A stretch of 37,306 nt of DNA from Balneolaceae bacterium (GTDB lineage Bacteria; Bacteroidota; Rhodothermia; Balneolales; Balneolaceae): contig SKYV01000117.1 of assembly GCA_007127745.1 (NCBI GenBank), positions 1-37,306 on the forward strand, given 5' to 3'. The notes under the pieces were generated by a model that saw nothing but the letters and a program-made list of their open reading frames with translations, was not told the DNA's origin and ran no database searches. The position numbers were made by a program, and so were the translations under genes. Of this stretch, positions 1-37,306 are shown in pieces (the stretch's first letter is position 1; each line of letters opens with the position of its first letter).

Positions 1-588
1 CCCCAGGTTTTCAAGCAGGGCAGGCAGTGCGTGCGACCCGGCACCGTTTACGGCATCCACGGCAACGGTAAAGTTTTGCTGCCGGATGGCTTCCCGGTTG
101 ATATATGGCAGGTCCAGAATTTTTTGGATGTGATAATCAGTCAGCTCCTCGTCATAGGTAACCGAGCCGATTTCATCATACATTTTATATGAGAATTCTC
201 CTTTTTCGGCAATGTCAAGCACAGCACTTCCCTGGTCTGAATCCAGAAACTCACTTTTGTTATTCAGCAGTTTCAGCGCGTTCCATTCGGCCGGGTTGTG
301 GCTTGCCGTTAAAATAATTCCGCCTGAAGCGCTGTGTTTCAGAACACCCATCGCCACGGTAGGGGTTGTGGCAATTCCGGTTTTTACCACATTGCAGCCC
401 ACGCTCTGCAGGGTGGCACTAACAATATCTTCGCAGATTTGTCCGGTTATGCGCGAATCCCGGCCAACAACTACGGTGCCGCCATCCAGCCATGTGCCGT
501 AAGCTGCAGTGAAGGTGACAAGGTTTTCGGGGGTGAGGTGGGTTCCGAAAATTCCGCGAATTCCGGAAACAGAAATCATTAAAGCCAT
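1..588 (-). CDS. glmM: Phosphoglucosamine mutase-family phosphohexomutase (3'-truncated by window edge)
   Basis: The reverse strand reads MALMISVSGIRGIFGTHL and stays open to base 1, giving 196 codons of a protein that is usually about 450-460 residues. It does not appear in the ORF track because it runs off the window. Seen directly: the N-terminal SGIRG motif of alpha-D-phosphohexomutases, and the active-site loop TASHNPAEWNALK with the phosphoserine at about residue 96. In the family this serine phosphate is exchanged between the C6 and C1 positions of a hexose phosphate. The SGIRG plus TASHNPAEWNA combination fits the GlmM branch, which makes glucosamine-1-phosphate for UDP-GlcNAc in the cytoplasm. 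A phosphomannomutase/phosphoglucomutase cannot be excluded, because the sugar-binding loops lie outside the window. The start could be ATG 588 or ATG 579, and neither has a clear Shine-Dalgarno. The gene follows the cobalamin adenosyltransferase with a 78-bp gap. Confidence 0.85.
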   Translation of the reverse strand, partial: MALMISVSGIRGIFGTHLTPENLVTFTAAYGTWLDGGTVVVGRDSRITGQICEDIVSATLQSVGCNVVKTGIATTPTVAMGVLKHSASGGIILTASHNPAEWNALKLLNNKSEFLDSDQGSAVLDIAEKGEFSYKMYDEIGSVTYDEELTDYHIQKILDLPYINREAIRQQNFTVAVDAVNGAGSHALPALLENLG

Positions 589-666
589 AAAAATATTATT
601 TATTAATCAATTAGGTTAGATGTCAGTTCGGAATAATCATTCATCAAATATCGAACTCAACTTTTG

Positions 667-1212
667 TTAAGATCGGGGCAGCCATTTTGTTTCCTGATTA
701 CCGGCTTCCCGGTTCTCAAATCTGGCGAGTACAAAAAGCAGGTCGGAAAGACGGTTCAGATAAATAACTGCATCATCCGAAACGGGCTCAGAGGTTTTTA
801 ACTCTACCGTATGGCGCTCTGCCCTTCGGCAAACGGTGCGAGCCAGATGCAGCGCGGCACCCTGTGCAGAACCACCCGGTAGTATAAATGACGTCAGATC
901 TGGTAACTGCTCGTCCAGTTCATCAATCCAGCCTTCGAGCTGTTTTATCTGCGTGGATCCAATTCGTTCAATTTTTGATTTTTTTGACGGCAACGTTGCC
1001 AGATCGGCTCCCAAAACAAAAAGCTGTTCTTGAATATCGTTGAGGATGTCGCTGCCACGGCGGCTTACCGGATTTGAAAGTGCAATACCCAGCACGGAAT
1101 TGAGTTCATCGACCGTCCCGTATGCATGAATTCTGGCACTGTTTTTGGGTATGGTTGTGCCGCCAAACAGTGATGTTTGCCCCTTATCGCCTCTTTTCGT
1201 GTAAATTTTCAT
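667..1212 (-). CDS. PduO-type ATP:cob(I)alamin adenosyltransferase
   Basis: This 181-residue protein begins MKIYTKRGDKGQTSLFGG, the N-terminal ATP-binding signature (TRxGDxGxTsLfgG) of PduO-type corrinoid adenosyltransferases. Also visible are GTVDELNS at about residue 32 and RTVCRRAERHTVEL at about residue 125, which line the ATP and corrinoid pocket in this family. The length matches single-domain PduO proteins. The enzyme transfers the 5'-deoxyadenosyl group of ATP to cob(I)alamin, making coenzyme B12 in the cytoplasm. No B12 biosynthesis genes or B12-dependent enzymes are visible nearby, so it may serve salvage. It lies between yigZ (107-bp gap) and glmM on the same strand. No cobalamin riboswitch-like structure was recognised upstream. 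It is not related to CobA/BtuR-type enzymes. Confidence 0.92.
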   Translation of the reverse strand: MKIYTKRGDKGQTSLFGGTTIPKNSARIHAYGTVDELNSVLGIALSNPVSRRGSDILNDIQEQLFVLGADLATLPSKKSKIERIGSTQIKQLEGWIDELDEQLPDLTSFILPGGSAQGAALHLARTVCRRAERHTVELKTSEPVSDDAVIYLNRLSDLLFVLARFENREAGNQETKWLPRS

Positions 1213-1319
1213 GATGAGAATGTTTAATGGTGATCGAAAGCAAATTTTGGAGTTGAAAATTCCTTATGATATCCAAAATCGAAAGAAAGGTAAAAAGCTT
1301 GTACGTGTTTATCAGAATT

Positions 1320-1937
1320 TTATTTCACGATATGAAATGTCTCCCCGGTAACATCAATGTCATCGAACAGATGGGCTGACTTTTTTAGTGCTGCAAGAAA
1401 ACGGTTGGCTTCCGATACGGGACATCCACATTTCAGGGTTACTTTTTCGAGATAGGATGAGTCCAGTTCAATCCAGGTAAAATCGTGTTTTAATTTGTCG
1501 ATCAAACCCTGGTGCGGGTAATCATACACAATTTTGAATGTTTTCACCGGAAGGATTTTATACAGCTTTGCCTGTTTAATGGTCAATTCGGCGGTATGGC
1601 CATACGTCTCAATCAAGCCGGCTTTACCGAGCTTGGTGCCTCCATAATAGCGAACTACAATCAGTACAATGTTGATCAGATTGTAAGCTTTGGCAGAGTT
1701 CAATATTGGGAGGCCGGCTGTTCCTCCGGGTTCTCCGTCATCGGAAGCAAACTCATCCGGTTCGTTTGGGTTTATCCGGTATGCATAGCAGTGATGTGTG
1801 GCTGTCGGGTGTTCTGCTTTGATGTTATTCAGGAACTGTTCAGCCTCATCGAGGGTGGTGGCAGGGGCCAGATATCCCAAAAACTTTGATCCTTTAACAC
1901 GGTAGTCCGAATGCCAGGTTTTTGTAACTGTATCCAT
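1320..1937 (-). CDS. yigZ: YigZ/IMPACT family protein
   Basis: This 205-residue protein matches the YigZ/IMPACT family in length and signature. The N-terminal IMPACT domain contains HHCYAYRI at about residue 48 and SDDGEPGGTAGLPIL at about residues 65-79, followed by VVRYYGGTKLGKAGL at about residues 93-107; all three are diagnostic. The C-terminal about 70 residues fit the DUF1949-type ferredoxin-like domain, which is related to elongation factor G domain IV. The molecular function in bacteria is not settled; a link to translation or RNA binding is inferred from the fold. The gene is divergent from sdhC, with a 204-bp shared region, and lies upstream of the adenosyltransferase on the same strand. 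No good Shine-Dalgarno is seen before ATG 1937. Confidence 0.93.
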   Translation of the reverse strand: MDTVTKTWHSDYRVKGSKFLGYLAPATTLDEAEQFLNNIKAEHPTATHHCYAYRINPNEPDEFASDDGEPGGTAGLPILNSAKAYNLINIVLIVVRYYGGTKLGKAGLIETYGHTAELTIKQAKLYKILPVKTFKIVYDYPHQGLIDKLKHDFTWIELDSSYLEKVTLKCGCPVSEANRFLAALKKSAHLFDDIDVTGETFHIVK

Positions 1938-2057
1938 CTGAACGGATTAAATTATTTTTGATAATTGTTTGGCAATTTAGACCCTTTCTGAATAAGCTAT
2001 TTTGGATAAAATGGTACGGTTATCCTTGCCTTTTATGGCAAAAGAAACGAATTTATT

Positions 2058-2106
2058 ACTCTAAAACATAGGGGATTAAAAAGAAAGTACCCTGTTTCTT
2101 TAGAGT
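2058..2106 (+). promoter_or_regulatory. Inverted repeat in the sdhCAB leader
   Basis: ACTCTAAA at 2058-2065 and TTTAGAGT at 2099-2106 are perfect 8-bp inverted copies. Inside them, ACATAGGGG faces CCCTGTTTC and pairs in part, giving a long imperfect stem around an A-rich loop. The repeat ends 35 bp before the sdhC ATG at 2142. It could be a leader hairpin or a regulator-binding site for the succinate dehydrogenase operon. No known operator consensus was recognised, so the role is inferred from position alone. Confidence 0.4.
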
Positions 2107-2141
2107 TAAAAGAGTCATTGTTTCACATCAAATAATAAAAT

Positions 2142-2849
2142 ATGCCATCTATCATCGAAGCGTTTCAGTCTCAGGTTGGCCGTAAAATTTTAACAGGTAT
2201 AACCGGATTTTTACTTGTCTTTTTTATCATTTTTCATCTTGTCGGAAATCTTGCCATATTTGGCGAGCCGGATGCCATGAACAGCTATTCGCATTTTTTG
2301 CATGAATTTGGTCCGATACTTTGGTTCGCCAGAATCGGGTTATTGGCTGTATTCGTCATTCATGCCTGGATTGGTATTTCCATCTGGCTGAAGAAAAGAA
2401 AGGCAAGGCCCGTAAATTATAATGTTTACAGCAGTAAAGGTGGGCCCAGTAAACAGGGGTTAAGCTCCCGCAGCATGGCGTTTACCGGAGTAGTACTGTT
2501 GATCTTTGTAATTTTTCACGTAAACACATTTGCCTTTGGAGATATGGGAACCGCCGAACTTGCCGACGGTACTCAGGTGCACGATATCAAAACCCTGGTG
2601 CTCGATACATTTCAAAATCCGTTGTATGCCTTCGGATACACATTTGTCATGATCCTGCTGGGTGCACATCTCGGGCACGGTATCTGGAGTGCATTTACAT
2701 CACTGACACTCAAAAGCAAGAAAGCCTCGGCTACCATCTATACGATTGGAATTATCGCTGCTGTAATTCTTGCAGTTGGATTTTTGTTTATTCCTCTCTA
2801 CATCTATTTTGGCGGAGGCTGCGAAGCTGCGCTCATCCAATGTAATTAA
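2142..2849 (+). CDS. sdhC: Succinate dehydrogenase membrane cytochrome b subunit
   Basis: This 235-residue protein has about five hydrophobic segments and conserved histidines (IFHLVGNL at about residue 27, SYSHFLHEFG at about 46, VIHAWIG at about 70, IFHVNTF at about 125, GAHLGHGIW at about 175). This is the layout of the single-subunit, diheme cytochrome b558 anchor found in Bacteroidota, Bacillus and Wolinella-type complex II. It anchors SdhAB in the cytoplasmic membrane, binds heme b and carries the quinone site. It starts the sdhCAB operon, with sdhA 30 bp downstream. ATG 2142 follows an AT-rich leader without a Shine-Dalgarno, which is common in this lineage. There is no sdhD, as expected when one polypeptide carries both hemes. 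Confidence 0.95.
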   Translation: MPSIIEAFQSQVGRKILTGITGFLLVFFIIFHLVGNLAIFGEPDAMNSYSHFLHEFGPILWFARIGLLAVFVIHAWIGISIWLKKRKARPVNYNVYSSKGGPSKQGLSSRSMAFTGVVLLIFVIFHVNTFAFGDMGTAELADGTQVHDIKTLVLDTFQNPLYAFGYTFVMILLGAHLGHGIWSAFTSLTLKSKKASATIYTIGIIAAVILAVGFLFIPLYIYFGGGCEAALIQCN

Positions 2850-2879
2850 CCAGTTTGTAACTTACAGATTTTTCAGATT

Positions 2880-4799
2880 ATGAAATTAGATCCAAAAATA
2901 CCTTCGGGACCATTAGAAGAGAAGTGGGACAGGCACTTAAAAGATATTAAGCTTGTTTCCCCAAACAATAAGAGAAAACATAATATCATTGTGGTTGGAA
3001 CCGGGCTTGCCGGTGCCTCGGCCGCAGCAAGCCTTGCAGAACTGGGCTACAACGTGCAAACATTTTCGATCATGGATTCGGCACGGCGGGCTCACAGTAT
3101 TGCTGCTCAGGGCGGAATTAATGCAGCGAAAAATTATCAAAACGACGGCGACAGCGTTTGGCGTCTTTTTTATGATACAATTAAAGGCGGCGATTATCGC
3201 AGCCGGGAAGCCAACGTTTACCGGCTGGCCCAAAACTCGAACCACATTATAGATCAGGCAGTGGCACAGGGCGTGCCGTTCGGACGTGAATACGGAGGCC
3301 TGCTCGATAACCGCTCTTTTGGTGGTGCTCAGGTATCCAGAACGTTTTATTCCCGTGGACAAACCGGCCAGCAGCTTCTTCTTGGAGCCTATCAGGCCAT
3401 GATGAAAGAAGTGTATTCCGGGAAAATCAAAGATTATCCGCGCCAGGAAATGCTCGACCTTGTTGTGGTTGATGGCGTAGCGCGTGGCATCATCACCAGA
3501 AACCTGGTTACCGGTGAAATTCAGAAATGGGAAGCCGATGCCGTTGTACTCTGCACCGGCGGATACGGCAACGTTTTTTACCTTTCCACAAACGCAAAAA
3601 ATTCGAATGCAACAGCCATGTGGAGATGCCACAAACGCGGTGCTGCATTTGCAAATCCATGCTTTGTGCAGATACATCCAACATGTATTCCGGTTTCGGG
3701 CGACTATCAGTCCAAACTGACACTGATGAGTGAAAGCCTTCGAAATGACGGCCGAGTGTGGGTGCCCAGAAAAAAAGGAGACAAACGCCCGCCTCACGAA
3801 ATCCCCGAAGATGAGCGCTATTATTATCTTGAAGAGCGCTATCCGAGTTTCGGAAATCTGGTGCCGCGTGATGTAGCCTCAAGAAATGCCAAACTGGTAA
3901 CCGACGATGGCCTCGGTGTTGGAGAAACCGGCCTTGCCGTTTATCTCGATTTCCGGGATGCCATTAAGCGTGATGGAATTGAAGTGATCCGTGCCAAGTA
4001 CGGCAACCTGTTTGATATGTATGAAAATATCACCGATGAAAACCCATACGAAACCCCGATGAGAATTTTCCCGGCGGTTCACTACACCATGGGCGGCCTT
4101 TGGGTGGATTACGACCTGATGAGTAATATTCCGGGACTATTTGTGGCCGGTGAAGCCAACTTCTCCGATCACGGTGCCAACAGGCTCGGAGCCAGTGCAC
4201 TGATGCAGGGACTCTCCGACGGATACTTTATTATCCCTTACACAATCGGAGACTATCTGGCCGGTACCGAACTGCCTAAAGTTGACACCGATCACGATGC
4301 ATTTAAAGAAGCAGCTGATTCTGCTTCCGGCCTTCTCGATAAACTGCTTGCCGTAAAAGGCAACAAAACCATTATCGAATTCCACAGAGAACTCGGTAAA
4401 ATTTTATGGGACAAAGTTGGAATTTCCAGAAGCAAGGAAGGACTCGAATCGGCCATTAAAGAGATTCGGGAACTGAGGGAGGAGTTCTGGCAAAACGTGA
4501 AAGTTCCGGGCGAAGCTAACTACTTTAACAAATATCTCGAGTATGCATCCCGTTTGGCCGATTATTTTGAGCTTGCTGAGCTGATGGCACTGGATGCATT
4601 AGACAGAAACGAATCCTGTGGCTGCCATCTGCGTGATGAGTATCAGACCGAAGATGGGGAAGCCATCCGAGATGATAAAGATTACGCCTTCGTATCGGCC
4701 TGGGAGTTTGTGGATGTAAATGGAGAACTCGAAACCAAACTTCACAAAGAACCTCTTGAGTTCGAATTTGTGGAAATGAAACAAAGAAGTTATAAATAA
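2880..4799 (+). CDS. sdhA: Succinate dehydrogenase flavoprotein subunit
   Basis: This 639-residue protein is the catalytic FAD subunit of complex II, oxidising succinate to fumarate on the cytoplasmic face. The dinucleotide-binding glycine motif [11 protein letters not shown] lies at about residues 40-50. The motif [15 protein letters not shown] follows, and His72 is the probable site of covalent FAD attachment. Catalytic-site motifs are also present (PRDVASR at about residue 325, [11 protein letters not shown] at about residue 400, and [21 protein letters not shown] at about residue 423). The C-terminal helical domain includes [14 protein letters not shown]. The protein is longer than E. coli SdhA and matches the Bacteroidota/epsilonproteobacterial form, which pairs with a five-helix SdhC. 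It sits 30 bp after sdhC and 11 bp before sdhB. Confidence 0.97.
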
Positions 4800-4810
4800 C
4801 AGGATTTTTT

Positions 4811-5557
4811 ATGAGTGAGATGACAATCAACCTGAAAATTTGGCGACAAAAAAACGCAGACGATCCTGGCCGTTTTGAAGAATACAGGCTTCCGGAAGTG
4901 AACGAGCATATGTCGTTTTTGGAAATGCTGGATGTACTGAATGAAAAACTGATTAAAGAGGATAAAGATCCTGTTGAATTTGACTACGATTGCCGTGAAG
5001 GTATCTGTGGTTCGTGCAACCTGGTGATTAACGGCCGGGCACATGGCCCCAAGCACAAAACGGCGGTTTGCCAGCTTCATATGAGAAATTACAGCGACGG
5101 CGACACCATCGTAATCGAACCACCGCGGGCAGCAGCATTTCCCGTTATCAGAGACCTGGTGGTAGATCGAACTGCATTCGACAGAATCATTGAAGCAGGA
5201 GGATATATCAGCGTTGGAACAGGGGCAGCTCCGGAAGCTAACCTGATTCCTGTGCCGCGCGATACTTCCGAGGAAGCTTTTGACTACGCCACCTGTATCG
5301 GCTGTGGTGCCTGTGTGGCGGCCTGCCCGAACTCTTCGGCAGCACTCTTTACAGGAGCAAAAATTGCCCATCTAAACCTGTTGCCACAAGGGTCTCCGGA
5401 ACGGGAGAAACGCACCATTGCAATGGTAGAACAGATGGAAAATGAAGGCTTTGGCGATTGCTCCAACTATGCAGAGTGTGAGGCTGTTTGTCCTGTGGGT
5501 ATCAGTATTTCAGCCATTGCACAGATGCGGAAAGACTATATGAAGGCTGTTTTTTAG
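4811..5557 (+). CDS. sdhB: Succinate dehydrogenase iron-sulfur subunit
   Basis: This 248-residue protein is the electron-wire subunit linking the SdhA flavin to the SdhC quinone site. The 2Fe-2S ligands are in CREGICGSC at about residues 61-69, with a fourth cysteine in KTAVCQLH at about residue 87. The C-terminal ferredoxin-like half carries [19 protein letters not shown] and [16 protein letters not shown], which supply the 4Fe-4S and 3Fe-4S ligands. The [14 protein letters not shown] form matches the Bacteroidota type. The start follows sdhA by 11 bp with a weak AGGA, consistent with co-translation. A strong terminator lies about 55 bp after the stop, closing the operon. Confidence 0.97.
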
Positions 5558-5578
5558 CAAAAAGTCTTGACAAAACCT

Positions 5579-5599
5579 GTCTGCCTGATAGTGGCAGAC
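5579..5599 (+). repeat. Short perfect hairpin after sdhB
   Basis: GTCTGCC (5579-5585) and GGCAGAC (5593-5599) form a perfect 7-bp stem with a 7-nt loop, 21 bp after the sdhB stop and just ahead of the T-run terminator. It has no U-tract of its own. It may protect the 3' end of the sdhCAB mRNA or act as a pause hairpin; this is inferred. Confidence 0.45.
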
Positions 5600-5611
5600 G
5601 TCATTAATTTC

Positions 5612-5648
5612 AAAAAAAGGGTGTGAGCAGTAGTTCACGCCCTTTTTT
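5612..5648 (+). terminator. Rho-independent terminator of sdhCAB
   Basis: An A-run leads into GGGTGTGA, a short loop, then TCACGCCC and a run of six T. The stem is strong (G·U at one position, A:T extension at the base). The A-run/T-run symmetry would allow it to work in both directions, but the flanking genes both read on the plus strand, so it serves sdhCAB. Confidence 0.85.
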
Positions 5649-5802
5649 GTGGATTTGTGTTTGCCAGGTAAAAAATTACTTCATTCGTTATAAATTCAAT
5701 GCAAACAGAGAAAAAGCCAAAATAAAACTTGAACAATCCACTGATTTTCTCTTTTTTAACTTCGACTGCATATAAAATCTATTAATTAAAAGGGGATGTG
5801 TT

Positions 5803-6534
5803 ATGAAAAAGGGGTTGTTATATATACTGTTTACTGTTCTGTTGTTTGGTTTTTCTGATATCAGAGCACAGGAGGTTCAGTTCGGGCTGGATTTTCAGGT
5901 CGGAGTTCCTCAAAACGAATTTAGTGATCAGCTTGGTGACCGGCTCGGAGTTGGCCTGGGCGGTTTCTTCGGGTATCGTTTTGGAAATACCCCGGTAATG
6001 CTTGGAGCCGATCTCGGTTTTATGAATTTTGGAACTGAAACACGTCAGGAACCCTGGAGCACTACAATTCCGGATGCTACGGTTGATGTTGAAAACAGCT
6101 ACAATTTGTTTCACGGAGATCTGCTGCTTCGGATCATCCCGCCCGAGCGTGCTTTCAGGCCGTTTGTCGACGGATTGTTTGGATTGAATTACTTTTTTAC
6201 GGAAACCAAAATCAGAGACCGCGGCACAACAGGAGCCGATGATGTGATTGCCAGTGACACAAATTTCAGGGATACGGCGATGAGTTATGGTTTTGGGGGT
6301 GGCTTTCAGTTACGTATATATAGTGACGACGGAAGCGGAAATAATGGAGAAAGTGCCACACAAACTCCTTATTCAGTTCATCTGCATTTTCAAGGTCGGT
6401 ATATGATAGGGCAGGAAGCCGAATACCTAAGAGAAGGCTCGATTAATATTGACAATGGAACTGTCACCTATGATGTATTGCAATCCGAAACCGATTTGTT
6501 GCATTTCCAGGTAGGGATTACCGTAAGTTTGTAA
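5803..6534 (+). CDS. Outer-membrane beta-barrel protein (porin-family-like)
   Basis: This 243-residue protein has a clear Sec signal peptide (MKKGLLYILFTVLLFGFSDIRAQ, cleaved after about residue 22). The rest is glycine- and aromatic-rich alternating strands, ending in HFQVGITVSL, as expected for a small OmpA/OmpW-like beta-barrel. LGVGLGGFFGYRFG and MSYGFGGGFQLRIY are typical barrel strands. It probably resides in the outer membrane, but a specific function cannot be read from the sequence. The start is supported by AAAGGGGAT about 8 bp upstream of ATG 5803. It stands alone between the sdh terminator and recQ. Confidence 0.75.
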   Translation: MKKGLLYILFTVLLFGFSDIRAQEVQFGLDFQVGVPQNEFSDQLGDRLGVGLGGFFGYRFGNTPVMLGADLGFMNFGTETRQEPWSTTIPDATVDVENSYNLFHGDLLLRIIPPERAFRPFVDGLFGLNYFFTETKIRDRGTTGADDVIASDTNFRDTAMSYGFGGGFQLRIYSDDGSGNNGESATQTPYSVHLHFQGRYMIGQEAEYLREGSINIDNGTVTYDVLQSETDLLHFQVGITVSL

Positions 6535-6624
6535 GAACAATTCATTTTAAGAGAGATCACTTTGATGTAACAAATCTGAAATCACTCTTCTGTTTCTTCT
6601 GTAATTGATTTAATATTGGGTGGT

Positions 6625-8556
6625 ATGGATGAAGTGAATTTACAAAAGGCAGAAGAAGTACTAAAAAAGTACTGGGGATACGAATCATTCCGTGAGGGTC
6701 AGAAAATGGCCATTCAGTCGGTACTTGAGGGAAAAGATACACTGGTTCTTTTCCCCACGGGTGGTGGTAAATCGCTGTGTTACCAGGTTCCATCGTTGAT
6801 GCTCGATGGGCTTACTGTTGTACTTTCCCCTCTTGTTGCATTGATGCAGGATCAGGTTGAGCATCTGAAGAAAATCGGGATACGTGCCACTTTCATTAAT
6901 AGTACACTGCCGGGATATGAAGTTGAACAGCGTCTGGTTAATGCCCGGAACGGTATGTACAAAATGCTCTATATTGCCCCGGAGCGATTATCAACCAATC
7001 TGTGGAAAGTTGAAGAACCAAACCTGAACATCAAACTGGTAGCCATCGACGAGGCTCACTGTATTTCGGAATGGGGCCACGATTTCAGGCCGGCTTACCG
7101 TAATATCCGTGAAGAATTATCAAACACTCCGGAAGAAACCCGCTGGATAGCATTAACAGCCACCGCCACCCCCGAAGTGCGTAAAGATCTTCTGGAAGTA
7201 CTGAAGTTTGAAAATCCTGCCACTATCACCAGTGGATTCAAAAGAGAAAACCTGCACTGGTGGGTAACAGAGAGCGAAAACAAGCAAAAGGTTTTAAAAA
7301 AATCTGTACAAAAAGCAGCAAAACTGGGCAGTGGTATTGTTTATGCATCCACCCGGCGGGATTGCAACCATTGGGCGGATTGGTTCAACAAAACCGGAGT
7401 GAAGAGTGAACCGTATCATGCAGGACTTGCAAGCGATCAGCGAAAAACCGTACAACACGCCTGGGTGGAGGGCAGCCTTCCTCTTGTTGTGGCAACCAAT
7501 GCATTCGGAATGGGAATTGACAAGGCCGACTGCCGTTTTGTGATTCACCATACGATGCCGTTTTCTTTGGAGTCTTACTATCAGGAGGCAGGCCGTGCAG
7601 GCAGAGACGGGAAGGTGAGCTATCCTGTGCTTTTATTCAAAAAAAGCGATATTGATTATTTGGAAAACCGGATCAAACAATCCTATCCGGATTACGAAAC
7701 CCTTCAAAAGGTGTATAATGCGCTTTGTGATGAGCTTGACCTTGCTGTAGGCAGCGAACACGAAGAGCCTGATACCGTCAGTTTCAGCAATGTTGCCAGG
7801 CGCATTGCAATTACAGAAGGCCGCCTTAATACAGCATTACATCTTCTGCAGCGGCTTGGTTTGCTGCATCTTGTGGAATTACGAGAACCGAGAGTGGGAA
7901 TCAAGTTTATCGCCAGTCCCGACTATCTTCTTGATTTTGTAAATAATGCGGAACCTAAAAAAGGAGAATTTCTGGATAAACTTTATCGCATGCTTGGCCC
8001 TCAATCTGTTCATGAATTTATCTATATGCGGGAATCCGTGCTGGTTAACAAACTGGAGGTAACATCCAGGCAACTGCAAAAAGCGTTGAATGTATTTTCC
8101 GGGTACGATCAGATTTTACAGTATAAATGGCAGGGAGAAACTCACCTGGTTCAGATTGCCGAAGCCCGAATGAAGAAATTACAGATCGATCACAAATCAG
8201 CCTATCAATACAAAGATGTACTGCTGAAAAAACTCGAATACATGGCGAGATATGCTGTGACATCTGAGTGCAGGGAAGTTTTTTTGCGCACCTATTTTGG
8301 AGAAACCGATTGCAAACCGTGTGGCAATTGTGATAACTGCCGGGCAAAAAGCAAGAGAGATGTTTCCATCAGTAATCGTGATTTGGAAAAAATCATCGGG
8401 TATTTGGCCGAAGGAGATAAATCAGCACGGGAAATTGCAGAACATACCGGGTGGACATCGGAAAAACTAAAAAAAGCGGTGTCTTACATGGTTCGTGAAG
8501 AAATGATTGTTGTAAATGAGGGCAATACGGAAAGTTATCGGTTAAGAATCCGCTGA
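6625..8556 (+). CDS. recQ: ATP-dependent DNA helicase RecQ
   Basis: About 643 residues from ATG 6625. The ORF track opens three codons earlier at a TTG, but the ATG is preceded by GGGTGG and is preferred. Superfamily 2 helicase motifs are in order (ORF-track numbering): FREGQ (motif 0), FPTGGGKSLCYQ (motif I, about residues 46-57), IDEAHCISEWGHDFRP (motif II plus the RecQ aromatic loop, about 144-160), LTATATP, and QEAGRAGRDG (motif VI). The RecQ-Ct zinc site is formed by ECREVFLRTYF and CKPCGNCDNC at about residues 551-574. The last about 60 residues (REIAEHTGWTSEKLKKAVSYMV) look like a helix-turn-helix rather than an HRDC domain. It unwinds DNA 3'-5' in recombination and fork repair. Its last 22 bp overlap the convergent DUF4296 gene. 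Confidence 0.96.
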   Translation: MDEVNLQKAEEVLKKYWGYESFREGQKMAIQSVLEGKDTLVLFPTGGGKSLCYQVPSLMLDGLTVVLSPLVALMQDQVEHLKKIGIRATFINSTLPGYEVEQRLVNARNGMYKMLYIAPERLSTNLWKVEEPNLNIKLVAIDEAHCISEWGHDFRPAYRNIREELSNTPEETRWIALTATATPEVRKDLLEVLKFENPATITSGFKRENLHWWVTESENKQKVLKKSVQKAAKLGSGIVYASTRRDCNHWADWFNKTGVKSEPYHAGLASDQRKTVQHAWVEGSLPLVVATNAFGMGIDKADCRFVIHHTMPFSLESYYQEAGRAGRDGKVSYPVLLFKKSDIDYLENRIKQSYPDYETLQKVYNALCDELDLAVGSEHEEPDTVSFSNVARRIAITEGRLNTALHLLQRLGLLHLVELREPRVGIKFIASPDYLLDFVNNAEPKKGEFLDKLYRMLGPQSVHEFIYMRESVLVNKLEVTSRQLQKALNVFSGYDQILQYKWQGETHLVQIAEARMKKLQIDHKSAYQYKDVLLKKLEYMARYAVTSECREVFLRTYFGETDCKPCGNCDNCRAKSKRDVSISNRDLEKIIGYLAEGDKSAREIAEHTGWTSEKLKKAVSYMVREEMIVVNEGNTESYRLRIR

Positions 8557-8927
8557 CGGATGGAGTCCGGAGCTTCAATATTTTGCCTTCGGTGTTCTTC
8601 TTCGGCTTCGCTTATTTTATCTCTTTCTTCCCGTATAATCTGATTGATTCTTTCCAGTCGTTCAAGCTGTTCATCAAGGTCGTTTTCGTAATATTCGTGC
8701 GATAGAGAAAACTCTTCTTCGGTAACTCCATAAAAGTCATATATTTTTGCACGTAAATCATCTCGTGTCTGATTTTCTTCCAGCAGATTTCTGTCCATTT
8801 GATTGACAATGGCAAATTCGATGAACATCCTTTCGTAGGTCTCTTCATCAATCACATGTTCGGGGACGGAGTCGGTACAGGCAACAAATAACAGAAAAAA
8901 GGCAGAAATAGTTAAAATCCGCTTCAT
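8535..8927 (-). CDS. DUF4296-type lipoprotein
   Basis: This 130-residue protein begins MKRILTISAFFLLFVACTDS, a lipoprotein signal peptide with the lipobox-like FVAC and acylated Cys at about residue 17. After that comes a charged, helical domain with a D-x-x-A-K-I-Y-D-F-Y-G-V-T-EEEF pattern, typical of the DUF4296 family of Bacteroidota and relatives. The C-terminal third is a highly charged probable coiled coil. Function is unknown; it is probably attached to a membrane facing the periplasm. Its ATG overlaps the TGA of the upstream SDR gene by four bases (ATGA), so translation is probably coupled. Its 3' end overlaps recQ tail to tail. Confidence 0.75.
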   Translation of the reverse strand: MKRILTISAFFLLFVACTDSVPEHVIDEETYERMFIEFAIVNQMDRNLLEENQTRDDLRAKIYDFYGVTEEEFSLSHEYYENDLDEQLERLERINQIIREERDKISEAEEEHRRQNIEAPDSIRQRILNR

Positions 8928-9640
8928 GATTCATCCGGGTTTTTCGGATTTAACGGACGAAGAGCAATTTCATTGACCAGAAAATTGTCGGGTGTTTCAA
9001 GCAGATGGATCAGGGTATCTGCAACGTCATCTGGTTGCAACATATTTGAATGAGTGCCTCCAAACTGGTCGAAAAAACTGGTGGCAATGGAGCCGGGAAA
9101 CATGGTTGTTACTTTAATTTTATCGTATCGGAGCTCCTTAAACAGTGCTTCGCTGAATCCCCTCAGGCCAAATTTAGTGGCATTATATCCGGATAGCTGC
9201 GGATTTCCAAGCAGGCCCGCCACAGAAGCAATATTCACAATGTGGCAATGCCCGTCATATTTTTTCATCAGGGGCACGACCTCTCGTGTGAGATAGAAAA
9301 CACCGTTCAGGTTTGTGTTTACCATGGTATGCCAGTCATCCAGCGAAACGTCTTCTACATTTCCAAAGAGCCCGAGTCCGGCATTATTAATCAAAATATG
9401 CGGGTTTTCATCTCCTGAAAATTGGCTTTTAATCCAGGATCTGATTTCTTCATGCCGTGTTACATCAGCCTGAATGGGGGAGAATTGATTGCCCAGTTCA
9501 TTTTGAATTTCCATCAGACGATTCAGGCGTCTTGCCAGCCCGTATACTTTCGCCCCTCTCTCAATCAACTTTTTACTGAAGGAAATGCCGATTCCACTGC
9601 TCGCCCCGGTTACAATGGCAATTTTATTGCTTAAATCCAT
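8924..9640 (-). CDS. Short-chain dehydrogenase/reductase (SDR) family oxidoreductase
   Basis: This 238-residue classical SDR has the cofactor motif TGASSGIG at about residues 11-18, NNAG at about 85-88, the catalytic serine in NIASVAG at about 137-143, and YNATK (Tyr/Lys pair) at about 153-157. GLARRLNRL after the second strand carries arginines consistent with NADPH preference (inferred). The length and FKELRYDKIKVTTMFPGSIAT segment resemble FabG/YdfG-like reductases, but the substrate is not predictable. It overlaps the DUF4296 gene downstream by 4 bp and is divergent from coaX. The second SDR in this window (12816-13601) is a different subtype, not a tandem duplicate. Confidence 0.9.
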   Translation of the reverse strand: MDLSNKIAIVTGASSGIGISFSKKLIERGAKVYGLARRLNRLMEIQNELGNQFSPIQADVTRHEEIRSWIKSQFSGDENPHILINNAGLGLFGNVEDVSLDDWHTMVNTNLNGVFYLTREVVPLMKKYDGHCHIVNIASVAGLLGNPQLSGYNATKFGLRGFSEALFKELRYDKIKVTTMFPGSIATSFFDQFGGTHSNMLQPDDVADTLIHLLETPDNFLVNEIALRPLNPKNPDES

Positions 9641-9764
9641 ATTTACTCTTTACTATTGCTTACATTAACATTTAGAATTTGTATAAACTGCTTAGACGTT
9701 TCAAATTTAACAAACAATCCGACTGCAGCGTTTAAAATTGCAAGATCAGCGAAAAACGGATGAA

Positions 9765-10493
9765 ATGAAACCTATTTATCTTGATATCGGAAATACGAAC
9801 GCAAAAGTGACAGAATATACAGGGTCAGAATGGAGAGTGCTGTTTTCCGATTCCATCCGGCAAGTAGAGGCTCTTGTCGAAATTTTTCAAACACAATTTT
9901 CTACCCGCAAAGTGATAGCCAGCTCCGTACGCCGGGATATTACAAAGCAATTAAAACAACGGCTGCCTGATTTCAGGTTCAGGGAGATCCGCTTTAGTGA
10001 TATTCCCGCAATGCAACTTAATTACAATACACCTCAAACCCTGGGAATGGATCGTTTTTTGACGTGCCTGGGAGCTGTTTCTCAAACAAATCAGTCTGCC
10101 GTGGTGATTGATGCGGGCAGTGCCTGCACGGTAGATTTTATGACGGCGGATTTTGTATTTCAGGGAGGGGTGATTTTTCCCGGGCTGAAAGTACTGAAAA
10201 GAACTTTTAACGAGGAATTACCTGAGCTGCCGGTTCCAAAGCCGGAAATACCGGATGAATGGCCGGGCAGGTCCACCGAAGATTCTATCCGGTGGGGATT
10301 ATATGGCGGATACAAGGCTGCTCTGCAAAAATTTATCGATAAATACAGGGAGAATAATCCTGAGTTGACCATTTACCTGACCGGGGGGAGTGCTGCCGAT
10401 GTTCAGCTATTGTTTGAAGCAGAAGTAGAGTTTAGTGTCAATCCGTTTTTATTGTTTGAGGGGATGAAAGTAGCATCGGAACGGTGGCTATAA
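9765..10493 (+). CDS. coaX: Type III pantothenate kinase
   Basis: CoaX phosphorylates pantothenate, the first step of coenzyme A synthesis, in the cytoplasm. From ATG 9765 the protein is 242 residues, normal for the family. The ORF-track start at 9738 is a TTG and adds nine unconserved residues. ASKHA-fold motifs are in order: DIGNTNAK at about residues 7-14 (phosphate 1), GMDR at about 94-97, DAGSACTVD at about 115-123 (phosphate 2; most homologues have T at the fourth position), and GGVIFPG at about 131-137. It is monocistronic as far as visible, divergent from the SDR and convergent with udk. Type III enzymes use ATP weakly and are not inhibited by CoA. Confidence 0.93.
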   Translation: MKPIYLDIGNTNAKVTEYTGSEWRVLFSDSIRQVEALVEIFQTQFSTRKVIASSVRRDITKQLKQRLPDFRFREIRFSDIPAMQLNYNTPQTLGMDRFLTCLGAVSQTNQSAVVIDAGSACTVDFMTADFVFQGGVIFPGLKVLKRTFNEELPELPVPKPEIPDEWPGRSTEDSIRWGLYGGYKAALQKFIDKYRENNPELTIYLTGGSAADVQLLFEAEVEFSVNPFLLFEGMKVASERWL

Positions 10494-10676
10494 AAACTAT
10501 CAGCATAAGATCAATGCACTGTCGGTGTCGGATCTGTGCCATTTCAAGGCTTATCAACGGATAGAATTGACCGATGCAGGGCACTCTATAGATATCTGGT
10601 GTCCATGCCTGAATCAGTAGCCTGTTTGGAGTTTGAGATTTCTTCTAAATTTTGGCCAGCACTTGAAAACAAGATC

Positions 10677-11297
10677 CTAAAGGTGCCCTTCAATCCGTGC
10701 AATCACCATTTCAAGGGCAACATTGTTTTCACCGCCCCGGGGAATGATGATATCAGAGTAGCGTTTACTGGGCTCAACAAACTCCAGATGCATGGGGCGA
10801 ACATATTTTTCATATTGATCGAGAACCCCGTCAAAATCGCGGCCGCGTTCGGTAATATCCCGTTTGAGGCGCCTGATCAACCGTACATCATCATCTGTAT
10901 CCACAAAAATTTTTATATCAATCCGTTTGCGCAGTTTGGGTTCGCTGAAAATCAGAATGCCATCGACAAGTATAATTTTTTTGGGGAATGCAGTTATGGT
11001 ATTCGCTGAACGGGTATGCTCTACAAAATCATAAACCGGTATGTCAATTTTGTAACCATTTACCAGGGCATCAAGATGGCGGATCATCAGTTCGGTTTCG
11101 AGCGATGTGGGATGGTCGAAGTTCTGTTTTTTGCGCTCGGAAAAAGGAAGGTGGCTTAAGTCACGGTAGTACGAATCGTGCTCTATAATCAATACTTTTT
11201 CTCTGCCGATTCCCTCCACAATTTTGTTTACAACCGTGGTTTTTCCCGAACCGCTGCCTCCGGCTACTCCCAAAATAAGTGGGGTGTCTTTAGTCAT
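10677..11297 (-). CDS. udk: Uridine kinase
   Basis: From ATG 11297 the protein is 206 residues (MTKDTPLILGVAGGSGSGKTT), matching standard Udk. The longer ORF-track start at 11399 is not an ATG-supported family start. The Walker A motif GGSGSGKTT lies at about residues 13-21. DHPTSLETELM, VPVYDFVEHTR-like (here IPVYDFVEHTRS) and FVDTDDDVRLIRRLKRDITERGRD are hallmark Udk segments, with the LID arginines. It phosphorylates uridine and cytidine to UMP and CMP in pyrimidine salvage. Its start overlaps the last 8 bp of the upstream amidase gene, so the two are probably co-transcribed and perhaps coupled, although their functions are unrelated. Confidence 0.95.
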   Translation of the reverse strand: MTKDTPLILGVAGGSGSGKTTVVNKIVEGIGREKVLIIEHDSYYRDLSHLPFSERKKQNFDHPTSLETELMIRHLDALVNGYKIDIPVYDFVEHTRSANTITAFPKKIILVDGILIFSEPKLRKRIDIKIFVDTDDDVRLIRRLKRDITERGRDFDGVLDQYEKYVRPMHLEFVEPSKRYSDIIIPRGGENNVALEMVIARIEGHL

Positions 11298-12552
11298 TAC
11301 TGGCTGTACTGTTTTGGCGTACGGTTTTATCGTGTTCCACTTTAAAATCCCGGATTGCCCGGAAGATGGCTGAAGCCAAAATGGTTTGGCCGTATTCACT
11401 GGTCATATAACGGGCCTCGTTGGGATTGGAAACAAAACCAAGTTCAACCAGTACAGCCGGCATGGGCAGGTTCCACAGCACTACAAAGCCAGCCTGTTTT
11501 ACACCGCGAGAACGGCGCTGAGCCCTTGTTCTGAACTGATCTTCAATCATGGAGGCAAGGCGTTCGCTTACGGCCATATTTCCCGCATTGGCCAGTTCGT
11601 AAATCAAAAGTTCTTCTTCGCTTAGTTGCATCGGCCCGCCGCCCTCTTCAAGTTCGATTACACTATTTTCCCGTTTCATAGCTTCCAGGGCCGATTGGGT
11701 TCGGGCAAGTCCGAGAAAATAGATCTCTGAACCGTATGCGTGTACATTCCGGGCAGAGTTGGCATGAATTGAGACAAACAGATCACCATTTGCCTGCGAT
11801 GCTATACGTCCGCGTTCTTCGAGTTCTACAAAACGGTCGTCGCTCCGGGTATATACGACTTCCACTTCCGGCATGTACTGGTTGATGTAGTCTCCCACTC
11901 GTTTTGCCACTTCCAGTGCAATATCTTTTTCACGGATGCCAAGCTGGCGATTCACTGCTCCGGGATCGCGGCCGCCATGTCCCGGATCGAGAACAACCAC
12001 GTTAATATTTTCGCCATTTCTGATTCGTAAAAATGAATCATCTCCATCATCGAATGTAAAATCAAACGATGGAATATCCTCTTCTTCCTGATAGTCAAAC
12101 CAGTAGATGAAGTCGGAGTTCGATGCGATCTGATCAATTTCACCGGATGTGGATTGTTCGAATGCAATGAGCAGGTGCCGCCCGTTTTGATCCTGATAGG
12201 CATTGGCTTTGTAATATTGATCCTCTTCAAGAACAATATCAGTTCCAAAGCCGGAGTGGTTGTTGTGATAGGTAAAGTTCTGAACTATTTCGTGATCATC
12301 AGGCAGGGTAAAATCAACAGGGTCAAGGCCCGGCGCGTAAATCATAAACTGAATTAAATCGGGAGCAGGATGGGATATTTTGAATGAATCGGCCGGTTCG
12401 GTGAGATGGTATCTCACCACAATTCCTTTTCCGTCACTTCGTTCGGTTACCGATACCCTTTCCAGATCTGCCTGGGCGGAGAGGTGTACAGGCAATAGCA
12501 ATGCGAATATACCTGCTACGACAAGAATGGCAAGAATCTGTATTCTTTCCAT
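11290..12552 (-). CDS. N-acetylmuramoyl-L-alanine amidase (Amidase_3)
   Basis: This 420-residue periplasmic amidase cleaves the lactyl amide between MurNAc and L-Ala, typically to separate daughter cells. It has an N-terminal hydrophobic signal (ILAILVVAGIFALLLPVHLSAQA). A beta-rich region at about residues 30-130 resembles an AMIN domain, followed by a linker and the zinc amidase domain. Zinc and catalytic motifs: LDPGHGGRDPGAVN at about residue 188, REKDIALEVAKRV with the Glu ligand at about 206, FVSIHANSA at about 258, and VLVELGFVSNPNEA near residue 375. An acidic insert (VIELEEGGGPMQLSEEELLIYELAN) sits where AmiC-type enzymes carry the regulatory helix that blocks the active site, so activation by an EnvC/NlpD-like partner is plausible (inferred). 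It overlaps udk by 8 bp. Confidence 0.92.
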   Translation of the reverse strand: MERIQILAILVVAGIFALLLPVHLSAQADLERVSVTERSDGKGIVVRYHLTEPADSFKISHPAPDLIQFMIYAPGLDPVDFTLPDDHEIVQNFTYHNNHSGFGTDIVLEEDQYYKANAYQDQNGRHLLIAFEQSTSGEIDQIASNSDFIYWFDYQEEEDIPSFDFTFDDGDDSFLRIRNGENINVVVLDPGHGGRDPGAVNRQLGIREKDIALEVAKRVGDYINQYMPEVEVVYTRSDDRFVELEERGRIASQANGDLFVSIHANSARNVHAYGSEIYFLGLARTQSALEAMKRENSVIELEEGGGPMQLSEEELLIYELANAGNMAVSERLASMIEDQFRTRAQRRSRGVKQAGFVVLWNLPMPAVLVELGFVSNPNEARYMTSEYGQTILASAIFRAIRDFKVEHDKTVRQNSTASND

Positions 12553-12815
12553 TTTCAGGGATTTAGGGTGTGTAACAATGTCTGGATGATATTATCTCTA
12601 ATGTACTGAAAAAATTAACAAAACGATAAATATCCTCTTCAACATATAAAATTCTGTATTATAATAGTTCTATATCAGGAGCAGAGTAAAAAAAATTATG
12701 CACAATACTTCCGTGATTGGGTGACAAATTAAAACCTACACAATGAAAGGTTTCTGTAATTCCGAAGGTCCGTCAGTCAAACTGCCTGGTGCAAAAAACA
12801 TGAAGATTGTTCGGG

Positions 12816-13601
12816 TTAATCTTTACGCTGCTGGATGAAGCGTGCCACTCTGGTTACAAAACTCCGTGGTGATATTCCTACAGCTTTTGGAATGAATTTA
12901 TTTATCAAACCGTAAATAGCCACTCTTTTTCCTTTTATCATCGTCTTATAGCCATATTCGGCTATTTCTTTGGAAGTTGCAACCGGGAAACGGTCGAACA
13001 GTTTGGACTTTTCCATATTGGCTTCTTTTTGAAACTCGGATTCGGTGGGTCCGGGACAGAGGGTTGTAACTGTAACACCGGTATCCTGGAGCTCATTGGC
13101 AATGGCTTCGCCGAAAGAGAGTACATAGCTTTTGGTGGCATAATAAACACTCATCAGAGGGCCCGGCTGAAAAGCTGCTGTGGAAGCAACATTCAAAATG
13201 TATGCACGGTTTTGTTTTATCATCTCGGGCAAAATGAGATGGGTCAGATGAGTCAGCGCCCGGATGTTCAGATCGAGCATGGCAGCCTGCCTGTTCCAGT
13301 CCGATTCGTGAAAAAACCCGTAATCTCCTACACCGGCATTATTGACCAAAATCTGCACGGAAATAGCATTTTCCTGTACAAACTCAAACAATTTTGGAGG
13401 AGCTTCATGCTCGGCCAGGTCAACGGTAAAAAACATCACATCCACGCCAAATTCAGTTTCCAGTTCATTTTTCAATTCCATCAGGCGTTGTTCACGCCGT
13501 GCTGTAAGAAGCAGGTTATGGCCTTCCCGTGCACAAATCCTTGCAAGTTCCATTCCAATTCCGCTTGATGCTCCTGTGACTAATGCTGTGTTTGGCTGCA
13601 T
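12816..13601 (-). CDS. Short-chain dehydrogenase/reductase (SDR), DltE-like subtype
   Basis: This 261-residue SDR has TGASSGIGMELARICAREG at about residues 9-27, TARREQRL after the second strand (NADPH-type arginines), NNAG at about 88-91, the serine in NVASTAAFQPGPLMSVYYATK and the YxxxK pair at about 157-161. After the fold core it carries a C-terminal tail (FIPKAVGISPRSFVTRVARFIQQ) typical of the 'SDR family NAD(P)-dependent oxidoreductase' group often labelled DltE-like. The substrate is unknown. It is flanked by 264 bp to the amidase and by the USP terminator upstream, so it is probably transcribed alone. Confidence 0.9.
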   Translation of the reverse strand: MQPNTALVTGASSGIGMELARICAREGHNLLLTARREQRLMELKNELETEFGVDVMFFTVDLAEHEAPPKLFEFVQENAISVQILVNNAGVGDYGFFHESDWNRQAAMLDLNIRALTHLTHLILPEMIKQNRAYILNVASTAAFQPGPLMSVYYATKSYVLSFGEAIANELQDTGVTVTTLCPGPTESEFQKEANMEKSKLFDRFPVATSKEIAEYGYKTMIKGKRVAIYGLINKFIPKAVGISPRSFVTRVARFIQQRKD

Positions 13602-13711
13602 AATTTATAAGATGATTTGTTTCGAATCGGGAGTATGGTAAAAGATAACAAATCCTGAGACAGCAGTTTAAGAAAGGATTTTTAGATCCTCTGGCAGACC
13701 TGGTTTCACAA

Positions 13712-13760
13712 AATAAAAAAAGCAACAGGCCTCCTGCTATGAGCGGGAAAACCTGTTGCC
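13712..13760 (-). terminator. Rho-independent terminator of the universal stress protein gene
   Basis: Read on the minus strand, GCAACAGG...CCTGTTGC forms a perfect 8-bp stem around a 22-nt loop that itself contains CCCGCTCATAGCAGG-like pairing, followed by TTTTTTATTTT. It starts about 30 bp after the USP stop codon, which is the expected distance and orientation. Confidence 0.85.
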
Positions 13761-13791
13761 CCAACGAGGTGTATTTATGATATTTTTCTTC

Positions 13792-14646
13792 TTACGATGT
13801 TTCTTTTTCTTTGTCGCCGACAAACACCAGAATCGGTACTGTGGTGTAAATGCTCATCTGTTTCGTGTGATTTTTCTCCATCAGCATGCCAACAACGGAT
13901 TTTTTATACCGGTTCATTACAATCATCGAAATGGAGTATTCCTTTACAAAATCGGAGATTCCATCAAAGAAGTCTTTTCCGGTTTTCAGGTGAAATTCAA
14001 CCTTTTTATACACTTCTTTTTCTGCGGTCAGCTCCTTCAACCCTCTGAATTTGATGTCGGTTGACAAGTCACTTTTTTCTGATACATGAAGCACATGAAT
14101 ATCAGAATCAAAGAGTGAGGCAAAATCTGCTGTTTTTTCCAGATTCCTCATATCGTTGTGCCGGAAATTGGTTGTGAACAGAATATTGCTGAAATCCACG
14201 GACGTAATATTCTCGGGAATGGCCAGCACCGGCTTATGTGATTTAAGTAAAATATCGGTTGAGACACTTCCGAAAAGTGCCTTTCTGGATGAATTTTCAG
14301 TGGCGCTGCCAAGGGTGACGAGGTCGATATTCAGGTCGTCGATGGCCTCCAGAATTTGAGAAACCGGCTTTCCGATCCGGATTTTAGAGTCTACTTTAAT
14401 TTTTTCGCCTGATTTATTTTGAGTTACCGACTCCTTCATTTTTTCCAGATGCTGTTCGGCATTTTCTTGTAAATAGTCGAGCACCCCGTCGATGTTGGAA
14501 GGAAAATTAAACGGCGGATCGATTACATGCAGTAGAGTGATACGTGCTCCTACAGCCCCGGCAATGGCAGATGCATACTTCAGGGCATTTTTGGAACATT
14601 CAGAAAAATCGGTTGGAATGAGTATACGTTTAACAGATGAAATCAT
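13792..14646 (-). CDS. Tandem-domain universal stress protein
   Basis: From ATG 14646 the protein is 284 residues (MISSVKRILIPTDFSECSKN). This start is preceded by GGAGAG at ideal spacing. The ORF-track start at 14724 is a TTG and is rejected. Two UspA domains lie in tandem. The first (about 1-150) has KRILIPTDFSE, ITLLHVIDPP and GSATENSSRKALFGSVS, close to the ATP-binding G-x2-G-x9-G-S pattern but degenerate. The second (about 160-280) has FSNILFTTNF, DIHVLHVSE and MIVMNRYKKSVVGMLM, with no glycine motif. Tandem Usp proteins act in the cytoplasm during stress or energy limitation, without a defined reaction. A 12-bp palindrome lies about 150 bp upstream, and a terminator follows, so it is a single-gene unit. 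Confidence 0.9.
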   Translation of the reverse strand: MISSVKRILIPTDFSECSKNALKYASAIAGAVGARITLLHVIDPPFNFPSNIDGVLDYLQENAEQHLEKMKESVTQNKSGEKIKVDSKIRIGKPVSQILEAIDDLNIDLVTLGSATENSSRKALFGSVSTDILLKSHKPVLAIPENITSVDFSNILFTTNFRHNDMRNLEKTADFASLFDSDIHVLHVSEKSDLSTDIKFRGLKELTAEKEVYKKVEFHLKTGKDFFDGISDFVKEYSISMIVMNRYKKSVVGMLMEKNHTKQMSIYTTVPILVFVGDKEKETS

Positions 14647-14798
14647 AGCTCTCCGGTCTTTTTTATTTTGACCCTGTTTTATAAAACAATGTATAAATTC
14701 TTTGTACGGAGTGTTATACAGCAAGGGATGATGCTGTAGTCAGGGAAAACCTGAGGAGATGGAATGTTACGAAAGCTGTATTAAGAATTATTTAAAAA

Positions 14799-14810
14799 TT
14801 GACCGGTCAA
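14799..14810 (-). promoter_or_regulatory. 12-bp palindrome TTGACCGGTCAA upstream of usp
   Basis: TTGACCGGTCAA is a perfect palindrome in the gap between the valS stop (14825) and the usp start (14646). Its TTGACC half could overlap a -35 element reading toward usp. This is an operator-like arrangement, but no regulator family was matched to it, and a 12-bp palindrome is expected about once by chance in this amount of intergenic DNA. Confidence 0.3.
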
Positions 14811-14824
14811 ACTGGCGTCTCTCA

Positions 14825-17512
14825 CTAATTCTCAAATTCAGAAAGCTGGGCTTTGAGCTTTTGCAGGTTGGTTTCTGCATCGCCCATTTTTTGGCGCTCT
14901 TTCTCCACCACGGCTTCGGGAGCGTTTTCCACAAATTTTTTATTGGCCAGTTTTTTCCTGACTCCTTTCAAAAAACCTTCGGTGCGCCCGATCTCTTTTT
15001 GGATTCGCTCTTTCTCTTTTTCAAAATCGATCAACCCTTCGAGCGGAACGTAGATTTCGGAGCCGTCAACCACAGCGGAAGCAGAAGCTTTGGGTTTTAT
15101 TGCGTCTATAACAAACGAAATCTGCTCTACAGGCAGCAGTTTTCTGTAAATCCATTCAGCCGATGATAACTGACCGGCAAGTACACCGTTTTTAGGTTTT
15201 ACGTGGATGGTAAGCGGTGCTTTCGGAGCCAGGTTCATCTCTGCCTGGATGTTTCGAACAGCCGATATTTGTGATTGTACTGTTTTGAACAGTTCAACAG
15301 AGTCATCAAACGTTTGCCCGGTATCCTCCGGCCAGGAACTGACGGTCAGTGCTTCTCCGCTGCCACGCTCCTGAATACGCTGCCAGATCTCTTCGGTGAT
15401 GAACGGCATGAAAGGATGCAGCATTTTCATCAGCAGCTCAAAAATCCCGAGTGCACGCTCCAGGTTTTCTTTCGGCATCTGTTTGTTGTAATCATCTGCC
15501 TTGCACACTTCGATGTACCAGTCGCAAAAATCGTCCCATATCAGCGAATAGATTTTTTTCAGCGCTTCGTTGAGCCGGTATTTCGAAAAATCATCTTCCA
15601 TCTCACGCAATGTGGCTTGTAGCCGTCCCATCATCCATTTATCGGCAATGTTTTCGGGATCGATTTTCGTGGTTGGCTTGTAGGTTCTCCCGCTTTCCAT
15701 GTTCATGGTGAGAAAACGGTACGCATTCCAGATTTTGTTGGAGAAATTGCGTCCCTGTTCGCAAAGGCTCTCTTCAAAAAGAAGGTCGTTGCCGGCGGGA
15801 GAGGAGAACAGCATGCCGGCCCGCGTTCCGTCGGCACCGTACTGCTCAATCAGTTGCAGTGGGTCGGGTGAATTTCCCAGCGATTTCGACATCTTCCGGC
15901 GCTTTTCATCCCGCACAATCCCGTGGTAATACACATTGCTGAATGGTTTTTCATCTCTAAAAGCGTATCCCGCCATAATCATCCGGGCCACCCAGAAAAA
16001 CATGATTTCCGGGGCTGTAACAAGGTCATCGGTCGGGTAGTAGTAGCTTATATCTTCGTTATCGGGATCTTTAAACCCGTCAAAAACGGTGATGGGCCAA
16101 AGCCACGATGAAAACCAGGTGTCCAGAACATCTTCATCCTGGCGAATCTGAGATTCATCAAGCCGCGAATTGCCGGATTTTTCTCTCGCTTTTTCGAGGG
16201 CTTCACCGGCGGTTTTGGCAATCACGTAATCGTCATCTCCATCGCCGTAATACCAGGCCGGGATGCGCTGTCCCCACCAGAGCTGACGCGAGATACACCA
16301 GTCGCGGATGTTTTCCATCCAGTTGCGGTAGCTGTTTTTGAATTTGGCAGGATGGAATTTGATTTCATCATTCAGGACATGCTCCAGTGCGGGTTTGCTC
16401 AGCTCATCCATCCGGCAAAACCACTGAAGCGAAAGGCGCGGCTCAATCACCGAATCGGTCCGCTCGGAATAGCCGATACTGTTTTTGATATCTTCAACTT
16501 TCAGGAGCAGCCCCTCTTTCTCGAGGTCTTTTACGATTTTTTTGCGAGCCATGAAGCGGTCTTCGCCGGTATAAAACCCGATGGAATCTGTAACGGTTCC
16601 GTCAGGATTAAACATGTCCACAACGTCAAGGCCGTGTTTTAGTCCCAGCTCATAGTCATTTGGGTCGTGGGCCGGGGTAATTTTCAGGCATCCGGTTCCG
16701 AACTCGGGGTCCACATAATCGTCGGCAATAATTTTCACTTCCCGGTTCACCATGGGGATGATGGCAGTTTTTCCAATCAAATGGCTGAATCGCTCATCCT
16801 TTGGGTTCACACAAACTGCCGTATCCGCCAGAATGGTTTCCGGGCGGGTCGTGGCGATGACGACATGTTCATCCGAATCTTTCAGCCGGTACCGAACATG
16901 GTAAAATCTAGATGTAACTTCTTTGTGGATCACTTCTTCATCACTCAGGGCGGTTTGTGCGGTGGTATCCCAGTTTACCATCCGCAGGCCGCGGTAAATG
17001 TAGCCGCGATCGTAAAGATCAATAAAACAGTCAATAACCGCGTCATAGAGGTCATCTTCCAGAGTGAAACGGGTTCGCTGCCAGTCGCAGGAGGCGCCCA
17101 GTTTTTTGAGCTGTTGAAGAATGATGCCGCCGTGTTCGTCGGTCCAGTTCCAGGCATGCTGCAGGAATTCTTCACGGGAAAGGTCGCTTTTTTTGATGCC
17201 TTCTTTGCGAAGTTTCTGTACAACCTTGGCTTCAGTGGCGATGGAGGCGTGATCGGTTCCAGGCACCCAGCAGGCGTTTTTGCCCAGCATCCGGGCGCGG
17301 CGCACCAGAACATCCTGGATGGTATTGTTGAGCATGTGGCCCATATGCAATACGCCGGTTACGTTGGGAGGGGGGATGACTACGGTGTAAGGTTCGCGTT
17401 TGTCCGGTTCGGAGTGAAAATATTCGTTTTCTTCCCAATACTTGTACCACTTTTCTTCGGTGACATTGGGATTGTAATGCTTGGGGATGTCCTGTGTGTT
17501 AGTTTTTGCCAT
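14825..17512 (-). CDS. valS: Valyl-tRNA synthetase
   Basis: From ATG 17512 (MAKTNTQDIPKHYNPN) the enzyme is 895 residues; the GTG at 17536 in the ORF track only adds eight residues. Class I signature HMGH lies at about residues 56-59 (PPPNVTGVLHMGH) and KMSKS at about residues 541-545. The CP1 editing domain is present (TTRPETILADTAV, DPEFGTGCLKITPAHDPNDYELG), which hydrolyses mis-charged Thr-tRNA(Val). The anticodon-binding helical domain and the C-terminal coiled-coil arm (FEKEKERIQKEIGRTEGFL to the end), specific to ValS, are complete. It charges tRNA(Val) in the cytoplasm. It reads toward usp with 178 bp between the two starts and stops. Confidence 0.98.
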   Translation of the reverse strand: MAKTNTQDIPKHYNPNVTEEKWYKYWEENEYFHSEPDKREPYTVVIPPPNVTGVLHMGHMLNNTIQDVLVRRARMLGKNACWVPGTDHASIATEAKVVQKLRKEGIKKSDLSREEFLQHAWNWTDEHGGIILQQLKKLGASCDWQRTRFTLEDDLYDAVIDCFIDLYDRGYIYRGLRMVNWDTTAQTALSDEEVIHKEVTSRFYHVRYRLKDSDEHVVIATTRPETILADTAVCVNPKDERFSHLIGKTAIIPMVNREVKIIADDYVDPEFGTGCLKITPAHDPNDYELGLKHGLDVVDMFNPDGTVTDSIGFYTGEDRFMARKKIVKDLEKEGLLLKVEDIKNSIGYSERTDSVIEPRLSLQWFCRMDELSKPALEHVLNDEIKFHPAKFKNSYRNWMENIRDWCISRQLWWGQRIPAWYYGDGDDDYVIAKTAGEALEKAREKSGNSRLDESQIRQDEDVLDTWFSSWLWPITVFDGFKDPDNEDISYYYPTDDLVTAPEIMFFWVARMIMAGYAFRDEKPFSNVYYHGIVRDEKRRKMSKSLGNSPDPLQLIEQYGADGTRAGMLFSSPAGNDLLFEESLCEQGRNFSNKIWNAYRFLTMNMESGRTYKPTTKIDPENIADKWMMGRLQATLREMEDDFSKYRLNEALKKIYSLIWDDFCDWYIEVCKADDYNKQMPKENLERALGIFELLMKMLHPFMPFITEEIWQRIQERGSGEALTVSSWPEDTGQTFDDSVELFKTVQSQISAVRNIQAEMNLAPKAPLTIHVKPKNGVLAGQLSSAEWIYRKLLPVEQISFVIDAIKPKASASAVVDGSEIYVPLEGLIDFEKEKERIQKEIGRTEGFLKGVRKKLANKKFVENAPEAVVEKERQKMGDAETNLQKLKAQLSEFEN

Positions 17513-17892
17513 AAATAATCTGGAAGTACCAGGCACGCCAAAGGCCCGGAGAGTTACTTTATTCTTTTTCTATTTGGTAAATTCTTATTGAATGAATCCT
17601 AAATGTTACGACTTTGTACTAAAAAGGAAGGAAGTTTTTCCAATAAAAATTGTAATCAAGTTCAAAAATTCTTTTTAAAGTGCCAGATAAATAAAGTTGA
17701 GCTAAAACAAATTACAACAACTTCTTCGGTCAGTTCTCAGTCAGCAGATTTTTATCGTTCATTTCATCTTATTTGACCTGCAATCCCGAAAACTTGGGAT
17801 ATTGCTATCACGCTACTCGCGCCCAGCATCCCTGACCTACCGATAGATCGGGATGTCGCATTCGCGCCACCTGAACCCTGCACCTTGCCCGC
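17513..17892. other. Intergenic region between rsmB and valS
   Basis: This is 380 bp without a credible gene. The first part, upstream of valS, is AT-rich and probably holds its promoter, but no confident -10/-35 was found. The part nearest rsmB holds two small hairpins (ATCCC/GGGAT at 17783-17800 and CCGAT/ATCGG at 17840-17851) in GC-richer, repeat-like sequence. ORF 17853-18083 on the plus strand is a shadow. Confidence 0.5.
17783..17851. repeat. Pair of small palindromes after rsmB
   Basis: ATCCC-gaaaactt-GGGAT (17783-17800) and CCGAT-ag-ATCGG (17840-17851) lie 40 bp apart in the rsmB 3' region. Both are set in similar sequence (GGGAT followed by ATTGCTATCACGC or GTCGCATTCGCG). They look like degenerate members of an intergenic palindromic repeat. 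Neither has a T-run that would make it a clear terminator. Confidence 0.3.
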
Positions 17893-19221
17893 TTATTTCA
17901 CCCGGATCAACCGTACGCCGAAGTGGCCGTCACAGCCGTGTTGATGCGGCAGGGTTTGATAGGCAAACCCATCTTCCACAAGAACTTCTTCAGGTAAAAA
18001 GTCTTCGAGTGATTCCAACTCGAAGTTGTCATATTTTTCCAGGAATTTCTGAACCTGTTCCCAGTTTTCTTCCGGCTCGATAGAGCATGTGCTGTAAATT
18101 AGCCTTCCGTCCCGTTTCACGTGATTTGCAGCCTCATCCAGCAGTTCTTCCTGAAGTTTTACGGCATTTTCGAGATCCTCTTCCGTGCGTTTCCAGCGCA
18201 GGTCGGCCCGTTTGCTCAAAACACCGGTTCCGGTACAGGGAGCATCCAGCAGTACGCCATCGGCCAGCTTCAGCTTGAGTTCACGCACATCATCCTTCCG
18301 GATTTTGATGTTTTCGGCATTGTAATCCATGGCACTTTGAGCCAGCATTTCGAGGCGGTTCGGGTTGATGTCGACGGCCATAATGGTTCCTTCACCCTGC
18401 ATCATATCCGACATCACAATGCTTTTGGTGCCTGGTGCGGCACACAGATCATAGATGGTTTCACCGGGCATCGGTTCAACAATGGTCGGGGCAAATCCTG
18501 CAGAAATATCCTGAACCAGGCAAATTCCTTTTTTCAGCAGCCCTTTTGAGATAAACGGGGCTACAGAATCTACCTTAAAATAGCCGGGAAGCCAGTCGCT
18601 CTCCTCAAATTCGATATCGAGCTTCTCCATCCGAAGTTTGAAATACTCGGTTTTGGTGCGGAGATTATTGACACGCACATAGTAGTTTGGCCGTTGATTG
18701 TTGGCCTGCATGAGCTGAAATGCTTCCCGTTCTCCGAAACGTTGTACCCACCGCTTCACCATCCATTCCGGATGAGAAAATGTGGTGGCAATCAGTTTGG
18801 TGCGATCTTCAAAAGCGGGTTTGGGGAGTTTGTTGATGTCTCGCTGAATATTTCGGAGGATGGCATTGACCAAATCGCCCGATTTGGAACCGAGTTTGAG
18901 TTTGGCAATTTCCACCGCTTCGTTGATCGTGGCATAATCCGGTGTGCCGCCCATAAACAGAAGCTCGTAAAGGCCGAGCCGGAGAATATTTTTCAGCATC
19001 GGTTTCATCTCTTCAACGGCGATGCTGGAAAACTGATTGATGATGAAATCGAGGTAACTTCTTCGCCGGAGAATGTTCTGCACATATTCGCGGGCCTGTG
19101 CACGTTCTCTGGGTTCAAGTTCATCGGCTGATGCAAAACTAAGCGAGCCGGTTTCGTCAAACGCTATTAAAATATCGATACTTTCAGATCGTGCAGTAGC
19201 TTCCGTTTCCAATGCTGTCAA
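17893..19221 (-). CDS. rsmB: 16S rRNA (cytosine-967-C5)-methyltransferase
   Basis: About 442 residues. The N-terminal about 130 residues form a NusB-like RNA-binding domain (REYVQNILRRRSYLDFIINQF, MLKNILRLGLYELLFM, INEAVEIAK). The C-terminal Rossmann methyltransferase has the SAM loop DLCAAPGTKS at about residue 257, motif IV DAPCTGTGVLSKRADLRW at about 325, and the catalytic-cysteine motif STCSIEPEENW at about 377. It methylates C967 of 16S rRNA using SAM. The start is uncertain: 19221 is a TTG, there is no ATG in frame before the conserved domain, and an in-frame stop lies 30 bp upstream. A TTG start at 19221 or 19212 is therefore likely. Confidence 0.94.
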   Translation of the reverse strand: MTALETEATARSESIDILIAFDETGSLSFASADELEPRERAQAREYVQNILRRRSYLDFIINQFSSIAVEEMKPMLKNILRLGLYELLFMGGTPDYATINEAVEIAKLKLGSKSGDLVNAILRNIQRDINKLPKPAFEDRTKLIATTFSHPEWMVKRWVQRFGEREAFQLMQANNQRPNYYVRVNNLRTKTEYFKLRMEKLDIEFEESDWLPGYFKVDSVAPFISKGLLKKGICLVQDISAGFAPTIVEPMPGETIYDLCAAPGTKSIVMSDMMQGEGTIMAVDINPNRLEMLAQSAMDYNAENIKIRKDDVRELKLKLADGVLLDAPCTGTGVLSKRADLRWKRTEEDLENAVKLQEELLDEAANHVKRDGRLIYSTCSIEPEENWEQVQKFLEKYDNFELESLEDFLPEEVLVEDGFAYQTLPHQHGCDGHFGVRLIRVK

Positions 19222-19439
19222 TAGGTTTAAAGTGTTAAAATTTCTGTCTCAATGAACTGATTTGCCCTTATTATACATCATAAAACAAGTCAGTTTTAAA
19301 TATAGAGCTTTGAACGTCTTTTTGCTAATTCAGGGTTGGATTAAAAAACATAATTCCGGCGGGATTTGGAATAGAGCAAATATTAGATGCAAATGAGACC
19401 TGGAATTTAAAAAGAAATCGAAGCCACTGAAGTCAAAAT

Positions 19440-19471
19440 GCGCCATGCACCGGGCGTTAAGCGGAATGTGG
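19440..19471. repeat. Dispersed 32-bp intergenic motif, copy A
   Basis: GCGCCATGCACCGGGCGTTA... matches the segment at 22453-22484 at 26 of 32 positions (shared core CCGGGCG and GAATGTGG). Each copy is followed by GACAGAACTTT, although at different distances (109 versus 19 bp). This supports a dispersed non-coding repeat. Confidence 0.6.
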
Positions 19472-19485
19472 TTTGGGGCGTGTGG

Positions 19486-19588
19486 AGTTCTGTCCTTAAA
19501 AAAATGGGAATGTTTTTTTAACCGCAGAAGGAAGTAAGGCAGAAATTGCAGTCATCAAAAACCTCCGCGGTTACTTCCTGACAGAACT
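19486..19588. repeat. Nested inverted-repeat element (MITE-like)
   Basis: The outer arms AGTTCTGTC (19486-19494) and GACAGAACT (19580-19588) are perfect 9-bp inverted copies. The inner arms TAACCGC (19519-19525) and GCGGTTA (19567-19573) are perfect 7-bp inverted copies. The element is 103 bp and codes for nothing. The related locus at 22453-22520 has the flanking motifs but only 19 bp between them, as expected if this copy gained an insertion. Confidence 0.5.
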
Positions 19589-19654
19589 TTGGCCTTGTTC
19601 GTTTTAACTACAGGAGCCGCTGAGGTGGATAGACCAGGATATAAAAACCAATAA

Positions 19655-21271
19655 TTACTGCTCCACGAACTCGAAGTTTTCTCCGTCAAAAAGGCCTTTG
19701 TCGCTCATCTTCAGACTGGGGATCACCAGCAGGGCCATGAACGAGATCAGCATAAACGGAGCTTTCAGGGTACTGCCCATTTCGCGGGATATTTTGCTGA
19801 GCCGTTCATATCCCCTGGCCACATCTTCCCCGGGGGCATCACTCATAATCCCGCCGATGGGAAGAGGAAGAATATTGGTTTGATCTCCGTGAACGGCCGA
19901 AATACCACCCTCATGTTCCATGATCAGATTCACAGCACGGCTCAAGAAATCATCCGAAGTTCCCACCACAATAATATTATGCGAATCGTGCGCCACGGAT
20001 GAGGCAATCGCACCGTTTTTCAGCCCAAAATTTTTGATGAACCCAACCGCCGGAGCTGATTCTTCGTAGCGGTTTACCACAGCAACTTTCAGGATATCAT
20101 TTTTGGGATCGGGTAAAACTTCGCCGTTCATAACCGGCAGGTTAACGACCTCTTTTTCTGTGATCAGCTCACCGTCACGGGCTACAATAACCTGCTGGGC
20201 CGAACGGTCCGAGCGCAGTTTAAAATCATCGGCTTCTACCTTGTATGAAGTGAAATTGTTGATTCGCCTGGACTCCACCTCGGGAAACTGAACCGCGTTA
20301 TCTTTAAATACCGGAATCCCGTCAATCCAGGTTTCCTTCACATTCATGGATTCGGGGCTGTCCACTACAATGAAATCTGCGGGATCACCCTTTTGAAGTA
20401 ATCCTATGTGCAAGTTGTAATGTTTTACGGGCAGCACCGATGCAGCGTGAAGAACATCAAACAGATCGTACCCGAGTTTGAGTGTGCGCGGCACCATTTC
20501 GTTGATGTGGCCGCGAATCAGGTCATCGGGATGTTTATCATCCGAACAAAACATCATTTTGCCGGGATACTCTCCAAGCAGGCTGATCAGTGCATTATAA
20601 TTTTTGGCCGCACTACCTTCGCGGATGGCGATCAGCATTCCCTGTTTCAGTTTATCCTCAGCCTCTTCTTTCGAAAAACTTTCGTGATCGGTACTGATTC
20701 CGGCTGATGCATATTTTACAGCCCGTTCACCTTTCAGCCCTGGCGCGTGGCCGTCAACCGGTTTTCCCAATTTTCTGGCCGACTCAATTTTTGCGAACAC
20801 CTCCGGATCATCATTCAGCACTCCCGGCCAGTTCATCATCTCGGCGAGATAGTGAATCTCATCTCTCTGCATTAATTCAGCCACATCATCCACATTCAGT
20901 TCGGCGCCGGCAGTTTCGAACGGAGTGGCCGGCACGCAAGACGGGGCACCAAAATAGAACTTCAGCGGCACTTTTTTTCCGTTTTCAATCATAAATTCCA
21001 CACCCTCTTTTCCGCAGACGTTGGCAATTTCGTGCGGATCGGAAACAGTGGCAACGGTGCCGTGTTTTACAGCAAGCCTGGCAAATTCCGAGGGCACCAG
21101 CATCGAGCTTTCGATATGAATGTGTGCATCCACCATACCGGGCATGATGTATTGTTTGGGTACATTCTCAGCCGGTTTGATGACGGTAATTTTTCCATTC
21201 TCAATCCTGACCTCTCCTTTAAAACGCTTTCGCTGAACCGGGTCGATAATGAATCCTTTCACTGATTTCAT
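19655..21271 (-). CDS. ade: Adenine deaminase
   Basis: Ade converts adenine to hypoxanthine and ammonia in purine salvage, in the cytoplasm. The protein is 538 residues, near the family norm. Amidohydrolase metal-site motifs are present: GMVDAHIHIESSML at about residues 45-58, TVATVSDPHEIANVCG at about 73-88, and a CSDDKHPDDLIRGHINEMV metal/base segment at about 241. The C-terminal Ade-specific domain has [18 protein letters not shown] at about 435 and SMTL-type hydrophobic MLISFMALLVIPSLKMSDKG at the end. It is 4-bp coupled (ATGA) to the upstream membrane-GNAT gene. No purine riboswitch-like fold was seen upstream. Confidence 0.95.
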   Translation of the reverse strand: MKSVKGFIIDPVQRKRFKGEVRIENGKITVIKPAENVPKQYIMPGMVDAHIHIESSMLVPSEFARLAVKHGTVATVSDPHEIANVCGKEGVEFMIENGKKVPLKFYFGAPSCVPATPFETAGAELNVDDVAELMQRDEIHYLAEMMNWPGVLNDDPEVFAKIESARKLGKPVDGHAPGLKGERAVKYASAGISTDHESFSKEEAEDKLKQGMLIAIREGSAAKNYNALISLLGEYPGKMMFCSDDKHPDDLIRGHINEMVPRTLKLGYDLFDVLHAASVLPVKHYNLHIGLLQKGDPADFIVVDSPESMNVKETWIDGIPVFKDNAVQFPEVESRRINNFTSYKVEADDFKLRSDRSAQQVIVARDGELITEKEVVNLPVMNGEVLPDPKNDILKVAVVNRYEESAPAVGFIKNFGLKNGAIASSVAHDSHNIIVVGTSDDFLSRAVNLIMEHEGGISAVHGDQTNILPLPIGGIMSDAPGEDVARGYERLSKISREMGSTLKAPFMLISFMALLVIPSLKMSDKGLFDGENFEFVEQ

Positions 21272-21906
21272 GTCTGTTCCGTAAGTTTATGTTGATATTG
21301 GCCGGGATCGTTGCTGCTGCGGACGAATCCAACCTTTTCCAGATAGTGGTTGTGTGCTTTGTTTCCGGCCGGAGTGGTGATAGTCCGAACCCCCTGGTTT
21401 CTAAAATAATGAACCTTATCGTTAAAAAGATAGTTGCCGATTTTAAAATCTCGGTAATCGGGAATCACATAATCGAGGTCGATGGCCAGTTTACCGTTCT
21501 CATCCAGATTCCCGAGAACAAGCCCGGCCGGGATCATATTACGCAGCACAAACAGGGTAAAGTTATGATTGTTACTGACCGTGAAATCCGGCTGAAAAGT
21601 ATGGATGCTCTCCCGGTGAAAGTTTAAAAATTCTTTCAAATATTCAGATTCTCCATGAATGCGAAGTAACCTGAAAAAATCTTTGTCTTTATAGATCTGA
21701 ATCAGATAGTAGATGTTTATCAGCACAATGAAACCGTTCATGGCGGCAACGGGTATTGAACCAATCAAAATTCCGTACACCGAAAACGTAAAGGCGCCGA
21801 TCATGTTCACGACTCTCAGTTTTACGATGGCGCTCATCATCAGGGAAATGGCTACCAGAATGGATGCCAGGTAGCCGATCAATTCATAAATAAGAGTGGT
21901 TTCCAT
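21268..21906 (-). CDS. Membrane protein with C-terminal GNAT-like acetyltransferase domain
   Basis: In this 212-residue protein, residues about 1-75 form three hydrophobic segments (IYELIGYLASILVAISLMM, VVNMIGAFTFSVYGILIG, VAAMNGFIVLINIYYLIQIY), resembling YgjV-like inner-membrane proteins. Residues about 85-205 look like a GNAT fold: NFTLFVLRNMIPAGLVLG, then IDLDYVIPDYRDFKIGNYLF (a diverged acyl-CoA loop, normally Q/RxxGxG/A), and TPAGNKAHNHYLEKVGF as the late GNAT motif. The acceptor is unknown, and the loop divergence leaves catalytic activity open. Its stop overlaps the ade start by 4 bp, so it is probably the first gene of a two-gene operon. Confidence 0.7.
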   Translation of the reverse strand: METTLIYELIGYLASILVAISLMMSAIVKLRVVNMIGAFTFSVYGILIGSIPVAAMNGFIVLINIYYLIQIYKDKDFFRLLRIHGESEYLKEFLNFHRESIHTFQPDFTVSNNHNFTLFVLRNMIPAGLVLGNLDENGKLAIDLDYVIPDYRDFKIGNYLFNDKVHYFRNQGVRTITTPAGNKAHNHYLEKVGFVRSSNDPGQYQHKLTEQT

Positions 21907-22074
21907 AAATCAGGCAGTTTGTTAAGAAAGTTCTTTTTTGTTTGATTTGAGTAATTAAAAAAAAGTTTTCCGTACTGTGCCATGGGAAAATAACTAAAAT
22001 AACGTGAGTTCGAGATAAAATCGTTGAAATAAGCATCCAAAGGGGCGCACAACGAGTTAATGAATGTTCGATTC

Positions 22075-22210
22075 CGTCATGCCGGGCTTGATCCGGCATC
22101 TCCTGCTTAAATCAAAGATAGGAGATTTCATTACATGGGTATCGCTACGCTCGGAGCACTCCGCTATCGCTGCGTGTTCAGAAAATGAGCGTATCCAGTA
22201 CGGGATGACG
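22075..22210. repeat. Palindromic intergenic element with inverted ends
   Basis: The ends CGTCATGCCGGGCTTGAT (22075-22092) and ATCCAGTACGGGATGACG (22193-22210) are inverted relative to each other at 14 of 18 positions. Within it, ATGCCGG/CCGGCAT forms a 7-bp hairpin (22079-22099) and CGGAG-ca-CTCCG a second one (22152-22163). The 'CGTCATGCCGG..TTGATCCGGCAT' wording is typical of dispersed bacterial palindromic repeats. Confidence 0.55.
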
Positions 22211-22292
22211 CCCTTTTTGGACAGCCTCAGACTCATTTTTCCTTTTCTTATGTCGAACTGACGTTAAAATAAAATTATGCCCTTAAGAATTT

Positions 22293-22381
22293 AACCGCAG
22301 TGGGCGCAATGGAACGCTGAGGGGTGTAGAGTAAAATCACATCTATCGAAAACCTGCGCGCCTCCCCGTACGCTCGCGGTT
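22293..22381. repeat. AACCGC/GCGGTT inverted repeat
   Basis: AACCGC (22293-22298) and GCGGTT (22376-22381) are inverted, 89 bp end to end. They begin with the same TTAACCGCAG as the inner arm of the element at 19519. Like that element, this one sits close to a copy of the CCGGGCG/GAATGTGG motif. Confidence 0.45.
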
Positions 22382-22393
22382 TTTATTCATCAC

Positions 22394-22424
22394 TCGTCTG
22401 ACGATTGCTTTTTTCGTCTGACGA
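22394..22424. promoter_or_regulatory. Two 11-bp palindromes TCGTCTGACGA, 20 bp apart
   Basis: TCGTCTGACGA occurs at 22394-22404 and again at 22414-22424. Each is a palindrome around a central base, and they start exactly 20 bp apart, about two helical turns. This resembles paired operator sites. The nearest downstream promoter would be that of the GNAT-ade operon, nearly 500 bp away, so a repeat origin is equally possible. Confidence 0.3.
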
Positions 22425-22452
22425 ATATTAAGGTCCATTTCTATCTATCAAA

Positions 22453-22484
22453 GTGCCAAGCGCCGGGCGCTATGCAGAATGTGG
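22453..22484. repeat. Dispersed 32-bp intergenic motif, copy B
   Basis: GTGCCAAGCGCCGGGCGCTA... is the counterpart of 19440-19471 (26/32 identical). GACAGAACTTT follows at 22503, 19 bp later, with no inserted nested repeat as in copy A. Confidence 0.6.
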
Positions 22485-22527
22485 TGGGATGATTTTCTAA
22501 CAGACAGAACTTTAGGCTTGCCCATTT

Positions 22528-23037
22528 TTAATCCATTTTGTCGTGTGTTACCTCAATGCTAACCCCGCCGGCAAGAGTCTGATAAACCACACAAAAACGT
22601 TCGGTCAGTTTCAGAAGAGTTGCTATATCTTCATCAGACGCATCGGTTTGAAGCCTGTAATGAAGGCGGATATTTTTGAAACCTACCGGCGCTTCTTTGG
22701 ATACACCCAATGTTCCCCGGAAATCGAGATCGCCCTCTGCTGAAACTTCGGCATCTTCAAGGTTCAGTTCTATAGCTTTGGCTACGGTATTGAGGGTAAC
22801 GCCGGCACAGGCCACGAGGGCTTCAAGCAGCATATCCCCCGAGCAGGCTTGAATTCCCGAGCCTCCGGTGGCCGGATGGTGGCCCGCCTCAACAAGTGCT
22901 TTGCCCGTTTCAACTTTGCAGGAGAGATTTTCACCGATTCGCCCGGAGGCCCTTAGCGTAACCACCGCCGATTCCGGGTCCTCTTTATACTTTTGTTTGA
23001 TTGGAGCCTGAATGGCTCTCAGTTTTTCAGCATCCAT
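22528..23037 (-). CDS. OsmC family protein
   Basis: This 169-residue OsmC-like protein has a first conserved cysteine region at GSGIQACSGDMLLEALVACAGVTLNTVAKA (about residues 58-87), containing two cysteines 12 residues apart, and a C-terminal LTERFCVVYQTLAGGVSIEV segment with another cysteine near residue 148. OsmC/Ohr proteins are cytoplasmic dimers that reduce organic hydroperoxides through a Cys pair. The 'C.GDMLLEALVACAG' style matches the broader OsmC/YhfA group rather than Ohr, so a detoxification role is probable but the substrate is open. It reads in the same direction as the DoxX-like gene 51 bp upstream and could be co-transcribed with it. Confidence 0.88.
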   Translation of the reverse strand: MDAEKLRAIQAPIKQKYKEDPESAVVTLRASGRIGENLSCKVETGKALVEAGHHPATGGSGIQACSGDMLLEALVACAGVTLNTVAKAIELNLEDAEVSAEGDLDFRGTLGVSKEAPVGFKNIRLHYRLQTDASDEDIATLLKLTERFCVVYQTLAGGVSIEVTHDKMD

Positions 23038-23088
23038 GGGTTTGTTTTATTGTTGAAGGATTGATGCAGTTATTGTCAGAATTAAATA

Positions 23089-23466
23089 TCAATATTTAAG
23101 CCCCTGTTCATCTTTGTAATGTCCGGCAAGAAAAAGAGCTCCACCAGCCAGGGCGATATCTTTTAACAAATTAGGCAGTGCCTGGGGATTCTCCGCAAGA
23201 ACTCCCGGCAGGTGAACCGTAAGTGCCAGAATAAGCAACATAAGGGCAAGCAGCAGGCTGGTCAGCTTTACCTGGATTTGCGCAACAATACAGATGCTTG
23301 CCGCCAGAAATGCAACTCCGGTTAAATAAATCCAGATGATGTCGCCGGGCATAAATTCGGGAACCATTCCGGCCATATCGCTTCCCATCATAAAGTGGAT
23401 AATCCCAAAAATTCCAAACGGAAGTGCAAACAGCATACGGGCAACTCGGTCAGTTAGAAAAGTCAT
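23089..23466 (-). CDS. DoxX-like small membrane protein
   Basis: This 125-residue protein has four hydrophobic segments: MLFALPFGIFGIIHFMMG, IIWIYLTGVAFLAASICIV, LTSLLLALMLLILALTVHL and LLKDIALAGGALFLAGHY. The pattern F-G-x-x-H-F...P, then a late K-D-x-x-L-x-G-G-A-L, is that of DoxX/DoxX-like proteins in the cytoplasmic membrane. Members have been tied to thiosulfate/quinone chemistry or oxidative stress, but this one has no demonstrated reaction. The neighbouring OsmC gene makes a redox-stress role plausible (inferred). Confidence 0.75.
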   Translation of the reverse strand: MTFLTDRVARMLFALPFGIFGIIHFMMGSDMAGMVPEFMPGDIIWIYLTGVAFLAASICIVAQIQVKLTSLLLALMLLILALTVHLPGVLAENPQALPNLLKDIALAGGALFLAGHYKDEQGLKY

Positions 23467-23904
23467 AATTTAACTCATTTTAATTAAGGTTGTAATCTGC
23501 AACGAATGTAAGCGATCAATCGTTGCAGAATCTCTGTCAATAACACGTACACAACAGATTCCGGATTGTGTGTCAGTTACGATTCACCTCAAAATAACGG
23601 CTATCCGGCATTATTTCAGCGTATATATTATAATTTGTTTAAGGCTCATAAGCACAAGCGGGACGCTTGCGCCATCACTTGAATGGCAATGGCGCAAACG
23701 TCTCGTTTGTGCCGTGTGTGTCTTAGCATTCGTATCTGGATGGCGCAAACGTTTCGTTTGTGCCAAATGTACCCTTATCATTTGTACTACTCTTTCACAA
23801 CTCTGCCAGGATCCGAAAAAGCACGGCGCTCTGGCAGTTTGTATGATTCTGTTTTCTAATTCTTTATTCCTGGCGAACCGAGGCGTCGGGATGCCTTTGA
23901 TGCA
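23467..23904. other. Intergenic region with REP-like palindromes between the OsmC/DoxX genes and cydC
   Basis: This is 438 bp without a gene. The part next to 23467 is the likely promoter side of the DoxX-OsmC pair. The centre holds three REP-like palindromes. The cydC-proximal part is the 3' flank of the cyd operon; no convincing terminator with a T-run was found there. ORF 23570-23908 repeats WRKR-VCA because it crosses the palindromes and is rejected. Confidence 0.6.
23651..23764. repeat. Triplet of REP-like palindromes
   Basis: Three 23-bp palindromes with a 3-nt loop lie in 114 bp: 23651-23673 (core GCACAAGCG-gga-CGCTTGCGC), 23691-23713 (GGCGCAAACG-tct-CGTTTGTGCC) and 23742-23764 (GGCGCAAACG-ttt-CGTTTGTGCC). 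The second and third are in direct orientation 51 bp apart; the first is inverted relative to them. All three share the same single off-centre mismatch (G·U when transcribed), which defines orientation as in REP elements. Confidence 0.75.
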
Positions 23905-25599
23905 TTAACCTTTGGAACTTGTACTTACCCTGTATGGTCCAGGCAGACGCTTGAACCAGATTTTACCGTCTGACATTGCATAAAAACGATCGGCCATGTT
24001 TAGTCTGCTCTTGTCGTGGGTGATGTGGAGCACGGTTTTATCTTTTGTCAGTTCAGAGACAGACTCCGAGATCTCATCGGCCATGGCGCGGCCCAGGTTC
24101 GAGAGAGGTTCATCCAGTATCCAGATGGGTGTGTCTTTCAGCAGTGCCCGGGCGATGGCTACCCTCTGACGCTCCCCGCCGCTTAGCCGCAGACCCAGCT
24201 CTCCAACCTGTGTATCCAGCCCGTTTGGAAGTTTGGCAAATGCATCATCAAACCGGACGGCAGTCAGTGCTTCAATCAAGTCGCGGTCGGTGGCATCGGG
24301 ATTGGCAATCAGCAGATTGTTTCGGAGCGAGGTGTTGAAAAGGCGCGTGTGCTGTCCAACCACGGAGATAAACTTCCTGACACTTGCCCCATCAGCCATG
24401 CGAATGGACTGGTCTCCAATCAGTATGTCTCCGTCATCGGGTTCAAACCATTTTACCAGTAAATGGGCGATGGTGCTTTTGCCGCTGCCCGATGGCCCGG
24501 TTAAAAGTACGTGTTCTCCTGCACCGATTACCAGGTCGATGTGTCTGAGGACCCGGTCTTTGTTGTAGCTGAACGAAACGTTCATCATTGAAATGGAGGC
24601 GTCCTGAGGTTTAAAAACAGTGGTCAGTTTTTTGGGTTTTTCATCTGCTTTCACAGACGTTATGTCATCCAGCCGTTCGGCCGATTCCCTTGTTTCGTAA
24701 GCGTGCTGAACCGCATTTCCAATCTGCTCGAACGCCTCAAACGCCGTAAATACCCCGAGTACAACCGCCACCATTAGCAGGCCGCTCAATTCTCCGGATA
24801 AAACGAGTGGAAGCAATATCAGGAATGATGCCGGCAGGGATGCGTGGCTGACAGCGGTATAAAACCCCGATTCAAGGCTGAATGCTTTGGTGCGCCGTTT
24901 TTGTATATCCGATATATTTTCAATGGCTTTTTCCCCTTCGGCCATCCAGTTTTTGTGGCTGCCGGAATGAAGCAGGTCGGACGCACCCTGAACATGATCG
25001 TTCATAAACTGGCTTAAACCGGCAAAGTCATCGGCCAGATGATCGGTGATATCCCCGGCTTTTTTTCGGATGAGAAACGGAATAGCAAACACATTGATTA
25101 CCATCAGCAGCAGGATGGCCGCAGATAGCGTGAGCGAAAACCAGGCAGTGACGACTGTAGTCAAAAGGATAAAAAAGAGTGCAGAAAAAGCAGGAGAAAT
25201 TACTCTCAGGTAGAACTCCTGAAGCTGATCCACATCGTCTGAAAACCGGCTGAGCAGATCTCCCGACCGGTAACGGATGGCTTTTGCCGGCAGAACGGGT
25301 TCGACTGCATTGTAGAAACCGACCCGCAATTTCTGAAGAATTCTGAACGTAAGATCATGTGAAAAGAGCCGTTCGGTATAGCGGAACACTGCCCTTGAAA
25401 TACCGAAAAAGCGCACAGCAACAAGAATCAGGATCATGTCTAAAATGGGTGGCTGCAGGGCTGCCCAGGTAATCAGGTAACCGGAAGCCGCAATCAGCCC
25501 CACTCCGGCAAGAATGGTGAGCAGTACAAAAAACAGGCTGAGGGAAACCCGCCCTTTAAAACGGTGAAGCTCTGATATGATTTTTTTCAGTATATTCAT
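23905..25599 (-). CDS. cydC: ABC exporter subunit CydC (thiol reductant exporter)
   Basis: CydC is one half of the CydDC exporter, which sends cysteine/glutathione-type thiols to the periplasm and is needed to assemble cytochrome bd. The protein is 564 residues. An N-terminal six-helix transmembrane domain (about 1-310) is followed by the ATPase domain: Walker A LTGPSGSGKST at about 365, signature LRLSGGERQRVAIARAL at about 478, and Walker B PIWILDEPLSNL at about 500. The D-loop after Walker B reads SNLG instead of the usual xxLD. It is the last cyd gene, and its ATG overlaps the cydD stop by 4 bp. Assignment as CydC rather than a generic exporter rests on the operon. Confidence 0.93.
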   Translation of the reverse strand: MNILKKIISELHRFKGRVSLSLFFVLLTILAGVGLIAASGYLITWAALQPPILDMILILVAVRFFGISRAVFRYTERLFSHDLTFRILQKLRVGFYNAVEPVLPAKAIRYRSGDLLSRFSDDVDQLQEFYLRVISPAFSALFFILLTTVVTAWFSLTLSAAILLLMVINVFAIPFLIRKKAGDITDHLADDFAGLSQFMNDHVQGASDLLHSGSHKNWMAEGEKAIENISDIQKRRTKAFSLESGFYTAVSHASLPASFLILLPLVLSGELSGLLMVAVVLGVFTAFEAFEQIGNAVQHAYETRESAERLDDITSVKADEKPKKLTTVFKPQDASISMMNVSFSYNKDRVLRHIDLVIGAGEHVLLTGPSGSGKSTIAHLLVKWFEPDDGDILIGDQSIRMADGASVRKFISVVGQHTRLFNTSLRNNLLIANPDATDRDLIEALTAVRFDDAFAKLPNGLDTQVGELGLRLSGGERQRVAIARALLKDTPIWILDEPLSNLGRAMADEISESVSELTKDKTVLHITHDKSRLNMADRFYAMSDGKIWFKRLPGPYRVSTSSKG

Positions 25600-27347
25600 T
25601 GGAGCCTCTCAGGGTCGAATATCAGTTCATCCTTGAGGCCGGGAAGCAGCCGGTCAGGCTCTCCGGATTCCACAATCACACCATTTTTTATGACCGACAG
25701 ACGGTCTGATGCCAGTACAGAGTGGGTGCGGTGACTCACCATCATTATAATACGGCCACGGCTGAATTCTTTTAACGACTCCATAATTTTCTCTTCGAGC
25801 TCGGTATTTAGCGATGCAGCCGGTTCATCCAGAAGAAGAATCGGAGACTGTTTTAAAAATGACCGGGCCAGAGCAATTCGTTGCCGTTCTCCGCCGCTCA
25901 GGTTCATTCCGTTTTCACCCAGCATAGTGTTGAAGCCGTCGGGCATATTCTGAATAAAATCAAACGCGTGGGCGGCACGAGCAGCTTCGGCAACTTCAAA
26001 GAGCGGCGCATCGGGGTCGCCGATTTTTATGTTTTCGGCCACACTTTTAGAAAAGAGGTGCGGAAACTGCGGCACATAGGTGATTTGATTTCTCCAAAGA
26101 TCAGGAGGGAAGTTTTCCAGCAGCCTGCCGTTGACTAAAACCGAGCCGGAGTCCGGTTCAATAAATTTACTAAGCAGATGGAGCAGAGTGGTTTTTCCTT
26201 CACCGCTTGCCCCGGTCAGTGTGTGAATTTCACCGGGATTGAGCTGAAGGTTTACGCCATTTAATACAATTTCTTCCGTGAGGGGGTAAGAGTATTCAAC
26301 CTTTTTCAGTTCGATCGTGAAGGGTGGAGAAGGTAATTTTTTTGATGCATTTGCTTGAACCGAATGTTCTTTCCGGTCTAAAAGATCAAAAAGCTGCGCT
26401 CCGGATTCAGCCCCTTCCATCCCGGCGTGATGGGCAGCCCCGAAGGTTCTGAAGGGCAGGTAAAATTCTGGCGCCAGCAACAGTACAAACATTCCGGTCT
26501 GGAAGATCATCATTCCTTCAATCAGCCTCACCCCGACTTCTACCGCAACTACGGCAGTACTGACCGATGCGGCAAGCTCCAGCACCATCCCGGACAGAAA
26601 CGCGATTTTGAGTACACGCATGGTTGTGACCCTGAAAAGACGGCTGACATTGTTGATACTGCGACCGGCATATTTTTCGCGCCCGAAAAGCTTCAGCGTG
26701 TCCATTCCCTGGATGGTGTCGAGAAAATGGGCATTCATCCGGCGCAGGGAATTCCACTGTTCATGGATTTTGTCACCCGCTTTTGTGCCGATCAGGTACA
26801 TGAAAATGGGAATCAGCGGACCTGTAATCAGAAAGACGAGGCCGGTGGGCCAGTCAACCCACATCACAAAACCGAAAATGACCACCGGTATGGTGGCCAC
26901 CTGAATGGCGGCCGGAACGTATTGGGCGAAGAAATCATCAAGCCGTTCCACACCATTTAACTGGAGAGAGATGAGGTCACCGGTTTTTTCCTGCCTGAGC
27001 CGTACAGGGCCGAGCCTGTGCAGCTTTCGGAGTATTTTTTTTCTGTATTCAGTTTTAAGCACAACAGCCAGTCTCATGCCCAGCCAGGTTCTTATCCAAA
27101 CCAGCAGTGCTCTGACCAGTATGGCTGCAACGAGAATCAGAATCCAGGGCTGCATGGCATTGGGAATCCACTCCTGAAGAAATGCAGCATCGATCAGAAT
27201 ACTCAGGCTATACATCTGTGCAAGGATAACCAGGCCGCTCAAAACCGAAACGAAAAAGATTGCCAGGATAAATCCGCGCTGATGCAGAGCATCCCTGAAA
27301 AGCCTCGATTGGGCTTCGGCCACTTTATGGGGATGCACGGATTTCAT
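25596..27347 (-). CDS. cydD: ABC exporter subunit CydD (thiol reductant exporter)
   Basis: This 583-residue protein is the partner of CydC. The membrane domain spans about residues 1-320 and begins HKVAEAQSRLFRDALHQRGFILAIFFVSVLSGLVILAQMYSLS. The ATPase domain has Walker A LTGASGEGKTTLLHLL at about 375, signature NLSGGERQRIALARSF at about 487, and Walker B ILLLDEPAASLN at about 510, whose D-loop has Asn where Asp is usual. It begins 9 bp after cydB, and its stop overlaps the cydC start by 4 bp. This is the cydABDC order seen in many bd-oxidase operons. Confidence 0.94.
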   Translation of the reverse strand: MKSVHPHKVAEAQSRLFRDALHQRGFILAIFFVSVLSGLVILAQMYSLSILIDAAFLQEWIPNAMQPWILILVAAILVRALLVWIRTWLGMRLAVVLKTEYRKKILRKLHRLGPVRLRQEKTGDLISLQLNGVERLDDFFAQYVPAAIQVATIPVVIFGFVMWVDWPTGLVFLITGPLIPIFMYLIGTKAGDKIHEQWNSLRRMNAHFLDTIQGMDTLKLFGREKYAGRSINNVSRLFRVTTMRVLKIAFLSGMVLELAASVSTAVVAVEVGVRLIEGMMIFQTGMFVLLLAPEFYLPFRTFGAAHHAGMEGAESGAQLFDLLDRKEHSVQANASKKLPSPPFTIELKKVEYSYPLTEEIVLNGVNLQLNPGEIHTLTGASGEGKTTLLHLLSKFIEPDSGSVLVNGRLLENFPPDLWRNQITYVPQFPHLFSKSVAENIKIGDPDAPLFEVAEAARAAHAFDFIQNMPDGFNTMLGENGMNLSGGERQRIALARSFLKQSPILLLDEPAASLNTELEEKIMESLKEFSRGRIIMMVSHRTHSVLASDRLSVIKNGVIVESGEPDRLLPGLKDELIFDPERLQ

Positions 27348-27356
27348 GAATATGGA

Positions 27357-28370
27357 TTAACTTGTTGGGATCGAATCTCGGGTCACTCGTTGGCGGAATA
27401 CATAGTAACTGTAGGCCTGATAGCCAAGGACGATTGGCAGAAAAATAAGTGCCACCACACTCATGATGGTCAGGGTCAGCTCACTGGAAGATGCATTGTA
27501 TACCGTCAGAGACCAGTCGATGTTTAACGTTGACGGCATTAATTTCGGAAACAGTCCTTCGAATGCCACAATGGTTCCGAAGATGATAGTACCGCCCGTT
27601 GCGGCAAACGACCAGCCAAACCGGTTTGCCCGCAGCAGAAAATATCCGGCTATAAAGCTGATGATAGCCAGCAGCGGAAGGGTTCCGGGAATCAATCCAA
27701 ATTCATCAAACAAAACGGTGTAAAGATAGCCGAGAAGGGCAAAAACCAGCAGCAAAACGCCGGAGGGAATCCAGATCATTTTGGCAACTTTTTCGGCACG
27801 TTCCATCAGCGGCCCCTCAGTTCGAAGTGTGAGGAAGATAGCCCCGTGCAGGGTAAACATGGCAGTGGAGGCAAGGCCGCCCAAAATGGCGTACGGAGAC
27901 AGCAGGCCAAACAGTCCTCCATGAAAGTTCATGTCTTCCCCGATCGGCAGCCCCATTACGATGTTGGTAAGTGCCACGCCCCAGATAAAAGCTGGAATCA
28001 GGCTTCCCCAGAAGATGAAATGGTCGGCCGTTTTTTTCCAGAACGGTTTATCCACTTTTGAGCGGAATTCAAACCCGACAGCCCTGACAATCAACGCGAG
28101 GAGAATGAGCAGAAGCGGCAGGTAAAATCCGCTGAACAGAGTGGCATACCAGTGTGGAAAGGCGGCAAACATGGCACCGCCTGCTGTAATCAGCCACACT
28201 TCGTTGGCATCCCAGAACGGGCCGATGGTATTGATGCAGACCCGGCGGTCTACATCATCCCGGCTGATAAACGGCATCAGAATGCCCACGCCAAAATCAA
28301 AACCTTCAAGAAAGAAATAGCCGATAAAGAGAACGGCAATCAGAATAAACCAGATCAGTTGAAAATCCAT
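27357..28370 (-). CDS. cydB: Cytochrome bd ubiquinol oxidase subunit II
   Basis: This 337-residue membrane protein with about eight to nine helices is the structural partner of CydA. Family hallmarks include the start LIWFILIAVLFIGYFFLEGFDFGVGIL, RRVCINTIGPFWDANEVWLITAGGAMFAAFPHWYATLFSGFY at about residues 42-83, and GFEFRSK at about 99. It is a full-length CydB. It holds no heme itself in the classical enzyme and stabilises the complex in the cytoplasmic membrane. It follows cydA by 71 bp and precedes cydD by 9 bp. Confidence 0.97.
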   Translation of the reverse strand: MDFQLIWFILIAVLFIGYFFLEGFDFGVGILMPFISRDDVDRRVCINTIGPFWDANEVWLITAGGAMFAAFPHWYATLFSGFYLPLLLILLALIVRAVGFEFRSKVDKPFWKKTADHFIFWGSLIPAFIWGVALTNIVMGLPIGEDMNFHGGLFGLLSPYAILGGLASTAMFTLHGAIFLTLRTEGPLMERAEKVAKMIWIPSGVLLLVFALLGYLYTVLFDEFGLIPGTLPLLAIISFIAGYFLLRANRFGWSFAATGGTIIFGTIVAFEGLFPKLMPSTLNIDWSLTVYNASSSELTLTIMSVVALIFLPIVLGYQAYSYYVFRQRVTRDSIPTS

Positions 28371-28441
28371 AACATTATTTAAATCATTAATTTAATTCTA
28401 TTTCAATGTGCTACTCTAAGTCGCTTTGTTCAGCACCGGTT

Positions 28442-29842
28442 TTAATACACGAATGCATCGGAGTCTTTGGAGTCATCATCCTCAGAAGCCTCTTTTTTCT
28501 TCTTGTTCTCTTTCGGAATTCCGGGCTTGGAAAATCTGATGATAAGAAAGACGGCAACGGCAGCCAGAAAACCGTAAACAAGTGTGAATGATGCCATGCT
28601 GATCCAGATGGATGTGCCGGTTACCGCCGGAGAAACCCCGTCGGCCGTTAACAGCAGCCCGTACACTACCCACGGCTGACGCCCCATTTCAGTAACAATC
28701 CACCCGGCCGTGTTGGCGATGTAGGGGAGGAAAATGAAGGCGATAGCTATTTTATGAAACCAGGTGGCGGTCTGAAGTTTATCCTTCCACCACAGAACGA
28801 GCCCGGTGATTGCCAGGAAAATAAACAGCATGCCAAGGCCCACCATAATGCGGAATCCCCAGTAAACTACAGCCACCGGTGGTATGTAACTTCCTTCACC
28901 GTGTATTTCTTCCATTTCGGCCTGAAGATCATTCATTCCCCTTACTTCCGATGTAAGATTATTGTGAGCCAGTACACTGAGCATGTAGGGCAGGCGTACT
29001 TCACGCATGGAGGTTCGGTTTTCCTGATCGATAATCGCAAATAGTGAAAAACTGGCCGGTTCTTCAGTTTCCCAAAGGCCTTCCATGGCGGCCATTTTCA
29101 TCGGCTGGCTCTGTACGGTATCCTGTGCCTGGCTGTGGCCGGTGGTTGCTGTGAGCAGAGAAGCAACCGCGGTAAATACCAGTGCAATGCGTGCAGATTT
29201 TTGAAAAATCTCTTTTTGATTACCCCGCAACATCATCCAGGCGCTGATACCGAGCACAAACAATCCGCCCGTGACGAATCCAGCAATAATGGTATGCGGC
29301 ATCTGAACCAGCAGTCGTTCATTCAGCAGAATGGCAACAAAATCGGTCAGTTCTGCCCGGCCGCCTACAATATGATACCCGACCGGTACCTGCATCCAGG
29401 AATTGGCCATCAAAATCCAGATGGCCGACAGGTTGGAGGCAATGGCCACAAGCCAGATACAGAGCAGGTGCACTCCTTTTTTCAGTCGGTTCCAGCCAAA
29501 AATCCAGAGCCCCAGAAAGGTTGATTCCAGGAAGAAGGCCATCAGGGCTTCAATGGCCAGAGGAATCCCGAAAATATCACCCACAAACCGGGAATATTCA
29601 CTCCAGTTCATGCCAAACTGAAATTCCTGCACTATTCCTGTAACCACTCCCAGAGTAAAAACAATGATAAAGAGCTTGCCAAAATACTTGGTTAGTTTTT
29701 TATATGCCGTATCTCCGGTGCGGTACCAAAAGGTTTGCATGATGGCGACAAGAACCGAAAGGCCGAGTGTTAAGGGAACAAAAATGAAGTGATAAATCGT
29801 GGTAATGCCGAATTGCCAGCGGGCTAAATCTAATTCTTCCAT
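28442..29842 (-). CDS. cydA: Cytochrome bd ubiquinol oxidase subunit I
   Basis: This 466-residue catalytic subunit oxidises quinol and reduces oxygen to water without proton pumping, with very high oxygen affinity. Heme ligands are visible: a His in TTIYHFIFVPLTLG at about residue 18 (heme b595/d end), the His in LLVQMPHTIIAGF at about 183 and the Met in IVTEMGRQPWVVYG at about 384 (heme b558). The quinol loop has QPMKMAAMEGLW at about 246, with the Lys/Glu pair of the family. The loop is short, so this is an S-type rather than L-type CydA. The C-terminal tail is lysine-rich then acidic (ENKKKKEASEDDDSKDSD). It heads the cydABDC operon. Confidence 0.97.
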   Translation of the reverse strand: MEELDLARWQFGITTIYHFIFVPLTLGLSVLVAIMQTFWYRTGDTAYKKLTKYFGKLFIIVFTLGVVTGIVQEFQFGMNWSEYSRFVGDIFGIPLAIEALMAFFLESTFLGLWIFGWNRLKKGVHLLCIWLVAIASNLSAIWILMANSWMQVPVGYHIVGGRAELTDFVAILLNERLLVQMPHTIIAGFVTGGLFVLGISAWMMLRGNQKEIFQKSARIALVFTAVASLLTATTGHSQAQDTVQSQPMKMAAMEGLWETEEPASFSLFAIIDQENRTSMREVRLPYMLSVLAHNNLTSEVRGMNDLQAEMEEIHGEGSYIPPVAVVYWGFRIMVGLGMLFIFLAITGLVLWWKDKLQTATWFHKIAIAFIFLPYIANTAGWIVTEMGRQPWVVYGLLLTADGVSPAVTGTSIWISMASFTLVYGFLAAVAVFLIIRFSKPGIPKENKKKKEASEDDDSKDSDAFVY

Positions 29843-30042
29843 GTGGTCCGTTAAAGTTCAATTTCGTTGACAAAAGAATCTTACTGAATGTTACAGCGGG
29901 TTTATGAACTTCGTGTTAAATCACGGAAATTATTCGTTTTTTGAATATGCAGACCGAGTATCTGTAACACTTCCAATGAGTAACTTCGGTTTATTATGGC
30001 GAGATGCCTCTGCGATTTGGATCATCATCTTTTCCCAAAGTT

Positions 30043-30051
30043 TGTTATAAT
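30043..30051 (+). promoter_or_regulatory. Extended -10 (TGTTATAAT) upstream of the penicillin acylase gene
   Basis: TGTTATAAT matches the extended -10 form TGnTATAAT and ends 28 bp before the preferred ATG at 30080. No good -35 hexamer lies at 17 bp, but extended -10 promoters may lack one. The Bacteroidota consensus differs (TAnnTTTG), so this is only a candidate. Confidence 0.3.
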
Positions 30052-30079
30052 GGCCATTTTGCAAACATGCCCAGCTCGA

Positions 30080-32506
30080 ATGAATAGAAAATTATCACTC
30101 CTTATCGTTCTTCTTGTCACCGCAAGTATTTTGTTTCTCTTCTCTCGGCCGATAGGCCCATTGCCACCGTTAGGCACATTTTTTCATCCCGTTCAGGGTT
30201 TTTGGGCCAATGCAGAAATCAGAGAACGTTCCGGAACAATTCAAATCCCGTCAGAAAATATTTCCGAACCGGTAGAAGTTTACTTTGATGAACGGGGAGT
30301 TCCTCACATTTTCGCTCAGAATGATGACGATCTCTATTTTGCCCAGGGTTATATAACGGCACGAGACAGGCTCTTTCAAATGGAACTCCAGATCCGTGCT
30401 GCCGGAGGGAAACTTTCGGAGTGGCTTGGGCCGGATATGATAGAATATGACCGGAATCAGCGGCGTCTCGGGTTGCTGTACGGAGCTGAACGGGCAATAG
30501 AAGCCATTGAGCAGGATGAAGTGATAAAAAATGCGCTGAAGTCTTATGCCGATGGGATAAATGCTTTTGCAGAAACCCTGACATACGAAACCTTGCCGTT
30601 GGAATACAAAATTCTGGATATGGAGCCCGGCCGCTGGGAACCGCTCAATACCGCACTGCTGCTGAAATATATGACTCAAATGCTTGCAGGCCATAATCAG
30701 GATGTGCGGACAAGCAATGCACTTGCCCATTTTGGCGAAGAGTTTGTGAACCGGTTTTTGAGTACACGCTCATCGCTGATGGATCCCGTAATTCCTCCCG
30801 GCTCCCCCTGGGAATTTGAACCGATCCCGGCCGAAAAACCGGAAGAACTTTTTTTACCCGGATTTACCGACAACATTGAATTGTGGCAGCCCAATCCGCT
30901 GAACGGCAGCAATAACTGGGTGGTGGATGGTTCTAAAACGAATGCCGGATATCCGATACTTTCAAACGATATGCACCTGGGAATGACAATGCCCGCCATC
31001 TGGTACGAAGTTCAGCTCCACACTCCCGATCATAATGTGTATGGCGTGAGCCTGCAGGGCACCCCCGCGGTGATTGTCGGTTTTAATGAACATATTGCCT
31101 GGGGCTCAACAAATACCGGCTGGGATGTGATGGACTGGTACGAAATTACGTTTCGGGACGAAAACCGGCAGGAATATCTGCATGACGGTGAATGGCTGCC
31201 TGTCTCTGAGCGGGTTGAAATCATCAATGTAAAAGGGGCTGAAGCTGTACGGGATACCATTCTGTTTACCCATCACGGTCCGGTTTACGAAACAGGGCAG
31301 GAAACACCGGTTTCGCAAACCATACAGCGCGATCATGCACTGAGATGGATTGCACACGACCCCTCCAACGATCTCAGAACGTTTTATGAACTGAACCGGG
31401 CCCGAAATTATGACGATTTTCGTGAGGCTTTTCGTCACTATCAGGCGCCTGCCCAGAATATGAATTATGCCGGAACCGATGGCAATATTGCCATGCAAAC
31501 GGGAGGAAAGTTTCCGGTAAAATGGGAGTACCAGGGGCGAAGTGTCGGCGACGGCTCTGATTCTCGATACGACTGGCAGGAATTTATTCCATTTGAACAA
31601 AACCCCTATTCACTGAATCCCGGACGTGGATTTTTAAGCGCAGCAAACCAGTATCCGGCCGATGTGGATTATCCGTACTACCTGGGAGATTTTTTTGCGC
31701 CATACGAACGGGGAAGGAGAATCAACGATCTTTTGCATGAGATGGAGAACATCACAATAGAAGATTTTAAAACCATGCTGATGGATAATTTCAGCTACCA
31801 TGCATATAATTTGCTGCCGGTTTTGCTTCAGCGAACCGACACCTCGGAGCTGAATGAATCAGAACGTGAGTTGTTCGGGATGCTTGGCGACTGGAATTAT
31901 TGGAATGACGGTGAAAAAATTGAACCGTCCGTTTTCAGAGCCTGGTGGAGTGAAATATACAGTGCCATCTGGGACAATAAATACGATACAGAATATCCCA
32001 TGCGCCGGCCAACCAGAGATATTACACTGGATCTGATTATGGAAGATCCCGATTCTCATTGGTTCAACAATATCCAGACCGACACAACGGAAACACTGGA
32101 TGACCTGGTATTGATGTCGTTCAAAAGCGCCGTTGAAGAGTTGACCGGACGATATGGTGACCCCGGAGAAACCTGGCAGTGGGGATATGTGAACAACACC
32201 AATCTGAATCATATTGCCCAGATCCCCGGATTGGGTGTAATGAATGTATTTACCGGCGGCGGGCCCGAATCGATTAATGCAATATTTGGAAGCCATGGCC
32301 CGTCGTGGCGAATGCTCGTGGAGCTCGATCCTGATGGCGTACGGGGTTACGGGGTTTATCCCGGTGGACAGAGCGGCAATCCGGGCTCAAAAACCTTCGA
32401 TGAGTTTGTCGAAACCTGGCGTGCCGGTGAATTGTATGAGCTGAAATTTCTGAGTGAAGTTCCGGAATTCGGCGAAGATTTCTTGTTGGTAATACGGTTT
32501 GATTAA
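30080..32506 (+). CDS. Penicillin acylase family N-terminal nucleophile hydrolase
   Basis: About 808 residues from ATG 30080 (MNRKLSLLIVLLVTASILFLF, a signal/anchor helix). The ORF-track start at 29996 adds 28 unconserved residues and would bury this signal. The alpha chain has FDERGVPHIFAQNDDDLYFAQGYITARDRLFQMEL, the family hallmark. Maturation is expected at GS in LNGSNNWVVDG, making Ser277 the beta-chain nucleophile, followed by SNDMHLGMTMPAIWYEV and NEHIAWGSTN. Such enzymes self-cleave in the periplasm and hydrolyse amide bonds of penicillins, acyl-homoserine lactones or other N-acyl compounds; the substrate here is unknown. It is divergent from cydA and is followed 79 bp downstream by the amidoligase gene. 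Confidence 0.93.
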   Translation: MNRKLSLLIVLLVTASILFLFSRPIGPLPPLGTFFHPVQGFWANAEIRERSGTIQIPSENISEPVEVYFDERGVPHIFAQNDDDLYFAQGYITARDRLFQMELQIRAAGGKLSEWLGPDMIEYDRNQRRLGLLYGAERAIEAIEQDEVIKNALKSYADGINAFAETLTYETLPLEYKILDMEPGRWEPLNTALLLKYMTQMLAGHNQDVRTSNALAHFGEEFVNRFLSTRSSLMDPVIPPGSPWEFEPIPAEKPEELFLPGFTDNIELWQPNPLNGSNNWVVDGSKTNAGYPILSNDMHLGMTMPAIWYEVQLHTPDHNVYGVSLQGTPAVIVGFNEHIAWGSTNTGWDVMDWYEITFRDENRQEYLHDGEWLPVSERVEIINVKGAEAVRDTILFTHHGPVYETGQETPVSQTIQRDHALRWIAHDPSNDLRTFYELNRARNYDDFREAFRHYQAPAQNMNYAGTDGNIAMQTGGKFPVKWEYQGRSVGDGSDSRYDWQEFIPFEQNPYSLNPGRGFLSAANQYPADVDYPYYLGDFFAPYERGRRINDLLHEMENITIEDFKTMLMDNFSYHAYNLLPVLLQRTDTSELNESERELFGMLGDWNYWNDGEKIEPSVFRAWWSEIYSAIWDNKYDTEYPMRRPTRDITLDLIMEDPDSHWFNNIQTDTTETLDDLVLMSFKSAVEELTGRYGDPGETWQWGYVNNTNLNHIAQIPGLGVMNVFTGGGPESINAIFGSHGPSWRMLVELDPDGVRGYGVYPGGQSGNPGSKTFDEFVETWRAGELYELKFLSEVPEFGEDFLLVIRFD

Positions 32507-32524
32507 TCCCACAATAGTGATTGG

Positions 32525-32543
32525 TCCAAAGATAATTTTTGGA
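32525..32543 (+). repeat. Weak hairpin between the acylase and amidoligase genes
   Basis: TCCAAA-gataatt-TTTGGA (32525-32543) is a perfect 6-bp stem of low GC, followed by an A/T-rich but not T-only stretch. It could attenuate read-through from the acylase gene, but is too weak to call a terminator. Confidence 0.25.
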
Positions 32544-32585
32544 TTAAATTATTTAGAAAGAATTAGCTTTTAAAGCCTGAAAAGA

Positions 32586-33593
32586 ATGAGAATTGAACGA
32601 TTCAAATTCCCGCCTGTTAAAATAAATTCTGCGGGAGAGCAACGCAGTGTAGGGTACGAATTTGAATTTACCGGTGTAGATATGGAAGAAGTGGCCTTGA
32701 TAATCACAGATCTGTATGGCGGATCGGTTGTGAAAAAAACCGCTTATCTGTTTGAGATTCAGAATACGGCTTGTGGCACCTTCAAACTGGAGCTCGATGC
32801 ACAGCTTTTGCGGGATAAGAAATACGAAAAAATGCTCAAATCTGTAGGTATTGATCTCAATAAATTCAGGAAAAAAGATACCATGGAAGACTCCATCCGC
32901 GATATGGCGTCTGCCATTGTGCCATTCGAGATTATTACGCCACCGGTCAGGCTTTCAGCCATGAAGGTTCTGAACAAACTGGTTGATGCGCTCCGTGAAC
33001 ACAAGGCAAAAGGTACGGGGAGTTCGGTGCTCTATGCATTTGGCCTTCATTTGAATCCCGAAATTCCGGATAAAAGTATCGAAAGTTTGCTGAACCATCT
33101 GCGGGCCTATGTGATGCTCGACCCGTGGATTCGCCGGGACGCTGACATCAACATCAGCCGGCGATTAACACCGTTCATTAACGAGTATGAAGAGGAGTAC
33201 ATTCAGCACATCCTCAATCCGGATTACCGGCCGAACCTGGAAAAATTGATACGCGATTACTTCAAATATGATAACTCCCGAAATCGTCCACTCGACATGC
33301 TGCCTGTATTTATGCATCTCAATGAAGAGCTGACAACAAGCCTGATTAAAGATACCATCACCTCATCCCGGCCAACCTATCATTACAGGCTGCCAAATTG
33401 TTCACTCGAAGATGAAAACTGGACCCTGGCCGCTGAATGGAACCGTTGGGTGTTGGTAGAGAAAATGGCGGCCGATGAAAAGGTTTTGAATCAATATTCA
33501 AGAGCCTGGCTGAAAATGCGAAAAGACACCCTGATCGGGTTTGAAAACAAATGGGTTGAACTGATGAACCGGTGGGTGAAAAATGCCGTTTAA
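32586..33593 (+). CDS. Putative amidoligase (Amidoligase_2-like, GS fold)
   Basis: This 335-residue protein resembles the glutamine-synthetase-like amidoligase family. The first strand motif VGYEFEFTG at about residue 22 matches the GxExEf signature, where acidic residues bind Mg-ATP. FEIITPPVRLSAMKVLNKLVDALREHKAKGTGSSVLYAFGLHLNPEI (about 114-160) matches the later EivTPP and G-x-H-x-x motifs. The rest is helical, with basic clusters (RNRPLDML). The family is predicted to form peptide-type amide bonds at the expense of ATP, with unknown substrates, and is recurrently found next to glutamine amidotransferase genes. Here the next gene is exactly such a protein, overlapping by 11 bp. I could not check Pfam; this call rests on motifs and context. 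Confidence 0.7.
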   Translation: MRIERFKFPPVKINSAGEQRSVGYEFEFTGVDMEEVALIITDLYGGSVVKKTAYLFEIQNTACGTFKLELDAQLLRDKKYEKMLKSVGIDLNKFRKKDTMEDSIRDMASAIVPFEIITPPVRLSAMKVLNKLVDALREHKAKGTGSSVLYAFGLHLNPEIPDKSIESLLNHLRAYVMLDPWIRRDADINISRRLTPFINEYEEEYIQHILNPDYRPNLEKLIRDYFKYDNSRNRPLDMLPVFMHLNEELTTSLIKDTITSSRPTYHYRLPNCSLEDENWTLAAEWNRWVLVEKMAADEKVLNQYSRAWLKMRKDTLIGFENKWVELMNRWVKNAV

Positions 33594-34380
33594 ACAAAGG
33601 CCGGTTATAGGAGTTACAGGACCTGATGAAGGCGGCACCGGCGCATGGCTGTTTACGGCATTATCTGTACGATTGGCAGGAGGAAAGCCGGTCAGGGTAA
33701 CGGTAGAATCACCCCGTAATATTGATGAACTTGACGGTTTGATACTCGGCGGCGGGGCTGATGTGGAACCTTTAAAATACGGTCAGGAACGCATAGAACG
33801 GGCAACCCTCGCCAAAGATGCCAGAACCATTTTTGAGTGGATTTTGTCCATTCTCTTTTTTCCGGTTTACTGGCTAGCCCGATACTTCCAGCACACCAAA
33901 TCGGCTCCGATAGATACCGAAAGAGATAAACTGGAACTGAATCTGCTGGAACAGGCGCTGAACCATGGCAAGCCGATTCTCGGAATTTGCCGGGGAATGC
34001 AGTTGATGAATGTTCATTTTAAGGGGACCCTGCATCAGGACATTAGCGGATTTTATGAAGAAACGCCGCAGGTATCATCCATCTTTCCCAAAAAGCGAAT
34101 TACGGTCAATAAGGGCTCAACACTGGAAGCTATTCTCCAAACCGATATCTGCAATGTAAACGCGCTGCACAATCAGGCCATAGACCGCCCGGGCGAGGGG
34201 GTGATACCGGTTGCCAAAGAACAGAATAACAGTGTGATACAAGGTGTTGAGCACCAGGATTACCCGTTTGTGATTGGTGTGCAGTGGCATCCGGAATATT
34301 TGATTCAGATTCGAAGGCAGCGCCAACTTTTTAAAACGTTGGTTAAAGAAGCGAAAAGAAGTTTTTTATCGTTACATTGA
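33583..34380 (+). CDS. Class I glutamine amidotransferase / gamma-glutamyl hydrolase (PuuD-like, peptidase C26)
   Basis: This 265-residue protein begins inside the end of the amidoligase gene (overlap 11 bp); GGTGGGTGA precedes ATG 33583. GATase-I motifs: LDGLILGGGADVEP at about residues 50-63, nucleophile Cys136 in PILGICRGMQLMNV, GTLHQDI, NALHNQAIDRPGEG, and the His-x-Glu of VIGVQWHPEYL near residue 230. The arrangement is that of PuuD/gamma-glutamyl-GABA hydrolases. An unusual stretch at about 85-105 (FEWILSILFFPVYWLARYF) is inserted between the GGGAD strand and the DTERDKLELNLL helix, where PuuD proteins have a short loop. The enzyme probably hydrolyses a gamma-glutamyl amide made by, or competing with, the neighbouring amidoligase (inferred). 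Confidence 0.87.
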   Translation: MPFKQRPVIGVTGPDEGGTGAWLFTALSVRLAGGKPVRVTVESPRNIDELDGLILGGGADVEPLKYGQERIERATLAKDARTIFEWILSILFFPVYWLARYFQHTKSAPIDTERDKLELNLLEQALNHGKPILGICRGMQLMNVHFKGTLHQDISGFYEETPQVSSIFPKKRITVNKGSTLEAILQTDICNVNALHNQAIDRPGEGVIPVAKEQNNSVIQGVEHQDYPFVIGVQWHPEYLIQIRRQRQLFKTLVKEAKRSFLSLH

Positions 34381-34759
34381 GTGGAAGTTTGGTATTGTAA
34401 ATAATGGATAAATCCGTGTTAAAATAAATTTCTAGCATATAAAATAGCACGGTATGTTATTACTGCTTTTTTTCAAAAAAACATTTTCAGCACCATCTGA
34501 TCGCAACATCATAGGCCGAGCGGACAGTATTACAAATTGCTCTGATTTAATAGATTATCTTATCTAAAGATCATTTCGAAAATAAACTATAGGTAAGGAT
34601 GTAACTAATTGCCGGATAATGATTTCTTATTGCAAGGAATATGACTGGCAGAGGGTTTCTGATGAGGGGGCACATGACTCTCAAGATTTTGATTGGAACA
34701 GAACCTGGTATAGACATTTTTTGGAAAAGGTAAACTATGTCAAGCTATATATCATATAA
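34381..34759. other. Intergenic region between the GATase and the kinase 3' end
   Basis: This is 379 bp, AT-rich, between two convergent genes. There is no T-run terminator of note. It contains one small open frame (34619-34759, 46 codons) that ends one base before the kinase stop. Beyond that I see nothing. Confidence 0.5.
34619..34759 (+). CDS. Doubtful 46-residue ORF
   Basis: ATG 34619 opens MISYCKEYDWQRVSDEG and ends at TAA 34757-34759, immediately before the kinase stop on the other strand. Aromatic and charged content is protein-like (DFDWNRTWYRHFLEK), and the frame is open for 33 bp before the ATG. There is no Shine-Dalgarno and no recognised family. It could be a remnant of a larger gene or chance. 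Confidence 0.2.
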   Translation: MISYCKEYDWQRVSDEGAHDSQDFDWNRTWYRHFLEKVNYVKLYII

Positions 34760-37306
34760 TCAATTACCGTGATTTCCCAAATTATGTAGCTGCATCCGGT
34801 ACTGTTCAATTTGGTTGTACAGAGGATGTTGAGGCGTGCCAACAGATTCAAGCCGTTTATCTGCCTGGTCCAGGATTTCAGCAGCTTTTTTAAATTTGTC
34901 CAAAGCCGCATAACCATTAGCAAGCCATATTTTTCTGTTTACCGATGAGTAAATTTGTCCAGGCAAATCATGAGCTTCAAGAGATGCGGTCATTTCATCT
35001 ACACTTAATTGATAATTTCCCGATTGGAAATGGCAGATGGATCGGGTTTCAAGCAGATTTGCTTTATCGTTTGGATACTCAAGGAATTTTTCTCCATCGT
35101 TATCTGTCATTTCATCGAGTAAAACAAGCCCCCGATCCGGATCTCCTTTTGAGCAGTAAGCCCATGCCAGCCAAACTTTTGATGCCGCACCGATATATTG
35201 GTTTTGTCGTCCCGTTTGTTCTGTGATTTCGGCAACTCGTGAAAAGTTTTCAAGGGCATTGTCAAAATCATTGAGCCACATGAAGTACCGGCCGCGTACA
35301 ATGTAGTGTGAAATCCAGTTTTCAAATTCCTGACGGTGAAATTCAGCCCATTCGCGATTAGCCTTTTCCGATTCTTCGAAAGCTTTCTTTGAGTGCCCCA
35401 TCAAAAAAAGTGTTTCTGCCATGGCGTTTCTTACTGAAGCCCTGTAATCTCGAGGTTCTTCATAAATTTGATCATAGAGCGCAATCGCTTTTCGGGCATT
35501 GGTTATTGCCTGATCAAAATTGCCAAGATTGCGTTCCAGGCTCACACTGTTGGCAAGGCTCACGGCATACGGCCTGCTTTCATCACCGTGATTTTGTCTG
35601 AAACGCTCCGTTGCCATACTTCTGTGTTTCGATGCTTCCTCCAAATTACCCATGTTTTGATACATACTTGCCAGCCTGTCGAAAAGCAGTGCTTCGGTAT
35701 CCGGATCTTCGCTGAGATGATTACTGTAATTGGCGTAAACATCCTCCAAAAGTTCTAAAGCGTTATGTGGATTGCCGCGGTACTGTTCCAGCCAGCTGCG
35801 GGAAATGCGTATTTTTGCAAAATCGGATACGTACTGATCCGGTTCTGATTTCAAAGATTCGGCTTCCAGCAGTTTATCTTCAACTTCATCCAAATTGTTG
35901 CCAGCAAAAATGAGATTTTGGGATTTCTGTTGGAGTGCACGGGCAAGATCTTCCGGGCGCAGGGAGTCTTCGTTGCGGGCAAGCTCAACGGCGGTATCCA
36001 GTAAAAGGTTTGTTTTTTGCTGGCTTGGCTGCGAATAGTAGGAGTAGACACCTGCAATGGCCAGTAATATTTCAAAACGCTCTTCAGGAGATGCCCCATC
36101 GGGATCCAGGGCACGTTCAGCGCCAATTTCAAGAAGTTCATCAGTTGTTGGAAGCTGATCGCGGGGCTGATCCGGTTCTGCTGCACGAAACAGATCAAGC
36201 AGAAAAACCTGCAACGCTTCTGCTCTGCTGAGGGCCTGTTCTGCCCGTTCGGTTTCCTGTTGTGCCTGTAAAAGTGCTGCTTGTGTTTTCTGCGAATGCC
36301 AGGTGATGGTAGCCGCGTAACCAATAAGCAGCAGTACAATGGCAGCCGCCGAAATTACGCCGACAGTGTGCCGTTCAAAAAATTTTTTGCCGCGATAAAT
36401 TACAGAATTGGGATGGGCAGAAACCGGATTTCCGGTGAGATAATTCTCAATATCCGATGCCAGTTTTTCGGCCGATTCATACCGGCGTTCCGGTTCTTTG
36501 CGCAGAGCTTTCAGTACAATCGTGTCCAGATCTCCCTTCAGGTGCTTTTTCAGCTGATCCGGTTTCGTTCGGCCGGCCGCACTGACCTGTATTCCTGTGG
36601 CATCATTTTTCTTTTGGTTCGACGGAGTTTTTGTGATGGCCGTGCTCGGGCGGGTGGGTTCTTCCTGGCAGATAATCTGCTCAATTTCGCTGGGAGAACG
36701 TCCGTTTACTTCATAAGGCCGGCAGCCGCTCAGCAGTTCGTAAAGCACCACGCCGAGCTGGTAGATATCCGATGCGGTGGTGATGGCGTCGCCGCGCACC
36801 TGTTCGGGACTGGCATAGGCCGGTGTGAGCGGCAGCAAGCCTGTTTGGGTAACCGGCAGATCTGTGGTATCAGTAATTTCCGGGTTCAGGATTTTTGCAA
36901 TGCCGAAGTCGAGTAGTTTAACCTGTCCGTTATTTGTTACCAGAATATTCGATGGTTTCAGGTCGCGGTGCACCACCAGTTTTTGATGAGCGTATTGCAC
37001 AGCACCACAAACTTTTCGGAAAAGGTCAAGCCGTTCGGCAATGGTTAGCTGCTTCTCATTGCAATAGCGATCAATCGGTTTGCCGTCGACATATTCCATG
37101 GCAAACCAGGGCTGACCGTGTTCGGTGATGCCGCCGTCGAGCAGTTTGGCGATATGGCGGTGGCTGAGGCTGGCCAGGATCTGGCGTTCGGTCAGAAACC
37201 GTTGGGTTTGGTTTTGGGAGGTGATGCCGCCGGGAATCAGCTTGAGTGCCACCTGCTGGCGGAACTGTTCATCATCGCGTTCGGCCAGGAACACCGTACC
37301 CATCCC
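34760..37306 (-). CDS. Membrane Ser/Thr protein kinase with TPR repeats (5'-truncated)
   Basis: The frame is open to the window edge: 848 residues are visible, starting inside the glycine loop (GMGTVFLAERD), so the methionine at 37303 is not the start and about 50-90 residues are missing. Kinase motifs are complete from there: VALKLI (ATP Lys at about 21), VVHRDLKPSNILV at about 110, LLDFGIAK at about 130, ASPEQVRG at about 164, and SDIYQLGVVLYELLSG. One transmembrane helix (VGVISAAAIVLLLIGYAATITW, about 314-335) follows a linker and leads into a coiled coil (QAQQETERAEQALSRAEAL). The C-terminal half is TPR-like helical repeats with no PASTA domain. This PknB-TPR architecture phosphorylates protein targets in the cytoplasm. 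Partners probably lie beyond the window. Confidence 0.93.
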   Translation of the reverse strand, partial: GMGTVFLAERDDEQFRQQVALKLIPGGITSQNQTQRFLTERQILASLSHRHIAKLLDGGITEHGQPWFAMEYVDGKPIDRYCNEKQLTIAERLDLFRKVCGAVQYAHQKLVVHRDLKPSNILVTNNGQVKLLDFGIAKILNPEITDTTDLPVTQTGLLPLTPAYASPEQVRGDAITTASDIYQLGVVLYELLSGCRPYEVNGRSPSEIEQIICQEEPTRPSTAITKTPSNQKKNDATGIQVSAAGRTKPDQLKKHLKGDLDTIVLKALRKEPERRYESAEKLASDIENYLTGNPVSAHPNSVIYRGKKFFERHTVGVISAAAIVLLLIGYAATITWHSQKTQAALLQAQQETERAEQALSRAEALQVFLLDLFRAAEPDQPRDQLPTTDELLEIGAERALDPDGASPEERFEILLAIAGVYSYYSQPSQQKTNLLLDTAVELARNEDSLRPEDLARALQQKSQNLIFAGNNLDEVEDKLLEAESLKSEPDQYVSDFAKIRISRSWLEQYRGNPHNALELLEDVYANYSNHLSEDPDTEALLFDRLASMYQNMGNLEEASKHRSMATERFRQNHGDESRPYAVSLANSVSLERNLGNFDQAITNARKAIALYDQIYEEPRDYRASVRNAMAETLFLMGHSKKAFEESEKANREWAEFHRQEFENWISHYIVRGRYFMWLNDFDNALENFSRVAEITEQTGRQNQYIGAASKVWLAWAYCSKGDPDRGLVLLDEMTDNDGEKFLEYPNDKANLLETRSICHFQSGNYQLSVDEMTASLEAHDLPGQIYSSVNRKIWLANGYAALDKFKKAAEILDQADKRLESVGTPQHPLYNQIEQYRMQLHNLGNHGN

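Follow-up and report, generated by a model that had tools for sequence, protein, structure and literature searches.

Does the set of nested inverted repeats between rsmB (17893-19221, minus strand) and an adenine deaminase gene (19655-21271, minus strand) mark a young insertion? The original prediction compared this place (locus A) with a related motif (locus B) between a GNAT-domain gene (21268-21906) and osmC (22528-23037), and read A as carrying a small non-autonomous mobile or hairpin element of about 90 bp that B lacks. We addressed this question in the window, the whole 37,306-nt stretch of Balneolaceae DNA analysed here. The observations behind the prediction are accurate: the outer arms AGTTCTGTC (19486-19494) and GACAGAACT (19580-19588) are perfect, as are the inner arms TAACCGC (19519-19525) and GCGGTTA (19567-19573), and GAATGTGG and GACAGAACTTT stand 109 nt apart at A versus about 19 nt at B. 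Nor is the similarity of the two loci due to chance, as 19433-19472 and 22448-22485 align with a score of 39, whereas the maximum over 500 dinucleotide shuffles is 30. Based on the modules, their order, their copies and the linker register, all observed in this analysis, we conclude that the feature at A is probably a decayed part of an intergenic mosaic repeat, built of modules D, P, L and H in recurring order, in which the 90-bp 'insert' is one H plus L unit.

A mosaic of recurring modules

Module P runs from CCGGGCG to GAATGTGG, L is a linker ending just before TTTTAACCGC, and H is a hairpin, AACCGC...GCGGTT, usually about 90-100 nt long and flanked by linkers on both sides. The features of the two loci are as follows (C handles are sites in the same genome, or in the relative G012 where so marked).

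19433..19472, plus strand: module P at locus A, a palindrome-like block ending in CACCGGGCGTTAAGCGGAATGTGGT, shared with B (local alignment score 39, equalled by 0 of 500 shuffles)
19473..19514, plus strand: left linker at locus A, L1 class, decayed; in register with L1 at C64, C43, C261, G012 C90 (two) and C180
19515..19574, plus strand: hairpin H at locus A, stem mostly deleted; 23.5 bits, E 8.8e-5 with model R2, built without the window copies
19575..19603, plus strand: right linker at locus A, RL class, GACAGAACTTTGG.CTTG; this post-H linker is also at C64 (two copies), C261, C207 and G012 C278
19601..19654, plus strand: decayed start of a second H (H'), TTTTAACTACAGGAGCCGCTGAGG...; 21.3 bits, E 7e-4 with model R1 and 16.5 bits, E 0.01 with R2
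22288..22383, plus strand: almost complete hairpin H of locus B, lying upstream of P; 52.6 bits, E 2.1e-13 with R2, built without it
22394..22424, plus strand: module D at locus B, two TCGTCTGACGA palindromes; 4 strand matches versus 0.41 expected
22448..22485, plus strand: module P at locus B; local alignment with A, score 39
22486..22528, plus strand: linker at locus B, L2 class, GATTTTCTAACAGACAGAACTTTAGGCTTGCCC; in register with L2 at G012 C90, C180 and C70

The order of modules is thus P-L1-H-RL-(H') at A and H-D-P-L2-(H' trace) at B, where the trace, TTTTTAATCC, follows the linker just before the osmC end, and the hairpin at B sits on the opposite side of P compared with A. The order D-P-L-H-L is met at several intergenic sites, the mosaic arrangement that characterizes bacterial interspersed mosaic elements (BIMEs), and D precedes P also at C64 and at G012 C90 and C70.

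The hairpin at A is a shortened one. It retains the base of the stem (TTTTTTAACCGCAG / CCTCCGCGGTTA) and the loop side (GGCAGAAATTGCAGTCATCAAAAACC), and alignment with other copies shows it to lack about 20 nt per side of the stem. The covariance model R2, built from six H copies with both window copies excluded to guard against circularity, detects H at B, at A and, weakly, past the right linker of A (19601-19680, E 0.01), the E-values of these models being rough. The H' match reaches 19680, inside the adenine deaminase gene, and its 3' part is doubtful; its weakness counts against our reading.

Aligning the genomic copies, the check that had been proposed for the insertion, did reveal other copies, among which A-like and B-like arrangements each recur. 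We searched the genome to which the window belongs (3.07 Mb in 287 contigs; a draft, 94% complete). With A as query, short matches appeared at C64, C207, C43 and C261, and a longer hairpin, TTTAACCGCAGTGGGCGCAAAGGAACGCAGAGG ... CATCAAAAAC ... TGCGCCCTTCGCGGTTAA followed by CTCCTGACAGAACTTTGG, was found at C64:421-520 and C261:2079-2179. The C64 copy as query added a second C64 copy and the hairpin upstream of P at B, and G012 C62 as query had no match in this genome. The exact word GACAGAACTTT occurs six times, compared with none for the backward control and about 1.5 expected from a simple base count. Contigs of 3-5 kb carry several of the copies, and such repeats may therefore limit the assembly of these metagenome-assembled genomes (MAGs).

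Other repeats were seen alongside these modules. Three copies of H (L028 (G000:C64), about 1200-1243; L071, 1501-1540; L212, 123-165) share a small palindrome, CCTCCTGCGCCAAGGCTTCGGAGGACAAG, at an identical position in their left arm, behind AACCGCAG, which gives the appearance of one repeat nested within another. A 23-nt palindrome, GGCRCAARCGNNNCGYTTGYGCC, has three copies between 23466 and 23905 (window 23651-23764), versus 0.02 expected by chance, with a similar sequence at C187 of the same genome. Upstream of the locus B hairpin, a further intergenic repeat-like stretch (TGCCGGGCTTGATCCGGCATCTCC ... AGTACGGGATGACG, 22076-22215) has a relative at C15.

Linker register of A and B

To place the two loci in register, we aligned 19 linkers with MAFFT. 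Together with the copies of module P, they come from two draft genomes only, that of the window and G012, the closest relative compared (RsmB 97% identical). All 19 run into TTTTAACCGC or a remnant of it. Two classes follow P, namely L1 (GGGGAGTTCTCTCCTTAAATAAAAATTTGAGCCTTACGG), with seven copies counting that of A, and L2 (GGGATTTTCTAACAGACAGAACTTTGGGCTTGCCCG), with four counting that of B; one class, RL (CTCCTGACAGAACTTTGGACTTGTCCG), follows H, with six copies counting that of A. In register, L1 and L2 align with a mean score of 24.0, against a shuffle maximum of 17.5 and a reversed control of 9.6. The left linker of A scores 28.5 on average against the L1 copies (shuffle maximum 25.8) and 10.9 against the L2 class on its own, which is not above shuffles, such that its link to L2 goes via L1.

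The GACAGAACTTT linker of B, an L2 copy, therefore aligns by position with the left linker of A, whereas A's own GACAGAACTTT belongs to a second linker, downstream of H, with five other post-H occurrences. Because the linker of B pairs with the left linker of A, the '90-bp insert' is one extra H plus L unit: A does hold a repeat unit without a counterpart at the equivalent position of B, and H is indeed a dispersed hairpin repeat, but the unit was not inserted into a B-like site. B also carries its own H, upstream of P. Linkers of the L1 and L2 types both follow other P blocks in the two genomes, and thus neither the A form nor the B form is unique.

Alternatively, B could be the changed form, having lost the H plus L unit after P through recombination between two linker copies. 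The order P-L-H-L is found at C64 and C261 besides A, the linkers flanking H are alike enough to recombine, and the last part of B, TTTTTAATCC, is a trace of the start of H. However, G012 has three places where an L2 linker comes after P, two of them still leading into AACCGCAG, so B could just be an L2-class locus whose H has decayed, and we regard a loss at B as unlikely.

Still less probable, and already largely refuted by the linker register, is the insertion into a B-like site at A of a small non-autonomous element, some 90 bp long and with AGTTCTGTC and GACAGAACT as its ends. That reading rests on joining the L2 linker of B to the RL linker of A, the wrong linker copy. It can point to the perfect outer arms, to the real difference in length and to the wealth of inverted repeats in the A block, yet the outer left arm falls inside the left linker of A and the outer right arm inside the right linker, and the two do not recur as a pair in other copies. 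At the position of the left arm, these have AGTTCTCTC (C64, C43) or GAGTTTGTTC (C261), and the left side of C64:421-520 is without any such arm; the right arm is a piece of linker that is found elsewhere with no left arm, and GACAGAACT is still present at B, the supposed empty site. No target-site duplication was seen at A.

One perfect arm of 9 bp or more carries little weight as evidence: within 120 nt, at least one arises in 24% of shuffled versions of the 433-nt intergenic region and in 7.5% of those of the 180-nt block. Three perfect 9-bp inverted repeats are present in the block versus 0.08 expected, one of them an A7/T7 run, an excess that our relic reading leaves unexplained. The inner arms fall inside the hairpin H of A and are real family features, since they recur in other copies as the AACCGC/GCGGTT ends of H. 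A function of the nested arms at A is not demonstrated.

The least credible alternative makes H an RNA or terminator-like hairpin under selection, with A acting as a structured functional element of the transcript from the adenine deaminase/rsmB region. The A block reaches a folding energy of -29.4 kcal/mol (z -2.26, moderately better than shuffles), and an AACCGC...GCGGTT hairpin directly follows rsmB, before the next gene, in several congeners (L184, L185, L187, L190, L191), with four pairs changed on both sides among six sequences (weak covariation, its score reached by 6 of 500 shuffles), but the A fold pairs arms special to A and not the family stem, no intrinsic terminator (GC-rich stem plus T run) was found in 19200-19680 on either strand, neither the window nor five loci with H match Rfam at the gathering score, and the dispersed H copies show no covariation beyond shuffles (110 of 500 reach the score).

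Distribution and search for a mobilizer

H-type hairpins are present in 24 of 28 congeneric genomes (E up to 0.1), with match counts that overstate the copy number because H is palindromic and often matches on both strands. The DNA of G012 is 92% identical to the window up to 19351 and wholly different thereafter, and as homology upstream of rsmB ends there the A site is not comparable with G012. G022 has no AACCGC hairpin after rsmB, but its flanks have diverged too far for an empty site to be read. On the other side of A, gene order around the adenine deaminase gene differs among congeners; among the relatives of this gene that have titles, Balneolaceae MAGs predominate, many of them bearing sediment sample codes. 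G012 is without a close orthologue of the osmC side of locus B. Two further H sites have what look like orthologues in G012 (C261/G012 C278 and C235/G012 C26), and at each of them both genomes carry the hairpin. Beyond this genus, phage records gave no match, and plasmid records gave one partial match, a 37-nt half-unit with 89% identity on a Gemmatirosa plasmid.

Upstream of rsmB at L211 (G012:C207), direct repeats of about 330 nt (408-736 and 1822-2148, 88-96% identical) flank two genes that resemble, by eye, an MNT-type nucleotidyltransferase and a HEPN-like partner.

Among the genes of the window's own genome, two have weak Y1_Tnp matches, and the flanks of both hold no significant H, A or B block, an absence that is not final in a 94%-complete draft. 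A RAYT-linked REP/BIME system is not supported, the Y1 genes not being flanked by H as a cognate RAYT would be.

Comparison with known repeat systems

The nested repeats at A are a shortened copy of a hairpin in a patchwork of intergenic repeats and hence not a fresh insertion. H, its linkers and the neighbouring palindromes would have been copied as a mosaic, of which the copy at A now appears to be decaying. The copies may have dispersed either as non-autonomous DNA or through recombination of one module with another, and recombination or slippage between linkers could alter the number of units. The feature is ordinary, with modest descriptive novelty. Its wider value is twofold: a dispersed hairpin repeat family is now documented in Balneolaceae, and the locus illustrates how a mosaic of repeats can be mistaken for a recent insertion if two loci are matched via the wrong repeat copies. 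We found this family in neither Rfam nor the literature searched by motif letters and by family name.

In being short, non-coding, ended by inverted repeats and dispersed in intergenic DNA, H resembles a miniature inverted-repeat transposable element (MITE). Unlike in a MITE, no target-site duplication was seen here and the outer arms are not conserved between copies; we do not claim membership, because neither target duplications nor empty sites could be shown and because of those unconserved arms.

REPINs are paired inverted REPs (PMC3116915). H is likewise made of two inverted copies of a degenerate unit (about AACCGCNNAGNNCGCNNAGNNNCGCNNAG), and this unit also occurs singly. The REPs in REPINs form a short hairpin, whereas the arms of H are about 25-30 nt long, and no linked transposase has been shown for H. 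It is conceivable, although we would not favour it, that H and its linkers are an undescribed REPIN-like non-autonomous family in this Balneolaceae genus, possibly wider given the Gemmatirosa plasmid, and moved by some transposase that has still to be linked with it.

The module sequences are, to our knowledge, unrelated to enterobacterial BIME units. Tens of copies at most are found here, compared with the more than 100 per genome that are usual for REPs, and no RAYT gene was found adjoining the modules; membership of the RAYT-linked REPs is not claimed, because a linked transposase was looked for and not found. BIMEs are built from REP sequences, as palindromic units and spacers (PMC2817692). 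The modules described here share this design, being short intergenic palindromes with spacers in serial order and in variable unit number, and the best label for the feature at A is a BIME-like intergenic repeat relic.
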